64,000 nt of DNA from an uncultured Clostridia bacterium (GTDB lineage Bacteria; Bacillota; Peptococcia; Peptococcales; Peptococcaceae), in contig CALXSY010000010.1 of the NCBI GenBank assembly GCA_944391285.1, positions 1-64,000 on the forward strand, given 5' to 3'. Shown here piece after piece: positions 1-64,000 of the stretch. The notes below the pieces were generated by a model. It did not search any database. It was given only the letters and a program-made list of their open reading frames with translations, and was not told the DNA's origin. The translations under genes and the position numbers were made by a program. Positions within the stretch are counted from its first letter, which is position 1; each line of letters begins with the position of its first letter.

Positions 1-70
1 TGGATACCTCCTTTTGGTGTCTACTTTATTATAATAGATAATTACTTTATGTGTCCACTTTTTTAATATA
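1..70 (-). promoter_or_regulatory. Promoter and RBS of a leftward gene lying outside the window, with repeated box
   Basis: Read on the minus strand there is a -35 TGGACA, an 18-base spacer and a -10 TATAAT, followed by AGGAGG just before the window edge, so a leftward gene must start just outside. On the plus strand, GTGTCTACTTT (from 17) and GTGTCCACTTT (from 51) form a direct repeat that brackets the -10, which suggests an operator. The gene itself cannot be seen. It is divergent from the LysR gene at 250, a usual arrangement for a LysR target. Confidence 0.55.
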
Positions 71-131
71 GATCCAATACGCAAAACCGTGTTTTAACGA
101 TATGATTGCTTATTATTATTTGGAATAGTGA

Positions 132-218
132 AAAAACATGTTTTTGAGATTGAAAAGTTAGTTATGCAGGAACAATTAATTTGGAATCGTTGACATTGCT
201 TAACAAAGAAAGTATAAT
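132..218 (+). promoter_or_regulatory. Promoter of the LysR gene, with upstream palindrome
   Basis: TTGACA at 190-195 and TATAAT at 213-218 are separated by 17 bases, a full consensus SigA promoter. A 14-base palindrome, AAAAACATGTTTTT, lies upstream at 132-145 and could be an operator shared with the divergent gene. Confidence 0.7.
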
Positions 219-249
219 ATTTAAATAAACACAGGAAAGGGGTTGGAAG

Positions 250-1215
250 ATGAAAATAGAGTATTTAGAATATCTAATCATGCTGAAGCAAGCCGGTTCT
301 ATTAATAAAAGTGCGGTTTTGCTGCACACCTCTCCTCAAAACGTCAGTCGCATTATGAAGCAAATGGAGGACGAATTAAATGTAGAGCTTTTTAAACGCC
401 TCAGCTATGGGGTAGAATTTACCGAAGCCGGAGAGAAAGCGCTGGAATTAGCTGTAGATATTACCGAAAAAATTGAAAAATTTAAAGAAAAATACAGCAA
501 AAAGGTTATTGACCATGAATTAAACGGAGAATTATATGTAGTGGCAACGAAGATTCAAAACAATGCTTTCTGTAATAATATTGTTATGAAATTTTCAAAA
601 CAATACCCTGAAATAACTGTTAATCTTATTGAAGATGACTTTTTCAGCTGTTTAGCCGAAATGGAAATCCATGAGCAGGTTATTGGGCTGCTGCCGCTGG
701 TTGCTGATAAAAGTTTTTCCATCGTACCGCCGAAATATCGGCAAAAATATTCTTGGGAAGCTTTAAATCAAGATCATATTACAGTTTTAGTGAATAATAA
801 ATCAATTTTTAACCGCTTTAAGTCGATCTCTTATCAAGCATTGACCGAAAGCAAATTTGTAATCTACGCACGCAATAACTTTGAAGACGGCTTTTGGAGT
901 CAAATTATTTCCCATTACATTAAGCCGGTGCATCCCATATTTGTTGCCAGCAACAGTTATGTGTTTTTTAACAAAATAATCGAAGAAGGATACGTTGGTT
1001 TAGGCTGTCAAATTGCTTCTGCCCGTTCAGATTCAATGCAGGTTGATTATATTAATAAAAACATCAAATTTATTCCTATCCAGAATAACGATATTTTCTA
1101 CAATTGTTTGACCTTGCGCAAAGATATCCCTTTGTCAGCGGCGACCAAATGTTTTCTTGAGTTTATGAAAAAATCGCTGTCAGCGGAAATCATCAATATA
1201 AAAAACGAGAGTTAA
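250..1215 (+). CDS. LysR-family transcriptional regulator
   Basis: 321 aa, a usual length for a LysR-type regulator. The first 65 residues form a winged helix-turn-helix (SINKSAVLLHTSPQNVSRIMKQ followed by LNVELFKR and TEAGE), the classic LysR pattern of helix, recognition helix and wing. The rest fits a LysR substrate-binding domain, but the effector cannot be read from it. An AGGAAAGGGG ribosome site precedes the ATG. The gene has its own consensus promoter and a terminator whose stem overlaps its stop codon, so it is monocistronic. It stands between an off-window divergent gene and the phosphodiesterase/DASS operon, so either may be its target. Family assignment is secure; target and ligand are inferred. 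Confidence 0.9.
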   Translation: MKIEYLEYLIMLKQAGSINKSAVLLHTSPQNVSRIMKQMEDELNVELFKRLSYGVEFTEAGEKALELAVDITEKIEKFKEKYSKKVIDHELNGELYVVATKIQNNAFCNNIVMKFSKQYPEITVNLIEDDFFSCLAEMEIHEQVIGLLPLVADKSFSIVPPKYRQKYSWEALNQDHITVLVNNKSIFNRFKSISYQALTESKFVIYARNNFEDGFWSQIISHYIKPVHPIFVASNSYVFFNKIIEEGYVGLGCQIASARSDSMQVDYINKNIKFIPIQNNDIFYNCLTLRKDIPLSAATKCFLEFMKKSLSAEIINIKNES

Positions 1216-1233
1216 TGTTAACTCTCGTTTTTT
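1201..1233 (+). terminator. Rho-independent terminator of the LysR gene
   Basis: ACGAGAGTTAA at 1205-1215 is a perfect inverted repeat with TTAACTCTCGT at 1218-1228, followed by a T run. The stop codon of the LysR gene lies inside the left arm. Confidence 0.9.
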
Positions 1234-1285
1234 GTATCTATAAAAAATTGGGGTATAAATAAAAAAATGATACTTTGTTATAAAA

Positions 1286-1336
1286 AATAAATTTATTAAT
1301 TATATGCGCAGAAAATTTTTTGTGATATTTTATAAG
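1286..1336 (+). promoter_or_regulatory. Putative activator-dependent promoter of the phosphodiesterase/DASS operon
   Basis: A TGATATTTTATAAG segment at 1323-1336 carries a TATAAG -10 with no recognisable -35. The palindrome AATAAATTTATT lies at 1286-1297. The same 14-base -10 segment, with one change, occurs before the third DASS gene at 7314-7327. A missing -35 with an upstream palindrome fits a promoter that needs an activator such as LysR or Crp/Fnr; this is inferred. Confidence 0.45.
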
Positions 1337-1372
1337 TAAGGCAAGAAGAAAATTACTTAAGGAGAGATGAAG

Positions 1373-3403
1373 ATGGAGAAAAAAACATCACAAAAAATTA
1401 TTGTCTTAGGTATTGACGGCATGGACCCGCGTCTAACCAGAAAATATGTAGACCAAGGTTACCTGCCAAATATTAAAAAATTGATAGAGAGAGGATCGAG
1501 CAGACAAGACCTTGTTCTTTTAGGCGGACATCCGACAGTAACTCCCAGCATGTGGACTACATTGGCTACCGGTGCTTATTCAACTGTGCATGGAATTACC
1601 GATTTCTATCGCCAAAATCCGGAAAATTTGGATCAAATGGATTATAACTTAGACTCTAAATTATGCAAAGCTGAGCAGCTATGGAATGTGTTTGCTAAAG
1701 CAGGTAAAAAAACTTTGGTTTGGCATTGGCCCGGTTCCTCTTGGCCGCCGTCTTTAGACAGCGAAAATTTGCATGTAGTAGACGGCTCAAGCCCCGGCGG
1801 AGTAAATATGAGCAACTGTCAGTTTGAGTCAGAATATTTGGTTGTAGCAGGAAGCGAATACGATGCTCCCAGTTTCCGACCAAAAAGCGGCAATGAGGTT
1901 ACCCCTTGCATTATCAAGGATTTAGATGTAGATGATCCTACCAGCAAAAAGAAATTCGGCAACGAAAATACCGGTAAAAACGGCTTAAGCGTTTACATCA
2001 CCAAATTCGGCGAAGGCGCAAACAGCAAAGAATATAAATTTGATATTGCGGTATCTCCCATTAATGAAGCCAGCAAATGGGCAATTGATGTACCGGTCGG
2101 AGCCAAAGAATTTACCTTGCTCTTATCCGGTGGTTTATTGCGCCGGATGTGCTTGATCTTGCCCAATGAGCAGGGAATTTATGATAAGGTTGCCATTTAT
2201 AAAAATAAAAAGGCAACAGAGCCAATTGTAGTTTTAGAAAAAGGCAAGTTCCATCCATATATCATTGATGAAGCAATACGCAAAGAAGAAGTTAAACAAG
2301 TTATCCGTCATATGCGCATTGTTGATTTGGCTGAAGACGGCAGTCATGTCAAAATCTTTGTTTCCGCTGCTATGGAGATGAATAACGATACCTTGTTTTA
2401 TCCCAGACGTTTATATAAATCAGTAGTTGATAATATTGGTTTCCCGCCGCCGTCTTCCATGCTTTTCCCCGGACGCAGCCGTGAATTATTCTTTGACTGT
2501 GCTTTAGCTTCTTGGGAAGTAGCTTCTAAATGGCAATCCGGTGCAATTCATCATCTGCTGAAAGAAGAAAAGTATGATGTAATTTTCTCTCATTTTCACA
2601 ATATTGACATCCAAGATCACACCTTCTATAAATACATGGCTGAAGGCACTGCTAATATGAAGCCGGAAGACTTTGTCGAATTATCCCAAGAGGTTTATAA
2701 ACAAACAGACCGTTATTTAGGATCTTTCCTGCATTTATTGGATGAAGGCTGGACAATCTTCGTAGTTTCTGACCATGGTTTAGTCACTCATGGCAACGAA
2801 TTGCCGCTGATTGGCGATATGAATGGCTTAAATGTCGGTTTAATGCGGGAATTAGGCTTTACTGTTCTGCAAAAAGATGAAAACGGCAAAGACATAAAAG
2901 CTATTGACTGGAGCAAAACTAAAGCTGTTGCTAACCGTGGCTGCCATATTTATTTGAATATTAAAGGGCGCAATAAAAACGGTATTGTCGATCCTAAAGA
3001 TAAATGGGAAGTAGAAGAAGAGATAATGACCGCTTTGTATGGCTATAAACATCCGGTTACCGGCAAAAGAGTCATCGCTTTGGCATTGCGCAATAAAGAT
3101 GCTGTGCTTTTGGGCTTAGGCGGACCGGAATCCGGCGACATAGTTTACTGGACTGCTGAAGGTTACAACTATGACCATACCGATTCTTTATCTACCACTT
3201 ATGGTATTAACGATACCAGCGCATCTCCAATCTTTATTGCCGCTGGAGTGGGCATAAAAGAAAACTTTGTAACAGACCGTTATATCAGAGAAACGGATTT
3301 AGCGCCGACAATGGCATTGCTGGGTGGAGTAAGAATGCCGGCACAATGCGAAGGTGCTCCTGTTTATCAGATTTTAGCTGAAGGTTACGGCATTGCCGAA
3401 TAA
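1373..3403 (+). CDS. Alkaline-phosphatase-superfamily hydrolase (type I phosphodiesterase/nucleotide pyrophosphatase family)
   Basis: 676 aa from the ATG at 1373. The ATG at 1367 is only a few bases after AAGGAGAG, whereas 1373 has normal spacing. N-terminal GIDGMD holds the first metal ligand Asp. PTVTPSMWTTLATG, about residue 55, aligns with the NPP nucleophile motif, making its second Thr the likely nucleophile. Later SHFHNIDIQDH, VVSDHG and YDHTDS supply the remaining Asp/His metal ligands. There is no signal peptide, so it should act in the cytoplasm. The superfamily cleaves phosphate mono- or diesters, sulfate esters or phosphonates. A Thr nucleophile, rather than the formylglycine Cys/Ser of sulfatases, favours phospho-ester substrates, but its neighbours (anion transporters, arylsulfotransferase) leave the substrate open. 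First gene of an operon with two DASS transporters. Confidence 0.8.
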   Translation: MEKKTSQKIIVLGIDGMDPRLTRKYVDQGYLPNIKKLIERGSSRQDLVLLGGHPTVTPSMWTTLATGAYSTVHGITDFYRQNPENLDQMDYNLDSKLCKAEQLWNVFAKAGKKTLVWHWPGSSWPPSLDSENLHVVDGSSPGGVNMSNCQFESEYLVVAGSEYDAPSFRPKSGNEVTPCIIKDLDVDDPTSKKKFGNENTGKNGLSVYITKFGEGANSKEYKFDIAVSPINEASKWAIDVPVGAKEFTLLLSGGLLRRMCLILPNEQGIYDKVAIYKNKKATEPIVVLEKGKFHPYIIDEAIRKEEVKQVIRHMRIVDLAEDGSHVKIFVSAAMEMNNDTLFYPRRLYKSVVDNIGFPPPSSMLFPGRSRELFFDCALASWEVASKWQSGAIHHLLKEEKYDVIFSHFHNIDIQDHTFYKYMAEGTANMKPEDFVELSQEVYKQTDRYLGSFLHLLDEGWTIFVVSDHGLVTHGNELPLIGDMNGLNVGLMRELGFTVLQKDENGKDIKAIDWSKTKAVANRGCHIYLNIKGRNKNGIVDPKDKWEVEEEIMTALYGYKHPVTGKRVIALALRNKDAVLLGLGGPESGDIVYWTAEGYNYDHTDSLSTTYGINDTSASPIFIAAGVGIKENFVTDRYIRETDLAPTMALLGGVRMPAQCEGAPVYQILAEGYGIAE

Positions 3404-3421
3404 TTTGCCTTATGAATATTG

Positions 3422-3450
3422 TTTTTTCCGGGGTATTTTGCCCCGGGAAA
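3422..3450 (+). other. Intercistronic hairpin before the first DASS gene
   Basis: TTTTCCGGGG pairs with CCCCGGGAAA across a short loop (one G-T pair). It is followed by AAAACAAT rather than a T run, so it is more likely an RNA-stability or processing element than a terminator. Confidence 0.55.
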
Positions 3451-3489
3451 ACAATAGAGATTAATACTGTTAAAAGGAGAGAGATAAAT

Positions 3490-4929
3490 ATGTCATCCAC
3501 GACAAGTTCAAATATCAAATACTGGATTCATACGATTATTGTCATTGTTTTAATGTTTGGTTTCCCTATGCTGCCAACAATTTCACCACTAACTGATTAT
3601 GGTATGCATATAGCTGGCATATTTTTAGGCTGTTTATACGGCTGGACGATGGTAAGTGTCATTTGGCCCAGCTTTTTGGGACTTTTAGCGTTAGGTTTTT
3701 CGGGTTTTAACAATATGACCGGCACTTTTGCGGCGGCTTATGGCGGAGATACTTATTTATTTGTTTTCTTTATGCTGTCTTTTGCTGCTTTAATCACTAA
3801 AGCCGGAGTTACCGATTATATTGCCAAATGGGTTATTTCACGGAAAATAGCTAAAGGCAAACCTTGGATGGTAGCTTTTTTAATCTATACAGCGGCATTT
3901 GTAGTTGGCGCTTTAGTCAGCGTTATGCCTTCAATTGTTATCTGCTGGACACTTTCTTATCAACTGTGCGCCGCTTTTGGTTATACTAATAAGGATTTGT
4001 ATCCTAAATTAATGATTATCGGCGTAGTTAATGCGGCTTTGATGGGACATAGCGTCTTTCCATTTAAAGCATTGGCAGTAATGATGACCAATGTTCTTAC
4101 TACTCAGCTTGGTGTTACGGTTAACTTTGCGTTGTTTACTTTATTTGCTTTTATCTTGGGCTTTGGCAGTATCTTTATCTGGCTGGCTCTTTGCAAATAT
4201 GTCTATAAACCGGATGTTTCTCAGATTAAAAACAGCACCTTTGTTTATGAAAATACCGAAAAATTAAATGCTTATCAAAAGCAAGTCTTGCTTTTGCTGG
4301 CAGCTTTAGTATTCTTCATGTTCTTGCCGGGATTTTTACCGGAATGCGGATTAAAAACATTTTTAAATACTTTAGGCAATACCGGCATGGTAGTAGTTGC
4401 TTTGATGATTTGCTCGTTAATAGTTAAAAAAGACGGCAAAAGCTTTGCTGAGGTAGCGGATTTAATTAAAAGCGGTGTTCCTTGGCCGACAATGATTTTA
4501 TTGGCTACAGCGATGACCTTGGCTTCTGCTATCGGCGGAGAAACAGGCATCAAAGAGCTCTTTACCCAAATTTTAAGCCCGATTTTAGCCGGTCACGGCA
4601 CGGTATTGTTCTTTGTGATTATCATTATCTTCTCTATTGTCGCTACTAATATTATTAACAACGTAGTTGTTGGTTTGATAGTTGTACCGATTGTTTGTAC
4701 TTTTGCCGGCAGCATGAACTTCCCGCCGGAAATTTTGACTGTAGCCTTGTGCTTAATGTTAAATGTTACTTTCTTATTGCCTTCTGGCAGTCCTATTGCC
4801 GCATTTTTACATGGCAACTCTGAATGGGTCAGCAGTATTGAGATCCAGAAATATTCCGCTTTATTTATAGTTTTGTATATTATCTGGGCGATCATTGTTT
4901 GCCTGACAATAGGCAATATTCTTTGGTAA
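3490..4929 (+). CDS. DASS/SLC13-type anion permease, copy 1
   Basis: 479 aa, mostly hydrophobic, with about 11 to 13 membrane segments. The start at 3490 is chosen because AAAGGAGAGAG (3473-3483) has good spacing to it and because copy 2 begins at the matching residue; the longer reading frame from 3412 adds an unlikely tail. Features of the Na_sulph_symp (divalent anion:Na+ symporter) fold are visible: paired re-entrant regions around VMPSIVICWT and LLPSGSPIAAF, and the conserved TNIINNVVVG helix. The canonical SNT motifs of VcINDY are not obvious, so this is a divergent branch. Family members carry dicarboxylates, sulfate, citrate or related anions. The adjacent hydrolase and later arylsulfotransferase suggest an organic anion, perhaps a phospho- or sulfo-ester. 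Substrate unproven. Confidence 0.82.
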   Translation: MSSTTSSNIKYWIHTIIVIVLMFGFPMLPTISPLTDYGMHIAGIFLGCLYGWTMVSVIWPSFLGLLALGFSGFNNMTGTFAAAYGGDTYLFVFFMLSFAALITKAGVTDYIAKWVISRKIAKGKPWMVAFLIYTAAFVVGALVSVMPSIVICWTLSYQLCAAFGYTNKDLYPKLMIIGVVNAALMGHSVFPFKALAVMMTNVLTTQLGVTVNFALFTLFAFILGFGSIFIWLALCKYVYKPDVSQIKNSTFVYENTEKLNAYQKQVLLLLAALVFFMFLPGFLPECGLKTFLNTLGNTGMVVVALMICSLIVKKDGKSFAEVADLIKSGVPWPTMILLATAMTLASAIGGETGIKELFTQILSPILAGHGTVLFFVIIIIFSIVATNIINNVVVGLIVVPIVCTFAGSMNFPPEILTVALCLMLNVTFLLPSGSPIAAFLHGNSEWVSSIEIQKYSALFIVLYIIWAIIVCLTIGNILW

Positions 4930-4935
4930 AAATAA

Positions 4936-4970
4936 ATATATCGGCAGAGTCTTAGGCTCTGCCGATATAT
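4936..4970 (+). other. Perfect 14-bp hairpin between the two DASS genes
   Basis: ATATATCGGCAGAG (4936-4949) and CTCTGCCGATATAT (4957-4970) are perfect complements around a 7-base loop. No T run follows; the ribosome site of the next gene begins at 4976. It could protect or process mRNA so that the two transporter copies are expressed at different levels. Confidence 0.75.
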
Positions 4971-4987
4971 AATATGGAGGAGTGCAG

Positions 4988-6421
4988 ATGAGCAATATTA
5001 AAATAGTTAAGTATTATTTTCATACAGCAATAGTCTTCATTCTTATGTTTGGTTTCCCCATGCTGCCGACAATATATCCGTTAACTGACTATGGTATGCA
5101 AGTGGTAGGAATATTTTTAGGCTGCTTGTACGGCTGGAACTTGATAAGCATTGTTTGGCCAAGCTTTTTGGGACTGATTGCCTTGGGCTTTACCCAATAT
5201 GGGACGATGGCGGAAACTTTTGCCAGCGCCTACGGCAGTGATCGGTTTTTATTTGTCTTTTTTATGCTGAGTTTTGCGGCTTTAATAACTCAGTCGGGTG
5301 TTACTGATTATATCGCTAAATGGGTAATTTCCCGCAAAATATCCCGCGGCAGACCTTGGGTAGTGGCAAGCTTAATATATTTAGCTGCTTATTTGGTCGG
5401 TGCTTTGGTCAGCGTTCTGCCGTCAATAGTCATTTGCTGGACCCTAACTTATCAGTTAGCGGCAGCGTATGGCTATACCAATAAGGATTTGTATCCGAAA
5501 CTTATGGTTATCGGCGTAGTTAATGCAGCTTTAATGGGGCATTGCGTTTTTCCCTTTAAAGCCTTTGCGATAATTATATTAGGAGTGTTAAATACTCAGC
5601 TCGGTTTAACGGTTAACTATATTGCATTTACTTTCTTTGCTTTTGTTTTAGGTTTTGGCGGGGTAATAATTTGGCTGTTATTATGTAAATATCTTTATAA
5701 ACCCAATGTTGATTTGATAGTGCACAGCAATTATGTTTATCAAAATACCCAAAAACTTTCACGCTATCAAAAACAAATTCTGCTGCTTTTGGGCGCAGTT
5801 ATTTTTGCTATGTTTTTGCCGGGATTTCTGCCCGATTGTACAGTTAAGCAATTTTTGAATACTTTAGGAACCACCGGAACAGTGGTCTCAGCGTTAACTA
5901 TCTGCACTGTATTAAAACGCCAAAACGGCGAAAGCTTTATTGATATTGTTGAACTGATAAAAGCAGGCGTTCCCTGGCCGACAATGATTTTGCTGTCAAC
6001 TGCTATGGCAATGGCATTGGCATTAAACGACGGTACAGGAGTAGGCGATTTGCTGCAAATGCTATTGGAACCGATATTTGTAGGTCATGGTACGGTATTG
6101 TTTTTCTCCTTGGTAATTATTTTTGGCATTATTATTACCAATGTGGCGAATAATGTAGTGGTAGGCATGATTTTAATGCCGATTGTCTGCACATTTTCTG
6201 ATTTATTGGGCTTTGCTCCGGAAATATTAACGGTGGCTTGCTGTTTGGTTTTAAATATCACATTCTTTTTCCCTTCCGGCAGTCCTATTGCTGCGTTTTT
6301 GCACGGCAATTCCCAGTGGGTCAGCAGTGTAGAAATTCAGAAATATACGATTATCTACATCCTTTTAATGTTTGTTTGGTGTATTGGCATTTGTTTAACC
6401 TTAGGCAATATCATCTGGTAA
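4988..6421 (+). CDS. DASS/SLC13-type anion permease, copy 2
   Basis: 477 aa polytopic membrane protein. It is a clear tandem paralog of the gene just upstream, with long identical stretches (DYGM...GIFLGCLYGW, WPSFLG.ALGF, TDYIAKWVISRKI, PSGSPIAAFLHGN). The ATG at 4988 lies 7 bases after GGAGG; a GTG at 4982 is too close to it. The copies differ mainly in the central loop and in the last two helices, so they may have different substrate ranges or one may be a reserve. Same operon as the hydrolase; only a strong hairpin separates it from copy 1. Substrate unknown. Confidence 0.82.
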   Translation: MSNIKIVKYYFHTAIVFILMFGFPMLPTIYPLTDYGMQVVGIFLGCLYGWNLISIVWPSFLGLIALGFTQYGTMAETFASAYGSDRFLFVFFMLSFAALITQSGVTDYIAKWVISRKISRGRPWVVASLIYLAAYLVGALVSVLPSIVICWTLTYQLAAAYGYTNKDLYPKLMVIGVVNAALMGHCVFPFKAFAIIILGVLNTQLGLTVNYIAFTFFAFVLGFGGVIIWLLLCKYLYKPNVDLIVHSNYVYQNTQKLSRYQKQILLLLGAVIFAMFLPGFLPDCTVKQFLNTLGTTGTVVSALTICTVLKRQNGESFIDIVELIKAGVPWPTMILLSTAMAMALALNDGTGVGDLLQMLLEPIFVGHGTVLFFSLVIIFGIIITNVANNVVVGMILMPIVCTFSDLLGFAPEILTVACCLVLNITFFFPSGSPIAAFLHGNSQWVSSVEIQKYTIIYILLMFVWCIGICLTLGNIIW

Positions 6422-6449
6422 AAGCGGTTAAAATGAGGGAGGCGCAATA

Positions 6450-7172
6450 ATGCTTAAAATCCTTTACAAGGACAAGGAATACTGCATTTTGACTCATGCC
6501 AATGTTCAGCTGGAAATGACCGCAGGCTATGGCAATAATAATATACATTGGCAAAGCGGAGGAGCTTCTGCTGCAGAAATATTGGCAGAGATTGATCCGT
6601 TGATAGCAGATAAGCTGGTAGCAGTTAAATTTAACGCAAAAGTTTATCCTAAAAATTATTTTGTCACCACCGATGGTGAATTAGAAGCCCTAACTATAGA
6701 AGATCAGCAAGGGTACCAAATATGCTTAAATACCGTGGCATTTGTGGTTGATAAAATAATGTTTGAGTCTTATCCTCGGTATAAGCGCTATCAAAAGACT
6801 TTTAACGAACACTCTTGTACTTTGGCTTATTTTAATGACGAAGAATTAACCGCTGATGATATAAAATATTTACAGGATAAAGCTCAAGAAGCTTTAAAAA
6901 GTAATATTTCTTGGGAAATAAAAATATTATCCGAGCAGGAGAGTGTTCAATATTACCAAAGATGCGGTGAATGGTATTTGGTCCAGCAAATTTTAGCTCA
7001 GGAAAGCGATTACCCTTATAAATTTCTGTTTTGGGGGGAATATGGGATGCAGGAAACTATGCCTATTTGTCCTGAATGTAAAATTATTGGTGTGGTGGAA
7101 ATTGAGCAGTCTCACGGTTTTGCCTTAGATAAGAAAATTTGTATTCTTAATTTAAAGATAGTTTTTAGCTAA
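6450..7172 (+). CDS. Protein of unknown function in the DASS operon
   Basis: 240 aa, soluble, no signal peptide, no family recognised. It begins MLKILYKDKEYCILTHANVQ, has an acidic, mixed alpha/beta-looking composition with many aromatic residues, and ends with a single CPEC pair followed by a beta-rich tail (IIGVVEIEQSHGFALD). A GAGGGAGG ribosome site precedes the ATG, and it starts 28 bases after the second transporter, so it is the last gene of that operon. A strong terminator overlaps its stop. Its place suggests a role linked to the imported substrate, but nothing in the sequence gives an activity. Confidence 0.7.
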   Translation: MLKILYKDKEYCILTHANVQLEMTAGYGNNNIHWQSGGASAAEILAEIDPLIADKLVAVKFNAKVYPKNYFVTTDGELEALTIEDQQGYQICLNTVAFVVDKIMFESYPRYKRYQKTFNEHSCTLAYFNDEELTADDIKYLQDKAQEALKSNISWEIKILSEQESVQYYQRCGEWYLVQQILAQESDYPYKFLFWGEYGMQETMPICPECKIIGVVEIEQSHGFALDKKICILNLKIVFS

Positions 7173-7206
7173 CAAGCCTTGCATTTAAAGCAAGGCTTGT
7201 TTTTTT
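7172..7206 (+). terminator. Terminator of the hydrolase/DASS operon
   Basis: ACAAGCCTTGC (7172-7182) and GCAAGGCTTGT (7190-7200) form a perfect 11-bp stem with a 7-base loop, followed by six Ts. Confidence 0.93.
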
Positions 7207-7260
7207 ATAAAATTGAATGAAGCAAATTTATTGTTAAAAAAAAGAAAAGAGGAGCTGAAA

Positions 7261-7327
7261 ACAAAATTTTGTTGGAAAAGATAACATATGTTATTCTTAT
7301 ATAAAAAATTATATGATATTATATAAG
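7261..7327 (+). promoter_or_regulatory. Putative regulated promoter of the DASS3-arylsulfotransferase operon
   Basis: Two perfect palindromes, ACAAAATTTTGT (7261-7272) and ATAACATATGTTAT (7281-7294), stand upstream of TGATATTATATAAG (7314-7327). That last segment matches the -10 region at 1323-1336 in 13 of 14 bases. There is no good -35. The layout suggests control by a dimeric regulator, the nearby LysR or Crp/Fnr proteins being the obvious candidates. Confidence 0.5.
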
Positions 7328-7392
7328 CGTAAAATACGGTGCGCGCATTGCAATTATTGTTATTTATTATCAACCGAAAGGATGAGGTGAAA

Positions 7393-8868
7393 ATGTCTAC
7401 TAAATCTGATTTTAAGAAAAGTACCTGTATTCATATTATTATAGGTATTGTTTTAATGTTCGCGGGGTGGTTTGTGCCTCCATTTTCTACAGTGACAGAG
7501 GTAGGCTGCAAAATTTTATTTATTTTTATCGGCGTAATTTATCTTTGGTCAACAGTTGAATCTACTTGGTCGAGCTTGCTGGCATTGGTTGCTATTGGTT
7601 TCTCCGGGTACAGTTCTGGACTGAGCGCTACTTTAACTAGTGGTTTTGGTAATACTACTGTTATACTGGTTTTATTTTCAATGATTTTGTTTGGCGGTGT
7701 TGTAGAATCCGGTATTGCTAAATACATTGCGCGCTTCTTTTTAACCAGAAAAATCAGCAACGGTAAACCTTATGTTTTCTGTGCTATTTTTACTTTTGGT
7801 ATTTTCGTAGTGTCGGCACTTACTAATGTATTTTCAACTTTGATGTTAGCTTGGCCGTTAGCTTATGCAATATTGGATGAGTTGAAATATACTAAAGAAG
7901 ATTCTTTCTCAAAATATTTTGTATTTTCAGCATTCATTGGTTCTATACTAGGACAAATCACCATTCCGTTCAGAGGCTCTAAAATAGGCTTAATCAAGGC
8001 TTTTGAAAGCGCTTACGGCGGATCTTTAAATTATTTGATGTTTATCGCTTTAGACGTTATTATGGTAGTATTTTTAATTATCGGTTTGCAGTTATTGTGC
8101 AAATTTGTTTATCGCTGTGATGTTTCTAAAATGAAGCAATTTACAGTGGACTATTTTGACAAAGATCCATTGCCGCCAATGAATGCAACACAAAAATTTT
8201 ATTTGGCAGTTTGCTTCTTGTATATTTTAAACATTTTGATTCCGACCGTGTTAAACCAAGAGTTATCCTTTGTTGTTTTTCTTAATAAATTCGGCACCAC
8301 AGGTATTACTATTGTTTGGGTAGTATTTTGTTGTATTTTGCGTCTTGACGGGCAGCCGGTTTTGAATTTCCAAAAAGTTGCAGTCAAACACGTTAAATGG
8401 AGTGTTTTATTGTTAGTTATCATTGCCATCATGATGTCCAATGCTCTAACTGCGGATGCTACCGGTATTAAACCGTTAATTATGAGTGTTGTTAATCCTA
8501 TTTTGGGCAATCGCGGACCATGGGGGGCAGCTTGTATTTTAATGATATTCAGTTTCCTCATTACCAATGTTGCTAATAACTTTGTTTGTGCTTCAATTAT
8601 AATGCCTATTTGGGGAACTTATGCTGCCGAGACAGGCATTTCTGCCGCAGCTGCTCCTGCTATTGCTACCGCCACATTGTTATGCTTATACTTGGCATTT
8701 TTAACCCCGGCAGCCTCTCCTTATGCCGGCATGTTATATGGCAACAGAGATTGGTTTACTCCTAAGGAAATTTTAAAATTAGGCATACCATTTGCCATCT
8801 GGATCGTTATTGTCTTTTGCACAGTAGGCTATGCAATATCGTTATTCTTATTTGGTCTAATTGCTTAA
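7393..8868 (+). CDS. DASS/SLC13-type anion permease, copy 3
   Basis: 491 aa polytopic membrane protein from the ATG at 7393, which follows AAAGGATGAGGTGA; the longer frame from 7339 lacks a ribosome site. It shares the fold and many motifs of the two tandem copies (ESTWSSLLALVAIGFSGY, the cytoplasmic TRKISNGKPY loop, TNVANNFVC, LTPAASPYAGMLYGN) but is clearly more distant from them than they are from each other. It has its own promoter and is followed 47 bases later by the arylsulfotransferase, which makes an aryl sulfate or the corresponding acceptor a reasonable guess for the substrate. This is inference from position only. Confidence 0.82.
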   Translation: MSTKSDFKKSTCIHIIIGIVLMFAGWFVPPFSTVTEVGCKILFIFIGVIYLWSTVESTWSSLLALVAIGFSGYSSGLSATLTSGFGNTTVILVLFSMILFGGVVESGIAKYIARFFLTRKISNGKPYVFCAIFTFGIFVVSALTNVFSTLMLAWPLAYAILDELKYTKEDSFSKYFVFSAFIGSILGQITIPFRGSKIGLIKAFESAYGGSLNYLMFIALDVIMVVFLIIGLQLLCKFVYRCDVSKMKQFTVDYFDKDPLPPMNATQKFYLAVCFLYILNILIPTVLNQELSFVVFLNKFGTTGITIVWVVFCCILRLDGQPVLNFQKVAVKHVKWSVLLLVIIAIMMSNALTADATGIKPLIMSVVNPILGNRGPWGAACILMIFSFLITNVANNFVCASIIMPIWGTYAAETGISAAAAPAIATATLLCLYLAFLTPAASPYAGMLYGNRDWFTPKEILKLGIPFAIWIVIVFCTVGYAISLFLFGLIA

Positions 8869-8915
8869 TCAATTAGAAGTTAAAACAAATTATATTATTT
8901 TAAGGAGGATTATCT

Positions 8916-10358
8916 ATGGGACATCCATCAATTCACCCAACAGGAACAACTATCTATAAGCCGGAGAAATGCTTTAACGGCTATACCATTTATTCAGCGC
9001 GCAACCACGGTGCAATCTTGGTCGATATGAACGGCAAAGTGGTTCATGTTTGGAAAGATTTACACGGCTTCCCCAATAAATTGCTTCCGGGCGGTCAAGT
9101 TTTCGGTAGCTTAGGTGTGCGTAATACAAACTACGGTTATCAGGACCAAACGGATTTGGTGCAGGTAGACTGGGATGGCAATGTAGTTTGGAAATTTGAC
9201 AAATTGGAATATATCGAAGACCCCGGCGAAAAACCGCAATGGATGGCTCGCCAGCATCACGATTATCAGCGCGAGGGCAATACGGTAGGCTATTATGTGC
9301 CGGGCATGGAATGCCGTACAGACGGCGGCAATACCTTGATTCTCTGCCATCATAATGTCGTCAATGACCGTATTTCTGATAAAGTGTTAGTTGATGACTG
9401 CATTATCGAAGTTGACTGGGAAGGCAATATTATCTGGCGCTGGAACTGCAATGAACACTTTAATGAATTTGGCTTCTCGGAGATGGAGAAAAATGTTCTC
9501 CACCGCAACCCCAATATCAAATCAGTAGGCACCGGCGACTGGATGCATATTAATTCAATGAGCGTTTTGGGACCGAACAAATGGTACGATGCCGGTGATG
9601 AACGCTTCCATCCGGAGAATATTATCTTTGACGGTCGGGAAACCAATATTTCCGGCATAATCAGCAAGAAGACCGGCAAGGTAGTTTGGCAGATTGGTCC
9701 GGATTATACCTCCAGCCGTGCATTGAGAATGATGAAAGTAATTATCGGACAGCACCATGTGCATATGATTCCTAAAGGACTTCCCGGAGAAGGCAATATA
9801 TTGATCTTTGACAACGGCGGCTGGGCAGGCTACGGTGCACCGTCGCAAACCAGTACCTTTGGCTTAAAGGCGAGCATCAGAGATTATTCAAGGGTAATAG
9901 AAATTAATCCGATAACCTTAGAAGTAGTATGGGAATGCTCCGCACCGACCATGGGACATCCGGCAGTAATCCAAAACAACTGGTTCTACAGCCCCTTGGT
10001 CAGCTCGGCACAGAGATTGCCTAATGGCAACACCTTGATAACCGAAGGCACAGAGGGCAGATTCTTTGAAGTTACTCCGGAAAATGAAATAGTATGGGAG
10101 TATATCAATCCTTATGTAGCACACCCGGGCTATGTATACAGAGCTTATCGTTATCCCTATGAATATGTTCCGCAGTTGCCGAAACCGGAAGAAGTACCGG
10201 TTGAGCCTTTGGACAATGCTGCCTTCCGTGTTCCCGGAGCAGCTGAGGCAGGCTTAAACGGAGTAGTTGCTGTTAACGGTACTACCGGCTGGGGCGCTAA
10301 GGCTGACAGCTGTGTTAACGCTGAGGATGTTTTAACTGACGGCGGAGAGAAAAAATAA
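8916..10358 (+). CDS. Arylsulfotransferase (PAPS-independent, ASST-type)
   Basis: 480 aa. The repeated VDWDGNVVWKF, VDWEGNIIWRW, KTGKVVWQIG, ITLEVVWE and ENEIVWEY units are the blades of the six-bladed propeller of aryl-sulfate sulfotransferases. The conserved DWMHIN (about residues 208-213) and QHHVHMIPKG (about 279-288) carry the His residues typical of the active site; the exact catalytic His is not assigned here. The family moves sulfate from one phenolic sulfate ester to another phenol. Well-studied members are exported, whereas this protein has no signal peptide and begins MGHPSIHPTG, so it appears cytoplasmic. AAGGAGG gives a clear start. It is co-transcribed with a DASS permease. The last 60 residues are a low-complexity tail. 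Family confident; physiological donor and acceptor unknown. Confidence 0.85.
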   Translation: MGHPSIHPTGTTIYKPEKCFNGYTIYSARNHGAILVDMNGKVVHVWKDLHGFPNKLLPGGQVFGSLGVRNTNYGYQDQTDLVQVDWDGNVVWKFDKLEYIEDPGEKPQWMARQHHDYQREGNTVGYYVPGMECRTDGGNTLILCHHNVVNDRISDKVLVDDCIIEVDWEGNIIWRWNCNEHFNEFGFSEMEKNVLHRNPNIKSVGTGDWMHINSMSVLGPNKWYDAGDERFHPENIIFDGRETNISGIISKKTGKVVWQIGPDYTSSRALRMMKVIIGQHHVHMIPKGLPGEGNILIFDNGGWAGYGAPSQTSTFGLKASIRDYSRVIEINPITLEVVWECSAPTMGHPAVIQNNWFYSPLVSSAQRLPNGNTLITEGTEGRFFEVTPENEIVWEYINPYVAHPGYVYRAYRYPYEYVPQLPKPEEVPVEPLDNAAFRVPGAAEAGLNGVVAVNGTTGWGAKADSCVNAEDVLTDGGEKK

Positions 10359-10385
10359 AACAAACGCATAAAGACAGAATAAATT

Positions 10386-10416
10386 AAAAGAGACCGAACA
10401 TTTCGGTCTCTTTTAG
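10386..10416. terminator. Bidirectional terminator
   Basis: AAAAGAGACCGAA (10386-10398) and TTCGGTCTCTTTT (10402-10414) form a 13-bp stem with A and T runs at the two ends. It serves both the arylsulfotransferase and the convergent Crp/Fnr gene, whose stop codon overlaps it. Confidence 0.9.
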
Positions 10417-11048
10417 TATTTTAATTGTTTATCCATAATAGCATATTCATTCAGCCGTTCCAGGTCTTTAATCAAAAGCCCGTTTTTTGTGCGCTCTATA
10501 ATACCTTCCTTTTGCAAAATGTTGATTATTCTGGTTGCAGTTACTTTATGGACGCCCAATTGGGCAGCAATATTAACATTAGTGTATACTTTATCTACGA
10601 TTAGCTCTCCGGCACTGTTTTTGTGGGCTTTTGAAGACAGCAGATGGCATAAAATATTAGGAGTGTGTCCTTCTTGCTTAAAACGAAAACGTAAGTTTAA
10701 ATCAAAATAGTCCTGCATAATTTGTTCCAAAAGAGCCTTCATCAGCTTGGGATTATGCTCCATTTCTTCTATAAATGCTTTGCGCGGAATTTTCCAGCAG
10801 TATACTGTGCTGGCAGCAATTATGTCAGAAGCCGCTGTCAAGTCATAGTAAGCCATGAAACTGCAGGCAATATTATCTTTGATAAAGGTAGACATAATGA
10901 TTTGGTCACCTTTGTAGGTAGTTTTGACTCGATGGCAGCTGCCACTGACAATCAAAAAGAAATGCTTGACTTTATCTCCGGATTTAACTAAATATTCGCC
11001 TTTTTTAAAGCAAATATACTGAGCTCCTGGAATCTTAGAACAATCCAT
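10413..11048 (-). CDS. Crp/Fnr-family transcriptional regulator
   Basis: 211 aa from the ATG at 11048, which lies 7 bases after AAGGAG; the ATG at 11066 would put that ribosome site inside the gene. The N-terminal half is a cyclic-nucleotide-binding-type beta barrel (FKKGEYLVKSGDKVKHFFLIVSGSCHRV), and the C-terminal third is a Crp-type winged helix (NVNIAAQLGVHKVTATRIINILQKEGIIERTKNGLLI). No Fnr cysteine cluster is seen at the N terminus. This clostridial type includes CprK-like sensors of small aromatic ligands. It is convergent to the arylsulfotransferase gene, so it may control this region; the palindrome ATAACATATGTTAT at 7281 is a possible site. Confidence 0.88.
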   Translation of the reverse strand: MDCSKIPGAQYICFKKGEYLVKSGDKVKHFFLIVSGSCHRVKTTYKGDQIIMSTFIKDNIACSFMAYYDLTAASDIIAASTVYCWKIPRKAFIEEMEHNPKLMKALLEQIMQDYFDLNLRFRFKQEGHTPNILCHLLSSKAHKNSAGELIVDKVYTNVNIAAQLGVHKVTATRIINILQKEGIIERTKNGLLIKDLERLNEYAIMDKQLKY

Positions 11049-11235
11049 AATCTCACTCCTTTTCATGAATATTTTACCATAAAGAACTTAAAATTACAAT
11101 CTCTATTTTTTTAATTTATTTTTAATGTCAGTTAACCCGTTAGTTATGAAACAGGTAATTTAAATACAGCATTTACTGATTTATAGCCGCTTGACAAAAT
11201 TCACCAAGAAGATTTTGCTGGTATAAATATTTATG

Positions 11236-11286
11236 CGAACAAATGTTCTTATTTTTCTTGAAATCTATCTTTCCTTGTGCTAAAAT
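11236..11286 (+). promoter_or_regulatory. LexA/DinR (SOS) box and promoter
   Basis: CGAACAAATGTTCT at 11236-11249 fits the Gram-positive SOS box (GAAC-N4-GTTC). It lies 8 bases upstream of TTGAAA (11258-11263), 17 bases before TAAAAT (11281-11286). The Y-family polymerase operon should therefore be induced by DNA damage. Confidence 0.8.
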
Positions 11287-11317
11287 ATAATTAATCACTA
11301 AGCAAAGGAGCAGAAAG

Positions 11318-12820
11318 ATGGTTAAAGAGAGTAAAAAAATCTATCTTTGTATTGATCTTAAAAGTTTCTACGCTTCTGTGGAATGTGTTGAGCGGGGATT
11401 AGATCCTCTGAAAACCAATCTGGTAGTGGCTGATATCGCCCGCACTGAAAAAACTATTTGCTTAGCGGTAACTCCCAGCATGAAGGCTTACGGTATTGCA
11501 GGAAGAGCCCGCATGTTTGAAGTGGTGCAGAAAATAAAGGAGGCTAATCTGGCTCGTTTAAGCAAAATTCCCGCCAAAACCTTTAGAGGTCAGTCGTATG
11601 ATGCCGAGGAGCTAAACGCTGATTCTAATTTGGAAATTGCCTATATCACAGCTCCGCCCCGTATGGCTCATTATCTGCAATACAGCAGCGACATTTACGA
11701 AATTTATTTAAAATACATTGCGCCGGAGGATATCTTGGTGTATTCCATTGACGAAGTTTTTCTGGATATCTCCAACTATTTGACAGCTTATCAAATGTCA
11801 GCAGAGAAACTGGCGGAAACGATTATCAGCGAGGTGTTAAGACAAAGCGGCATTACAGCTGCCGCAGGTATCGGCAGCAATATGTATCTGGCAAAGGTCG
11901 CCATGGATATCAAAGCTAAAAAAATTCCTGCCAATAAGGACGGCTGGCGCATAGCTTATTTGGATGAAATGAGCTATCGGCAGGAATTGTGGCAGCATCG
12001 GCCGTTGAGTGATTTTTGGCGGGTGGGAGGCGGATATGCCAAAAAGCTGGAAGCTAACTGCTTGTTCACCATGGGTGATATTGCCCAGTCTTCGACAACC
12101 GTATACGGCAGAAAGCTTTTGAAAAAGCTTTTTGGCATCAATGCTAAGCTTTTGATTGACCATGCCTGGGGCTATGAGCCTTGCACTCTGGCGCAGGCTA
12201 GAGATTACCTGCCGGAGGACAAAAGCTTAGGCTCCGGTCAGGTACTGCAAGAACCCTACACCTACCAAAAAGCAAAATTGATCGTTCAGGAGATGGCGGA
12301 GCAGCTGGCGCTTGATTTGCTGGCCAAGGGCTTTTTGACGAAGCAAATCACTTTAACTATCGGCTATGATAAGGAAAGCCTTACGGAATCAAGCCGGAAC
12401 TATCAAGGCGCCGTAAAAATTGATCATTACGGCAGAATAGTTCCTAAATCTGCCCACGGCACTGCCAATATCGCCAAATACACCTCATCAGGCAGAGCAA
12501 TCGTTGAGCATACTGTTAGGCTTTATGAGCAAATCACCGATCCCAGTCTTTTAGTGCGAAGGATTAGCCTGACGGCAAATAAGATATTGGAGGAAAAACA
12601 GGTTGGCAAGATGGTGCGATATGAACAGCTGCAGCTGTTTGAAGAGTTAAACGAAGGGGAGGAAGCAGCTGATTTTTGCGATAAAGAGCGCAAAATGCAG
12701 CAAACAACCATTGATATCAAAGCCAAGTTCGGCAGAAATGCCATTTTAAAGGGGCTTAGTCTGCAAGAGGGAGCCACAGCAATTTTGCGCAATCAGCAAA
12801 TCGGCGGGCATAAAGCGTAG
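11318..12820 (+). CDS. Y-family DNA polymerase (UmuC/UvrX type)
   Basis: 500 aa, longer than DinB/Pol IV and in the range of Bacillus UvrX/YqjW proteins. The N terminus LCIDLKSFYASVECVERG contains the first catalytic Asp and the steric residues of Y-family polymerases. VYSIDEVFLDIS carries the second acidic pair, and GIGSNMYLAKVAMDIKAKK the palm/thumb motif. It performs error-prone translesion synthesis. AAAGGAG lies upstream of the ATG, and an SOS box precedes the promoter. The last third probably binds the sliding clamp (QLQLFEEL resembles a beta-clamp peptide). The next gene encodes a YolD-like protein, its usual partner in Firmicutes. Confidence 0.92.
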   Translation: MVKESKKIYLCIDLKSFYASVECVERGLDPLKTNLVVADIARTEKTICLAVTPSMKAYGIAGRARMFEVVQKIKEANLARLSKIPAKTFRGQSYDAEELNADSNLEIAYITAPPRMAHYLQYSSDIYEIYLKYIAPEDILVYSIDEVFLDISNYLTAYQMSAEKLAETIISEVLRQSGITAAAGIGSNMYLAKVAMDIKAKKIPANKDGWRIAYLDEMSYRQELWQHRPLSDFWRVGGGYAKKLEANCLFTMGDIAQSSTTVYGRKLLKKLFGINAKLLIDHAWGYEPCTLAQARDYLPEDKSLGSGQVLQEPYTYQKAKLIVQEMAEQLALDLLAKGFLTKQITLTIGYDKESLTESSRNYQGAVKIDHYGRIVPKSAHGTANIAKYTSSGRAIVEHTVRLYEQITDPSLLVRRISLTANKILEEKQVGKMVRYEQLQLFEELNEGEEAADFCDKERKMQQTTIDIKAKFGRNAILKGLSLQEGATAILRNQQIGGHKA

Positions 12821-12826
12821 GTGATA

Positions 12827-13246
12827 ATGGTGTATGAACAAATATTGACCATGCCTTATCCTAATAACGAAATAGAGGCAGATTTTCCCCGAGAGCCCAA
12901 CCGTGCGGCACAGTTTGCTCCCTTTGCCGCGCTTAGCGGCTATGAAGAAGCCGTGCAGGAAAAAGCACGGCAGACGGAGCGCCGAATAGAGCTGTCTGAG
13001 GATGAAAAGGAGATTATTGCCCAAAAAATAGGCTTCCTGGAGGCAAATGCTGCCCGGAAGCCGAAGGTAATTATTACTTATTTTATCGCCGATAAAAAGA
13101 AGACCGGCGGTAAATACCACACCAAAGAGGGTGTAATACAAAAAATCGATGCCACTGCCGGCAAGCTGGTTTTGGCAGATAAAACTCAAATCATAATAGA
13201 AGATATCCTTAAAATAGAATGCGGGCTGTGGACGGAGTATGAATAA
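12827..13246 (+). CDS. YolD-like protein
   Basis: 139 aa. The ATG at 12827 is chosen because TAGGTG, which overlaps the polymerase stop, acts as its ribosome site; a GTG at 12821 directly abuts that stop. The segment NRAAQFAPFAALSGYEEAVQEKARQTERR is the signature of the clostridial YolD-like family, which is almost always paired with an UvrX/UmuC-type polymerase and is proposed to act like UmuD in translesion synthesis. The C-terminal half is a basic beta-rich domain (KVIITYFIADKK, GVIQKIDATAGKLVL). It is translationally coupled to the polymerase and so shares its SOS control. Confidence 0.85.
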   Translation: MVYEQILTMPYPNNEIEADFPREPNRAAQFAPFAALSGYEEAVQEKARQTERRIELSEDEKEIIAQKIGFLEANAARKPKVIITYFIADKKKTGGKYHTKEGVIQKIDATAGKLVLADKTQIIIEDILKIECGLWTEYE

Positions 13247-13264
13247 AAGATTCTTTAAAGCATA

Positions 13265-13295
13265 AAAAATGCCGCCTAAATAAGGAGGCATTTTT
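13265..13295. terminator. Bidirectional terminator
   Basis: AAAAATGCCGCCT and AGGAGGCATTTTT form a stem with one G-A mismatch around AAATA. It separates the YolD-like gene from the convergent XRE gene. Confidence 0.85.
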
Positions 13296-13304
13296 ATTAC
13301 CAAA

Positions 13305-13625
13305 CTACTGGCGTAAATCTTTTGCCAAGGCAATAAGATTATTAAGCTGTTCATTGTTCAGAGATTTTGCTGCTTCCAAAAGCTCATTGATTTTAGCCGG
13401 ATTAGTTGATTTGGTATCAAAGAAATCCTTAGGTTCTATTGACAAGTATTCACAAATATAAAAGAAGGTTGTCATTGAAGGGAGATTAACTCCGTTTTCA
13501 ATGTTATTAATATAACCGGCGCTTTGACCGATTGCCAAGCTCATTTCCCGAGCTGAGACGCCTTTATACAAGCGCAAATCCGTCAATCTTTTGATGAAAT
13601 CTTCTTTTTCGATAATCTCCACCAC
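13305..13625 (-). CDS. XRE-family helix-turn-helix regulator
   Basis: 106 aa. Residues 10-65 form a Cro/C1-type HTH (RLTDLRLYKGVSAREMSLAIGQSAGYINNIENGVNLPSMTTFF), and the rest is a short helical, probably dimerising, tail. There is no ATG; GTG at 13625 or 13622 follows AAAGG at tight spacing, so the exact start is uncertain. An imperfect palindrome (TATATAATTGTACTATATATA, 13634-13654) lies just upstream and may be its own operator. It faces a small promoter-terminator unit at 13690. Its target is unknown. Confidence 0.85.
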   Translation of the reverse strand: MVEIIEKEDFIKRLTDLRLYKGVSAREMSLAIGQSAGYINNIENGVNLPSMTTFFYICEYLSIEPKDFFDTKSTNPAKINELLEAAKSLNNEQLNNLIALAKDLRQ

Positions 13626-13689
13626 CTTTGCGTATATAATTGTACTATATATAACTGCTAAATATATCCGGTTATTTCATTAATTTTTG

Positions 13690-13780
13690 TTGACATATCC
13701 AGTATAATTAGATAAAATAAAGATAGTTATTCATTTAAATTAGCTATTGTTAAAAGTACGCCTGTGCAGGCGTACTTTTT
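13690..13780 (+). ncRNA. Orphan promoter followed at once by a terminator: possible small RNA
   Basis: TTGACA (13690-13695), 17 bases, then TAAAAT (13713-13718) make a strong SigA promoter. A perfect 13-bp terminator hairpin, AAAAGTACGCCTG/CAGGCGTACTTTT with a T tail, ends at 13780. The predicted transcript is only about 55-60 bases and has no reading frame with a ribosome site. It is either a very small RNA or a decoy/attenuator. The rest of the gene-free stretch 13626-14023 shows only the XRE operator and an AT-rich leader before the next gene; a 60-codon frame at 13764 has no support. Confidence 0.5.
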
Positions 13781-14023
13781 TGCTATAAAAAACCTGTGCT
13801 TGCTCCTGCTTAAAAGACAGCCGGTGTCTCCTTGTTTGCATAAAATACATTTGAAAAATATGCTGTCAGTAAACTATTGCGCGAAAAAAACAAGGCATAT
13901 TATGAGAAATTGCGAGGCAAATATAGAAAAAAGTAAAAAAATGTAAGTGAAATATTTACAAAAAATTTAATATATGGTATTATATGTAAAATGAACATAT
14001 ATTCCCTTAAAGGAGGTGAGTTC

Positions 14024-14428
14024 ATGATCCTGATAGTTTGCTTAGATGAAAGAGGCGGCATGATGTTCAATAACCGCCGTCAGAGTCGGGATAAAGCGGT
14101 GATAGAGAGGATTGCAGAAATAGTGCAAAGCTCTAAGCTCTGGCTTAACAGCTATTCCCAAAGTTTATTTGACCAATCAGCTATAAGCTTAGAGGTAGAT
14201 GATAATTTTCTGCAAAAAGCAGGGCAGGGCGAATATTGTTTCGCGGAAAATATTAGTCCCGTTGATTTGGCGGAGCAAATAGAGAAAATCTATATTTTCC
14301 GCTGGAATCGCCATTATCCTGCCGATTTCTGCTTTAATTTAAATTTGGCTGCATATAAGCTGATTGCTCAAAGTGAATTTGCGGGCAATTCTCACGAAAA
14401 AATAACTTTGGAGGTCTATGAAAAATGA
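14024..14428 (+). CDS. Small conserved-type protein translationally coupled to the nuclease
   Basis: 134 aa, soluble, no signal peptide. The ATG at 14024 follows AAAGGAGGTGAG with good spacing; the upstream in-frame ATG at 13991 has none. It begins MILIVCLDERGGMMFNNRRQSRD, and FNNRRQSRD and KLWLNSYSQSLF are the most distinctive segments. I recall similar small proteins beside DNA/RNA non-specific endonucleases in clostridia but know no function. The stop overlaps the nuclease start as ATGA, so the two are co-translated. A cytoplasmic protein tied this tightly to an exported nuclease could be a processing factor or a protective partner; this is inference. Confidence 0.75.
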   Translation: MILIVCLDERGGMMFNNRRQSRDKAVIERIAEIVQSSKLWLNSYSQSLFDQSAISLEVDDNFLQKAGQGEYCFAENISPVDLAEQIEKIYIFRWNRHYPADFCFNLNLAAYKLIAQSEFAGNSHEKITLEVYEK

Positions 14429-15576
14429 AACGAACTAAAAGCTTGCTTTTAAGCCTGCTCTTATTGCTGCTGCTTCTTGTCAGCGGCTGCAGCGATTCGG
14501 CAACGGCGCAGAATGAAAATAACAGTGATAATATAAATCCGCCTACTATTACATCCGAGCTAACTTTGGACGATGACGGCAAAAACGCTAGCGAAAAATA
14601 TCAGAATGTTGCAAATGCTCAGGAAGAACAAGGCAGTATAACGGATTCTGCTGAGCAAAAACAGCCCTCAGAATTAAGCCAAAACACCTTTAGCTTAGCC
14701 GATGTACCTGCCTATAACGGCAAAGCCTATGTAGCAATTAATAATAATGAGCCGTTCTTTAGCCAAGCTGATTATACTACCCAATCTTTCGAACGTTACA
14801 GCAGCCTTGATAGCTTGGGCAGATGCGGAGTGGCATTTGCCAATGTAGGGAAGGATATTATGCCCACCGAGGACAGAGGCGATATCAGCAGTGTCACACC
14901 CAGCGGCTGGAAAAATAAAAATTACGGTGATTTGATTGACGGCGGCTATCTTTACAATCGCTGCCATTTGCTTGGTTTTCAGCTGACCGGCGAGAATGCC
15001 AATGAGAAAAATCTCATCACCGGTACTCGTTATTTAAATATTGAAGGAATGTTACCTTTTGAAAATATGGTTGCCGACTATATCAAGGAAACGGACAATC
15101 ACGTTTTATATCGAGTAACACCGATTTTTGAGGGAAGCAATTTATTGGCAAGCGGAGTTTTAATGGAAGGGCATTCGGTAGAAGATGAGGGTGAGGGCAT
15201 AAGCTTCTGTGTCTATTGCTACAATGTGCAGCCAAACATAATCCTTGATTATGCTACCGGCGAAAGCTATGCCGAGGGGGCAAGCGAAGAGGCGAAAGAT
15301 GAAACTTCCTCTAATACCAACCAACCGGTTGCTGCTGCACCAACACCAGAATCAACACCAACGCCGGAACCTGAGCCAACCACTCCGGCAGGCACTCCTG
15401 TTGAAACACCTACGCAAACTGCCGATTATATCTTAAACACCAACACTCACAAATTCCACTATCCCGATTGCTCCAGTGTCAAGAGCATGAAGGAGTCCAA
15501 CAAAGAATATTTTACTGGCTCCCGGGAGGAAATTATTAATCGCGGCTATGATCCTTGCGGTCGGTGCAATCCTTAA
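14425..15576 (+). CDS. Lipoprotein DNA/RNA non-specific endonuclease
   Basis: 383 aa. A leucine-rich signal peptide ends in the lipobox VSGC (Cys22), so the protein is anchored outside the membrane. An acidic, Gln/Asn-rich spacer runs to about residue 85. The nuclease domain has the beta-beta-alpha-metal motif as YNRCHLLGFQLTGENANEKNLITGT, with His181 the expected general base, as in streptococcal EndA/Spd-type enzymes. After a Thr/Pro/Glu linker (APTPESTPTPEPE), a C-terminal zinc-finger-like module, NTHKFHYPDCSSV...GYDPCGRCNP, is of the kind found on many Firmicutes surface nucleases. Likely roles are scavenging nucleic acid or aiding DNA uptake. Coupled to the small gene upstream. Confidence 0.9.
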   Translation: MKRTKSLLLSLLLLLLLLVSGCSDSATAQNENNSDNINPPTITSELTLDDDGKNASEKYQNVANAQEEQGSITDSAEQKQPSELSQNTFSLADVPAYNGKAYVAINNNEPFFSQADYTTQSFERYSSLDSLGRCGVAFANVGKDIMPTEDRGDISSVTPSGWKNKNYGDLIDGGYLYNRCHLLGFQLTGENANEKNLITGTRYLNIEGMLPFENMVADYIKETDNHVLYRVTPIFEGSNLLASGVLMEGHSVEDEGEGISFCVYCYNVQPNIILDYATGESYAEGASEEAKDETSSNTNQPVAAAPTPESTPTPEPEPTTPAGTPVETPTQTADYILNTNTHKFHYPDCSSVKSMKESNKEYFTGSREEIINRGYDPCGRCNP

Positions 15577-15582
15577 AATTTA

Positions 15583-15614
15583 AACAGCCCTGCTATCGGC
15601 AGGGTTGTTTTTTA
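15583..15614 (+). terminator. Terminator of the nuclease operon
   Basis: CAGCCCTGC pairs with GCAGGGTTG (one G-T pair) around TATCG and is followed by a T run. Confidence 0.88.
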
Positions 15615-15647
15615 TAGCAGATGAATTTATAAGGATGCAACTGCTCC

Positions 15648-15676
15648 TTGAAAGCTAATTATTTTTGTGCTACAAT
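15648..15676 (+). promoter_or_regulatory. Promoter of the restriction-modification pair
   Basis: TTGAAA at 15648-15653 and TACAAT at 15671-15676 with a 17-base spacer. Confidence 0.7.
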
Positions 15677-15713
15677 TAATTGGTAAGTAAAACAATTAAA
15701 AGAGGTAAGAGCG

Positions 15714-16781
15714 ATGAATGTCATTAGCTTGTTCAGCGGCTGCGGGGGATTGGATTTAGGCTTTGAAAAAGCCGGCTTTAATATCCCGGTGGCTAATGAA
15801 TTTGACCCTGCAATTTTTGCAACCTTTAAAATAAATCACCCTCGCACCCACTTAATCGAAGGCGATATCAGAAAAATTACCACAGAAGAACTTAAACCCT
15901 TTGTTTCAGGGGAGCTTGACGGCATTATCGGCGGTCCTCCGTGTCAGTCCTGGTCGGAAGCCGGCGCTTTGCGGGGAATACAGGATGCCAGAGGGCAGTT
16001 ATTCTTTGATTATATAAGAATATTGAAGGATTTCAAGCCCAAGTTTTTCTTAGCCGAAAATGTCAGCGGCATGCTGGCTCACAGACACAATGAGGCAGTG
16101 CAAAATATCATCGGTCTGTTTGCTCAAGCGGGCTATGATGTTTCTTTGACGCTGGTCAACGCCAAAGATTACGGCGTTGCCGAAGAGCGCAAACGGGTGT
16201 TTTACATCGGTTTTAGAAAGGACTTGGCGGTAAACTTTGTTTTTCCCCGCGGCTCAACGGCTGACGATGCCAAAAAATTGACCTTGCGCGATGTGATCTG
16301 GGATTTACAGGCGCAGGCAGTGCCGGCAGGGGAGAAAAATCATCACAACCCCCAAGCTATTAATAATAACGAATATTTCACCGGATTGTTTTCGCCCATT
16401 TTTATGAGCCGCAATCGGGTAAAAAGCTGGGATGAGCAAGCTTTTACCGTCCAAGCTTCAGGCAGACAATGCCAGCTGCACCCGCAGGCGCCGAAAATGG
16501 AAAGGATTGCTCCCGATTTATTTCGTTTTGTCCCGGGTTATGAAGAGCTTTACCGGCGCATGAGCATCAGAGAAATTGCCCGTATTCAAGGATTTCCGGA
16601 TGATTTTAAATTTATCTATAAGGACACCAACACTGCCTATAAAATGATAGGCAATGCTGTGCCGGTTAATCTGGCTTATGAAATCGCCGAGGCTATTAAG
16701 CTTTTTTTGGAAGGCAACGGCGAAAAGGTAGTTGGTATTGATAAAGAGAAACGAGGCGAAAGAAATGCAAATAAGCTATAA
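15714..16781 (+). CDS. DNA (cytosine-5) methyltransferase, M.HaeIII-like (GGCC)
   Basis: 355 aa C5-methyltransferase with all key motifs: I ([17 protein letters not shown]), IV ([10 protein letters not shown], catalytic Cys77), VI (AENV, 115-118), VIII ([10 protein letters not shown]), IX/X ([26 protein letters not shown]). From memory, the run through [47 protein letters not shown] and ALYRR is very close to M.HaeIII, including the target-recognition region, which predicts methylation of GGCC at the internal C. The next gene resembles R.HaeIII, supporting this. GAGGTAAGAG precedes the ATG. Its own promoter lets modification be expressed first. Confidence 0.92.
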
Positions 16782-17703
16782 CACTATCGGCAGAGCCTAC
16801 GAATATGCTTGGCTGGAAGTTTTGGACAAAGAATTGTCTGCTCTGCGAAAAACAAGAATCGTCAGCAACTCAAGCTTAAGAGATAATAGAAGAGCCTGGG
16901 ATAATCTTGAGGAAATGCGTAAAAATAAATTTATCGCCTCCGCTCAAGCAGCTGTTGAAACAATTTTGCGCTTAGAACCGCTGATGAGCGTAAAAGGTGA
17001 CGATGAACTGCTGTTAGAATTTCAGAGCGATGATTTAGGCGTGCTGGGCGATGTGCGGGATATCGTTATCAAACGGCCAAGCCTTGGCTGGGAAGTGGGC
17101 TTAAGCATTAAGCATAATCATGAGGCTATTAAGCACAGCCGCTTAAGCTATGGCTTGGATTTTGCCAAAGAATGGTTCGGCAATCCTTGCAGCCGGGAGT
17201 ATTGGCAGGAGGTCAAGCCGCTTTTTGATCGGCTGAAAGATGAAAAAAGCCGAGGGAGCAAATGGTCGGAATTGCCGGATAAAGAAAGCGGTGTTTATAT
17301 TCCCCTGCTTAAGGCTTTTATGGCGGAGATTAAACGGGCGGCTCAAGCCGATGCTGCTATGCCGCAAAAAATGGTGGAATACCTTATCGGCACCAAGGAT
17401 TATTATAAAATAATCAGCTATGACAAAAATCAAACCACGGTAATCCGCACCTTTAATATACACAATACTTTAGCCGCTCAAGCCTGCGAGGCTGTGCCTA
17501 CGGTGCAGCTGCCGACGGAGATTGTAGATTTAAAATTTAGATCATGGGGCAATAATACGGTGGAAATGCATTTAAACAACGGCTGGAGTCTGAGCTTTAG
17601 AATCCATAACGCCAGCGCTAAGGTTGAACCCAGCTTGAAATTCGATATTCAATTTCTCAAAATGCCCGCTTCAATCCTCAGCTTTACCCATCGCTGGAAA
17701 TAG
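16765..17703 (+). CDS. Type II restriction endonuclease, HaeIII-like
   Basis: 312 aa from the ATG at 16765, preceded by GAGGCGAAAG; the longer frame from 16732 has no ribosome site. Segments such as [61 protein letters not shown] and [21 protein letters not shown] match the R.HaeIII family as I know it. VRDIVI...WEVGLSIK fits a PD-(D/E)xK-type core. It should cut GGCC when unmethylated. It overlaps the methyltransferase gene by 17 bases in another frame, which couples restriction to prior translation of the methylase. GGCC sites occur in the window (for example 3665), so host DNA must be protected. Confidence 0.9.
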
Positions 17704-17769
17704 TGCATAAAAAAGAAGCACTCAAGCGTCAGTTTGCGATAATTTTGATGTAAAAATATGATAATCAGA

Positions 17770-17798
17770 TTGCTTGTTTGCTTTAAAAGTGCTATAAT
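17770..17798 (+). promoter_or_regulatory. Promoter of the structured leader
   Basis: TTGCTT (17770-17775) and TATAAT (17793-17798) with a 17-base spacer. Transcription would start near 17805 and run through a folded leader of almost 200 bases before the gene at 18000. Confidence 0.6.
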
Positions 17799-17804
17799 AT
17801 CCTT

Positions 17805-17990
17805 AAACTAAATTTACATTAACAGAAACTGTAAGGTTAAAGGAGAAGCTTTAGGGGATAATTGTATTAGACTTACAGAGTTAAAAAAATCAGCAAGGTC
17901 TTTAAAGACCGATAGTTGATTTTCTGTAAGTCTATTGCTTTTTGTAGCAATAATGACCGATAAAGCATATAATATGGAAAAAGCTAATGG
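17805..17990 (+). ncRNA. Structured 5' leader with two competing helices (candidate attenuator or riboswitch)
   Basis: AGACTTACAG (17869-17878) pairs perfectly with CTGTAAGTCT (17924-17933). Inside it AAAATCA (17886-17892) pairs with TGATTTT (17917-17923), and GGTCTTTAAAGACC (17897-17910) forms the apical hairpin. An earlier CTGTAAG at 17829-17835 can pair with the same CTTACAG strand, giving a mutually exclusive alternative. ATTGC/GCAAT at about 17934-17951 may form a small following hairpin around TTTTT. No known riboswitch class was recognised. Confidence 0.5.
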
Positions 17991-17999
17991 GGTGAGAAG

Positions 18000-18431
18000 A
18001 TGCTCAAAGCTTATCCGGTTTATGTTGTTCGGGAAATTAGAGCCGGCGAAAGGCATGTTATCGAGCAACAGCTGAAAAATGAAAAGAAGCGCATTATTTG
18101 GCAGCAATTTTTTGACGGTTTTTTAAGCTACCGTCACTATGGAATTGCTTTAAGTGACGGTACGTTTGTCCATTTCCGCGGCAATGTGCAGTTTATCCAA
18201 ATAGAAGCCAGCATCCGCCGTACCGGCATAGAGGAGTTTTCCTGCGGAGAGAAGATTTGCAAAGCAGTGGATATCACTTGCACTTATTCGCCGGAAGAAA
18301 TTGCTGAACGAGCGTTAAGTCAATTAGGCAGTGATTTTGGCGGCTATAACTTTTTAAGCAATAATTGTGAACATTTTGCTTCCTGGTGCGCTAACGGCAA
18401 AAGAATATCCAAGCAGGTGCTGTTTCGTTAA
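18000..18431 (+). CDS. LRAT/NlpC-P60-like (DUF-type papain fold) protein
   Basis: 143 aa, soluble. YRHYGIALSDGTFVHF supplies the conserved His pair of the LRAT domain, and NNCEHFASWCANG contains the permuted papain-like Cys with its NCEHF signature. LRAT-fold enzymes are thiol acyltransferases or lipases; bacterial members are mostly uncharacterised. GGGGTGAG precedes the ATG. The gene follows an unusually long, structured leader, so its expression is probably controlled at the RNA level. It lies 18 bases before ymdB and may be co-transcribed with it. The specific reaction is unknown. Confidence 0.8.
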   Translation: MLKAYPVYVVREIRAGERHVIEQQLKNEKKRIIWQQFFDGFLSYRHYGIALSDGTFVHFRGNVQFIQIEASIRRTGIEEFSCGEKICKAVDITCTYSPEEIAERALSQLGSDFGGYNFLSNNCEHFASWCANGKRISKQVLFR

Positions 18432-18449
18432 AAAGAAAGAGGTTTTGGC

Positions 18450-19229
18450 ATGAAGGTATTGTTCGTCGCCGATATTTGCGGTGAGGTAGGTTTGGAAATG
18501 GCAGAAAAGCAGATCAATCGTCTGCGCCGAGAGGAAAAAATTGATTTTGTTGTAGCCAACGGCGAAAACGCAGCGCCGAAAAACGGCATTAACGAAAAAT
18601 CCCTGCGCCGCTTGCTTTTAGCAGGAGCCGACTGCATAACTTTAGGCAACCACAGCTTTGACTGCGCAGAAGTGCTGGATTTTATTGACCGCTCCGAGGA
18701 GCTGATCCGTCCCTATAACTATCCCCAAGGAACACCGGGCAAAGGCTGGTGTTTGCTGGAAAAAGGAGCAGAGCGCTTAGCGGTAGCCAGTTTGCTGGGC
18801 AATGTCTTTGTGAGCAATCTGCCTTCGCCCTTTGCAGCAGTAGATGATTTATTGGCAGAAATCAAAGCAAGCTGCGGGGTGAAAAATATCTTAATCGATA
18901 TTCACGCCGAAGTTACCTCAGAAAAAATTGCCTTAGCCTACTATTTGGACGGCAAAGTAAGTGCTGTCATCGGCACTCATACTCATGTGCAAACTGCCGA
19001 CGAAAAAATATTAGCCCAAGGCACCGGTTATTTGACCGACTGCGGAATGTGCGGTGCTTATGAATCGGTTTTGGGCGTAGACGCAGCTTTAGCCATAGAA
19101 CGCTTCAGGACTCAAAGGCCGGTGCGCTTTGCCCAAGCTAAAGGCAAAGGGCAGTTTAACGGCTGCATACTGGAGATAACCAATGGCAAAACTATAAGCA
19201 TAAAAAGGATAAATATTGTCGAAAAGTAA
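18450..19229 (+). CDS. ymdB: YmdB-family metallophosphoesterase
   Basis: 259 aa, full family length. Metal-binding motifs run in order: VADICGEVG (Asp), ANGENAAPKNGI (Glu/Asn), LGNHSFD (Asn-His), DIHAE and GTHTHVQTAD (His-x-His). In B. subtilis YmdB is a 2',3'-cyclic nucleotide phosphodiesterase that affects the switch between motility and biofilm. In this family's common genome context it precedes spoVS, as here. AAAGAGGTTTTGGC precedes the ATG. Cytoplasmic. Confidence 0.92.
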   Translation: MKVLFVADICGEVGLEMAEKQINRLRREEKIDFVVANGENAAPKNGINEKSLRRLLLAGADCITLGNHSFDCAEVLDFIDRSEELIRPYNYPQGTPGKGWCLLEKGAERLAVASLLGNVFVSNLPSPFAAVDDLLAEIKASCGVKNILIDIHAEVTSEKIALAYYLDGKVSAVIGTHTHVQTADEKILAQGTGYLTDCGMCGAYESVLGVDAALAIERFRTQRPVRFAQAKGKGQFNGCILEITNGKTISIKRINIVEK

Positions 19230-19253
19230 CTAGAAATAATTTACAAAAATTGC

Positions 19254-19278
19254 AGGAGTTTCCTTAAAATGGTAGAAT
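19254..19278 (+). promoter_or_regulatory. SigH-type promoter of spoVS
   Basis: AGGAGTT at 19254-19260, an 11-base spacer and GTAGAAT at 19272-19278 fit the SigH consensus (RnAGGAwWW, N11-12, RnnGAATww). spoVS of B. subtilis is SigH-dependent, which supports the reading. Confidence 0.7.
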
Positions 19279-19314
19279 TAGTTATTAATCACTTTTTAAG
19301 GAGGCAAAATTTTT

Positions 19315-19575
19315 ATGGAAGTATTGAAGGTTTCAGCAAAATCCAACCCAAATTCGGTGGCAGGAGCTTTAGCAGGAGTTATTCGGGAGCGGGGCTGTGC
19401 AGAAATGCAGGCTATCGGTGCCGGAGCTCTAAATCAAGCAGTGAAAGCGGTAGCTATTGCCCGAGGTTTTGTAGCACCCAGCGGGATTGATCTCATTTGT
19501 GTACCGGCTTTTACCGATATTACCATCGAGAGTGAAGAACGTACGGCGATTAAACTAATTGTAGAACCACGCTAG
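19315..19575 (+). CDS. spoVS: Stage V sporulation protein S
   Basis: 86 aa, the exact family size. The sequence MEVLKVSAKSNPNSVAGALA...IGAGALNQAVKAVAIARGF is nearly invariant among SpoVS proteins, a small Alba-like fold. SpoVS controls progress of spore coat and core formation and cell division in B. subtilis. AAGGAGG precedes the ATG. It has its own SigH-type promoter and a terminator, and sits beside ymdB as in most spore formers. Confidence 0.96.
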   Translation: MEVLKVSAKSNPNSVAGALAGVIRERGCAEMQAIGAGALNQAVKAVAIARGFVAPSGIDLICVPAFTDITIESEERTAIKLIVEPR

Positions 19576-19582
19576 GATTTTG

Positions 19583-19608
19583 ACCATGGCCTTTGCCATG
19601 GTTTTTTT
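19583..19608 (+). terminator. Terminator of spoVS
   Basis: ACCATGGC/GCCATGGT, an 8-bp stem with loop CTTT and a run of seven Ts. Confidence 0.9.
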
Positions 19609-19626
19609 ATTTTAGGAGGAAAAGAA

Positions 19627-20556
19627 ATGTTTATTTTTGATGCTCATTGTGACAGCTTGTCCTGTGAGGCGAGCAATAACAGCCCCTTAGCGCAGAGAAA
19701 TCCATTACGCCAATGGGATTTTGCAGCAATTAAGGACAGCAACTGGCTGCAAGTGATGGCAGTTTTTATCGATAAAGCAAAGAGAAATGAGATTACTCTG
19801 GCTGATTTTCTTCTGCTTTATAAGCGCCTGCAGCAGGAATTAGCACAAAATCCCCAAATCAAATGGCTGAAAACAGCGGATGATTTGCGAAAATTTGACG
19901 AGTCCAGCCAAGGCATTATTCTGGGCTTAGAGGGAGCAGAGGCGCTGGAAGCAAAGGCAGAAAACATAAACTATCTTTACGACTTAGGCGTTCGGGTGCT
20001 GGGCTTGGCTTGGAACAATGACAATGCCTTTGCCGGCGGCACTTATGGCTCGCGAGAAGGTTTAACGGACTTAGGCAAAAGGGCGGTAAAAATGGTGAAT
20101 GATCTGCCCCTTATTTTGGACGGCGCTCATCTGGCAGATAAATCCTTAGCCGATCTTTTGCGCCTGAGTCAAAAGCCGATCATCGTTTCTCATGCCAACA
20201 GCCGCCGTCTTTGCCCTCATCTGCGCAATCTGAGTGATGAAATATTGCGGGAAATAGCCAAAAACGGCGGTGTAGTCGGCGTTACTTATGTTAAGGATTT
20301 TTTAAAGCCGGATAAAAATGAAGCAAATATCGTGTCGGTGGCAGAGCATATTATGCACATGGTTGAGATAATGGGCATTGAGCATGTGGGCTTGGGCTCC
20401 GATTTCGACGGTATCGACGAGCCCTTGCCTGGTTTGGAGCGGGCAGAAAAAACTATTTCCCTGCGCCCCTATTTAAAGGCGCTGGGATTTACCGCAGAAG
20501 ATATGGCGCTTATTATGGGTGAAAACTTTAAGCGGGTTATGCTTGAGGTTCTATAA
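19627..20556 (+). CDS. Membrane dipeptidase-like metallopeptidase (family M19)
   Basis: 309 aa. DAHCDSL at the N terminus gives the first zinc ligands, GLEGAEAL the bridging Glu, VSHANSRRLCPH the middle His ligands and HVGLGSDFDG the last Asp, together the renal-dipeptidase signature. Such enzymes cleave dipeptides, including D-residue or dehydro-dipeptides, and may recycle peptidoglycan peptides. No signal peptide, so cytoplasmic. TTAGGAGGAAAAGA precedes the ATG. Its 3' end overlaps the tail of the convergent gene at 20537 by 20 bases. Confidence 0.9.
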   Translation: MFIFDAHCDSLSCEASNNSPLAQRNPLRQWDFAAIKDSNWLQVMAVFIDKAKRNEITLADFLLLYKRLQQELAQNPQIKWLKTADDLRKFDESSQGIILGLEGAEALEAKAENINYLYDLGVRVLGLAWNNDNAFAGGTYGSREGLTDLGKRAVKMVNDLPLILDGAHLADKSLADLLRLSQKPIIVSHANSRRLCPHLRNLSDEILREIAKNGGVVGVTYVKDFLKPDKNEANIVSVAEHIMHMVEIMGIEHVGLGSDFDGIDEPLPGLERAEKTISLRPYLKALGFTAEDMALIMGENFKRVMLEVL

Positions 20557-21676
20557 ATTTGTTATAGGTAATTAATTTTTCTGTGTTAGTGTTTTTCGCT
20601 AAATTTTCCGCAGGAACCAAACTGCTTGCATTTGATAAGTTTTCGCGATTTTTAACAGGCTGTGTAGCTGATTTTGCCTGAGGTTTTGGCTTGCCGTCTT
20701 GCTTGGTTTTTTGGCAATTTTCGCTGTGCTGAGGAGCTTTGAACGGAGAACAATTACTGCCAAAAGGAGACTTGCTAAAAGGTGACGGCAGTTTAAAAGT
20801 ATTCATGCCGGGAGTTTTGGCAGAGAAAGTTTGCGGTGCCGGAAGCTTTAAATTGCTTTTGAATTTCTGAAAAAGCCTGATTTCCGGGGCAAAAGGATTG
20901 GTGAAAGCGGGAGCTTGCGGTTTTGGTTTAGGAGCTTGAGCCTGAGAATTGACCAGATTGATAAATTCCAAATTGCTGGGCATAATCAAGCCCAAAGAAC
21001 GCTGAGCAAAGACATAATCAGGGCTGATTTGGGCAAAATTCTGTGCTTTGGAGCGCAAATTGAGCCAGCTGAAGCGCATTTTTTTGGTGCGGTTTAAGCT
21101 GTTTTCTAACATATCTAAATAATTGCTGTAATCGCCGGGAATTTTGCCGGGGTTTTGATTGGCAAAAGTTAAAAAATCAGCCAGAAGCTCATTTATTTGC
21201 TGATAATCCCAGATGCAAGCTAAAGCAGGTGTATGCAAACGGCGTTCGCCGCTAATGGTGGTGATGACAGGATTGCTGCGGGTTTGGGCTTGAAATTGGA
21301 TAGGCGCAACGGAGATAACTTGAATGTTTTCTTGATCTCTTATAATTTGCAGCAATTTCTGCGCAGAAGACGGATCAGGATTAAGTAAAAAAGCGATTGT
21401 TTTCGGAGAGTCATCGTAAATATTGTACTCCAAGACATTGAGCCACAGCGCAAAACGCTTGATAAAGCTATTAAGCGACGAAGAATTATTTAAATACAAA
21501 TCAGCAGTTAAGCTTATGGGTAAGCCTGTCAGAAAATCTAAATCTTCGCTGCTGTAGCGGCAAGTGCTGTAGCGATTTATTGCCTCCTTTAGATATGGAC
21601 GATACTCTGCCGGCAGAAAATATTCTCCGCTTAGTAATTCCAGCAAATATTCCTTTTGACCGTTCGACAGTTTCAT
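20537..21676 (-). CDS. Unknown protein with long low-complexity C terminus
   Basis: 379 aa, not recognised. Residues 1-235 look folded: a helical start (LSNGQKEYLLELLSGEYFLPAEYRPYLKEAINRYS) followed by a mixed region with many Asn, Leu and Phe. Residues about 236-379 are predicted disordered, rich in Pro, Lys, Gln, Asn, Phe and Ser, with repeated short units such as PSPFSKSPFGS, PKPKPQAPAF and KPKPQAKSATQP. AGAGGTGCGGTCCT precedes the ATG. No signal peptide or membrane segment. The gene is convergent with the M19 peptidase, overlapping it by 20 bases, and divergent from an exported NAGPA protein. The tail resembles scaffold or spore-structure proteins in style, but no function can be assigned. 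Confidence 0.7.
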   Translation of the reverse strand: MKLSNGQKEYLLELLSGEYFLPAEYRPYLKEAINRYSTCRYSSEDLDFLTGLPISLTADLYLNNSSSLNSFIKRFALWLNVLEYNIYDDSPKTIAFLLNPDPSSAQKLLQIIRDQENIQVISVAPIQFQAQTRSNPVITTISGERRLHTPALACIWDYQQINELLADFLTFANQNPGKIPGDYSNYLDMLENSLNRTKKMRFSWLNLRSKAQNFAQISPDYVFAQRSLGLIMPSNLEFINLVNSQAQAPKPKPQAPAFTNPFAPEIRLFQKFKSNLKLPAPQTFSAKTPGMNTFKLPSPFSKSPFGSNCSPFKAPQHSENCQKTKQDGKPKPQAKSATQPVKNRENLSNASSLVPAENLAKNTNTEKLITYNKFIEPQA

Positions 21677-21858
21677 AGGACCGCACCTCTTTATTATTTG
21701 ATTTCGGAAATAACCTTGATATTACTTATGAGGAAAGCATTTACTTGGTGCATAAATATTGGCAAAGAAAAAATTAAACTTCAGGCAGGATAAAAAATGA
21801 CAAAAAGGGAAACTAAAATAGTATAAAATGCAGTGAAAAAGAAAAGAAGGGGAAAAAA

Positions 21859-24405
21859 ATGAAGAAAAAAATTATTACGACACTTATTTTGCTTTGTTTT
21901 ATGCTGCAAAGCTATTCTTTGGCTTGGGCAAGTACGCCCCAGAGTGTATCAACGCAGAATATTACCAGCGGTGCAACCCAGACAGTTTATAACTGGGCAA
22001 CCGATAAAGGCAATGTCAAGATATCTGTCGTAACAGTGGATTTGAATGATCCGTATGCTTACTTAACTATCGTTCCCGGCGGCGGACGCTTTTGCGAACG
22101 CAGCACGGTTTCACAAATGACTGCCATGACTAATCCGGTAGCCTTAACTAACGGTGACTTTTTTAATATGTCAGCGGAAGGCGCACCTATCGGAGCTACA
22201 GTTATTGACAGTGAATTAGTTTCTTCGCCGTCTTATCTGACCGGCACTTATGCTTTAGGCATTACCAATGACCGCAAGGCTTATATTGAGCAGTTCAGCT
22301 TCAGCGGCTATGTTGCCAATAAATCAAGCGGAGTAAGCTTCCCCTTATCCGGGGTAAATAAGACTTATTACTGGCAGGAAAATGATAATTCCCACAGTCA
22401 TTTAAATAAACTGCACCTTTATACTGATATGTGGGGCGGCACAACCCGCGGTCAGGATAGTTATTCCACCGATGTGGCTGAAGCCTTGATTCAGGATAAT
22501 AAAGTTATCGGAGTTAAATCGGACGGAGCTTATCCCACTTCCGTGTCGGAAGGAGTGCAGATTCTGCACGGTGACGGAGAGGCTGCGGAGTTTATCCGCA
22601 ATTTATTGATCGGTGATGAGCTGGAAATAAACTATCAGATGACGCCGGATAAAGACTGGCAAATGGTTATCGGCGGTCATGCGTTGCTGGTTGACAACGG
22701 ACAAACTGTTCCTTATACTAAAGATTTGTCCTCCTTAGGCGGTGTCAGAGCCAGAACGGCGGTAGGTATTTCGGCTGATGGCAGCAAAGTCTACATTGCC
22801 GCGGTGGAAGGCAGAACCTATGAAAGCGCCGGGTTGTCTTTGGACAATCTCGCTTCCTTTATGCAGTATATCGGCGCTTATAAAGCAGTTAATTTAGACG
22901 GCGGCGGCTCTACAGCAATGACTGTGCGGGATTTGGGCTCCACTACCGCCACCAGAGTGATTAATCCGGAGGGCAACGGCAGTGAGCGCAAGGTAGTAGA
23001 AGGATTAGCCTTATTTTCTACCGCTCCCCAAGGGGCATTGGCAGGAATCAAAGTAGTAGGCTCACAAAAGCTTTTTATCGGTGAGAGCGCCCAATTCACC
23101 GCTCAAGGCTGGGATGAGTATTACAATCCTTATTCCTTAAGCGATACCGCTTTAACCTACGGCGACAGTGCCGGCTTAGGCACCTGGCAGGGCAATACTT
23201 TTACTGCCGCTAAAGCCGGAGAAACTAATATAACCATTACTGCCAACGGTATTCAAGGCGTACACTATCTTCAAGTCATAGGCGTGGAGGCTGTTGATCA
23301 TCTGGAGCTTTCCTGCGATAATGACAATGTCATCAGCGGCGGCATGGTGCAGATAAGTGCGAAAGCTGTTTTAAAGGATGGCACAACTAAAACCCTTTCG
23401 CCCAGTCTTTTAACCTTCCAGGCAGAGGGCGGCACTATTGACGAAAAGGGCATTTTAACCGTAACAGCTTCCAGCGGCAATGTTTTAGTGAAAGCGGACT
23501 TTGAAGGTTTAAGCGCAGAAAAGACCATTAAAGTAACTGCCGCTACCCAGCAGTATCTTTTGGATAATTTAAATGGTATTTCCTCACACACCAGCCCTGA
23601 TGAAGTAACGGGCAGTGTGGAGTTAGCCGCTGATCCGGCAGGCGGAAGCCAGCAAGTGCTGAAATTAAACTATAATTTCAGCAATACTAAAGAAACCGCC
23701 GCTTCTTATATAGTATTCGAGCAGGATGCTGTAAAGCTTTCTTCTAACACCAAAAAAATGATGGTCGATATTTATGGTTCCGGCAACAATGAATGGGTCA
23801 GAGTGGAGTTGCGAGATAAGGATGAAAATGTTTATCGCTACACTTTAGCCCAAAATGTCGACTGGCAAGGCTGGAAGAGCGTAGAATTGGATTTGAGCAA
23901 CGAAACTATTGCTCAAGACGCGTATCTGTGGCGCATCTATACAGTTGAAAACGCCAACGAAGCTCGCCCTGTGGTTGAGGATCGCAGCTTGTATTTCCGC
24001 AATTTGCGCTTGAGTGCTTCCAGCGGTGATTTAGTTAATATCCGCCTGCAAATCGGCAGCAATGTACTCATCGCCAATGAGCTTTCCTCCACTATGGATA
24101 CTGCTCCTTATGTGACAGCAAACGGCAGAACTATGGTGCCGGTACGCTTTATCACTGAGGCTTTAGGCGGTGAAGCTGTCTGGGATGGAGAAAATCAGCG
24201 GGTCAGCTTGATTTTGGATAATAATTTAATTCAGATGTATATCGGTGAAAGCACCATGGAGGTTAACGGCATAAGCAAATCCTTAGATGCTCCGGCAACT
24301 ATTCAAAACAGCCGTACCATGATTCCGCTCCGAGCAGTCAGCGAAGCCTTTGGCTTAGTGGTAAATTACGATGGCACTGATCAGAGCATCACGATTTTTA
24401 ATTAG
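21859..24405 (+). CDS. Exported NAGPA-domain (phosphodiester glycosidase) protein with copper-amine-oxidase-N repeats
   Basis: 848 aa. A cleavable signal peptide (MKKKIITTLILLCFMLQSYS...AWAS) is followed by a NAGPA/phosphodiester glycosidase domain (about 60-390) with ALTNGDFFN, GIS..G and the diagnostic AVNLDGGGSTAM. Then come Ig-like bacterial domains (about 395-570), a beta-sandwich region resembling a carbohydrate-binding module (about 575-720), and a C-terminal copper-amine-oxidase N-terminal-type domain (TANGRTMVPVRFITEALGGE...NSRTMIPLRAVSEAFG), common in clostridial surface proteins and thought to bind cell wall. It probably hydrolyses a sugar-1-phosphodiester outside the cell, such as a teichoic or capsular linkage. 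GAAGGGGAAAAAA precedes the ATG. Confidence 0.88.
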   Translation: MKKKIITTLILLCFMLQSYSLAWASTPQSVSTQNITSGATQTVYNWATDKGNVKISVVTVDLNDPYAYLTIVPGGGRFCERSTVSQMTAMTNPVALTNGDFFNMSAEGAPIGATVIDSELVSSPSYLTGTYALGITNDRKAYIEQFSFSGYVANKSSGVSFPLSGVNKTYYWQENDNSHSHLNKLHLYTDMWGGTTRGQDSYSTDVAEALIQDNKVIGVKSDGAYPTSVSEGVQILHGDGEAAEFIRNLLIGDELEINYQMTPDKDWQMVIGGHALLVDNGQTVPYTKDLSSLGGVRARTAVGISADGSKVYIAAVEGRTYESAGLSLDNLASFMQYIGAYKAVNLDGGGSTAMTVRDLGSTTATRVINPEGNGSERKVVEGLALFSTAPQGALAGIKVVGSQKLFIGESAQFTAQGWDEYYNPYSLSDTALTYGDSAGLGTWQGNTFTAAKAGETNITITANGIQGVHYLQVIGVEAVDHLELSCDNDNVISGGMVQISAKAVLKDGTTKTLSPSLLTFQAEGGTIDEKGILTVTASSGNVLVKADFEGLSAEKTIKVTAATQQYLLDNLNGISSHTSPDEVTGSVELAADPAGGSQQVLKLNYNFSNTKETAASYIVFEQDAVKLSSNTKKMMVDIYGSGNNEWVRVELRDKDENVYRYTLAQNVDWQGWKSVELDLSNETIAQDAYLWRIYTVENANEARPVVEDRSLYFRNLRLSASSGDLVNIRLQIGSNVLIANELSSTMDTAPYVTANGRTMVPVRFITEALGGEAVWDGENQRVSLILDNNLIQMYIGESTMEVNGISKSLDAPATIQNSRTMIPLRAVSEAFGLVVNYDGTDQSITIFN

Positions 24406-24421
24406 TTTCCCCCAAGCTTTT

Positions 24422-24457
24422 AAGGCTTATCATCAGGATAGATGATAAGCCTTTTTT
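24422..24457 (+). terminator. Terminator of the NAGPA gene
   Basis: AAGGCTTATCATC/GATGATAAGCCTT, a perfect 13-bp stem with a 6-base loop and a T run. Confidence 0.93.
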
Positions 24458-24498
24458 GATAGTTAAAAAAATTTCACTTAAATTTTATCATACCTGTC

Positions 24499-24526
24499 TT
24501 GACGAATATATTTTTTGCGGTATAAT
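24499..24526 (+). promoter_or_regulatory. Promoter of the ThrE-like gene
   Basis: TTGACG (24499-24504), 16-base spacer, TATAAT (24521-24526). Confidence 0.7.
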
Positions 24527-24579
24527 AATTAGCGGTTGCAAATTTTTTACATACTATTCTATTTTTAAGGAGGATAGAA

Positions 24580-25908
24580 ATGTATCCCAAAAATATTGCC
24601 TTTAATCATATGAATATTTACTGGCACGATTACGCCGCTCAAGCTAAAGATATCCCCATTACCGCCTCTAACTTGATTGCCAAATCTTCAATCATCGGCA
24701 GAGTGGGGCTGATGCTGTTATCCTGCGGCACCGGAGCCTGGCGGGTGCGCAGCTCGATGAATACCTTGGCGGAAAACTTAGGTATCACTTGTACTGCCAA
24801 TATCGGCTTGTTGTCAATCGATTATACCTGCTTTGACGGCAAAGAGTGCTTTTCCCAATCTTTGTGCTTAACCAATACCGGCGTAAATACTGCTAAATTA
24901 AATGCTCTGGAAAAATTTATCGCTGAATTTTCCACCAGAAATAAATATCTGTCCGCCGAAGAACTGCATTCGGCTTTAGATAAAATAGCTGATATCAAAG
25001 GACTGTATTCGCCGGCTTTTTTGGGTTTGGCAGCAGCCTTTGCCTGCAGTGCTTTTACTTTTTTATTAGGCGGCGGCTTGGTGGAAATGATTTGTGCCTT
25101 TTTGGGGGCAGGCTGCGGCAATTATCTGCGCAGCAAGCTTTTGGCACGGCATTTGACCTTGTTTTTGTGTATTGTCGTATCGGTGACTTTGGCTTGCTTG
25201 GTTTATGTTTGTGCTTTAAGGTGTGCGGAAAATTTATTTTCTATTTCGGCTCAGCATGAAGCCGGCTATATCTGTGCCATGTTATTCATCATTCCCGGCT
25301 TTCCCTTTATCACCAGCGGTATTGACATGGCAAAACTGGATATGCGCTCAGGATTGGAGCGGCTTTTTTATTCGATAGTCATTATCGGCGTGGCAACGAT
25401 TACGGCGTGGGTAATGGCATCAGTGCTGGGCTTAAAGCCTATTGAATTTACGCCCCTTGCGCTTTCGCCGGGAGTATTGCTGATTTTGCGCTTCATCGCC
25501 AGCTTTATTGGAGTCTTTGGTTTTTCTATAATGTTCAACAGTCCCGTTTTTTTGGCGCTGGCGGCGGCAATGATTGGCGCCGGAGCCAACACCCTGCGCT
25601 TGGAGCTGATAGAATTTACCACCATCACTCCGGCAGCGGCAACCTTTATCGGTGCTTTGACCGCCGGTATATTGGCTTCAGTTTTAAAAAAGCATTTAGG
25701 CTATCCGCGCATTGCCATCACCGTGCCTTCGGTGGTTATCATGGTGCCGGGACTATATTTATACCGGGCTGTGTATAATCTGGGCACTATGTCCCTTATG
25801 ACGGCCGCTGAATGGTTTGCTTCGGCGATGCTGATTATCGTTGCATTACAGCTGGGGTTGATCTTCGCCCGCATTATTACCGATAAGGCTTTCAGATACT
25901 GTACTTAA
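24580..25908 (+). CDS. ThrE-like threonine/serine exporter family protein
   Basis: 442 aa. The N-terminal part (SNLIAKSSIIGRVGLMLLSCGTGAWRVRSSMNTLAENLGI) is the cytoplasmic start of the ThrE domain, with GxGA.R.. and later helices. The middle has five or so helices (AFLGLAAAFACSAFTFLLGGG, LTLFLCIVVSVTLACLVYVCA), and a second block ends in PAAATFIGALTAGILAS and YPRIAITVPSVVIMVPG, the ThrE_2-type half. Both halves are fused here, as in C. glutamicum ThrE, whereas many Firmicutes encode them separately. The substrate may be Thr/Ser or another small solute. A 13-base direct repeat covers its stop codon and 3' flank (25901-25930). Monocistronic with its own promoter and terminator. Confidence 0.85.
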   Translation: MYPKNIAFNHMNIYWHDYAAQAKDIPITASNLIAKSSIIGRVGLMLLSCGTGAWRVRSSMNTLAENLGITCTANIGLLSIDYTCFDGKECFSQSLCLTNTGVNTAKLNALEKFIAEFSTRNKYLSAEELHSALDKIADIKGLYSPAFLGLAAAFACSAFTFLLGGGLVEMICAFLGAGCGNYLRSKLLARHLTLFLCIVVSVTLACLVYVCALRCAENLFSISAQHEAGYICAMLFIIPGFPFITSGIDMAKLDMRSGLERLFYSIVIIGVATITAWVMASVLGLKPIEFTPLALSPGVLLILRFIASFIGVFGFSIMFNSPVFLALAAAMIGAGANTLRLELIEFTTITPAAATFIGALTAGILASVLKKHLGYPRIAITVPSVVIMVPGLYLYRAVYNLGTMSLMTAAEWFASAMLIIVALQLGLIFARIITDKAFRYCT

Positions 25909-25927
25909 TCAAATATTGTACTTAATC

Positions 25928-25979
25928 AAAAGCTATTGCTTAGGTAAAAAAATTCTTTTACTTAAGCGATAGCTTTTCT
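25928..25979 (+). terminator. Long terminator of the ThrE-like gene
   Basis: A 22-bp stem with two G-T pairs (25928-25949 with 25956-25977) and a 6-base loop, with A-rich and T-rich ends, so it could act in both directions. Confidence 0.88.
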
Positions 25980-26057
25980 TTTTTTAAATTTCAGCCAAGC
26001 TGTTCTATTTTAAAAACAAGAGCATAGATATGGATATATGGACAAGGAGGAGAATGT

Positions 26058-27092
26058 ATGGCAAAAATTAATATTTTAAACTCGCAGTCTCTAAAACCGC
26101 TGATGCCAATAAAGGAATGTCCGGCAAAAAAGGTTATCGATAATTTATTTATGCCCGAAAGAGCCAAGCAAATGACTGAAATTTTCGCTGAGGAATTGGA
26201 GCATTTAGAGGAAATTCGGGTGAGAAGGGGACAAGTTATCTTGGGCAGATGCCGGCTTAAGGAGCTAAAGGTGCCGCAAATAGTGCTAAAAGAGGAAATG
26301 GAGTATATCCTCCAGCGCCTCAATCAATCCTCCCTCTATGCCTGGGAGGAGGAATACCGCAAAGGTTATCTGACTTTAGCCGGCGGTCATCGGGTGGGAT
26401 TGACCGGCAAGACAATGCTGCAGCGGGGAGAGATTCGCGCCCTTAAGGATATCAATAGCTTAAATATTCGTTTAGCGCGCAATGTCTACGGTGCAGCGGA
26501 TAAAATCATGCCCTATATTGCAAATAAAAATACCGTCCGCAATACCTTGCTTTTAGGACCGCCCGCTAGCGGCAAAACAACGGTTTTACGAGAAATCATT
26601 CGCACCCTAAGCGACGAAAAGGGCTATCAAATATCGGTGGTAGACGAGCGCAGTGAGTTGGCAGGCATGTATGAAGGCGAAAGCAATTTAAACTTAGGCT
26701 CAAGGGTTGATATATTGGACGGCTGTCCTAAAGCTGCGGGCATGAATATGCTTATTCGCTCTATGGCGCCGGAAATTCTGGCAACCGATGAGCTGGGAAA
26801 TAAAGAAGATATCCAAGCCTTAGAGGAAGCTTTGGCGGCAGGGGTGAGGGTGATTACTACCGTGCACGGACAAAGCTTAGAGGATTTGCGCAACCGACCG
26901 GTGCTGGCAAGTTTATTGGAAAAACACTTGTTTGAAACTATCATCATTTTAAGCAAAAGCCAGGGCGCCGGCAGCATTGAGGCGGTCTACCAATGGCAAA
27001 ACGACGGCTATGAAAGGGTGAGAGCCAATGAAATTCCTAGGCGCGGTACTGATAGTTGGAGCGTTGGGAGCCGCCGGCTGGATTTATGCTGA
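26058..27092 (+). CDS. spoIIIAA: Stage III sporulation protein AA (ATPase)
   Basis: 344 aa. The Walker A box GPPASGKTT is at about 167-175, followed by ISVVDERSELAG and a Walker B-like region (PEILATDELGNKED), as in the secretion-type ATPases to which SpoIIIAA belongs. It powers the SpoIIIA-SpoIIQ channel that links mother cell and forespore and is needed for SigG activity. CAAGGAGGAG precedes the ATG. The upstream CATAGATA at about 26020 is a weak match to a SigE -10. The reading frame runs 65 bases into spoIIIAB, giving a tail (RANEIPRRGTDSWSVGSRRLDLC) that is unusual. Confidence 0.95.
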   Translation: MAKINILNSQSLKPLMPIKECPAKKVIDNLFMPERAKQMTEIFAEELEHLEEIRVRRGQVILGRCRLKELKVPQIVLKEEMEYILQRLNQSSLYAWEEEYRKGYLTLAGGHRVGLTGKTMLQRGEIRALKDINSLNIRLARNVYGAADKIMPYIANKNTVRNTLLLGPPASGKTTVLREIIRTLSDEKGYQISVVDERSELAGMYEGESNLNLGSRVDILDGCPKAAGMNMLIRSMAPEILATDELGNKEDIQALEEALAAGVRVITTVHGQSLEDLRNRPVLASLLEKHLFETIIILSKSQGAGSIEAVYQWQNDGYERVRANEIPRRGTDSWSVGSRRLDLC

Positions 27093-27540
27093 GCGGTTCA
27101 ACCAGAAGATTAAAGAGCTGGAATCCTGGCGGCAAGCTTTGCGCTGGTGTGAGATGGAGATAAATTATAATCTTCTGCCTTTGGCGGAGGTTTTAGAATT
27201 AGTAGCCGCAAGATTAAATAATAAAGTAGGAGAGATGTTTCATGCCTGCGCTAAAGGCATTAGCGATGAGCATTTGTCAGCGCAGGCAAGCTGGCAGAAG
27301 GCGTTGGAAGCATATCTAACCGTTAGTCCTATCGGCAGAGAAAACGGACTTTTGCTTTTGCGCTTTGGCAAAAGCTTGGGCAGCAGTGATTTATCCCAGC
27401 AAAATAACAATATTCATTTTGCCTGTGCCAATTTAGATCAGGCGTTAAAAAAAGCGGTGCAGGAAAAAGAGTCGCGGGCTAAAATTTATCGCTATTTAGG
27501 TATTTTTGCCGGTTTGGCAGTGGTTTTAATCTTGTATTGA
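27028..27540 (+). CDS. spoIIIAB: Stage III sporulation protein AB
   Basis: 170 aa, family length. An N-terminal membrane helix (FLGAVLIVGALGAAGWIYA) is followed by a helical domain with the conserved LRWCEMEINYNLLPLAEVL and GRENGLLLLRFGKSLGSSDLSQQ, related to type II secretion GspF proteins, and a C-terminal helix (YLGIFAGLAVVLILY). AAAGGGTGAG precedes the ATG, inside the end of spoIIIAA. Part of the mother-cell side of the feeding-tube complex. Confidence 0.95.
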   Translation: MKFLGAVLIVGALGAAGWIYAERFNQKIKELESWRQALRWCEMEINYNLLPLAEVLELVAARLNNKVGEMFHACAKGISDEHLSAQASWQKALEAYLTVSPIGRENGLLLLRFGKSLGSSDLSQQNNNIHFACANLDQALKKAVQEKESRAKIYRYLGIFAGLAVVLILY

Positions 27541-27554
27541 AGGGGGAGAGGAAG

Positions 27555-27752
27555 GTGGATATCACCATCATTTTTAAAATCGCCGGCATAGGTATTTTGA
27601 CGGGAGTCTTAAATAGCGTCTTAAAATCCTTAGGCAAGGATGACCTGGCATCAATGGCGGCTTTGGCAGGATTGACCATAGTGCTTTTTATGGTAGTGGA
27701 GATGCTGGCAGAGCTGTTTGAATATGTGGGAAGCGTCTTTGCTCTGTATTAG
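27555..27752 (+). CDS. spoIIIAC: Stage III sporulation protein AC
   Basis: 65 aa from the GTG at 27555, which lies 6 bases after GGGGGAG; an upstream TTG at 27537 overlaps the previous stop and lacks a site. Two hydrophobic helices with ITIIFKIAGIGILTGVLNSVLKSLGKDD match SpoIIIAC, a small membrane subunit of the SpoIIIA complex. Confidence 0.93.
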   Translation: MDITIIFKIAGIGILTGVLNSVLKSLGKDDLASMAALAGLTIVLFMVVEMLAELFEYVGSVFALY

Positions 27753-27763
27753 AGGTGAGATGA

Positions 27764-28147
27764 ATGAACATTATGCAAATTGCCGCTTTGGGGTTAATTT
27801 GTGTCGTTTTGGCGATGTTAGTTAAGGAGTATCATGCACCGATCGGGCTTTTAATTATTTTAGCCTTTGGCATAGTAGTATTCAGCCAAATTTTTTCCCA
27901 GCTGGCGGTTATATTGGACACCTTTAGAGCAATAAGCGCCCAAGCCGGAGTGAATAATCTTTATTTGTCAACCATTTTCAAGGTCATAGGCATCGCCTAC
28001 ATCGGCGAATTTGCTGCCCAAACCTGCCGGGACGGCGGCAGCAATGCCATCGCCTCCAAAATAGAGCTGGCGGCTAAAATCATTATTTTAAGCTTGATGC
28101 TGCCTATTTTAAGCGCTATTTTGCAAAATATCCTCTCCTTAGCGTGA
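27764..28147 (+). CDS. spoIIIAD: Stage III sporulation protein AD
   Basis: 127 aa with four membrane helices. The conserved motif VIGIAYIGEFAAQTCRDGGSNAIASKIELAAKI is characteristic of SpoIIIAD. AGAGGTGAGATGA precedes the ATG, 11 bases after spoIIIAC. Confidence 0.95.
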   Translation: MNIMQIAALGLICVVLAMLVKEYHAPIGLLIILAFGIVVFSQIFSQLAVILDTFRAISAQAGVNNLYLSTIFKVIGIAYIGEFAAQTCRDGGSNAIASKIELAAKIIILSLMLPILSAILQNILSLA

Positions 28148-28160
28148 CAGAGGTGAGAAA

Positions 28161-29288
28161 ATGGCAAAGAAAATATGGTTAACAGTTTTTTTAATAGCAT
28201 TGTTGTTCCTTTGTCCGTTAAAGGCTCAAGCACAGGAAGTTTCGCTGGATACCGAGCCGGTAGAAGCGCTATTGGCTCAGCTGGATGAGGAATATGCCGC
28301 ATACTTTGGCTTGGAATATTTCAGCAATCTCTGGCAGGGCGAAGAAGAATTAACCGTGCAAAGCCTCGTGCAGGCAATGGCAAGCTATCTGCAATATCAG
28401 CTGAGAGCAAACATTTCTTTAATGGGCAAATTATTGTTTTTAGCAGTCCTATCTGCCCTTTTGGGCAATTTGGAGCAGGCATTTGGGCAAAAAATTGGCA
28501 AGCTTGCCCGCTTGGTAATCTTCTTTCTGGCAGTTTTAATGATTATGGAGCAGGCGCAGAGCCTGTGGCAGACCGCCGGGATGGCTAATGAGAAAATGAT
28601 TGGTTTTATGGATGCCGTATTGCCGGTGCAATTAGTGCTTTTAGCGGCTGCCGGCGGGGTAGGAACGACAGCAGCGATGCAGCCTACTTTATTTTTGCTG
28701 GTTAATGTAGTGGGCAACGTAGCTGAAAAAATTATTTTGCCGGGCATATATTTTTGCCTGCTTTTAGCCATTGTCAACAGCATGAGTGATAAATACCGCT
28801 TGGATAAATTGGAAAGCTTGCTGAAAAAACTATTAATCTGGGGCTTTGGCGCTTTAAGCAGCATATTTTTGCTGGTTTTAAGCATCAGCGGTACGGTGGC
28901 AGCTGCCGGCGATGGTTTAGGCATCAGAGGTATTAAATATGCCGCCGGCACCTTTGTGCCGATAGTTGGAGATTTATTGGTCAATACCGCTGAAATGGTC
29001 GCCAGCGGCTCAGTTTTAATCAAAAATGTTTTCGGCATATTAGCTTTAATAATAATTTTGCTTTTGGCAGTATTGCCGGCGCTGAAAGTTTTAGTGATCG
29101 GCGTTTTGTATAAATTGACTTCTGCCTTGATTCAGCCTTTGGGCGAGGAAATGCTCTGTGAGCTTTTAAACGAGACCGGGCAATGCTTTGTGCTGCTTTT
29201 TGCCGCGGTGGCAATAATCGGGCTGATGTTTTTTCTCAGTTTGGCTATCTTAGTCATGGCAGCCAATATGACTTTGATGCTGCGTTAA
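28161..29288 (+). CDS. spoIIIAE: Stage III sporulation protein AE
   Basis: 375 aa. A signal sequence (WLTVFLIALLFLCPLKAQAQ) is followed by a short outside region and about eight membrane helices. Typical SpoIIIAE segments are visible: SLMGKLLFLAVLSALLGNLEQAFG, AAAGGVGTTAAMQPTLF, and GIRGIKYAAGTFVPIVGDLLVNTAEMVASGS. It is the largest membrane subunit of the SpoIIIA complex. CAGAGGTGAG precedes the ATG. Confidence 0.95.
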   Translation: MAKKIWLTVFLIALLFLCPLKAQAQEVSLDTEPVEALLAQLDEEYAAYFGLEYFSNLWQGEEELTVQSLVQAMASYLQYQLRANISLMGKLLFLAVLSALLGNLEQAFGQKIGKLARLVIFFLAVLMIMEQAQSLWQTAGMANEKMIGFMDAVLPVQLVLLAAAGGVGTTAAMQPTLFLLVNVVGNVAEKIILPGIYFCLLLAIVNSMSDKYRLDKLESLLKKLLIWGFGALSSIFLLVLSISGTVAAAGDGLGIRGIKYAAGTFVPIVGDLLVNTAEMVASGSVLIKNVFGILALIIILLLAVLPALKVLVIGVLYKLTSALIQPLGEEMLCELLNETGQCFVLLFAAVAIIGLMFFLSLAILVMAANMTLMLR

Positions 29289-29300
29289 AGGGGAGATGGT

Positions 29301-29813
29301 ATGCGGGAATTAGTGATAAATGTTTTGGTGATTATCTTTCTGACCACCATTTTGGATTTGCTTTTGCCCGATGGCAAGATGCAGCCCTTTATTCGCTTGG
29401 TGATGGGACTTTTTGTGCTTATCACCATTTTACAGCCCGTTTTAAAAATAATTGATGACGATTCCTGGCTGGATGCTTGGATATTGACGGATAATTTAAG
29501 CACCAAGGAGGAGAGCATTATGGTGCAGGGCGAGAGCTTGTACGATAAATCCAGCGAAATGGTCTTAAATGAATACCGAGAGCAGATGGAAAAGCAAATC
29601 AGCGGGCTGGTTTATTTGCTTGACGGAGTAGATGCCTGCCGCACCGAAATAACAGTGAGCAGTGATGACAGATTGGGCAATGTAGGGCAAATCGAGCAGG
29701 TAACTATTTATCTGGAGGGAGAATTTGCTGATAAATGGCAGACAGAAGAAAAAATAAAGAAAATGCTTGCAAGCTATTATACCTTGGCAGAGGAAACGAT
29801 AGAGGTTAGATAA
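29301..29813 (+). CDS. spoIIIAF: Stage III sporulation protein AF
   Basis: 170 aa. Two N-terminal helices (ELVINVLVIIFLTTILDLLLPDGKMQPFIRLVMGLFVLITILQP) and a soluble domain with a ring-building-motif style fold (TEITVSSDDRLGNVGQIEQVTIYLEGEF) match SpoIIIAF. AAAGGGGAGATGGT precedes the ATG. Confidence 0.93.
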   Translation: MRELVINVLVIIFLTTILDLLLPDGKMQPFIRLVMGLFVLITILQPVLKIIDDDSWLDAWILTDNLSTKEESIMVQGESLYDKSSEMVLNEYREQMEKQISGLVYLLDGVDACRTEITVSSDDRLGNVGQIEQVTIYLEGEFADKWQTEEKIKKMLASYYTLAEETIEVR

Positions 29814-29827
29814 GGAGGGCGAGAGAG

Positions 29828-30349
29828 ATGAGGTCTATTCAAATCAGTGCCGGGCAAAAAAAATATATCGCCCTCATAGCAGGACTGACATTTTTGGGAA
29901 TTATATTTTTGAGCTTAGGCACAGAAAAGCCGCCGGCGGCTAATTATACTCAAGTGCCAGCGCAGGCAAGCAGTGCCGATAATGCTGACCAAGAGCAAAA
30001 ACTGGCGGAAATTTTATCGCAGGTGGAGGGAGCCGGCAAGGTTTCGGTGCAGATAAGCTATTCGTCCGAAGGGGCAACCAGCTATGCTACCAATGACAAG
30101 CTGCGCACCCAAGATAATCAAGGCGCTGTAAGCGAGGAGCAGGAAAAAACGATAGCCTTTTACAACAACCAAGGCAGTGAGGCGGCGTTGATTTTGGAAA
30201 AAAAGGAGCCGGTGATTGCCGGGGTTTTGATAGTGGCGCAGGGAGCGGACAATGCGCAGATCAAGCGGGATTTGACTACTGCGGCAGCAGTTTTGTTTGA
30301 TTTGCCGGAATATAAAATAACGGTGCTGAAAATGAAAGGCGGGGATTAA
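29828..30349 (+). CDS. spoIIIAG: Stage III sporulation protein AG
   Basis: 173 aa. One membrane anchor (KYIALIAGLTFLGIIFLSLG) precedes a soluble ring-forming domain containing LAEILSQVEGAGKVSVQISY, EAALILEKKEPVIAGVLIVAQGADNAQIKRDLTTAAAVLFDLPEYKITVLKMK. SpoIIIAG forms a large ring in the intermembrane space. TAAGGAGGGCGAG precedes the ATG. The last base of its stop abuts the first base of spoIIIAH. Confidence 0.95.
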   Translation: MRSIQISAGQKKYIALIAGLTFLGIIFLSLGTEKPPAANYTQVPAQASSADNADQEQKLAEILSQVEGAGKVSVQISYSSEGATSYATNDKLRTQDNQGAVSEEQEKTIAFYNNQGSEAALILEKKEPVIAGVLIVAQGADNAQIKRDLTTAAAVLFDLPEYKITVLKMKGGD

Positions 30350-31099
30350 ATGATAGTGTTAATCAGAAAATGGATTGCTTGGCTGGCATTGGCGGTGGTG
30401 GTGGCAGGAGCAAGTATATGTTGGGCAGCCGATGAATGGCAGTGGGGCGAAAAAATAGAAGCGATGCAGGTTTTAAGCTGGAATGTGATAGATGACGAAG
30501 ATGAAACAACCAAGAATGATTCAACAGAGGACTCAGCCGAAGATTTAGCAGAAGCATTGACAGCAGAAGCTGACAATGATAAGGAGAATGAAGAACCGGA
30601 AGCAAATAAAGCAGAAGAATCCTCTGGTGATTTGCCAAATCAAGACAGCGATGAGGAGCTTACAGAAAATGTCGTCGGCAGTATCAATATTGATCCCTCC
30701 AACAATGAAGTATTAAATGAGCAGCTGACCCAAACGGGCGTAGAAACAAAAACAGATACTTGGCAAAACGAAGCTGAAGAGCTCAAATGGCAAAGAGAAA
30801 CCCAATTAGCCCAGGAGTACGATGAGCTGAAATATTTGGCAGAAACGGCGCAAACTGAGACCGTGCGCTCGCAAGCACAAGAACGAATGCTGGAGATAAA
30901 AAATGCGCAGTCGATAACCCAGCAAGCGGAAAGCATGCTGAAATTAAAAGGCTATGAAGCAGCAGTTTTTGTGGAAGGCGAACAAATAAGCGCCGTTGTC
31001 GACCAAAATATCATTCAAACCGACGGCATAGTTATCGCAGAAATTTTGGAGCGCGCCAGCGGTTTTGCTAAAGAAAATGTGTTAGTTATTCCACGCTAA
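30350..31099 (+). CDS. spoIIIAH: Stage III sporulation protein AH, with acidic insertion
   Basis: 249 aa. One membrane anchor (WIAWLALAVVVAGASICWAA) and a C-terminal SpoIIIAH domain (RETQLAQEYDELKYLA...EAAVFVEGEQISAVVDQN...IAEILERASGFAKENVLVIPR) that binds SpoIIQ and forms the second ring. Between them lies an unusually acidic, low-complexity stretch of about 70 residues rich in Glu, Asp and Asn, which should span the intermembrane space as a flexible tether. Last gene of the operon; no plus-strand T-run terminator follows it. Confidence 0.93.
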   Translation: MIVLIRKWIAWLALAVVVAGASICWAADEWQWGEKIEAMQVLSWNVIDDEDETTKNDSTEDSAEDLAEALTAEADNDKENEEPEANKAEESSGDLPNQDSDEELTENVVGSINIDPSNNEVLNEQLTQTGVETKTDTWQNEAEELKWQRETQLAQEYDELKYLAETAQTETVRSQAQERMLEIKNAQSITQQAESMLKLKGYEAAVFVEGEQISAVVDQNIIQTDGIVIAEILERASGFAKENVLVIPR

Positions 31100-31132
31100 A
31101 AAAACCTGCATGGGCAAATATGCCGATGCAGG
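31098..31132 (-). terminator. Terminator of the DUF4397-like gene
   Basis: On the minus strand CCTGCAT...ATGCAGG with an inner GGC/GCC is followed by a run of seven Ts. It overlaps the end of spoIIIAH. Confidence 0.85.
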
Positions 31133-31140
31133 CTGGAAAA

Positions 31141-31890
31141 TCAATAATAGTAGCAGTCATTATAATAAAAGGAGTTGGAGCAGTAATCATTTTTACCGGG
31201 CAGCGGGCAAGGATAGCTGGGTGGACAAGGATTAAGCGGCGGGCAGGAATGACAGGAATGAATAGGCATACAGGGATTAGGCGGAGGACAAGGCGGGCAA
31301 ATAGGTTTGGGGCAGGCATCCACACACAAAAGATAATTGTAGCAGTTTCTGGTGGCGATACTGCCGGTAATATAGAAAGTGTAGCTCTGGTCGGGCTTTA
31401 AGCAGACATTTTTAATGCTTAAAAGAGCTTTAGAGGAGCCGCAGCGGAAAACCTGCATGGTGTAGGTGCTGGCGGTAATAGGATAATAGCTGGTGATCTC
31501 CTGATATTTTATATTGCGGGCGATGGCTAATACACCGTCAGAGAAACGAAAATCCAAGCAGGGCTCATCGTAGGCTAAATTGATAAAGCGGATATAGGCT
31601 TTATTGTTGCCGCAGGGCACTTTCAAGCCGTCGGGAGTGACAAAAAGATTAATATTGTCACAGCCTGAAGCAATCAAGGTATTAAAGCTATTTTCCGGGA
31701 AATATGCATAGGAATTATACGTCGGGCATTGATTGTCAGAATGACAGATGATGATGCTGTGACTGCCGTAATCAATATCATAATACTGGCTGCAGCTGTT
31801 GGTTGAGCAATGTTTCCAAAGAGGGCGATTGCTGCACCAGCCGTCTAAACAACAATCTGCCGCTTGCAAAAATCGAATTTTACTGGACAA
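31141..31890 (-). CDS. Cys/Pro/Tyr-rich DUF4397-like protein, possible spore-surface component
   Basis: 249 aa from a TTG at 31890, chosen because AAGGAGG lies 8 bases before it; the frame extends to 31950 without another ribosome site. The centre, AYIRFINLAYDEPCLDFRFSDG...YKYQ-like...ITSYYPITASTYTMQVFRCGSSKALLSIKNVCLKPDQSYTFYITG, matches DUF4397, a beta-sandwich found in secreted and coat-like proteins. The N-terminal part is Cys/Ser/Tyr-rich, and the C-terminal 50 residues are a Cys-Pro-Pro array (PICPPCPPPNPC, CHSCPPLNPCPPSYPC) ending in YYNDCYYY. There is no signal peptide. Cys-rich composition and position beside spoIIIA suggest a cross-linked spore coat or crust protein; inferred. Confidence 0.75.
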   Translation of the reverse strand: MSSKIRFLQAADCCLDGWCSNRPLWKHCSTNSCSQYYDIDYGSHSIIICHSDNQCPTYNSYAYFPENSFNTLIASGCDNINLFVTPDGLKVPCGNNKAYIRFINLAYDEPCLDFRFSDGVLAIARNIKYQEITSYYPITASTYTMQVFRCGSSKALLSIKNVCLKPDQSYTFYITGSIATRNCYNYLLCVDACPKPICPPCPPPNPCMPIHSCHSCPPLNPCPPSYPCPLPGKNDYCSNSFYYNDCYYY

Positions 31891-32075
31891 AGACAAAACC
31901 TCCTTAATGATAATAGGTTCTTTATTGGCAATATATGCATTACTTTCCAAGATGTGATACTTATTAATTAATAACTATTAAAAAATTTACTAAAAAATAA
32001 GGAAAAGCCCTTTTCTAAATTTCAAATATGTAGTATTATATATATAATTAAGGTAAAATAAGCGGAGGTGTCGAA

Positions 32076-32948
32076 ATGGCAACCAATAACTTTAGTAAAA
32101 AGATTTGTCATGAATTATTATTGTTTGAAGATTATTTGCATTCCTGCAAAAATGCCCCGTTGCAAAAGGATAAAATCATCGTTGATAAATATAAAACGCT
32201 GGAAATTATTACTGAGCTGCGCTCTTATCATTGCGCAGATCGGGATAATAAGAAAAGTGACGGTACAGAAGCACCGCAAGTAGCTACTTTTGTCAAAGCT
32301 GATGATTTGAAAACTGAAAGCAAGGTCAAAAATAAAAAGGAATTTGACAATGCTGTGGCGGAACTCAATAAAGAGTTAGCTCAAAAAAGAGAGGAAGCCT
32401 TTGCTCAGCTGGCAGCAGAGATTGAGCAAAAACGCAAAGATGAAGAAGCAAAATTATTGGCTAAGGTTAAAAATGCCCAAAAAATTGCCGAACAAGCTAT
32501 TGCCAAAAATAATTTAGCTCAAGCTCAGGCTAAAACCCCGGTGGAGCCGGTATTAAATATTCCTAAAAAAGAAGCAGCTCCTGCCGTCAGCGAAGAGGAA
32601 GCTAAACGCATTATCAGCGAAGCCCAAGTTAAAGCGGATTATATGATCAGCCAGGCAGAAACCAAAGCCTATATGAAGCAGGACGAGGTGGATAAGCTCT
32701 TGCATGCTAAAATTGCCGAGGCTGAGAAAAAGGCAGAGGAGATTATTAAAAATGCTCATGAGGAAGCAGACCGCATTATGCTTGACGTGCAGCAGAAATC
32801 TGCTGATTTAACAGCGGCAGGCTTAAAGAAAGCTGCTGATTTTGTGGAGCAGGCTGAACGCATTTATAAGCAGCAGTTAGAGGTTATTCATAACGACAGA
32901 GAGGATATTATTAATATCTTAAAGCAATTTGAAGCGAAAGAAGAATAA
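32076..32948 (+). CDS. Coiled-coil protein of unknown function
   Basis: 290 aa, charged, no membrane segment. GCGGAGGTGTCG precedes the ATG. An N-terminal 50-residue helical segment (FSKKICHELLLFEDYLHSCKNAPLQKDKIIVDKYKTLEII) is followed by a coiled coil (about 85-150) rich in Glu, Lys and Ala, a Pro-containing hinge (TPVEPVLNIPKKEAAPAVS), and a second coiled coil (about 170-285; EEAEAKRII-type heptads, KIAEAEKKAEEIIKNAHEEADRI). The style resembles DivIVA or ATP-synthase b subunits, but no real homology was recognised. A 58-codon gene follows after two bases. Confidence 0.75.
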   Translation: MATNNFSKKICHELLLFEDYLHSCKNAPLQKDKIIVDKYKTLEIITELRSYHCADRDNKKSDGTEAPQVATFVKADDLKTESKVKNKKEFDNAVAELNKELAQKREEAFAQLAAEIEQKRKDEEAKLLAKVKNAQKIAEQAIAKNNLAQAQAKTPVEPVLNIPKKEAAPAVSEEEAKRIISEAQVKADYMISQAETKAYMKQDEVDKLLHAKIAEAEKKAEEIIKNAHEEADRIMLDVQQKSADLTAAGLKKAADFVEQAERIYKQQLEVIHNDREDIINILKQFEAKEE

Positions 32949-32950
32949 AA

Positions 32951-33127
32951 ATGAATAAATGCGATGATTGTGTTTATTATGATTACGATGAAATAGAAGA
33001 TTATTATTACTGCATGGTTAATTTAGACGAGGACGAAATGGCAGACTTTTTAAGCAGCAATACTTCCTCCTGCCCGTATTATCGCTACGGCTATGAGTAT
33101 GAATTAGCTCATAAGCAGGGCTCATAA
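32951..33127 (+). CDS. Small CxxC acidic protein (DUF6472-like)
   Basis: 58 aa, starting at the ATG at 32951, two bases after the coiled-coil gene stops, so probably translationally coupled. The sequence has CDDCVYYDYDEIEDYYYC, then MVNLDEDEMADFL and CPYYR. The pattern Cys-x2-Cys ... Cys ... LDEDEM..FL ... CPYYR is that of a small clostridial family I know as DUF6472, of unknown function. The four Cys could bind a metal. Confidence 0.8.
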   Translation: MNKCDDCVYYDYDEIEDYYYCMVNLDEDEMADFLSSNTSSCPYYRYGYEYELAHKQGS

Positions 33128-33165
33128 GCCAAGACAGAAGCAGATATTATGAAAATATAAAGATT

Positions 33166-33197
33166 AAAAAAGCACTGTGAAAAACAGTGCTTTTTTT
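33166..33197. terminator. Bidirectional terminator
   Basis: AAAAAAGCACTGT/ACAGTGCTTTTTT with loop GAAAA. It serves both the small gene at 32951 and the convergent ABC operon. Confidence 0.9.
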
Positions 33198-33208
33198 GTG
33201 GAGGAAAC

Positions 33209-33886
33209 TTATATATATAGTTTGCCATCGATGATGTGCAGTTCTTTTTCAGCTTGCGCGCCTACATGGGCATCATGGGTAATCATGATAATGGTGTGCC
33301 CTTGGCGGTGCAGTTCTTTAAATAAATTTAACACATCCTCACCGGTTTTGCTGTCTAAGGCACCGGTAGGCTCGTCGGCTAAAAGAATATCCGGCTCCCC
33401 AACCAATGCCCGGGCAATAGAAACTCTTTGCTGCTGACCGCCGGAAAGCTCATTGGGCTTATGGTCCAAACGGTTTTCCAGCCCCAGCATCTGCAAGGTG
33501 TCTTTGGCTGTAGTGATAGCCTGCGAGCGGGGAATGCCGCGGATTAAAAGGGGCAGGATGACGTTTTGCAAAACGTCATATTTATTGATCAGCTGATATT
33601 TTTGGAAAATAAAGCCGATGTGAAGATTGCGCAGCTTGGTCATTTGGCTGTCGGTAGCTTGATGAACTGCTTCTCCGGCCAAAAAATATTCGCCGCTGTC
33701 AGCGGTGTCCATACAGCCCAAAATATTCATCAAAGTGCTTTTACCGCTGCCGGAAGGTCCGCGGACGGCGATAAATTCGCCTTTGTTGACAGTAAGGTTG
33801 ATATCAAAAAGCACCTGCAAACGCTCTTCGCCAAGAGGGTAAAATTTATTGATATTTTTTAATTCAAGCAGTGGCTGCTCACTCAT
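33209..33886 (-). CDS. ABC transporter ATP-binding protein, MacB/LolD type
   Basis: 225 aa. Walker A GPSGSGKST, Q-loop FIFQKYQLI, signature LSGGQQQRVSIARAL, Walker B ILLADEPTGALD and switch His in ITHD are all present. The size and ADEPTGALD motif are typical of MacB/LolD-type ATPases that work with FtsX-like permeases in efflux or lipoprotein transport by mechanotransmission. Last gene of a three-gene minus-strand operon with adaptor and permease. Confidence 0.93.
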   Translation of the reverse strand: MSEQPLLELKNINKFYPLGEERLQVLFDINLTVNKGEFIAVRGPSGSGKSTLMNILGCMDTADSGEYFLAGEAVHQATDSQMTKLRNLHIGFIFQKYQLINKYDVLQNVILPLLIRGIPRSQAITTAKDTLQMLGLENRLDHKPNELSGGQQQRVSIARALVGEPDILLADEPTGALDSKTGEDVLNLFKELHRQGHTIIMITHDAHVGAQAEKELHIIDGKLYI

Positions 33887-33901
33887 TTTTTCACCTTCCT
33901 T

Positions 33902-35239
33902 TTAATCCTGATTCAACGCTTCAATCGGTTTTAAGCTGGCTGCCTGCCAAGCCGGATAAAAGCCAAAGACCGTGCCGGTAAAGACGGCAAAAGCTAAGGC
34001 TAAAACTACATTGAAAGCTGACTGAACAATAGTAGTGCCGAAGGACGAAATCAAGGGAATCAAGGCAAAGCTTAAAAGTATGCCGACGATGCCGCCGAAA
34101 ATACTGATAAAGTTGGCTTCCAAAAGGAACTGCAACAAGATATCCCGCTTGGAACTGCCCAAAGCTTTTAAAAGACCGATTTCCTGTGTTCGCTCTTTAA
34201 CGGTGACAAACAAGACATTCATAATGCCGATACCGCCGACGATAAAAACAATGCTGGCGATGGCAATCAGCATAAATGAAAGAGTGTCGGCAGATTTTTG
34301 ACTGGCAGTGACCTGGGAGCCGGCATCAGTTACGGAAAAGCTGCCGTTGGGATAAATTTCGCTCAATAACTGCTCGATGTTGGCTATAGTAGTGGAAATT
34401 TCGTCCACATCCTGGGCGATAACGATTATATTGGGGCTGTAGCTGTTGCCCATGACATCTTTTTTAGCAGTATTAATAGGAATATAGATACTGCTGTCTA
34501 AATCAACATCACTGACGGTGGAGCCGGTTTGGTTTAAAACCCCGATAACGGTGTATTTTTTGCCGTTGATCAGGATAGTAGAGTCATAAGCGTCAAAAAC
34601 ATTTTCAAAAATATCTACAGCCGTTTGATAACCTAACACTGCAACTCTTTCTAAGTTGTCATTGCTTATATCATCAAAGAATGAACCAAACATCAATTCT
34701 AAGTTAGTTATATCGAAATAGTCAGTGGTAGCACCGACAACATTCATTTCAGCTTCTTCGTCCATAGTGCCGCCGTCAACTGTAGTGGAGGCAGTTGCCA
34801 TTAAGGTCAATTCTTCTATATTAGGCACGAAATAAGATATTTCTTCTAAATCGGTTTCACTAAAGGTCGTGCGCTCAATTCTTTGCTGGCTCTGACCCAT
34901 CATGCCGCCCATCGGAGGCATACTGCCCATGCCGGATGGCATGGAACCTCCGGATCCTCTGGAATTACCGCCGCCCGAGGGCATAGCAACAAAAACCATA
35001 CCTCCCATGCCGCCGCCCATACCTCCGGAGGAAATGCCGCTGTTGTCGCTGATGGTGATGGTGCCGGCATTTAAATTTTTAAATTGCTCGGCAACATCTT
35101 GCTGACCGCCTTGACCTATGCCTATGACAATTACAATAGTTGCCGAGCCGACAATAATGCCTAAGGAAGTCAATAAAACCTTAAAGCGATTGCCGATTAT
35201 ATTGATCCAGACTAAGCGCAGTATTTCTGTAAAAGACAT
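33902..35239 (-). CDS. FtsX/MacB-type ABC permease with Met/Gly-rich loop
   Basis: 445 aa. The first helix (VLLTSLGIIVGSATIVIVIGIGQGG) is followed by a MacB periplasmic core domain, then three C-terminal helices with the FtsX signature (SIVFIVGGIGIMNVLFVTVKERTQEIGLLKALGSSKRDIL). Unlike standard MacB, about 50 residues after helix 1 form a Gly/Met-rich insertion (SGGMGGGMGGMVFVAMPSG, GSMPSGMGSMPPMGGMMGQ) with some ten Met. Such Met clusters can bind Cu(I) or Ag(I), or may be a flexible linker. AAGGCGGTGAG precedes the ATG. Confidence 0.88.
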   Translation of the reverse strand: MSFTEILRLVWINIIGNRFKVLLTSLGIIVGSATIVIVIGIGQGGQQDVAEQFKNLNAGTITISDNSGISSGGMGGGMGGMVFVAMPSGGGNSRGSGGSMPSGMGSMPPMGGMMGQSQQRIERTTFSETDLEEISYFVPNIEELTLMATASTTVDGGTMDEEAEMNVVGATTDYFDITNLELMFGSFFDDISNDNLERVAVLGYQTAVDIFENVFDAYDSTILINGKKYTVIGVLNQTGSTVSDVDLDSSIYIPINTAKKDVMGNSYSPNIIVIAQDVDEISTTIANIEQLLSEIYPNGSFSVTDAGSQVTASQKSADTLSFMLIAIASIVFIVGGIGIMNVLFVTVKERTQEIGLLKALGSSKRDILLQFLLEANFISIFGGIVGILLSFALIPLISSFGTTIVQSAFNVVLALAFAVFTGTVFGFYPAWQAASLKPIEALNQD

Positions 35240-35254
35240 TTTCTCACCGCCTTA

Positions 35255-37222
35255 TTATTGCATAACCATGACTTGAGGTGCATTATCGCCGGACTTTTCG
35301 CCTGAGGAAGAGGGCATGGGGGAGCTTTCGCTATTTTTGCTATTGGTTGAAGTATTGATCTGGCTTTCGATTAAAATAGTTTCGCCTTCACTCAAACCGG
35401 AGGTAACCTCAACATTGGAACCGTCGGTAAAGCCGGTAGTAATTTCTCTGATTTCCGTGCTGCCGTCTTCTTTCTGCACTTTAACGGTAGATTTACCGTT
35501 TTCATCGGTGCTGATAGCCCGGCTGGAGATATAAAGCACATCCTGCACGCGGTCGGTGACTAATTCGACACTGCAGCTCATGCCGTCATAGATATCTTCT
35601 AAGCCTTCGGCGGCTACATTGACTGTGACCTCATAGGTGGTAGTAGCAGCTCCGGCACGGAAAGCAGTAATGCTGATAGCATTGACCTTGCCTTCAAAAG
35701 TTACATCAGGCATTGAGTCGAAAGTTACTAAAGCTAATTGGTCTAAGGAAATATCGGCAATATCATCCTCGTCAAAGGTCAGGAAAATATTAATTTCATC
35801 GCTTTCAGCAATGGTGATATAGGCTTCCAATAAGCTTACTTCATCGCCCTCACTAAAGCTAATGTTGGTGATAAGTCCATCGGTAGGGGATAGAAGCTGA
35901 TTGCCGTCCAAAGAAGAATTGAGCTTATTAACGGCGGCGGCTAAAGTATCAACTTGGTTTTGCGCCGTTAAGATGTTTAATTCCAGCTCATTTAAGGTCG
36001 AAGAATAGTTTAATTCAGCTGTTTCACCGGTAGTTTGATTTTTTTCCATTTCGTTCAAAGCTGTTTGAACATTCATATCATAATTCATTTCGTAGTTTTC
36101 TAAAGTCAATTTGTCATTGGCTAAGGTCAATTCCATATTTTGCAGCTTGCGCAGCAAATCGTCTTTACCGTCAGAGCCGAAAAGCTCATTGTAATCGGAT
36201 TGGTACTCATCATAGATTTCTTTGGCTTCATCATAGGCATCTTCCGCCGCTTCTAAACGATCTTCGAAAGAAGTGTATTCGTTATAAATATCACGGTATT
36301 TATTGATATAATCAATGGCGGTGTTAAGCTGATCTGCTAAGGAAATATAGGTGTTTTGGGAGCTGGTGATGGCTTGGGAATAGGATTGGTATAGTTCATC
36401 GGAAGGATCCATGCTTTCATAGCGGGAGTTTAGATAGTCTAAGTTGGTGGAAGCTTCGGTAACTTCTTCAGCCCATTCATCAATGTTGTTTTTATAATTG
36501 GTGTAGGTGTTGTACTCAGTATCGTAATCTTCTTTATAATCATCAAAGGCTTCCTGCGTGCTCTCCAAGGTATCTTCAGCCTGTTCCATAATCAGCTCAA
36601 AGGATTGCAAAACAGCAGTACGTTCGTCATAAGTGTTGTAAAGGGTCTGATAGTTGGCTAAATCCTCTTCGTCTTCAGAAACCTTTTGGCGGTAGGAAGC
36701 CAAGGTATTGTCTATTTCGGTAACGGCATTATTATAAATCTGTTCAGCCAATTCACCGGTTGATTTATCACTATCCATGGTGGCTTCAGCTTCGATAGCG
36801 CCTAATTGCTGCTGAATTTCAGCCTGCTCCAATTTTAGAAGGGCTGAATTATATTCATTTTCCAAAGTATTGCGGGCAGTGTTTAAGGATGTTTCATCGA
36901 TAGAAAAAAGCGGCTGACCTTTAGTTACTCTTTCGCCGGCTCTGACATAGATATCATCAATAATAACATCTAAATCTAAACGGCTGTCATCAATCTCCAA
37001 ATCAATGTCTAATTGGGTAGAAACGGTATTGACTGAGGCACTGCCGGTTTCGGACAAGCCTTGGACAATATCGCCCCGAGTAACGGTTGCCTGACGAGAC
37101 AGAGTATTGGTAGATGGTTCGTCAGATTTCTGGGCAGCAAAGGTTACTGCACTCACAATAATTGCTAAAAGCACCACGACTGCAATAATAATGCGTTTTT
37201 TAGGGGTGGCAAAAAATTTCAT
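35255..37222 (-). CDS. MacA/HlyD-type efflux adaptor with very long coiled coil
   Basis: 655 aa, far longer than usual MacA (about 370). An N-terminal membrane anchor (RIIIAVVVLLAIIVSAVTFAA), a split lipoyl/barrel region (IDDIYVRAGERVTKGQPLFSIDE at the start, LLSPTDGLITNISFSEGDEVSLLEAYITIAE later) and a C-terminal membrane-proximal domain (VLYISSRAISTDENGKSTVKVQ...TSGLSEGETILIESQ) define the family. Between the lipoyl halves lies about 330 residues of Glu/Asp/Tyr-rich coiled coil. In a single-membrane cell such a hairpin would reach through the wall. AAAAGGAGAATACTT precedes the ATG. First gene of the operon. Confidence 0.88.
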   Translation of the reverse strand: MKFFATPKKRIIIAVVVLLAIIVSAVTFAAQKSDEPSTNTLSRQATVTRGDIVQGLSETGSASVNTVSTQLDIDLEIDDSRLDLDVIIDDIYVRAGERVTKGQPLFSIDETSLNTARNTLENEYNSALLKLEQAEIQQQLGAIEAEATMDSDKSTGELAEQIYNNAVTEIDNTLASYRQKVSEDEEDLANYQTLYNTYDERTAVLQSFELIMEQAEDTLESTQEAFDDYKEDYDTEYNTYTNYKNNIDEWAEEVTEASTNLDYLNSRYESMDPSDELYQSYSQAITSSQNTYISLADQLNTAIDYINKYRDIYNEYTSFEDRLEAAEDAYDEAKEIYDEYQSDYNELFGSDGKDDLLRKLQNMELTLANDKLTLENYEMNYDMNVQTALNEMEKNQTTGETAELNYSSTLNELELNILTAQNQVDTLAAAVNKLNSSLDGNQLLSPTDGLITNISFSEGDEVSLLEAYITIAESDEINIFLTFDEDDIADISLDQLALVTFDSMPDVTFEGKVNAISITAFRAGAATTTYEVTVNVAAEGLEDIYDGMSCSVELVTDRVQDVLYISSRAISTDENGKSTVKVQKEDGSTEIREITTGFTDGSNVEVTSGLSEGETILIESQINTSTNSKNSESSPMPSSSGEKSGDNAPQVMVMQ

Positions 37223-37340
37223 AAGTATTCTCCTTTTCTGAGCTTAGTATTGGTTTAAAGTCAGTATAAACTATGAATGTGTGCAAATTATGAAGAAAAG
37301 GTAAATATTGTATCAAGATAAAGTGATGGATTTGTGAAGA

Positions 37341-37373
37341 AAAAATCCCTTTGGAATTATTTGTCCAAAGGGA
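37341..37373 (-). terminator. Terminator of rqcH
   Basis: TCCCTTTGGA/TCCAAAGGGA, a 10-bp stem followed on the minus strand by a T run. Confidence 0.85.
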
Positions 37374-37383
37374 GTGCAAAATG

Positions 37384-39150
37384 CTATTTTTTGCCGTATT
37401 GTTCGATAATTTCTTCGTCAGGAGTGATGTAAATAGTTTTTTGATTATCATAAATTACCATGCCTGGCTTGGCGCCGTTGGGTTTGCGCACATATTTGCG
37501 CAAAGTATAGTCAATTGGCACCAAAGATGAGCTGCGTCCTTTGCTGAAATAAGCGGCAAAGTTGGCGGCTAAATCCAAAATATTTTTGGGAATATTTTCT
37601 CCAGCTTTAGGCGGGCGAATGATGACATGGGAGCCGGGCATGTCCTTGGCATGCAGCCAAGTATCGGTAATACGGGCAATTTTTAAGGTTAAGTAATCAT
37701 TTTGCATATTGTTTTTGCCGATTAAAATTTCGTAACCGTCCTTTTCAATCTTGCTGATCTGGCGGGTGGGTTCGTTTTTGGAAAACTTATTTTTTTTGTG
37801 AAAATGCGCCTTCACATAACCGGCGCTTTCTAATTCGGAGCGGATATCGGCGAAATCCTCTAAGCTTTGAGCGTTGTCAATGGAAGAAGAGATGCTCTCC
37901 AAATAAGCCAATTCTTCTTGAGATAACAAAAGCTGTTCCTGGGCTTTTTGGGCGCCGATTTTGGCTTTATTGTAGCGTTTAAAATAGCTTTGGGCATTTT
38001 CCGAAGGAGAAAGATGCGCCTTTAAAGGAATCTCGATAGTAGGCTGATTTTCATCGTAATAATCAATAACTTGAGCTGTTTCACCTTGTTTGAGCCGGTA
38101 AAGATTGGCGGTGATTAGTTCGCCGTAGCGTTTGTAAACAGCGGCGTGCTCAGCCTCGTCAATAGTTTCCCTTTGCAGGGCGATTTTGCGCTCACAGCGC
38201 TCGGTTTCACGCTGCAAAATGTGCTTTAATTCGGTGCGCTTTTGTTTGATGATGTCAGCGCGTTCCTTAGTGCCGATAAAATCCTCCAAAAGCAAGCTCA
38301 TGTTAGGATAACTTTTTTGCTCCTTATCAGCAAACTGCCTTAATTCAAAGGGAGCAAAGGCAAAGGGTTTGTGCTCGTCTTTAACTAAAGTAGGCTGCCA
38401 ATGATGATTAAGAATAATATCTTTAAAGGCTAAGATTTCCTGCCAGATTTTCAGATATTCGTATTCGCCGAAAAACTGAGAGCTTGCCTCGCCGTCAATT
38501 TCTGCCCGATAGAGCAGTTCCCGCACCGACTGGGGACCAAAACCGGCTAAATGCTTGAGCAATACCTTTTCAAGGCGCATTTCACCGTCAGCTGCAAACC
38601 AATCTAAAAATTCTTCATAAGCTAAATCTTCAATTGCCGTTTTTTCCTGCGGCGGCGGAGCCACATAGCTTAGTCCTGGCATTATCTGCCGATAGCGGTT
38701 GTCTTCTACGCCTAAACGGCGGATTGCATCTAAAATGATGCCGTTTTGCGGATTGACTAAGATGATATTGCTGTGCTTGCCCATAAATTCGCCGATTAAA
38801 ACTTTGGTTGAAAGCTCGCCCAACTCATCATAGCCTTGGGCGGTGATTTGAATAATGCGCTCATAAGCCACTTGCTTAACGGATAAAATTTTAGCATTCT
38901 CCAAATACTTGCGCAGGACCATGCAGAAAAGGGGCGGCTGCGGCAGGGTGGTTTTGCTTTGGCTGATTAAGCTTGAATGGGCGCTTTGCGGATGCGCCGA
39001 AAGAAAGAGCCGCTGGTTTTTGCCCCGGGCACGGATAGTTAAAAGGATAGATTGATTGTCGACTTGCTGGATTTTGTCGATGCGGCCATCGGCTAATGTA
39101 TCATCAAGCTCCTCGGATAGTGCTCTCAGAGCTAAAGCGTCTAATGACAT
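37384..39150 (-). CDS. rqcH: RqcH/NFACT-family ribosome quality control factor
   Basis: 588 aa, full family length. The N-terminal NFACT-N domain is clear (MSLDALALRALSEELDDTLADGRIDKIQQ, TTLPQPPLFCMVLRKYLEN, EFMGKHSNIILV, DAIRRLGVEDNRYRQIMPG). A coiled-coil arm (about 270-450) follows, and the C-terminal NFACT-R domain (GKNNMQNDYLTLKIARITDTWLHAKDMPGSHVIIR) completes it. It binds stalled 50S subunits and directs Ala tailing of nascent chains; older names are FbpA and YloA. AAGGAGGAAATCAAG precedes the ATG. Divergent from a YloB-type Ca2+ ATPase; yloA and yloB are neighbours in B. subtilis too. Confidence 0.95.
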   Translation of the reverse strand: MSLDALALRALSEELDDTLADGRIDKIQQVDNQSILLTIRARGKNQRLFLSAHPQSAHSSLISQSKTTLPQPPLFCMVLRKYLENAKILSVKQVAYERIIQITAQGYDELGELSTKVLIGEFMGKHSNIILVNPQNGIILDAIRRLGVEDNRYRQIMPGLSYVAPPPQEKTAIEDLAYEEFLDWFAADGEMRLEKVLLKHLAGFGPQSVRELLYRAEIDGEASSQFFGEYEYLKIWQEILAFKDIILNHHWQPTLVKDEHKPFAFAPFELRQFADKEQKSYPNMSLLLEDFIGTKERADIIKQKRTELKHILQRETERCERKIALQRETIDEAEHAAVYKRYGELITANLYRLKQGETAQVIDYYDENQPTIEIPLKAHLSPSENAQSYFKRYNKAKIGAQKAQEQLLLSQEELAYLESISSSIDNAQSLEDFADIRSELESAGYVKAHFHKKNKFSKNEPTRQISKIEKDGYEILIGKNNMQNDYLTLKIARITDTWLHAKDMPGSHVIIRPPKAGENIPKNILDLAANFAAYFSKGRSSSLVPIDYTLRKYVRKPNGAKPGMVIYDNQKTIYITPDEEIIEQYGKK

Positions 39151-39294
39151 CTTGATTTCCTCCTTAAATTACGAAAACTTGCTTTGCAGTTTTTAGTATA
39201 CCACAAAACTAATCTTAATGCTACCTTAAAAATAGGCATGAGTTGGATTTTGTGGACATAAATATAAAAGAAGCAAGAAAGAGGGGGAAAGGAT

Positions 39295-41913
39295 ATGGCA
39301 GCATGGCATGAGCAGTCAGCACAGGAAAGCTGTGAGCAATTAAAAACCAATCCGCTGAAAGGATTAAGACAAAGCGAAGCAAAAAAGCGTTTGGAAAAAA
39401 ACGGAGCCAATATTTTAAACGAGGGCGAAAAAGTACATCCCCTAAAAATGTTTTTAGGGCAATTTTCTGATTTAATGATTATAGTGTTAATATTTGCGGC
39501 AATCATCTCCGCTTTTTTAGGCGAAATAGCCGATGCAGTAACGATCGGTATTATTATCTTAGCCAATGGCATATTAGGCTTTATTCAGGAATATAAGGCG
39601 CAGAAATCCATCGCCGCTTTAAAAAATTTGACCAATCCGGTGGCGGTAGTTAAGCGTAACAGCAGCTGGCAGAGCATAAATGGTGCAGAATTGGTTTTGG
39701 GCGATATCGTAAAAATTACTGCCGGCGATATCGTGCCTGCCGACTTAAGATTATTGGAGTGCAATGCTTTGGAAATCAGCGAAGCGGCATTAAGCGGCGA
39801 ATCGGGAGTAGTTAATAAAGATGCCAATCAGATTTGTGAGGCAAAATGCCCCTTAGCTGAGCGAAGCAATATGGCATACATGGCAACCACAGTGCAAAAC
39901 GGCAGCGGCATCGGCGTAGTGGCGGCAACCGGCATGCACAGCGAGATCGGCAAGATTGCCGGGTTATTGGAAAATACTGAAGATAGTCAAACACCGTTAC
40001 AGAGAAGACTCGCGCATTTGGGCAAATGGCTGGTGCTCTTTTGCTTTTTAGTGGTAGCGGTGGTAGTAGCAGTGGGAATCTATAACGGTGAGGATATTTA
40101 TCAAATGTTTCTTTTGGGTGTTTCCTTAGCCGTAGCGGCTATTCCCGAGGGTTTGCCGGCGGTAGTAACCATTGCTTTAGCTTTGGGCGTGCGGAGAATG
40201 CTGGCAAGGAGAGCCATTATCCGCAAGCTTCCGGCAGTAGAAACCTTGGGCTGTGCTACGGTTATCTGCACCGATAAAACGGGAACCTTGACCGAAAATA
40301 AAATGGTGCCGGTTCTGGTGCAGACACCGATAAATAATTATGAAATAAACTCCGACCAAAGCAAATGGTCTTTGGAGGGCAAATGGCTTTTGCGCTGTGC
40401 TGTCCTCTGCAACAATGCCGCAGAAACCTCTGCCGGCAAAGCCAACCAAACGGAGCAGGCTCTTTTGCGTATGGTGAGCGAGGAAGAATGTGCAAGATTA
40501 AAAGAAAAAAATGTTCGTTTAAGCGAAGATGCCTTTGACAGCAAAAAGAAGATGATGAGTGTTTGCTGTCAAAATGAGAAAGGCGAAAGCCGCTATTTAA
40601 AAGGAGCTCCCGAATACATCTTGGACGAATGTCAATTTTTAATGCTAAACGGCGAGATAAATCCGCTGAGCGACCAATGGCGGGAGCAGATTTTGGAGCA
40701 AAATAAGCATTTGGCGCTGAAAGGCTATCGAGTATTGGCTTTTGCTGCCTCCGGTGAAGAATTAAAGCTGCCGAAAAAATGGTTTGGCAAGAAAGAGGAA
40801 GGGTTAATCTTCTTAGGTCTGGTAGCACTGCAGGATCCTTTGCGCAAAGAAAGCGTAGAAGCGGTAGCTAAATGCCATCAAGCACAGATAAAAGTAGTGA
40901 TGATTACCGGGGATCAGGCGCTGACAGCCAAAAGCATCGCCGCCGAAGCCGGCATTTACCGCAAAGGAGACCGCATCGTCTGCGGCGATGAATTAGCCGA
41001 AATGAGCGAGCGAAACTTGCGCAAAGCGGTGGAGGAAACAAGCGTCTATGCGCGGGTGACACCGGAAGATAAACTGCGCATTGTCAAAGCTTTGCAGCAA
41101 AACGGGCACATTGTCGCCATGAGCGGTGACGGCATTAACGATGCTCCGGCGATAAGTGCGGCAGATATCGGCATTGCCATGGGCATAAACGGCACCGAGG
41201 TCACCAGAGAAGCGGCGGATATGGTTTTAGGCGATGATAATTTTGCCACTATCGTTCAGGCGGTCGAGGAAGGCAGAGGTATTTACAGCAATATCCGCAA
41301 ATTTATCCGCTATCTCTTAGCCTGCAATATCGGTGAGGTTTTAACTATGCTGACAGCGGCATTGTTATTTTTGCCGATGCCTTTACTGCCGATTCAAATC
41401 CTCTGGGTCAATCTGGTAACGGACGGTTTGCCGGCAATGGCATTGGGCGTGGACCAAAAGGAACGGGATTTGATGGACCGCCCGCCCCGCAATCCGAAAG
41501 AAAGTATTTTTGCTCAGGGCTTAGGGCGCAAGATTGCTTTTAGAGGGATTATGATTGCCTTTATCACCTTGTGCGTGTATATTTTAGCCTTCAGCTACTC
41601 CTTCGGCAGCATGGAATATGCCAGAAGTGCGGCATTCACCACTTTGGTAATCTCTCAGTTATGCCATGTCTTTGACTGCCGCTCGGAAAAATATTCGGTG
41701 TTTGAGATTGGTTTTGGCAATAAATATTTGCTCTTAGCAGTAGCCAGCTCCTTATTGATGCAGTTAGCAGTTTTATATGTGCCTTTTTTGCAGGAAATTT
41801 TCCAGACCAAACCTTTGGATATCTTAACTTGGGCGGTGATAATTTTAGCGGCATCTTCAATGAGCATAGCCTTTGGCTTTTACCGCTTGTTTTGCAGAAT
41901 TTGGGAGCGCTGA
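39295..41913 (+). CDS. P2A-type Ca2+-transporting P-type ATPase
   Basis: 872 aa. Actuator motif SGES (168-171), membrane motif PEGLPA (about 284), phosphorylation site DKTGTLT (Asp327), nucleotide site KGAPE, and hinge TGDQ...[11 protein letters not shown] are all in place. The last region has further helices with [14 protein letters not shown], which together with PEGL is diagnostic of SERCA/PMCA-like bacterial calcium pumps such as YloB of B. subtilis. It exports Ca2+ and may feed calcium into sporulation. GAAAGGAT precedes the ATG. Confidence 0.93.
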
Positions 41914-41922
41914 AAAAAACTC

Positions 41923-41951
41923 TTGACAAGTGGATAAGGCGGTAGTATAAT
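41923..41951 (+). promoter_or_regulatory. Consensus promoter of the T-box operon
   Basis: TTGACA (41923-41928), 17 bases, TATAAT (41946-41951): a perfect SigA promoter. It stands just 3' of the Ca2+ ATPase gene. Confidence 0.9.
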
Positions 41952-41957
41952 AAAGAA

Positions 41958-42216
41958 AATATTTGCCAAAGACTAAGAAAAGAAGGAGTAGCCTTTTAGC
42001 AGCTACCAAGAGAGGGAATGGCGGTGCAAATTCCTTAGGGCTAATTGGTGAAGCAGTCTTGGAGTCAGCGATTGAAACAGCAGTAGATTGGCTCGGGTTT
42101 CTCCCGTTACAGAGAAGCGATATGATAGTATCGGCAGAGTGCGGAGATATCTCCGAATTTAGGTGGTAACACGGTTAATAATCGTCCTAAGTGCTTCGGC
42201 ATTTAGGGCGTTTTTT
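41958..42216 (+). promoter_or_regulatory. T-box riboswitch leader
   Basis: A leader of about 260 bases. The stem I landmarks GAGTAG, CAAGAGAGGGAA, GGTGCAAATTCC and CTTGGAGT occur in the usual order. The T-box AATTTAGGTGGTAACACGG is at 42156-42174, and the terminator CGTCCTAAGTGC/GCATTTAGGGCG with loop TTCG and six Ts is at 42183-42216. Uncharged tRNA binding should let transcription continue into the Lrp and aminotransferase genes. The specifier codon lies a little upstream of CTTGGAGT, within CTAATTGGTGAAGCAG, but I cannot fix which triplet it is, so the amino acid is open. Confidence 0.9.
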
Positions 42217-42241
42217 ATTAATTCTCAAGGAGGAAATGGTA

Positions 42242-42724
42242 ATGAACATGAAATTATTAAAGTTATTAAACAAAAACGCCCGTTATTCTTTGGAAGATTT
42301 GGCGGTAATGCTCGGCGAGAGCGAAGATGAGGTGGCAAAAGAAATAGATCAAATGGAAAAAGACGGCATCATCTGCGGTTATAAACCGGTTATTGACTGG
42401 GAAAAGGTCGACCATGCTTATATTTCCGCTTTGATTGAACTCAAGGTTATTCCCAAAGGCGGTTTAGGCTTTGAAGAAGTGGCTGAACGAGTTATGAAAT
42501 ATCCGGAGGTTGAGTCTGTTTATTTGATGAGCGGCGGTTATGATTTCTGCGTCATCGTTAAGGGCAAAACCTTCCAAGAGGTAGCAATGTTTGTTTCTAA
42601 GGAACTATCAACTATCGACTCAGTTACTTCCACAGCAACTCATTTTATGCTTCGTCGCTATAAAGAAATGGACGTAGATTTATATGGCGGTATGACCGAT
42701 GACAGGGGGAACTTTCTCTTATGA
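42242..42724 (+). CDS. Lrp/AsnC-family regulator
   Basis: 160 aa from the ATG at 42242, which is 8 bases after AAGGAGG. The N-terminal winged helix (LLKLLNKNARYSLEDLAVMLGESEDEVAKEIDQMEKDGIICGYKPVID) and the C-terminal RAM domain (ISALIELKVIP...VESVYLMSGGYDFCVIVKG) are complete. It overlaps the aminotransferase by 4 bases (ATGA) and is expressed under the T-box. It probably senses an amino acid and tunes the same pathway, giving double control. Confidence 0.93.
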   Translation: MNMKLLKLLNKNARYSLEDLAVMLGESEDEVAKEIDQMEKDGIICGYKPVIDWEKVDHAYISALIELKVIPKGGLGFEEVAERVMKYPEVESVYLMSGGYDFCVIVKGKTFQEVAMFVSKELSTIDSVTSTATHFMLRRYKEMDVDLYGGMTDDRGNFLL

Positions 42725-43902
42725 TTAATTACGATAAAATATTAAATAAAAAGGTGAAGGAAGTAAAACCCTCCGGCATCAGAAAATTTTTTGATATTGC
42801 AGAGCAAATGGAGGGCGTTATTTCCTTAGGTGTAGGCGAACCGGATTTTCCGACACCGTGGCAGATTCGCCAAGCCGGTATTCGCTCGCTGGAAAAAGGA
42901 CAGACCAAATATACCTCCAACTGGGGCTTGGCTCAGCTCAGAGAGGAGCTTGCCCGCTATATGAAGCGCAAATATGATTTATCCTACGAGCCTCATAAAG
43001 AAATTTTGGTAACAGTAGGCGGCAGTGAAGCTATTGATATGTGTATCCGCGCAGTAGTAGAAGCCGGCGACGAGGTTATTATTCCCCAGCCCAGCTATGT
43101 CTGCTATGAACCGGCTGTTAACTTAGCCGGCGGCAAAGCAGTTATTGTAGAAACTAAAGCCGAAAACGAATTTAAGCTGACTAAGCAGGAATTGCTGGAT
43201 AATTTAACTCCCAAAACTAAGGTTTTGATTCTGCCTTATCCCTGCAATCCTACCGGCGCTATTATGGAACGGGCTGATTTGGAAGCCTTGGCAGAGGTTC
43301 TGCGGGATAAGGATATCGTGGTTATTTCCGATGAAATTTATGCCGAATTAACCTTTGGTGATACTCGGCATGTATCAATCGCCTCTATTGACGGTATGTG
43401 GGAGAGAACTTTAGTCGTTAACGGCTTTTCCAAAACCTTTTCGATGACCGGCTGGCGGTTGGGCTATGCCTGCGGACCGGAAGTTTTGATGGAGCAGATC
43501 GTCAAGATTCACCAATACATGATCATGTGCGCTCCGACCACTTCCCAATACGCCGCTATCGAAGCTTTGCGCAGCTGTGATGATGCAGTAGAGGAGATGC
43601 GGGAGGAATACGATGTGCGCCGGCGGTTGTTGGTGCATGGCTTTAATAAATTAGGCTTAACCTGCCGTGATCCTAAGGGTGCATTTTATGCGTTTCCTTC
43701 TATCCAATCTACCGGCATGACCAGCGATGAATTCTGCGAGCGCCTATTGACAGCTAAAGGTGTGGCTTTGGTACCGGGCACAGCCTTTGGCGCAAGCGGC
43801 GAAGGCTTTGTCAGAGCTTCCTATTGTTATTCCCATGCTCATTTAAAAGAAGCTTTGAAACGCATCGGCGAATTTTTGGAAGAGTTGAAAGATGAGCAAT
43901 AG
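42721..43902 (+). CDS. Pyridoxal-phosphate aminotransferase, class I/II
   Basis: 393 aa. GVGEPDFPTP near the N terminus, the pocket CNPTGAIM, SDEIYAEL, and the lysine motif NGFSKTFSMTGWRLGY (Schiff-base Lys in SKTF) are all typical of the aspartate/aromatic aminotransferase subgroup I. The Arg binding the substrate carboxylate is in VRASYCYS. The T-box upstream shows it is induced when one tRNA is uncharged, so it most likely makes or salvages that amino acid. Overlaps the Lrp gene, with which it forms a two-gene operon. Confidence 0.92.
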   Translation: MINYDKILNKKVKEVKPSGIRKFFDIAEQMEGVISLGVGEPDFPTPWQIRQAGIRSLEKGQTKYTSNWGLAQLREELARYMKRKYDLSYEPHKEILVTVGGSEAIDMCIRAVVEAGDEVIIPQPSYVCYEPAVNLAGGKAVIVETKAENEFKLTKQELLDNLTPKTKVLILPYPCNPTGAIMERADLEALAEVLRDKDIVVISDEIYAELTFGDTRHVSIASIDGMWERTLVVNGFSKTFSMTGWRLGYACGPEVLMEQIVKIHQYMIMCAPTTSQYAAIEALRSCDDAVEEMREEYDVRRRLLVHGFNKLGLTCRDPKGAFYAFPSIQSTGMTSDEFCERLLTAKGVALVPGTAFGASGEGFVRASYCYSHAHLKEALKRIGEFLEELKDEQ

Positions 43903-43932
43903 CAAGTAATTTAATCAGCAATTGGACAACAG

Positions 43933-43984
43933 AAAAGCACCTCCTGTGACAGACTAAATAAACTGCCATAGGAGGTGCTTTTTG
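43933..43984. terminator. Bidirectional terminator
   Basis: AAAAGCACCTCCT (43933-43945) pairs with AGGAGGTGCTTTT (43970-43982), with a 24-base loop holding a weaker inner pair. It ends both the aminotransferase operon and the convergent alarmone synthetase gene. Confidence 0.8.
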
Positions 43985-44009
43985 TATAAAAAAGTATGAG
44001 GGGGCTAAA

Positions 44010-44717
44010 TTAAAGTTTATCGAAAAAGCTATATACATTAGGATTTTCTTTTTCGTTGGAATCAATTTCTATGCGGATATCCTGCATTTGATTGTCGATT
44101 AAAGCCAAATCATCAGCACATTTTTTGAGCTTTTTCGAGATTAACTCTTCTTCCGAAATATTTTTCTTATATTTCAGCTTGTGCTCCACACTGGCCCAGA
44201 AATCCATGGCAATGGTGCGGAATTGGACTTCAACATTCATCATTTTTTTGCCGGTGGTTAAAAATACCGGCGTAGCGATTATTAAATGCAAGCTGCGGTA
44301 GCCGTTGGGCTTGGGATTGGCAATGTAATCTTTGCGCATGATAACCTCAATATCATCTTGCTGAGTCAGAAGTTGTTCTAAAATATAAATATCGTCTTGA
44401 AAATCGCAGACAACTCTTAAGCCGGCGATATCAAACAGATTGTTTTCCAAGCTTTCTACCGAAATGGGGAGACCTTTGCGCTTAAGTTTATTGATAATGC
44501 TTAAAGGATCCTTTAAGCGCGAGGTGATGGATTCAATAGGATTGCGGTCAAATTTGAGCGAAAACTCCGAATCCAAAACTTTCAGCTTAGTTTCTACTTC
44601 CATAATCGCACAATTATATTGATTCATTAAAACAGCAAATTTCTGACTGGTTTCTAAAACGGCAGCAAGTGAGGCAGGGGCATTATTGGCAATATTATTA
44701 GCAATAAGTGAACTCAT
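44010..44717 (-). CDS. Small alarmone synthetase (RelQ-type (p)ppGpp synthetase)
   Basis: 235 aa with only the RelA/SpoT synthetase domain. DIAGLRVVCDFQDDIYILEQLL, RKDYIANPKPNGYRSLHLII and VEVQFRTIAMDFWASVEHKLKYK are the conserved synthetase motifs (G-loop, GYRSLH, EVQ.RT). No hydrolase HD, TGS or ACT domain is present, so it is a stand-alone synthetase like YjbM/RelQ. C-terminal helix would form the tetramer. AGGAGGATATTGC precedes the ATG. It makes (p)ppGpp under stress. Confidence 0.92.
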   Translation of the reverse strand: MSSLIANNIANNAPASLAAVLETSQKFAVLMNQYNCAIMEVETKLKVLDSEFSLKFDRNPIESITSRLKDPLSIINKLKRKGLPISVESLENNLFDIAGLRVVCDFQDDIYILEQLLTQQDDIEVIMRKDYIANPKPNGYRSLHLIIATPVFLTTGKKMMNVEVQFRTIAMDFWASVEHKLKYKKNISEEELISKKLKKCADDLALIDNQMQDIRIEIDSNEKENPNVYSFFDKL

Positions 44718-44742
44718 TTTGCAATATCCTCCTTTAACTGTG

Positions 44743-44802
44743 AAAAAACGCCTATATAAATTAATTCTGCGTCCTTAGGCAAAATTACTTTTTTATAGGC
44801 GC
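44743..44802 (-). terminator. Probable terminator of the MreB-family gene
   Basis: CGCCTATA at 44749-44756 pairs with TATAGGCG at 44794-44801 around a long loop. On the minus strand the stem is followed by a T run. Confidence 0.6.
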
Positions 44803-44829
44803 TAAAATTTTATTAAGATTTTTTTACAG

Positions 44830-45852
44830 CTAAACTCGGTCTGAATTAAAATCCAAAGAAGCCAAAAGCTTCATATTGTCCAATGCCATGCCGGCGCCGA
44901 TGGCAACAGAAGAAAGAGGATCATCGGCAATATGCACCGGAATACCTATCTGCTCGGAAAGCAAAAGATCCAAGCCGTGCAAAAGTGCTCCTCCGCCGGT
45001 CATCATAATTCCCCGATCCATAATATCACCGGTTAATTCAGGCGGTGTTTGCTCCAAGCAAGCCTTGACCGCTGCGACAATGCTGTCAACATTGTCCTTA
45101 AAGGCCAGATAAATTTCTTTATCGCTGACCTCTACCTGACGAGGCAGACCGCTGATTAATTCTCTGCCGTTAATAACGATAGAATTAGGAGTTTCATTAT
45201 AATCCGGCAAAACAGTACCGATTGCCATTTTAACTTCTTCGGCAGTACGCTCGCCGATTAAAAGGCTGTATTTATTTTTGATGAAGTTGACAATAGACTC
45301 GTCCATTTTATCGCCGCCTACCCGAATTGATTGGCTGGTGACAATACCGCCTAAGGATAATACTGCCACATCAGTAGTGCCGCCGCCGATATCCACAATC
45401 ATACTGCCGGTAGGCTCTTCGATAGGCAGTCCGGCACCGATAGCCGCTGCCATCGGCTCAGTCATAATATAAACCTTTTTAGCTCCGGCCTGCATACAGG
45501 ATTGGCGCACGGCTCTTTCCTCAACCGAGGTAGTGCCGGCAGGCACACAAACCAAAGCCAAGGGTTTGGAGGAGAAAAATCCGCTGCCTAAGGCTTTATT
45601 AAAGAAGTATTTCATCATCGCCATGGTAGTGTCAAAATCAGCAATATAGCCGTCTCTTAACGGGCGAATGGCAATAATATTGCCCGGAGTACGACCAATC
45701 ATGCTCTTGGCTTCATTGCCGACAGCTAACACTTTGTTTTTTACATCTTTTTGTATAGCTACTACCGATGGTTCACGGATAACTATGCCTTTGCCTTTGA
45801 CATATACTAAACTATTGGCAGTACCTAAATCAATCGCTATTTCTTTTGCCAT
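44830..45852 (-). CDS. MreB-family rod-shape actin homolog
   Basis: 340 aa from the ATG at 45852, following GAGGTGAG; the frame opens at a GTG three codons earlier that has no proper site. Actin-like motifs are complete: phosphate 1 [10 protein letters not shown], connect 1 ([13 protein letters not shown]), phosphate 2 [16 protein letters not shown], adenosine [11 protein letters not shown]. It forms membrane filaments that guide wall synthesis. No mreC or mreD follows, so this is a stand-alone paralog of the Mbl/MreBH kind; which one cannot be decided from sequence alone. Confidence 0.92.
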
Positions 45853-45987
45853 GTAGCTCACCTCAAAAAATTCACATTCATAATAGACTAACTATAACAC
45901 AAATTAAGAAAAATGTCATCCACTTTTTTATAAAAAAGTATGTGAAGAAAAAATTACTAATATATTTTAAGAGTATTTTAATAGCAG

Positions 45988-46016
45988 TTGACTTTAGTAA
46001 AATAATATTTTATAAT
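45988..46016 (+). promoter_or_regulatory. Promoter of the lipoprotein gene
   Basis: TTGACT (45988-45993), 17 bases, TATAAT (46011-46016). Confidence 0.75.
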
Positions 46017-46040
46017 TAAAATATAAAAGGAGGGAGAACG

Positions 46041-46682
46041 ATGAAAAAAATATTATCGGCATTACTTGTAGTAGTTTTTGCTTTTGTTATAGCAGGCTGT
46101 GGGGAAAAAACCTTGGAAGAAAAATTGGCAGAGTTTCCTTATCCGCAAGAGATGGAGATAGATTATTCTATGCCGGTGCAGGATTGGGAATTGATTATGG
46201 AAAACGGAGTATTTTTCGGCATGGACTATGATTTGGTGAAAGAAATCTGCGCTGATGATGTCTATGAGTTTACAAGCGATGATGAAAATTATGCCAGCTT
46301 TTTAGCCGGCGGAGTTTTTTATGGTTTCGCCGCTGATGAAAATGGTGTTTTGCGCCTGCAAAGTATGAATATGCAGAATGCAGAGGAATATTACGGTGAT
46401 TACGGTATTGTCCAGATGGGGCTCTTTCGGGATATTCACTTAGGCGATACTTTGGAAAGTGTATTTGAAAAAATCCCTGCCGAAGATACCACTTTGCGCA
46501 AATGGCAGTGGCAGGATATTTACGGACCTAATGAAGATGGAAGTTATTCAGCATTGGAATACGTCGCCAATAGCTATTACGCCCTTCGGATAGGAACACC
46601 GGGCGGCTATATGGCTAATTTCATCTTCTCCCGCGAAGGCAGGCAAATTCTCTGGGTGGAGATTTACGATAAAGCTATGTAA
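46041..46682 (+). CDS. Putative lipoprotein of unknown function
   Basis: 213 aa. The signal peptide MKKILSALLVVVFAFVIAGC ends in a lipobox (Cys20), so it is membrane-anchored outside the cell. The mature part is acidic and aromatic, with no domain that I recognise; GVFFGMDYDLVKEI and GLFRDIHLGDTLESVFEKIP look like two related strands-helix units, reminiscent of a small beta-rich SmpA/BLIP-like repeat, but this is a guess. AAAGGAGGGAGAACG precedes the ATG. Monocistronic with its own promoter. Confidence 0.75.
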   Translation: MKKILSALLVVVFAFVIAGCGEKTLEEKLAEFPYPQEMEIDYSMPVQDWELIMENGVFFGMDYDLVKEICADDVYEFTSDDENYASFLAGGVFYGFAADENGVLRLQSMNMQNAEEYYGDYGIVQMGLFRDIHLGDTLESVFEKIPAEDTTLRKWQWQDIYGPNEDGSYSALEYVANSYYALRIGTPGGYMANFIFSREGRQILWVEIYDKAM

Positions 46683-46713
46683 AAATTAGCTGTTATAAAA
46701 AAAATTAAAGCAG

Positions 46714-46757
46714 GTCAAGTATTTTTACTTGACAAAGCTTGTTTTGTATGTTATATT
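46714..46757 (+). promoter_or_regulatory. Promoter of the ylxM-ffh operon with overlapping palindrome
   Basis: TTGACA (46729-46734), 17 bases, TATATT (46752-46757). An inverted repeat GTCAAGTA-TTTT-TACTTGAC (46714-46733) covers most of the -35 box. It lacks a T run, so it is more likely an operator than a terminator of the gene before it. Confidence 0.65.
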
Positions 46758-46797
46758 AACAAAGGTGTTTGCGAAAACTCTCACTTGAGGTGTAATT

Positions 46798-47151
46798 ATG
46801 GCAGATATTTTAGCGAAACATCAATATTATATTTTGCTTTACGATCTTTACGGCGGACTTTTGACAGCCAAGCAGCAGAATATCTTTGATTTGTATTACC
46901 AAGATGATTATTCCATCGGCGAGATAGCTGAGGAATTAGAAATATCCAAACAAGCAGTTTTTGATGCGCTGAAACGCAGCGAAAAGATTTTAGCTGAGTA
47001 CGAAAATAAGTTAGCTTTGGCGGCTAAAGAAATATCCCGCCGGGAAATTGCGCGCAAGATAAACGAGCGCTTGCAAAAATGTGCCGATGAAGAGCTAAAA
47101 GAAGAATTGTTAGACCTTTTAGTCCAATTAAACATGACAGAGGAGGAATAG
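46798..47151 (+). CDS. ylxM: YlxM, SRP-associated helix-turn-helix protein
   Basis: 117 aa. [52 protein letters not shown] is the family hallmark, a sigma-70-region-4-like helix-turn-helix. It lies two bases before ffh, as in most Firmicutes; YlxM homologs modulate SRP GTPase activity in streptococci. GAGGTGTAATT precedes the ATG. Confidence 0.92.
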
Positions 47152-47153
47152 GA

Positions 47154-48494
47154 GTGGCATTTGACAGCTTAGGTGATAAATTGCAGAATATCACCAAAAA
47201 GTTAAAAGGACAAGGCAAAATCAGCGAAAAAGATTTAAAAGCAGTCAGCAGAGAAGTAAAAGTAGCCCTCTTAGAGGCCGATGTAAACTATAAAGTAGTA
47301 AAACAATTTACCGAAAAAATCACCAATCGTGCTTTGGGCAGTGAGGTTATGGAAAGTTTAACCCCCGGACAGCAGATTATTAAAATAGTCCGTGAAGAAT
47401 TAACCGAGCTTTTAGGCGGCGAGATTTCCAAATTAACCTTTTCTTCCAAACCGCCGACAGTTATTATGATGGTGGGTTTGCAGGGCAGCGGTAAAACCAC
47501 TACCAGCGGAAAATTGGCTCGCTTGCTAAAGAAGCAAAACAAACGCCCGCTGTTGGCAGCCTGTGACGTTTATCGTCCGGCAGCTATCAATCAGCTGGAA
47601 GTGCTGGGTAAACAGCTGGAAATTCCGGTTTTCTCTTTAGGTGATAAGGAATCACCGATTGTTATCGCTGAGCAGGCAGTGGAGCACGCTAAAAAGCACG
47701 GCAATGACGTAGTTATTTTGGATACAGCAGGACGCTTGCATATAGATGAAGTCTTGATGGAAGAGTTGCGCCAGATTAAAGAGCGTTTGAATCCTCAAGA
47801 AATACTATTAGTAGTTGACTCCATGACCGGTCAAGATGCGGTCAATGTGGCACAGAGCTTCAACGATTTATTGGAAATCACCGGTGTGGTCTTAACCAAA
47901 TTAGACGGTGATACCCGCGGCGGTGCGGCATTATCCGTTAAATCCATCACCGGCAAGCCGATTAAATTTGCCGGCATGGGTGAGAAATTAGATGCTCTTG
48001 AGCCATTCTATCCCGACCGCATGGCAGGCAGAATTCTCGGTATGGGCGATATATTGACCTTGATTGACAAAGCTCAGGAAAATGTCGATGCTAAGCAAGC
48101 CGAAGAAATGCAAAAGAAGATGCTCAAAGCCGAATTTACCTTTGATGATTATTTGGTGCAGATGGAGCAGATGCAAAATATGGGTTCCTTGGAGGGTATG
48201 CTGGAAATGATGCCCGGCATGAAGTCCAAGCTGAAGGATATTAAGATCGATCCTAAGGAAATGGATCACATCAAAGCCATTATCCGTTCGATGACTCCGC
48301 AGGAAAGACGCAATCCTAAGCTTATTAACGGCAGCCGCCGGAGAAGAATTGCTTTAGGCAGCGGTACCAAAGTGCAGGATGTCAATAGATTATTAAAGCA
48401 GTATGAGCAAGCCCAAAGCTTGATGAAGCAATTTGCTAAAATGCCGACTGATCCCAAAAAGATGAAAAAAGGCTTTAAACTGCCGTTCATGTAA
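47154..48494 (+). CDS. ffh: Signal recognition particle protein Ffh
   Basis: 446 aa. N domain, then the GTPase motifs GLQGSGKTTTSGKLA (G1), DVYRPAAINQL, DTAGRLHIDE (G3) and TKLDGDTRGGAALS (G4/5), then the Met-rich M domain (QMEQMQNMGSLEGMLEMMPGM) that binds signal peptides and 4.5S RNA (RSMTPQERRNPKLINGSRRRRIALGSG). A GTG start follows GAGGAATAGGA. The 4.5S RNA gene itself is not in the window. Confidence 0.97.
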   Translation: MAFDSLGDKLQNITKKLKGQGKISEKDLKAVSREVKVALLEADVNYKVVKQFTEKITNRALGSEVMESLTPGQQIIKIVREELTELLGGEISKLTFSSKPPTVIMMVGLQGSGKTTTSGKLARLLKKQNKRPLLAACDVYRPAAINQLEVLGKQLEIPVFSLGDKESPIVIAEQAVEHAKKHGNDVVILDTAGRLHIDEVLMEELRQIKERLNPQEILLVVDSMTGQDAVNVAQSFNDLLEITGVVLTKLDGDTRGGAALSVKSITGKPIKFAGMGEKLDALEPFYPDRMAGRILGMGDILTLIDKAQENVDAKQAEEMQKKMLKAEFTFDDYLVQMEQMQNMGSLEGMLEMMPGMKSKLKDIKIDPKEMDHIKAIIRSMTPQERRNPKLINGSRRRRIALGSGTKVQDVNRLLKQYEQAQSLMKQFAKMPTDPKKMKKGFKLPFM

Positions 48495-48530
48495 TAAAAA
48501 AATGAAATCCTATCAAGGAGGTGAATTGTC

Positions 48531-48773
48531 ATGGCAACAAAAATCAGATTGAAAAGAATGGGTGCTAAAAAAGCTCCTTTTTATCGTATCGTAGTAGCAG
48601 ATTCCCGTGCTCCCAGAGACGGTGCATTTATTGACGAAATCGGTACTTATAATCCTACCACCAATCCGGCAAGCATCAATATTGATGCTGAGAAAGCTAA
48701 AAAATGGTTAGGTACAGGTGCACAGCCTTCCGATACCGTTAGAAGCTTGTTTAAGCAAGCCGGCGTAAAATAA
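48531..48773 (+). CDS. rpsP: 30S ribosomal protein S16
   Basis: 80 aa. [38 protein letters not shown] is the conserved S16 block. CAAGGAGGTGAATTGTC precedes the ATG. Second core gene of the SRP/ribosome-maturation operon. Confidence 0.97.
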
Positions 48774-48786
48774 GGGAGGAAGTACA

Positions 48787-49014
48787 GTGGAAGTCTTAGT
48801 AGAAAATTTAGCTAAAGCTTTAGTCAGTCATCCTGAGGAAGTAAAAGTTAGTAAAGAAGAAAGAAATGGTGAAATCATTATTAATTTAAGTGTGGCTCAG
48901 GCTGATATGGGCAAAGTAATCGGCAAGCAAGGACGCATCGCTAAAGCTATTCGCACGCTGGTTAAGGCAGCAGCGATTAAAGCCGGCGAGAGAGTTACTG
49001 TAGAAATCGTATAG
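48787..49014 (+). CDS. khpA: KH-domain RNA-binding protein KhpA
   Basis: 75 aa from a GTG start after GGGAGGAAGTACA. The KH motif is MGKVIGKQGRIAKAIRTLVKAAAIKAGERVTVEI. It forms a complex with KhpB (Jag) in Firmicutes and affects cell elongation. Followed by a terminator, so transcription downstream may be reduced or re-started. Confidence 0.94.
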   Translation: MEVLVENLAKALVSHPEEVKVSKEERNGEIIINLSVAQADMGKVIGKQGRIAKAIRTLVKAAAIKAGERVTVEIV

Positions 49015-49029
49015 GCTCCTTTGGGCCTA

Positions 49030-49058
49030 AAAAAAGAGGCCATGTGCCTCTTTTTTTG
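49030..49058 (+). terminator. Terminator after khpA
   Basis: AGAGGC-CATGT-GCCTCT with an A run before and seven Ts after. It splits the block into rpsP-khpA and ylqD-rimM-trmD transcription segments. Confidence 0.85.
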
Positions 49059-49109
49059 CTATTGATGGTTTTCGACAGTAAATAAGAAAATATTTAAGGA
49101 GGGTTTATG

Positions 49110-49520
49110 ATGGAGAGTATTCAAATCTTAGGCAAGGTTAATTTAAAGCAAGTGGTTGACGATGAGTATAAAATGAAAGCCAGCCAGGAGCTGCAGGCTG
49201 CTGTGGCAAAGGTTGATGAAGAGCTGGATAATTTTGATAAAAACATGAGCAAAACCATTACCGAGTTAACTTTAAAAGGTCATCCACAGGTGGAGCAGGT
49301 GCGCAGACAGTTTAACGCTGAAAGAGAAAAAATTGCTATTTATAAAGAACAGCTTACTGCTTCAATCAAAGCAATCATTGATTTGGAAAATGGCAGCCGC
49401 GTTGATATCGGCGAAGCAAATTTTGTTAAAGAGCTGAAGGTCGGCGACAATTTTAACGGCACTAATGTGGAAGTAGTAATCCAAGGGGATACTGTAATTG
49501 AAATCAACGGTGCACAGTAA
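49110..49520 (+). CDS. ylqD: YlqD family protein
   Basis: 136 aa from the second of two adjacent ATGs (49107 and 49110), which has the better spacing after AAGGAGG. ILGKVNLKQVVDDEYKMKASQELQAAVAKVDEELDNFD, a coiled coil in the middle, and the C-terminal VGDNFNGTNVEVVIQGDTVIEIN match YlqD. Function unknown; it sits between khpA and rimM as in B. subtilis. Confidence 0.88.
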   Translation: MESIQILGKVNLKQVVDDEYKMKASQELQAAVAKVDEELDNFDKNMSKTITELTLKGHPQVEQVRRQFNAEREKIAIYKEQLTASIKAIIDLENGSRVDIGEANFVKELKVGDNFNGTNVEVVIQGDTVIEINGAQ

Positions 49521-49521
49521 G

Positions 49522-50022
49522 ATGATCAGAATCGGGCTTATCAGCAATTGTCACGGTATAAACGGTGAATTAAAAATTATGCCCTTGACTGACGATATCA
49601 ATCGCTTTAAAAAGCTGAAGAAATTCTATCTGGAAAATAAGGCAAATGATTATCAAGAGCTTACTTGTGCTTCAAGCCGCATTCATAAGGATTATGTGCT
49701 TTTAAAGGCGGAAGAAATTAACGACCGCACCCAGGCAGAGCGCATCAAAGGCAAATATATTTGCGTTAAGGAAGAAGATGCTATCAAGCTTCCCGAAGGG
49801 CGCTATTTTATCTTTCAGCTGGAGGGTCTGGACGTCTACGAAGATGAACGCTTTGTCGGAGTTTTAACAGAAGTATTGCAGCCTGGGGCTAATGATGTTT
49901 ATGTCATCAAGCCGCCTCAAGGTGAGGAAATTTACCTGCCGGCAATTAAATCAGCGGTTTTAAGCGTTGATTTAGAAAATAAACGCATGCAGATAAAAAT
50001 TCCGGAAGGCTTGCTGGATTAG
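49522..50022 (+). CDS. rimM: 16S rRNA processing protein RimM
   Basis: 166 aa. IRIGLISNCHGINGELKIMPLTDD is the RimM start; the PRC-barrel second half begins about residue 95 (YFIFQLEGLDVYEDERFVGVLTEVLQPGANDVYVIK). The ATG is one base after the ylqD stop and lacks a strong ribosome site, so it is translated by coupling. It matures the 30S head. Confidence 0.93.
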   Translation: MIRIGLISNCHGINGELKIMPLTDDINRFKKLKKFYLENKANDYQELTCASSRIHKDYVLLKAEEINDRTQAERIKGKYICVKEEDAIKLPEGRYFIFQLEGLDVYEDERFVGVLTEVLQPGANDVYVIKPPQGEEIYLPAIKSAVLSVDLENKRMQIKIPEGLLD

Positions 50023-50033
50023 GAGGGCAGATG

Positions 50034-50771
50034 ATGGAAATAAAGGTTTTTACAATTTTTCCGGAAATGTTTGACGGTCCTTTGAGTGCAAGCCTTTTGG
50101 GTAAAGCTCGGGAAAAAGGTATATTGGAGATGGAAGTGATCAACTTTCGGGATTATTCCACTGATAAACACCGGGCTGTAGATGATACTCCATACGGCGG
50201 CGGAGCAGGCATGGTTTTGCAGCCGTTTCCGGTGGTAGCGGCATTAAGAGCCAATCTGGATTTAAATGAGGAAGATTTGGAAGTAATTTTAGTTACACCG
50301 CAAGGGGCTGTTTTTGACCAAAAAGCGGCTATCGAGCTTTCTAAGAAAAAAAAGCTGGCGTTCATCTGCGGGCATTATGAAGGCTTTGATGAACGCATCA
50401 GAAAATTTGCCACCAAGGAATATTCCATCGGCGATTACGTTTTAACCGGCGGCGAACTGCCGGCGATGGTGATGATTGATACTATTTGCCGCTTGGTGCC
50501 GGGAGTAATCAAGGAGCAGGCGTCCTTTGAGGATGATTCCTTTTACAATGGACTGCTGGAATATCCGCAGTACACCAGACCGAGGGACTTCGAAGGCATG
50601 GAAGTGCCGGAGGTTTTGTTAAACGGTCATCATGAGCAAATCCGCATCTGGCGCAAAAAAGAATCTTTGCGCCGCACTTGGCAGAGAAGACCGGATTTAT
50701 TGGCTAAATATGAGCTTGATAAAGAAGAAGAAAAATTATTGGCAGAAGTAAAAGCAGAAGAGTTGAGGTAA
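50034..50771 (+). CDS. trmD: tRNA (guanine-N1)-methyltransferase TrmD
   Basis: 245 aa. Of adjacent ATGs at 50031 and 50034 the second has better spacing after AGGAGG. IKVFTIFPEMFDGPL, DDTPYGGGAGMVLQPFPV, CGHYEGFDERI, YSIGDYVLTGGELPAMVMID and QYTRPRDFEGMEVPEVLL are the TrmD motifs of the trefoil-knot SAM site. It makes m1G37 in tRNA. Confidence 0.97.
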   Translation: MEIKVFTIFPEMFDGPLSASLLGKAREKGILEMEVINFRDYSTDKHRAVDDTPYGGGAGMVLQPFPVVAALRANLDLNEEDLEVILVTPQGAVFDQKAAIELSKKKKLAFICGHYEGFDERIRKFATKEYSIGDYVLTGGELPAMVMIDTICRLVPGVIKEQASFEDDSFYNGLLEYPQYTRPRDFEGMEVPEVLLNGHHEQIRIWRKKESLRRTWQRRPDLLAKYELDKEEEKLLAEVKAEELR

Positions 50772-50776
50772 GAAAA

Positions 50777-52309
50777 ATGACACAGAAACGGGCTAACTGG
50801 AGCCGCAAGGAAAATATGGTTTTAATCGGCGCATTAGCCCTTTGGTGGATTTTTTATCTCTATCTGGCGGCGCAGATTCCCTATACCCATGATGATTGGG
50901 ACTGGGGGATAGAAAACGGCTGGTATCAGCTTATCCATGCCAACTTAAACAGCCGCTACAGCGGCAACTTTTTAGAGGTGCTTTTGACCCGCTCGGAAAT
51001 ATTTAAAACCATATTCATGGGCAGCGCTTTTTGGGCATTGGCTGTGCTGACAATGCTTTTTGCTAAAAAGAAAAATCAAACTAAAAGTTCAATGCTCGTT
51101 TTGTTTTTCAGCGCCAATCTGGCATTGCTCTTAACCCGAGCAGTCATCTGGCAGCAGACTTATGGCTGGGTTGCCGGCTTTGCCAACTTTGTTGCCTCCG
51201 CAGTCTGGCTGGCGGGGTATTTTGTTATCTGCCGGGATTTATTTGAACCGTCAGAGGAAAACAAAAAACACAGCAAATTAATGCTCCTATTTGAAATGCT
51301 TTTGTGCGTGACTTTGCAGTTATTTTTAGAAAATATTGCTGTATTTATGGTCGGCGTCGGCATAGTGTTTTTTATAATCGCGTTTATTCGGGATAAAAAG
51401 TCCTCCGTGCGCTATTTTTGGCACTTGGTGAGCTTTATTTTGGGCGCGGCAATTATGTTTAGCAGCAGTATGTATGATACCTTGCTTTCTACCGGGCAGG
51501 CAGTAGACGGATATCGGGAGTTAACCTTTGATTTGAGCCAAGGCATAGGCGCAGTCGCGCTAAGCTTCGCCGAGAGATTTTTGCTTAATTTCCTGCCGGA
51601 AATCTACGGGCAAAACTGGGGCATGTGCTTGGCGATCGGTGCGATCATGCTGCTTCTTTGCTTAAAGGAAATTAAAGGTGTTAAGCGCTGTGGGGTGGCA
51701 AGTTTACATATTATTATAACCCTAAGCTTAGTGCTTATCTATACTACTTCCTTTTGGACAGTGTATTTTAATCCCCAGCAGTTAATCTGGCTGCCGATAG
51801 CTTTTGATTGCTTGTTTTTTCTAATAATTTTTGCGGAAATTATTCTTTGCTTTGCCAAAGAGGGGCTTTTTTGCCTTAAAGCTGCCGGTGTTTGGCTGGC
51901 GGCACCATTGGTAATAGTGCCGTTAGTGGCAGTTAATACAGCCGGCTATCGTTCATTTTTGACGCCCTATGTTTTTTTAGTGATGTTTTTGGTGCTGATG
52001 ATGAGCCGGTTAAGCATAAACTGGCAGAAAATCGCCTTAATACCTTTATTGGCGGCAAATATTGCTTTGACAGTTTATTGGGGCAATATTTATTATGAGA
52101 TAGGGCAGGTAAAAGCTCTGCGGGATAAAATAATCGCAGAAGCAGTTATGAATAACGCTGAGGAAATAACCCTGCCTAAATATCCCCATGAAGAGCTGCT
52201 CTGGGAGCCGGATCCGAAAAGCGATTACCGCAAGAAATATTTCAGGTTATTTTACGGCTTAAGAGAAGATATTGTATTTAACTTTGTCGATGAGGAGATG
52301 AAACCATGA
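50777..52309 (+). CDS. Polytopic membrane protein (DUF6056-like, possible GT-C glycosyltransferase)
   Basis: 510 aa with about 11-12 helices. An early outside loop has YTHDDWDWGIENGW, an acidic DDxDW motif like the catalytic loops of GT-C lipid-linked glycosyltransferases and of DUF6056 proteins. It starts five bases after trmD, with GAGGTAAG overlapping the trmD stop. The next genes are a GtrB-type glycosyltransferase and a GtrA-type flippase, so it fits the role of the final, specific transferase that moves a sugar from undecaprenyl phosphate onto a surface polymer. Substrate unknown. Confidence 0.75.
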   Translation: MTQKRANWSRKENMVLIGALALWWIFYLYLAAQIPYTHDDWDWGIENGWYQLIHANLNSRYSGNFLEVLLTRSEIFKTIFMGSAFWALAVLTMLFAKKKNQTKSSMLVLFFSANLALLLTRAVIWQQTYGWVAGFANFVASAVWLAGYFVICRDLFEPSEENKKHSKLMLLFEMLLCVTLQLFLENIAVFMVGVGIVFFIIAFIRDKKSSVRYFWHLVSFILGAAIMFSSSMYDTLLSTGQAVDGYRELTFDLSQGIGAVALSFAERFLLNFLPEIYGQNWGMCLAIGAIMLLLCLKEIKGVKRCGVASLHIIITLSLVLIYTTSFWTVYFNPQQLIWLPIAFDCLFFLIIFAEIILCFAKEGLFCLKAAGVWLAAPLVIVPLVAVNTAGYRSFLTPYVFLVMFLVLMMSRLSINWQKIALIPLLAANIALTVYWGNIYYEIGQVKALRDKIIAEAVMNNAEEITLPKYPHEELLWEPDPKSDYRKKYFRLFYGLREDIVFNFVDEEMKP

Positions 52310-53244
52310 ATAAGCTCTTATCCATCATAGTGCCGGCATATAATGAAGAGGGTATGGTGAGCATCGCCGCCGGAGAAATCAGCCGCATTATCGGCCAAGC
52401 AAAGATACCTTTTGAAATTTTGTTTGTCGATGACGGCTCCAAGGACGGGACTTGGCAGGATATCAAAAAAGCGGCAGAAGAAAATGAGCATATTTACGGT
52501 ATTCGTTTTTCCCGCAATTTCGGCAAGGAATCAGCGATGTTTGCCGGCTTAGGCTATGCCAAAGGGGACTGCTGTGTGCTGATTGACTGTGATTTGCAGC
52601 ACCCGGTCGAAAAAATTATTGAAATGTACCATCTGTGGGAGCAGGGCTATGAGGTGGTTGAAGGTATTAAAACAAACCGGGGCAAGGAAAATCCCTTTCA
52701 TGCTCTGGCAGCAAAGATGTTTTATGCTATGATCAGCAAAGCCAGCAAAATCGATATGTCCAATGCTTCGGACTTTAAGCTTTTGGACCGCAAAGTGGTG
52801 GATGTTTTACTAACCATGAAGGAGCGCAATGCCTTTTTCCGCGCTCTCTCCTCGTGGGTCGGCTTTAAAAGCACCACGGTAGAGTTTGAGGTGCGGGAGC
52901 GGGTGATGGGCACTTCCAAATGGTCTGCCAAGGCTTTGAGCAAATATGCCCTGACCAATATTTCTTCCTTTTCTACCGCTCCTATGCAGATAGTGACGAT
53001 ATTGGGTGTAATGATGCTTTTGGCATCATTAGTTTTAGGGGCGATCGCCCTTTATCAAAAGCTGACCGGTTTGGCTTTAGACGGCTTTACCACCGTAATT
53101 TTGATTCAGCTTTTTTCCGGCAGCATTATGATGATCAGCTTAGGCATTATCGGGTATTATATCGCCAGGATATATGATGAAATTAAGGAACGTCCCCGCT
53201 ATATTGTGGCGGAAAGCTGTGGAGAAAAGCACGATGAAAAATAA
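52306..53244 (+). CDS. GtrB-type family 2 glycosyltransferase
   Basis: 312 aa. GT-A fold: SIIVPAYNEEGMV, FVDDGSKDGTW, GIRFSRNFGKESAMFAGL, VLIDCDLQHP (DxD-like metal site), then RVMGTSKWSAKAL and two C-terminal helices (VTILGVMMLLASLVLGAIALY, IQLFSGSIMMISLGIIGYYIARI). This is the dolichol/undecaprenyl-phosphate glycosyltransferase pattern (GtrB, DPM1). It should attach a sugar to undecaprenyl phosphate at the inner face. It overlaps the previous gene by four bases. Confidence 0.92.
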   Translation: MNKLLSIIVPAYNEEGMVSIAAGEISRIIGQAKIPFEILFVDDGSKDGTWQDIKKAAEENEHIYGIRFSRNFGKESAMFAGLGYAKGDCCVLIDCDLQHPVEKIIEMYHLWEQGYEVVEGIKTNRGKENPFHALAAKMFYAMISKASKIDMSNASDFKLLDRKVVDVLLTMKERNAFFRALSSWVGFKSTTVEFEVRERVMGTSKWSAKALSKYALTNISSFSTAPMQIVTILGVMMLLASLVLGAIALYQKLTGLALDGFTTVILIQLFSGSIMMISLGIIGYYIARIYDEIKERPRYIVAESCGEKHDEK

Positions 53245-53638
53245 AATATTGGACGAAACCTTTTTTAAATTCATCATTGTGGGGATTATCAATACTATCT
53301 TTGGTACGACGATTATGTTTGTCTGCTACAATGTCTTTCATTTGGGCTATTGGCTGTCCAGCGGAGCGAATTATTTTTTCGGCAGTATTTTAAGCTTTGT
53401 TTTAAATAAATATTTCACCTTTCAAAATAAGGAGAAGAGCTTAAGCCAAGTGGTGCGTTTTATTATCAATATTTTAATTTGCTACTTAGTTGCCTATGGT
53501 GTGGCTAAGCCTGTAACGCTTCTTATTTTGGCTAATTATCCTTTAAAAGTGCAGGAAAATATCGCTATGGTGGTAGGAATGTGCTTTTTTGTGGGGTTAA
53601 ATTATCTGGGGCAAAGATTTTTTGCCTTTCGCAAATAG
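53234..53638 (+). CDS. GtrA-family membrane protein (lipid-linked sugar flippase)
   Basis: 134 aa with four helices. FFKFIIVGIINTIFGTTIMFVCYN, FFGSILSFVLNKYFTFQNK and FVGLNYLGQRFFAFRK are the GtrA signature. The ATG at 53234 follows GTGGAGAAAAG and lies inside the end of the glycosyltransferase gene. It is thought to flip undecaprenyl-phosphate-sugar to the outside. Confidence 0.9.
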   Translation: MKNKILDETFFKFIIVGIINTIFGTTIMFVCYNVFHLGYWLSSGANYFFGSILSFVLNKYFTFQNKEKSLSQVVRFIINILICYLVAYGVAKPVTLLILANYPLKVQENIAMVVGMCFFVGLNYLGQRFFAFRK

Positions 53639-53654
53639 ATTTGGAGAGAAAAAA

Positions 53655-54209
53655 ATGAGTAGAGTATATGCGGCGCTTGTGCATTATCCGGTGTGCAACC
53701 GCAAGGGTGAAGAGATTACTACGGCAGTGACTAATTTGGATATTCATGATATTGCCCGCTCAGCGCTTACCTTTGGGCTGAGGGGCTATTATCTTATTCA
53801 GCCTGATGAGGAGCAGCAGGAGATTTGCCGGGAAATAATTCACTTTTGGCAGGAAGGCTACGGTTTAAAATATAATCCGGACCGGGCAAAAGCTTTGGAA
53901 AAAGTTAAATTAACTGCTGATCTGGCAGAGACAATCGAACAAATCACCTCCCAAGAGGGAGAAAAACCGCAAATAGTCGTTACCAGCGCCAATATGCAGG
54001 AAAATACCGTGAGTTTTGCCCGCTTAAGGGATAAAATAGCTGATGGCGGCGTATATTTAATTTTGTTCGGCACCGGCTGGGGTTTAACCAAAGAAATGCT
54101 GTCTAAGGCTGATATTTGCCTGGCACCGATAAAAGGAAACGGTGAGTATAATCATCTGTCGGTGCGCTCTGCGGCGGCGATAGTGTTTGACCGGCTTTTG
54201 GGAATGTAA
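53655..54209 (+). CDS. RNA methyltransferase (SPOUT-like, usual neighbour of trmD)
   Basis: 184 aa from the ATG at 53655 after TTGGAGAG. YAALVHYPVCNRKGEEITTAVTNLDIHDIARSALTFGLRGYYLIQP and PQIVVTSANM...ILFGTGWGLTKE.L..AD..L.PI.G...YNHLSVRSAAAIVFDRLLG match the small SPOUT-like RNA methyltransferase family that normally follows trmD directly. Substrate uncharacterised. Here three glycosylation genes separate it from trmD. Confidence 0.88.
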   Translation: MSRVYAALVHYPVCNRKGEEITTAVTNLDIHDIARSALTFGLRGYYLIQPDEEQQEICREIIHFWQEGYGLKYNPDRAKALEKVKLTADLAETIEQITSQEGEKPQIVVTSANMQENTVSFARLRDKIADGGVYLILFGTGWGLTKEMLSKADICLAPIKGNGEYNHLSVRSAAAIVFDRLLGM

Positions 54210-54221
54210 ATGCTTTAGGGG

Positions 54222-55448
54222 GTGAAAAATCTGCTTTGGGTCAATTTGTTTTTAAGCATTTTAAGCCAAATGGGTTTTTTATTGCTTTCACCGCTTTTCT
54301 GGGCGGTGGTTGCCTTGATTTGGTGGCAAAACAGCCGATTGGCAAAACAAAAAAGCGAATTTTTTCACCTGCCAAAGGAAAAGGTTTGGCGCAAAACCTT
54401 ACAAAGTGTTGGCTTTGGTTTATTAGGCGGGATTATCGGCAGCATGCTGATGCTCATCTTAGGCTTGGATATCGCTTCGATCGGAATCGAATATTTATGG
54501 ATTATCGCCCTTGTTTTGGCGTTAATCAATCCCCGCTTCATCTGCTTTGCTTATTCGGGCGGTATTCTGATAGCGGCTAATGCTTTATTTGGCGTGCCCG
54601 AGCTCAATACACCGCAGCTTTTGGCTTTGATAGGCGTTTTGCATTTTGTAGAAGGAACATTGGTCTATTTTGCCGGGCATCTGCAAGCCATGCCCATTTA
54701 TGTCAAATGGAATGACGGCAGAATAATCGGCGGTTTTAATATGCAAAATTTCTGGCCGCTGCCTTTGATTGCTCTGATGATGCAGGAGGGTATTGGAGAG
54801 AATGCCTTTTTGGCGATGCCGGATTGGTGGCCGATTTTAAGCAATGGCGGTTTAGCCCAGGAAAATATAATGTATCTTTTGGTAGCTGTAATTGCGGCAT
54901 TAGGCTACAGCGATATTGCCTTGGTGCATGAGGTGCGCCGGAAAACTAAAAAAAGTGCTAAATATTTGCTTATCTACGGCGCAGTAATTATTCTTTTGGC
55001 AGTGAGCATAAAGCAGGGACAGTGGTGGAATGCGCTTATTGCTTTAGCGGCTCCTTTAGGTCATGAGCTGATTATTCATCTGGGTCAGCGCATGGAAAAA
55101 AACGGTGAGCCTTTATATGTCCAGCCGGAAAGGGGAATTATGATTCTCGATGTCTTGGAAGGTTTGCCGGCGCAGAAAAAGGGCTTAAAGCCCCATGATA
55201 TTATCCTCGCCGTAAACGATAAGGAAGTCAACAATTATCGGGAATTGTTATTTTTCAGCGAAGGCTATAATGATGTTTTGCTTAAACACGGCAATGAGTT
55301 CAGGCGTTTGAGGATTAATGCTCATGCGGACAAATGGGGTATCATTCCGGTGCCTAATACTACTGGTGGCAGATATCTTTATTTCGGCGGCAATTTTCAT
55401 TTTTTAAAAGTATTGCAAAAAAAGCTGAAGAAGCTTTTTAAAAAATAA
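54222..55448 (+). CDS. Polytopic membrane protein with C-terminal PDZ domain (MinJ-like layout)
   Basis: 408 aa with six to eight helices followed by a PDZ domain (about 300-370: GIMILDVLEGLPAQKKGLKPHDIILAVNDKEVNNYRELLFF). The layout of several helices and an intracellular PDZ resembles MinJ/YvjB-type topological factors of Firmicutes, but no direct homology was proved. The start is uncertain: GTG at 54222 sits at the ribosome site AGGGGG, and a CTG at 54231 has better spacing. It ends the long SRP/ribosome operon. Confidence 0.75.
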   Translation: MKNLLWVNLFLSILSQMGFLLLSPLFWAVVALIWWQNSRLAKQKSEFFHLPKEKVWRKTLQSVGFGLLGGIIGSMLMLILGLDIASIGIEYLWIIALVLALINPRFICFAYSGGILIAANALFGVPELNTPQLLALIGVLHFVEGTLVYFAGHLQAMPIYVKWNDGRIIGGFNMQNFWPLPLIALMMQEGIGENAFLAMPDWWPILSNGGLAQENIMYLLVAVIAALGYSDIALVHEVRRKTKKSAKYLLIYGAVIILLAVSIKQGQWWNALIALAAPLGHELIIHLGQRMEKNGEPLYVQPERGIMILDVLEGLPAQKKGLKPHDIILAVNDKEVNNYRELLFFSEGYNDVLLKHGNEFRRLRINAHADKWGIIPVPNTTGGRYLYFGGNFHFLKVLQKKLKKLFKK

Positions 55449-55461
55449 ACAGCACACAAAA

Positions 55462-55489
55462 AGCCCATTTCCTTTTGGAAATGGGCTAA
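55462..55489. terminator. Bidirectional terminator
   Basis: AGCCCATTTCC-TTTT-GGAAATGGGCT, an 11-bp perfect stem. Its A run gives a T tail for the convergent rpsT; on the plus strand it is followed by AATTTG only. Confidence 0.8.
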
Positions 55490-55505
55490 TTTGTCAGCAC
55501 AAAAT

Positions 55506-55772
55506 TTAGGCTTGCAAAGTATTATACATTTTCATAATACGGGACTTTTTATTAGCTGCATTGTTTTTATGCAAGAGTCCTTTGCTGGCTGCTTGGTCGA
55601 TGGTTTTAACAGCGACAGCCAAAGTTTCTTTAGCTTTCTCAGCATCTTGAGCATTGAAAGCAGCCTCAAAATTTTTGATAGAAGTTCTAACTTTAGCCAT
55701 AGCGCTTCTATTTTTTAAGTTGTTAGCTTGACCTATTTTCGCACGTTTTGCTGCGGATTTAATGTTTGCCAA
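55506..55772 (-). CDS. rpsT: 30S ribosomal protein S20
   Basis: 88 aa from a TTG at 55772 that follows AAGGAGGTGAGACC; the frame extends further upstream but the S20 start is unmistakable (ANIKSAAKRAKIGQANNLKNRSAMAKVRT). AASKGLLHKNNAANKKSRI completes the family pattern. It is divergent from spoIIP. Confidence 0.95.
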   Translation of the reverse strand: MANIKSAAKRAKIGQANNLKNRSAMAKVRTSIKNFEAAFNAQDAEKAKETLAVAVKTIDQAASKGLLHKNNAANKKSRIMKMYNTLQA

Positions 55773-55969
55773 AGGTCTCACCTCCTTATGGTATTTAGCG
55801 AATAAATATTCGATGCAAAAATCAACATTTATCATTATATCATGTTCAAATGGAAAATGCAACAAAAAAATTACCTTAAAAGCGAATATTTTACGCATAA
55901 AATCTTTACCTTCAGGCATAAGTTTTTGGCTTGAGAATATATATAAATAGACCAAAGGGGGCAAGAGAA

Positions 55970-56983
55970 ATGAAAAGAAAAACAATGGTTATTACTCCCA
56001 AAAGGGATAGCTTAAAGCTTTGCTTACTTGGTGCTTTTTTGGCAATGTTATTGTTTTTTGGCTGGCAAAGTGGCTTTTTTAGCAAAATATCGCCTGTTTT
56101 AGAGCGTTTGCAATATGATGAGCTGCTTTCAAAGGCAGTTTTCTGGCAGGAAGATGAGGAAGATGAGCAGGATTTGTGGGATGTGTTTTTAGGCTATAAT
56201 CCTACCAAGCCCGATGAGCAGTTAGTAGCTAATATTTATTTGGACAGAGAAAATATTGATTTAACATCCAGAAGCCAAATGGTATATCAAGAGGTAGCTG
56301 AGGAATATTATTGGGACAGTACTGAAGCTTTGAGCAGCTGGGACGAGATGAAAAAAAAATTCGGACAAGTGCATTTATCCGATGAGGTGCAGGTGCTGAT
56401 TTATCATACCCACAATGCGGAAACCTATAATCCTACCTACGGCGTCAGCAAGCAGGAAGGACAAAACGGCGGGGTAGTTACGGCATCTGATGTATTGACC
56501 GAAGCTTTGGAGCGCAAATACGGAATCCGCACTGTGCATAATAAAACTTTGCATGATTATCCCAACTGGTCTTACTCCTACAATAACTCATTAAAAACCA
56601 TTAACAGTCTTTTGAATTCCTATCCGACAGCGAAGGTGGTATTTGATATTCATCGTGATGCCGGCTATACCAGCAAAGATCCGACAACAGTTATTATTAA
56701 CGGCAAAGCCGCCTGCAAAATTCTTTTGGTAGTGGGGGCTAACCATGATAATTACCAGAGCAATCTTGCCTTTGCCCAAGCTTTGGAGGATGAAGCAGAG
56801 AAACTATATCCCGGATTGATGAAAGGAATTCACATCGCCCAATCCAGCCGCTATAATCAGCAGGTTCATGAACACTCAGTTATAGTGGAGGTAGGCAGTG
56901 ATTTAAATACTCAGGAAGAGGCCAACTATGCGATGGAATTATTTGCCGATGTTTGTGCTGGTGTAATGGAGAATATGGGCTGA
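55970..56983 (+). CDS. spoIIP: Stage II sporulation protein P
   Basis: 337 aa from the ATG at 55970, following AAAGGGGGCAAGAG. An N-terminal membrane anchor (LCLLGAFLAMLLFFGWQSGFF) precedes the SpoIIP domain: LIYHTHNAETY (zinc ligands), VVFDIHRDAGYT, VEVGSDLNTQEEANYAMELFADV. It is the amidase/endopeptidase of the engulfment machine with SpoIID and SpoIIM. gpr, which separates rpsT and spoIIP in B. subtilis, is missing here. Confidence 0.95.
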   Translation: MKRKTMVITPKRDSLKLCLLGAFLAMLLFFGWQSGFFSKISPVLERLQYDELLSKAVFWQEDEEDEQDLWDVFLGYNPTKPDEQLVANIYLDRENIDLTSRSQMVYQEVAEEYYWDSTEALSSWDEMKKKFGQVHLSDEVQVLIYHTHNAETYNPTYGVSKQEGQNGGVVTASDVLTEALERKYGIRTVHNKTLHDYPNWSYSYNNSLKTINSLLNSYPTAKVVFDIHRDAGYTSKDPTTVIINGKAACKILLVVGANHDNYQSNLAFAQALEDEAEKLYPGLMKGIHIAQSSRYNQQVHEHSVIVEVGSDLNTQEEANYAMELFADVCAGVMENMG

Positions 56984-57006
56984 TAATTATCAGTCCATAT
57001 TTTTTA
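56973..57006 (+). terminator. Terminator of spoIIP
   Basis: CTGATAATTATCAG is a perfect palindrome (56980-56993), extended by ATATGGG/TCCATAT with one G-T pair, followed by a T run. The stop codon lies inside it. Confidence 0.85.
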
Positions 57007-57056
57007 TCGATAAACGATAAGAAATTATTGACAAATAATAAATAGACTGCTACAAT
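57004..57056 (+). promoter_or_regulatory. Promoter of the DUF2975-XRE-ABC operon with inverted repeat
   Basis: TTGACA (57028-57033), 17 bases, TACAAT (57051-57056). TTATCG-ATAAA-CGATAA (57004-57020) lies just upstream of the -35 and may be an operator for the XRE protein encoded in this operon. Confidence 0.65.
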
Positions 57057-57090
57057 AATGCTGACAAACTAATAAAGGCCGGTGATATAT

Positions 57091-57501
57091 ATGTGGGACA
57101 ACTCTAAATCCTTGTTTTTGAGCAGATATTTATTGTATTTGGCTCTTTTTTTGTGGCAAGTGCCTATCTTAATTGCTTTATTCGGTGAAATACCTAAAGC
57201 AATATTTAATACCTATCTGCTCAATTATATTCCTGTAATTTTGATTTTGCGGGCAATGCTAAAGTTTCTTAATAATATCGACCGCGGCAATATTTTTTGT
57301 GCCGAAAATGTGGAATACTTGCGCCAAGTGTCCTGGTATTGCTTATTCAGCGGCATATTTACCCTGCTCGGCGCTTTATTTGAACCGATTTTAATTATCT
57401 GCGCCGGAGTGGTTGGCTTTTTTGGGCTTTTGATGCGGGTTATCAAAAATATGCTGACAGAAGCTAATCTGATCAAGCGGGAAAATGATTATACTATTTA
57501 G
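57091..57501 (+). CDS. DUF2975 membrane protein
   Basis: 136 aa from the ATG at 57091, after AAAGGCCGGTGAT; an in-frame GTG at 57082 is too near that site. Four helices, with the typical FLNNIDRGNIFCAENVEYLRQVSWYCLFSGIFTLLG of DUF2975. These are always found next to a small YozG-type XRE regulator, as here, and may sense a signal and control it. Function unknown. Confidence 0.85.
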   Translation: MWDNSKSLFLSRYLLYLALFLWQVPILIALFGEIPKAIFNTYLLNYIPVILILRAMLKFLNNIDRGNIFCAENVEYLRQVSWYCLFSGIFTLLGALFEPILIICAGVVGFFGLLMRVIKNMLTEANLIKRENDYTI

Positions 57502-57512
57502 GAGGACAAGCC

Positions 57513-57734
57513 ATGCCGATTGTAGTAGATTTGGATGTCATCATGGCTAAAAGAAAGATTTCTGCCGGAGAGCTGGCAAAAAAGGTTGGTATAACCCCGG
57601 CAAATCTTTCGATACTAAAAAATAATAAAGCTAAAGCGGTGAGGTTTTCCACCTTGGAAGCCTTGTGCGAGGCGCTGGATTGCCAGGTGGCGGATATCTT
57701 AACTTATGTAAAGGAGAACGAAGATGAAAATTAA
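57513..57734 (+). CDS. Small XRE/YozG-type regulator
   Basis: 73 aa, almost only HTH: VDLDVIMAKRKISAGELAKKVGITPANLSILKNNKAKAVRFSTLEALCEALDCQVADIL. This is the YozG family partner of DUF2975. AGGAGGACAAGCC precedes the ATG. It overlaps the start of the ABC binding-protein gene by 11 bases, so the importer is controlled with it. Confidence 0.9.
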   Translation: MPIVVDLDVIMAKRKISAGELAKKVGITPANLSILKNNKAKAVRFSTLEALCEALDCQVADILTYVKENEDEN

Positions 57735-58671
57735 ACTAACAGCAATAATAATGGCGGCAATGCTTTTTTTAAGTGCCTGCGGCTCTAACGGTGACGAAGA
57801 AAAAGTGAAAATCGGTTTATTAAGGATTGACGACAGTATTCCTTTTTATGTAGCAGAGCAAGAAGGCTTGTTTAAAGAAATGGGAGTAGAAGCAGAGCTT
57901 ATCTCCTTCAGCAGCTCTTCCGACCAGTCCTTGGCGATGGAAGCCGGTGAATTGGACATGGCGATGAATGATATGATCGTGCAGTGTTTGATGAAGAAAA
58001 ACGGCACCGATACCAAAGCCGTTGCCTTGGCATACGGCGCAGTGCCGGAGGAAGGCAGATTTTTAGTTGTAGCCGCACCACAAAGCGGCATCTACACTCC
58101 TCAAGATTTAAGCGGCAAAAATGTCGGCATTTCGACCAATACGATGATGGATTTTCTCTTTGAAAAATTTGAGAATATTTATGGACTGCCTTCCAGCGAG
58201 ATCAACAAAGTAAATATGCCCAATCTCTCTTTGCGCTTGGAGGCGGTATTGAGCGGCAGTGATTTGCAGGCGGCAATTTTGCCGGATCCCTTGGCGGCTT
58301 ATGCTGTGGAAAAGGGCTGTTCGGTAGTGATTGACGATACGGCATTGGGCGTAAATCTTTCCCAATCCGTAGTTTTAGCTACTGATGAATTTATAAACGC
58401 TAATGAAGAGCAGCTAAGCAAAATTTTGGCAGCTTATAACCAAGCTAAGGAATTATTAAATGAAAATCCCGAAAAATACCGTTCGCTGTGTTTGGAAATT
58501 GCTAATGTTCCGGAAGAGTTAAGCGCCAGCTATCCTTACCCTCACTATACTCCTGATGTATTACCCGCTGAGGAATATGTCGGACAAGTAGTGGACTGGC
58601 TTGTTTCCCGGGAGCTGATAAATGAAGAATATACTTATGAGGATTTAGTCTGGGGAGATAGTGTTGAGTAA
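57724..58671 (+). CDS. ABC transporter substrate-binding lipoprotein (NMT1/SsuA-like)
   Basis: 315 aa. Signal peptide with lipobox LSAC (Cys19). The two-lobed domain has VKIGLLRIDDSIPFYVAEQEGLFKEMGVEAELISFSSSSDQSLAMEAGELDMAMNDM, the hallmark of the NMT1/THI5/SsuA cluster that binds sulfonates, nitrate-like anions, taurine, riboflavin or thiamine precursors. LSGKNVGISTNTMMDFLFEKF is the second-lobe start. Ligand not deducible. AAAGGAGAACGAAG precedes the ATG inside the XRE gene. Confidence 0.9.
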   Translation: MKIKLTAIIMAAMLFLSACGSNGDEEKVKIGLLRIDDSIPFYVAEQEGLFKEMGVEAELISFSSSSDQSLAMEAGELDMAMNDMIVQCLMKKNGTDTKAVALAYGAVPEEGRFLVVAAPQSGIYTPQDLSGKNVGISTNTMMDFLFEKFENIYGLPSSEINKVNMPNLSLRLEAVLSGSDLQAAILPDPLAAYAVEKGCSVVIDDTALGVNLSQSVVLATDEFINANEEQLSKILAAYNQAKELLNENPEKYRSLCLEIANVPEELSASYPYPHYTPDVLPAEEYVGQVVDWLVSRELINEEYTYEDLVWGDSVE

Positions 58672-59422
58672 TTGCTTTGTTTTAGAAGATGTAAGGGTCG
58701 AGTATGAGCTTGATAAGAAAAATACCTTTGCCGCCATCGAAAAATTAAATTTAACTATCGCTAAAGGTGAGCGGGTGGCGTTAATCGGGGCTTCCGGCTG
58801 CGGCAAAAGCTCCTTATTAAAAATTTTAAGCGGCTTAAAAGCGCCTCAAAGCGGCAAAATCTATTATAATGATGAACCGCTGAAGGGCGTGCAGAAAAGC
58901 ATTGTTTTGATGAGGCAAAACACGTGTCTTTTGCCGTGGAAAAAGGTCGAAAAAAATATTGCCTTACCGCTGATTCTGCAAAAATGCCCTAAAAAAGAAG
59001 CCTTAGCCGAAGCCAAGGCGATGATGGAAAAAATGAATATTGCTAAAGAATGGGGCAAATATCCTTTGCAGCTTTCCGGCGGTCAGCAGCAAAGGGCAGC
59101 CTTGGCACGGGCATTATTGGTAGAGCCGCAGGTTTTGTTGCTGGACGAGCCTTTTTCCGCTTTAGATGCTTTTAATCGGGAAGCTATGCAGGATTTGCTT
59201 TGTGATGTTTGGCAAAAGCGGGCATTAACCTATGTGCTGGTTACCCACAGTATCGAAGAAGCAGTATATTTAGGCGAAAAAATCATTGTGATGACTAACG
59301 GCGGAAAGATTTATCAAACAGTGAAAAACGAGCTAAATTTCAATGAAAATTGCCGCACCGGTGATGAGTTTTATGCTGCCTGCCGCAGATTAAGAAAGAC
59401 TTTAGAGGAGGCGCAAGCATGA
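58664..59422 (+). CDS. ABC transporter ATP-binding protein, SsuB/TauB-like
   Basis: 252 aa. The frame opens at GTG 58661; TTG 58664 has better spacing after GGGGAG, so the start is uncertain. Walker A GASGCGKSS, Q-loop LMRQNTCLLPWKKVEKN, signature LSGGQQQRAALARAL, Walker B VLLLDEPFSALD and switch VTHS. The LPW after the Q-loop is typical of nitrate/sulfonate-type importers. Overlaps both neighbours. Confidence 0.92.
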   Translation: MSNCFVLEDVRVEYELDKKNTFAAIEKLNLTIAKGERVALIGASGCGKSSLLKILSGLKAPQSGKIYYNDEPLKGVQKSIVLMRQNTCLLPWKKVEKNIALPLILQKCPKKEALAEAKAMMEKMNIAKEWGKYPLQLSGGQQQRAALARALLVEPQVLLLDEPFSALDAFNREAMQDLLCDVWQKRALTYVLVTHSIEEAVYLGEKIIVMTNGGKIYQTVKNELNFNENCRTGDEFYAACRRLRKTLEEAQA

Positions 59423-60162
59423 AGCGAATAATTTTTAATGCCTGCTTAGCGACCGCACTTTTGCTTTTGCTCTGGCAAGTGAGCAGTATCTGCTTAAATA
59501 AAGCATTTTTGCCTTCTGTCGGTCAGACATTTGAGGTGATGGTCAGCGAATGGCAAAAGGGCAGTCTTTTAAATCAGACCATCATCAGCACCAAACGCAT
59601 CTTGAGCGGCTTATTTTTGGCAATAGTTTTAAGTATACCTTTAGGTCTGGCAATGGGGCGAATTAAAATCCTGGACGAAATCATCTCGCCGTTGATTTAT
59701 CTGCTGTATCCTTTGCCTAAGGTAGTGTTTCTGCCGATTATTGTCGTAATCATGGGCTTAGGCGATGCACCGAAAATATTTTTAATCGCTTTAGTGGTCT
59801 TTTTTCAGATTTTGGTCTCCAGCCGGGATGCGGCTAAAAATATTCCGGGCGAATATCTGGAAAATATGCGCTCCATGCATGCTAATTTAGGACAAAGGCT
59901 AAGGCATTTAATCCTTCCCTATTGCCTGAGCGATATTTTGACTGCCTTAAGGATAACCTTGGGCACCAGTATTGCCATTTTATTTTTTGCCGAAACCTTT
60001 GCTTCGGTGGACGGCTTAGGCTATTTTATCTTAAACGGGATGGAAAGCCGCAATTATCCTAAGATGTATGCCGGCATTTGTGCTATGGCAATATTGGGTT
60101 TAATGCTTTATGCGGTAATTGATGCCGCAGAGAGGTTTTTCTGCCGCTGGAAAAAATATTAA
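59419..60162 (+). CDS. ABC transporter permease, SsuC/TauC-like
   Basis: 247 aa with six helices. The EAA loop EYLENMRSMHANLGQRLRHLILPYCLSDILTALR and GISIAILFFAETFASVDGLGYFI-type segment are the SsuC/TauC family pattern. It overlaps the ATPase by four bases and its stop overlaps that of the convergent cwlD. Confidence 0.92.
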   Translation: MKRIIFNACLATALLLLLWQVSSICLNKAFLPSVGQTFEVMVSEWQKGSLLNQTIISTKRILSGLFLAIVLSIPLGLAMGRIKILDEIISPLIYLLYPLPKVVFLPIIVVIMGLGDAPKIFLIALVVFFQILVSSRDAAKNIPGEYLENMRSMHANLGQRLRHLILPYCLSDILTALRITLGTSIAILFFAETFASVDGLGYFILNGMESRNYPKMYAGICAMAILGLMLYAVIDAAERFFCRWKKY

Positions 60163-60872
60163 TTTTGAGCAAAATAATCGCTGATGCCGAGATAAATGGC
60201 ATGGGCGATTTTTTGTTGGTATAAATCATCCTTTAAAAGCTCGGCTTCATCCGGATTGGAGAGAAAGCCGCACTCGATAATAACAGCGGGCATGGTTAAA
60301 TTTTCAAATAAGTAGGTGTCTTCACGAACAATGGCTTGACGGTCGGTGTTTTTTAATTGATCGGTCAAAGTTTTTTGCAGTGTTTGCGCTAAAGCCATGC
60401 TTTCTTCATCATCGGGGCGGTAAAATACTTGGGCGCCGTGCCATTGGGCAGAAGGAATGCTGTTGCAGTGGATAGAGATAAAATAATCCGCCTGTACATT
60501 AGTGGCGATAGCGGTGCGGGCAGCTAAATCATCCCTCTGCTGAGCCAAAAGGGATTGCTCGCTGGTTTCCGGGGAGGAAAGCTGGGTATCGCTGGTGCGG
60601 GTCATAATGGTTTCGCAGCCGCTTTGGGTCAAATATTTCTGCAAATATTGGGCGATGGCGAGATTAACATCCTTTTCTTCGGTACCGTCGCTGCTGATTT
60701 TGCCGGGGAAGATACCGCCATGACCAGCATCGATGACGATTGTTTTATCGGCAACAGCCCAGGAGATAACTTGACTGCTGGCAGAGGAAAGCACCGCAGA
60801 CAATCCGACAATTATGATAGCTAAAATTACTAATATTGCTAACAAATGTCGCTTGGAAAGCATAATAAACAT
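60159..60872 (-). CDS. cwlD: N-acetylmuramoyl-L-alanine amidase CwlD
   Basis: 237 aa from the ATG at 60872, nine bases after GGAG. A membrane anchor (LLAILVILAIIIVGLSAVLSS) precedes an Amidase_3 domain: IVIDAGHGGIFPGKISSDGTEEKDVNLAIA (zinc His and Glu), DYFISIHCNSIP (second His), PAVIIECGFLSNPDEAELL (catalytic Glu). The size, anchor and sequence match CwlD, which makes muramic lactam in the spore cortex. Confidence 0.92.
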   Translation of the reverse strand: MFIMLSKRHLLAILVILAIIIVGLSAVLSSASSQVISWAVADKTIVIDAGHGGIFPGKISSDGTEEKDVNLAIAQYLQKYLTQSGCETIMTRTSDTQLSSPETSEQSLLAQQRDDLAARTAIATNVQADYFISIHCNSIPSAQWHGAQVFYRPDDEESMALAQTLQKTLTDQLKNTDRQAIVREDTYLFENLTMPAVIIECGFLSNPDEAELLKDDLYQQKIAHAIYLGISDYFAQN

Positions 60873-61011
60873 AATGATCAACTCCGTTTTTTTATTTAAA
60901 TTATATGGCAATATTATAAAAATAGACCATAAAGACAGTTGATAGGAAATGCAAAAAATAAATTAACTAAAAATGACGGAAGGTGTTATAATAAATAAGG
61001 GAGGAATGATT

Positions 61012-62391
61012 ATGGGAGACTATGAAAAAAATATTGCTCTGGAAACAAAAAAAGTTTTGGAGCAGGGATATTATTTTTTTGATAATAATAAAGTAGTTTT
61101 GCCTTTAACAGGAGAAATTTATTCTCGGGTAGAAATTATTTCGCCTCAAGTTTGCCAAGGGTGGCAGAAAAACGAAAAAGAGGTTTTTTCCGGCAGAATT
61201 CAAGGGGTGGGCAAGATCAAGGTGTTAAACCTTGACAGCTTCAGCGCTGTAAGAGAAGAAAAAATGCAGGGATGTCTTGTATTAAATTTTGCTGATTCCT
61301 TAGAATGGGGCGGCAATTTTTTGCAAGGCACGGTAGGGCAGGAGCAAAGCTTGTGCCGCAATTCCACCTTGTCTTTATCCTTAGGCTCTGCTAAAGCTCA
61401 GAAAATGTATGAGCATAATCGGGCTTTGCAAAATGAATTTGCTGTGGAATACATGCTTTTTACTCCTTATGTCGATATTATAAGAGACGGAGAGAATAAT
61501 TTTCAAAAGCATCCCTGGCGGTGCAGTGTTTTAAGCGCTCCGGCAATTGATTTAAGAAGGGTGAGAAGCACGGATATTGCTCAAGTTGAGCCGGTAATGC
61601 TGGAGAGAATCAGAAATATTTTAAGAACAGCCATTGCCTTTGGCTATGATGAATTGGTTTTAGGGGCATGGGGCTGCGGCTGTTTTAAGCATCAGGCAAA
61701 AGATGTAGCAGGCTATTTTGCTAAAGTTTTATGTGCGGAAAACTGGCAAAAATATTTTAAAAAGGTTGTTTTTGCCGTTTTGGATAATTCAGCGGAAAAA
61801 GAAAAATTAAAAGCCTTTCAGGCGGTATTTGCCGAAAATGAGCAGCTCGATTTGATGGAATCCATCATTAAAAGCAGCCATTTAGATTATTTTAAGCGCT
61901 ATCGGCAAAGACTAAACGAAATTGAGCATTTTGTGCAAGGTCACGAAAAGGATCATCCTTTGCGGGTGATTATGCTGGTAACTTTAATCGTTGATGAGCT
62001 GGATTTATCCGCTGAAGCATTGGAAACACTTTATAAGGCGGCAACCTTCCATGATGCCGGTCGAGTTAACGGCTTAAATGATCCGACTCATGGTGAATTG
62101 GGAGCCATATGGTATAATAAGCATTGCGAGCCGGATAAAGCGGTGGAGTTTTTGATTAAATATCATTCATTAGATGATGATATAGCAAAGAAAGATTTGG
62201 CTCAGCTGGATTTTGCAGACAAAGAGGAAATGTGGCTGTTGTACTGCATCTTAAAAGATGCCGACGGCTTGGATCGAGTGCGCTTTAAATATTACGGCAA
62301 CGGGGCATTGGACGAAAAATATTTGCGCTTAAAGCGGTCAAAAAAATTGTTAAATGTTGCCTATAAGCTTTTGGAAAGTGACTTAAAATAA
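61012..62391 (+). CDS. Fusion of PARG-like (TIGR02452/DUF2263) macrodomain with HD hydrolase domain
   Basis: 459 aa from the ATG at 61012, after AGGGAGGAATGATT. Residues about 1-260 follow the microbial PARG layout: VLNFADSLEWGGNFLQGTVGQEQSLCRNSTL, YMLFTPYVDIIRDG, VLSAPAIDLRR, LVLGAWGCGCFKHQAKDVAGYF. The usual GGG loop is GGN (100-102) and the usual QEE is QEQ (110-112), so the second, catalytic Glu is Gln. Residues about 290-459 are an HD domain with His315, HD (347-348), His360, His385 and Asp416/421. It may bind an ADP-ribose-like ligand and hydrolyse a phosphate. Substrate unknown; a fusion is rare in my experience. Confidence 0.8.
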   Translation: MGDYEKNIALETKKVLEQGYYFFDNNKVVLPLTGEIYSRVEIISPQVCQGWQKNEKEVFSGRIQGVGKIKVLNLDSFSAVREEKMQGCLVLNFADSLEWGGNFLQGTVGQEQSLCRNSTLSLSLGSAKAQKMYEHNRALQNEFAVEYMLFTPYVDIIRDGENNFQKHPWRCSVLSAPAIDLRRVRSTDIAQVEPVMLERIRNILRTAIAFGYDELVLGAWGCGCFKHQAKDVAGYFAKVLCAENWQKYFKKVVFAVLDNSAEKEKLKAFQAVFAENEQLDLMESIIKSSHLDYFKRYRQRLNEIEHFVQGHEKDHPLRVIMLVTLIVDELDLSAEALETLYKAATFHDAGRVNGLNDPTHGELGAIWYNKHCEPDKAVEFLIKYHSLDDDIAKKDLAQLDFADKEEMWLLYCILKDADGLDRVRFKYYGNGALDEKYLRLKRSKKLLNVAYKLLESDLK

Positions 62392-62405
62392 AGAAATCCA
62401 ATAAA

Positions 62406-62437
62406 AGAGACAGCTTATTTAGGCTGTCTCTCTCTTT
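62406..62437 (+). terminator. Terminator of the macrodomain-HD gene
   Basis: AGAGACAGC/GCTGTCTCT with an 8-base loop, followed by CTCTTTAT. Confidence 0.8.
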
Positions 62438-62574
62438 ATATAGGCTTAAAAATGGGGAAAATATGCAAGCTTTAGTTTTTAAAACTTGAAGATGCTTATA
62501 TAACCAGGATACGTTTTTTCAAAAAGGACACATTAATCACGTCGGGTTAAAAATGTTTTAAGGGATGTGAAAAT

Positions 62575-63777
62575 GTGGCTGACAAAAAGAAAATGTTGGT
62601 AAAAAAATGGCTGACAGTTTTGCTGGCAATTGTATTAGCTGTAAGCTTGGCTAATTACTATATGAATCCAAGCCAGCAAAGCGTAGCAGTAGGTCAGCCT
62701 ATTGATTTCAGCGAAAGCTGTCCTGCTTCTTTAGCAGAATACATGACCATCAATAGCGGTCAGGTGCAGAAACAACTGACAGAGACCATAAATGCTCAAG
62801 AATCGCCCGGTGAAATGAGTATTTCACTGAAGCTTTTCGGCTTGATTCCCTATAAGCAGGTCAATGTTTCAGTAGTAGAGGAAAAATATCTTTATCCCGG
62901 AGGTCAATCCATAGGGATACTTCTTCGCACAGAAGGAGTATTAGTAGTTGGCTCATCGCCGATAATCGCTGAAAACGGCAAGGAAGTCAACCCTGCCGAA
63001 GATGCAGGCATTGAGATGGGGGATATTATAGTTAAGGTTAATGAGCAAAGTGTGACCAGTGATGATGAGTTGGCAGAGCTCATCAATGAATTTGGCGCTA
63101 AAGGTGAAGAGATAGTCTTGACTATAAATCGCAGCCAAAATGAAAAGAAAATAAATATTAAGCCTATTTTTTGCCAAGAAAGCAAGAAATGGCGAATCGG
63201 ACTTTTTGTGCGGGACAATGCCGGCGGAGTAGGAACATTGAGCTTTATCGATCCGCAAAGCGGAACATATGGTGCCTTGGGGCATATGGTATCTGAAAAC
63301 AATACCGGTGAAATGCTGGATATATCAATGGGCAAATTGATTAAAGCAGATATAGAAGGCATAGAAAAAAGCGAAAGAGGAACACCCGGCGAGAAATTAG
63401 GCAGTTTTGTCAGCAATGATGCCTTGGGCAATATTGCTAAAAATACCGATTGCGGAATATTTGGAAAAATTAGCGATTGGCAGCTGGTCAATGAAAGTAC
63501 CATAACTCAGCCAATGCCGGTCGGTCTTAGCTCCGATATCCAATACGGCGAAGCAGAAATTCTGACCGTTTTAGAAGGTGACAAGGTGGAAACATTCGAA
63601 GTGGAAATTACGAAAATTATGCCAAATGGTAAAACTGGCAAAGAGTTAGTGCTTGAGGTAACTGATGAGCGATTATTAGAAAAAACCGGCGGCATTGTGC
63701 AAGGCATGAGCGGTTCGCCTATCATTCAAAACGGTAAAATAATTGGTGCAGTTACCTATGTGTTTGTAAGTCCATGA
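62575..63777 (+). CDS. spoIVB: SpoIVB serine peptidase, C terminus short
   Basis: 400 aa from a GTG at 62575, after AAGGGATGTG. An N-terminal anchor (WLTVLLAIVLAVSLANYYM), a PDZ domain (about 120-200; EDAGIEMGDIIVKVNEQSVTSDDELAELI) and a S55 peptidase domain (GTLSFIDPQSGTYGALGHMVSENN; GIVQGMSGSPIIQNGKIIGAVTYVF) are present, including the catalytic His and the Ser of GMSGSP. It is the forespore signal that activates SpoIVFB and so SigK. The protein stops after VFVSP, about 20 residues before usual SpoIVB ends (about 426 aa in B. subtilis). Confidence 0.9.
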   Translation: MADKKKMLVKKWLTVLLAIVLAVSLANYYMNPSQQSVAVGQPIDFSESCPASLAEYMTINSGQVQKQLTETINAQESPGEMSISLKLFGLIPYKQVNVSVVEEKYLYPGGQSIGILLRTEGVLVVGSSPIIAENGKEVNPAEDAGIEMGDIIVKVNEQSVTSDDELAELINEFGAKGEEIVLTINRSQNEKKINIKPIFCQESKKWRIGLFVRDNAGGVGTLSFIDPQSGTYGALGHMVSENNTGEMLDISMGKLIKADIEGIEKSERGTPGEKLGSFVSNDALGNIAKNTDCGIFGKISDWQLVNESTITQPMPVGLSSDIQYGEAEILTVLEGDKVETFEVEITKIMPNGKTGKELVLEVTDERLLEKTGGIVQGMSGSPIIQNGKIIGAVTYVFVSP

Positions 63778-63917
63778 TACCTATATTATTAAAAAGTCAC
63801 GGAAGCGAGAAGAAAGCAGAACCATTTTTTGTAATAATTAATTTGCTATGTAAAAGTTTTAAAATCTTAAATTAATTAATAAAAGTTTAAAATAATTTGG
63901 TATTAAAAAATACCCAT

Positions 63918-63951
63918 AAAAGAACCATCAATTTTGATGGTTCTTTTTTTA
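63918..63951 (+). terminator. Terminator of spoIVB
   Basis: AAAAGAACCATCA/TGATGGTTCTTTT, 13-bp stem with loop ATTT, followed by a T run. Confidence 0.92.
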
Positions 63952-63976
63952 TGCACCAATTTAAGGAGGAAGCATT

Positions 63977-64000
63977 ATGAGAGAAAGAATATTTACCTAC
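63977..64000 (+). CDS. Start of a further gene cut by the window edge
   Basis: TTAAGGAGGAAGC, an ideal ribosome site, precedes an ATG at 63977 with eight sense codons (MRERIFTY) to the window end. It is separated from spoIVB by a terminator. Too short to identify; it does not look like the spo0A start that often follows spoIVB. Confidence 0.7.

What the first reader, a model, noticed from the sequence alone, without database searches (positions are those of the whole stretch)
61012..62391. PARG-like macrodomain joined to an HD phosphohydrolase, with altered catalytic loop
The PARG-like half has GGN instead of GGG and QEQ instead of QEE, so the catalytic Glu is replaced by Gln, while the HD half keeps its metal ligands. 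It may be a binding module that presents an ADP-ribosylated or cyclic-nucleotide ligand to the HD enzyme, for NAD metabolism, defence or signalling.
Basis: partly seen in the sequence, partly recalled or inferred. Interest (0 to 1): 0.66.

Follow-up and report, generated by a model that had tools for sequence, protein, structure and literature searches.

The report
ADP-ribose-type domain fused to HD phosphohydrolase
A bacterial protein joins an ADP-ribose-recognising domain, altered at the residue that normally cuts, to a metal-dependent phosphohydrolase of a subfamily whose relatives are repeatedly fused to, or encoded beside, enzymes that attach ADP-ribose, which suggests an uncharacterised way of handling this chemical tag.

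Summary
Window 61012-62391 (+) encodes one 459-aa protein: a bacterial-type PARG domain (TIGR02452, E 1.6e-46; AlphaFold model TM 0.90 to TcPARG) followed by an HD domain (PF01966, E 3e-8). The catalytic-loop change is real and rare: of 78 PARG loops gathered, 76 read QEE, one QEG, and only this one QEQ. GGN is not diagnostic; 16 of the 78 have another residue than Gly there. Mouse PARG E-to-Q at this site keeps residual activity, so 'inactive' is likely but unproven. The HD half has the full H...HD...H...H...D motif that can hold two metals. No other PARG-HD fusion turned up. The more informative result lies outside the finding: this HD subfamily is fused to, or encoded beside, ADP-ribosyltransferases of at least two Pfam families (DarT, ADPrib_exo_Tox) and a third, R-S-E ART-like family. 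In the HD tree the window protein groups with that third kind (moderate support); its nearest solitary relative lies downstream of two TIR genes. Best reading: the PARG-like half took the place of an ART, binds ADP-ribose or an ADP-ribosylated ligand, and serves an HD phosphohydrolase acting on an ADP-ribose-type substrate. Substrate and phenotype are untested.

The parts
61012..62391 (+). PARG-HD fusion gene, 459 aa (start ATG 61012, stop included)
   Evidence: single open frame, single copy in the genome
61030..61821 (+). PARG-like macrodomain (TIGR02452 / PF10021), residues 7-270
   Evidence: AlphaFold2 model and Foldseek to TcPARG TM 0.90 and DrPARG 0.85-0.89
61309..61350 (+). altered catalytic loop GGNFLQGTVGQEQS, residues 100-113; Q112 replaces the catalytic Glu, E111 kept
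61672..61689 (+). GCGCFK (residues 221-226), equivalent of the GCGVFR diphosphate-binding loop of PARG; conserved
   Evidence: DrPARG contacts in PMC6445106
61840..62388 (+). HD domain plus the helices leading into it (residues 277-459); Pfam HD core 314-422
61939..61956 (+). first HD ligand segment GHEKDH (H311, H315)
62047..62064 (+). FHDAGR: the HD motif itself, H347-D348
62089..62091 (+). H360, extra His for a second metal
   Evidence: motif rule in PMC8177086
62164..62166 (+). H385, extra His for a second metal
   Evidence: PMC8177086
62254..62286 (+). KDADGLDRVRF signature with the last metal-ligand Asp (D416 or D418) and subfamily marks D421, R422, R424
62406..62431 (+). terminator-like stem-loop after the gene, before spoIVB (reads as a terminator on the other strand too)
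   Evidence: consensus scan, 3 found against 1.5 expected

Best explanation
The protein is an ADP-ribose-linked two-domain enzyme. The PARG-like half keeps the macrodomain fold, the diphosphate-binding GCG loop and the first Glu of the loop, but lacks the second, catalytic Glu. It most likely binds ADP-ribose, or an ADP-ribosylated molecule, with little or no hydrolysis. The HD half is a probably dinuclear metal phosphohydrolase that cleaves a phosphate bond in an ADP-ribose-type substrate, for example the pyrophosphate of ADP-ribose, a cyclic ADP-ribose signal or an ADP-ribosyl conjugate. The same HD subfamily is otherwise often fused to, or encoded beside, ADP-ribosyltransferases, so the shared theme is 'HD next to something that makes or holds ADP-ribose'; here the making domain is replaced by a holding one. 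Shown by sequence or model: both folds, the Q at the catalytic position, the metal ligands, the ART-HD associations. Inferred: ADP-ribose binding, loss of hydrolysis, the HD substrate, the biological role.
For: Domain and fold matches. QEQ unique among 78 loops. DrPARG E112A abolishes PAR hydrolysis but leaves ADP-ribose affinity nearly unchanged (PMC6445106). Six-ligand H...HD...H...H...D motif, said to diagnose a dinuclear site as in the Ap4A hydrolase YqeK (PMC8177086). HD-subfamily partners: PF14487 DarT in L100 and L195 (E 1.9e-13, 3.7e-13) and PF03496 ADPrib_exo_Tox in L036 and L027 (E 1.8e-24, 1.1e-22), with L036's ART part also matching solved ADP-ribosyltransferases; an R-S-E motif family in 13 loci. 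Separate-gene versions: a PF03496 ORF beside the HD gene in L104 (E 5.9e-18); an R-S-E ORF near the HD gene on viral contig L197 (E 3.8e-13). Tree: the window HD groups with R-S-E ART-HD fusions, including those of its own family, support 92/84 and 89/71. Nearest solitary relative L025 (41%) is downstream of two TIR genes. Three large Bacilli plasmids carry both a PARG gene and an ART-HD gene.
Against: The fusion is known from one genome only, so there is no conservation test of Q112 or of the fusion itself. 27 of 72 positions conserved in other PARGs differ here, so the pocket may have a different ligand or none. Gln at this position kept residual PARG activity in mouse PARG (PMC3897571). No HD protein is shown to act on ADP-ribose in the papers read. 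About a third of the subfamily members gathered are solitary, and one relative (L055) joins the HD to GGDEF, a cyclic-nucleotide setting. hhalign of the small ART-like alignments gave no support, so only the DarT and PF03496 partners are firm ARTs.
Confidence: 0.45

Rival explanations
1. The PARG half is still a working, slower or respecialised ADP-ribosylhydrolase, and the HD half processes the released ADP-ribose further: a coupled eraser plus phosphatase, like the ADP-ribosylglycohydrolase-phosphatase couples proposed for bacterial anti-phage systems.
For: Mouse PARG E748Q and E749Q keep residual activity with a near-native loop (PMC3897571). ADP-ribosylglycohydrolase genes are often coupled to phosphatases, including an HD phosphatase (PMC9503650). 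The same genome has a SIR2-family gene beside a macrodomain gene, so ADP-ribosylated substrate may exist.
Against: The catalytic Glu is kept in 76 of 78 loops and its loss abolishes activity in DrPARG E112A. Other conserved positions have changed too.
Confidence: 0.27
2. The HD half is a phosphodiesterase or phosphatase for an ordinary nucleotide messenger, and the PARG-like half is a sensor that switches it in response to ADP-ribose or NAD breakdown.
For: A subfamily member is fused to a receiver-GGDEF protein (L055). Foldseek of the related ART-HD model finds HD-GYP, PDE and GppA folds.
Against: Within the subfamily the repeated partners are ARTs, not cyclases. The HD half has no GYP motif.
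Confidence: 0.15
3. A recent, lineage-specific chance fusion of a decaying PARG to a solitary HD enzyme; the PARG half has no function beyond folding.
For: One genome only; catalytic residue and 27 of 72 conserved positions changed; sister in the tree is a solitary HD.
Against: No stop or frameshift over 459 codons; the fold is modelled with the PARG core intact; the GCG loop and E111 are kept; the HD clade around it consists largely of fusions to ART-like domains.
Confidence: 0.1

Closest known systems
Bacterial-type poly(ADP-ribose) glycohydrolase (TIGR02452 / PF10021; TcPARG, DrPARG)
   Same: Fold (TM 0.90 to TcPARG), about 30% identity, GCG diphosphate loop, first Glu of QEE
   Different: Q instead of the catalytic Glu; S95 of DrPARG is D95 here; 27 of 72 conserved positions changed; C-terminal HD domain
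HD-domain hydrolases with the H...HD...H...H...D motif (for example YqeK Ap4A hydrolase)
   Same: All six metal-ligand positions present
   Different: Own subfamily with a KDADxLDRxRF signature; no significant sequence match in the PDB
ART-HD fusions of the same HD subfamily (named only 'HD domain-containing protein' in public plasmid records)
   Same: Homologous HD half at about 29-42% identity; the window HD nests among them in the tree
   Different: Partner is an ADP-ribosyltransferase or ART-like domain instead of a PARG-like domain
ADP-ribosylglycohydrolase-phosphatase couples (predicted anti-phage systems, PMC9503650)
   Same: ADP-ribose-processing domain coupled to a phosphatase, sometimes HD
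   Different: ADP-ribosylglycohydrolase fold, not PARG; no chaperone, Nudix/WYL or REase genes next to this gene
DarT-DarG and other ART-macrodomain toxin-antitoxin systems
   Same: An ADP-ribose writer paired with an ADP-ribose-handling domain
   Different: Here no ART of the R-S-E kind is found in the genome, and the second domain is an HD enzyme

Membership tests
TIGR02452 / microbial-type PARG | Profile score over the curated cut-off | tested here: met
   159 bits against 50; PF10021 74.2 against 23.5
TIGR02452 / microbial-type PARG | PARG macrodomain fold | tested here: met
   AlphaFold2 mean pLDDT 84; Foldseek to TcPARG E 1.2e-16, TM 0.90
TIGR02452 / microbial-type PARG | GGG-X6-8-QEE catalytic signature with intact second Glu | tested here: not met
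   GGN-X7-QEQ; unique among 78 loops
TIGR02452 / microbial-type PARG | PAR or ADP-ribosyl hydrolysis | not testable with these tools
   needs an assay
HD superfamily | Profile score over the cut-off and H...HD...D ligands | tested here: met
   34.3 bits against 22; H315, H347-D348, D416/D418
HD superfamily, dinuclear type | Two further His between HD and the last Asp | tested here: met
   H360 and H385, in 92 and 85 of 92 members; rule from PMC8177086
HD-GYP c-di-GMP phosphodiesterase | GYP triad and HH pair | tested here: not met
   No GYP in the HD half and a single His at 385
ART-HD fusion family | Homologous HD half | tested here: met
ART-HD fusion family | ART domain in the same protein | tested here: not met
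   N-terminal half is PARG-like; no R-S-E ART in the genome by profile A2 (a null result without a positive control)
Anti-phage defence system | Match to known defence models or a defence neighbourhood | tested here: not met
   No PADLOC match; neighbours are cwlD-like and spoIVB genes and an ABC transporter

The most novel reading that the evidence does not exclude
This HD subfamily is an uncharacterised class of ADP-ribose enzyme: a dinuclear phosphohydrolase that cleaves ADP-ribosyl conjugates or ADP-ribose signals, deployed beside several unrelated ART families as a built-in limiter or processor. In the window protein a non-hydrolysing PARG-like domain recruits the ADP-ribosylated target to it.
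Probability: 0.25. Interest if true: 0.8.

Novelty: new variant of a known kind. Interest (0 to 1): 0.55.

Why it matters
Known ADP-ribose erasers are macrodomain/PARG, ADP-ribosylglycohydrolase and NADAR enzymes. A metal-dependent HD subfamily that recurs beside DarT, ADPrib_exo_Tox and R-S-E ART-like domains, and once beside a PARG-like domain, points to a further ADP-ribose-linked activity that a simple assay can settle. The window protein is a natural PARG domain with Gln at the catalytic position, tied to its putative partner enzyme.

Tried and rejected
GGN as a sign of inactivation: rejected, the third position is not Gly in 16 of 78 loops and nearly all of those keep QEE. More PARG-HD fusions: none among 100 relatives, 398 genomes of the phylum, 63 of another order, the phage and plasmid collections, or the IMG/VR PARG loci; the pattern scan of genome contigs with the whole protein found none, and the HD scan kept only the best 80 of 233, so more may exist. 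Defence-system and phage-family matches to the window protein: none of note. Profile searches of the PDB with the ART-like alignments: no usable hit; the L105 model gave KptA at E 0.09, probability 0.90, and a viral WWE-domain protein at E 0.12, suggestive only. hhalign between small ART-like alignments: no support. The C-terminal partner families of 20 and 9 members (A8, A9) look ART-like by motif only and are left out of the firm count. A first full-length alignment (A4) put PARG sequences on the HD half and was discarded; A7 was used, chosen by a script that tried subsets until known motifs lined up. A Pfam call with wrong coordinates failed and was redone.

Full report
Observation. The window encodes one continuous 459-aa protein at 61012-62391 (+). 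Residues 7-270 match bacterial-type PARG (TIGR02452, 159 bits, cut-off 50; PF10021, 74.2 bits, cut-off 23.5) and residues 314-422 match the HD domain (PF01966, 34.3 bits, cut-off 22). Solved relatives of the first half are DrPARG and TcPARG. An AlphaFold2 model (mean pLDDT 84) puts the first half on TcPARG with TM 0.90. The gene is single copy in its 1.70-Mb genome.

The catalytic loop. The loop reads GGNFLQGTVGQEQ. By coincidence the numbering equals that of DrPARG: Q110, E111, Q112. In 11 cellular PARGs the third position is always Glu. Among 78 distinct loops from Bacillota genomes and IMG/VR contigs, 76 have QEE, one QEG and only this protein QEQ. GGN is not diagnostic: 16 of 78 have another residue than Gly there, among them L016, which has GGN with QEE. 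In DrPARG, E112A abolishes hydrolysis but leaves ADP-ribose affinity nearly unchanged, and E111 and the GCG loop contact the ligand (PMC6445106); both are kept here. In mouse PARG the Gln mutants keep residual activity with a near-native loop while Asn mutants are dead (PMC3897571). So this half most likely binds ADP-ribose and hydrolyses poorly or not at all, but that is inference. Twenty-seven of 72 positions conserved in other PARGs differ, including D95 at the place of DrPARG S95, so the ligand may differ too.

The HD half. All six positions of the H...HD...H...H...D motif are present (H315, H347-D348, H360, H385, D416 or D418) and are conserved across 92 subfamily members. A review states that this pattern diagnoses a dinuclear site, as in the Ap4A hydrolase YqeK (PMC8177086). 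The subfamily has its own KDADxLDRxRF signature and no significant PDB sequence match. No GYP motif is present.

Partners of this HD subfamily. A scan of GTDB genomes with an HD alignment found 233 relatives and kept 80. With genome and viral hits, 95 non-identical HD ORFs were sorted by their flanking segments. Firm ART partners are PF14487 DarT (L100, its near-copy L103, and L195) and PF03496 ADPrib_exo_Tox (L027 and L036 by Pfam; L050 and L064 by homology). L036's ART region also matches solved ADP-ribosyltransferases. A third N-terminal family (13 loci) has the R-S-E pattern YRG...SW(S/T)...ExE, with R194, S208-W209 and E250 nearly invariant. Its AlphaFold model (pLDDT 90) finds KptA and a viral WWE-domain protein only weakly, so ART membership there rests mainly on motif. 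Two C-terminal partner families (20 and 9 members) are ART-like by motif alone. The association also occurs as separate genes: a PF03496 ORF directly before the HD gene in L104, and an R-S-E ORF near the HD gene on viral contig L197. About a third of the ORFs are solitary HDs. Among the loci gathered, a PARG-like partner occurs only in the window protein.

Place in the tree. In a maximum-likelihood tree of 92 HD domains the window HD falls in a group of seven with five R-S-E ART-HD fusions, two of them from its own taxonomic family, plus the solitary HD L025 (support 92/84; inner fork 89/71). Branches are long and support is moderate. L025 lies downstream of two TIR-domain genes; TIR domains are known to make ADP-ribose-type signals from NAD (established knowledge). 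The ART-HD fusions of the same family sit in mobile-element-like settings with LPD28 and a methyltransferase-like gene. Three large Bacilli plasmids carry both a PARG gene and an ART-HD gene (CP116888, CP139434, CP009417); both may simply mark phage-like megaplasmids.

Context of the window gene. It stands between a cwlD-like gene (opposite strand) and a spoIVB gene, with a terminator-like stem-loop after it, so it looks like a lone gene rather than part of a defence or toxin-antitoxin operon; no PADLOC model matches. Elsewhere the genome has a SIR2-family gene (SirTM-like by inspection) beside a macrodomain gene, so ADP-ribosylation chemistry may be present.

Mechanism and verdict. The best-supported reading is that the PARG-like half holds ADP-ribose or an ADP-ribosylated ligand and the HD half cleaves a phosphate bond in an ADP-ribose-type substrate. 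A published survey proposes an analogous coupling of ADP-ribosylglycohydrolases with phosphatases, HD included (PMC9503650). The rivals are a still-active eraser coupled to a phosphatase, an ADP-ribose-sensing messenger phosphodiesterase, and a decaying chance fusion. The fusion itself is a singleton, which caps confidence. The recurrent ART-HD association is the more general and testable result; searches of the held literature found no description of it, though most subscription papers are not held.

Noticed in passing
G000:C19, locus L202 51-1674 (-): SIR2-family gene (SirTM-like by inspection, PF02146 E 3.6e-6) directly beside a macrodomain gene (PF01661 E 5.9e-37): a likely reversible ADP-ribosylation pair in the same genome.
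   Followed up: partly
L025 20-8975 (+), Oscillospiraceae MAG: Nearest solitary HD relative lies in a cluster with two TIR-domain proteins (one TIR-methyltransferase), a RyR-domain protein, an FHA protein and a radical SAM protein.
   Followed up: partly
L197 3680-6153 (+), viral contig: Subfamily HD gene and, about 400 bases after its end, an ORF matching the R-S-E ART-like profile (E 3.8e-13), as separate genes.
   Followed up: partly
L104 1106-5672 (+): Large ORF ending in a PF03496 ADP-ribosyltransferase domain directly followed by a subfamily HD gene: a split form of the L036-type fusion.
   Followed up: partly
L055 3900-5504 (+): Receiver-GGDEF-HD protein whose HD belongs to the same subfamily, hinting at a cyclic-dinucleotide link in one branch.
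   Followed up: no
L035, L040, L054 and 17 others, C-terminal about 290 aa (alignment A8); L080, L085 and 7 others (A9): Two families without a significant Pfam match, fused C-terminally to this HD, with ART-like motifs (H...S...E and H...Y...EWVS); identity unproven.
   Followed up: partly
Plasmids CP116888, CP139434, CP009417: Megaplasmids carrying both a TIGR02452 PARG gene and an ART-HD gene at distant positions; in CP139434 the ART-HD gene sits beside ligA (NAD-dependent DNA ligase).
   Followed up: partly
L154, viral contig, ORF from 2824 (+): PARG with QEG and GGA instead of QEE and GGG: another candidate non-catalytic PARG, standing alone.
   Followed up: no
window 57724-60162 (+): NMT1/THI5-like substrate-binding lipoprotein, ATPase and permease genes of one ABC transporter directly before the cwlD-like gene.
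   Followed up: no
L033 4122-5528 (+), Catenibacillus scindens DSM 106146: ART-HD gene whose ART part is split over two frames (87 aa and 381 aa ORFs), so possibly frameshifted in this strain.
   Followed up: no
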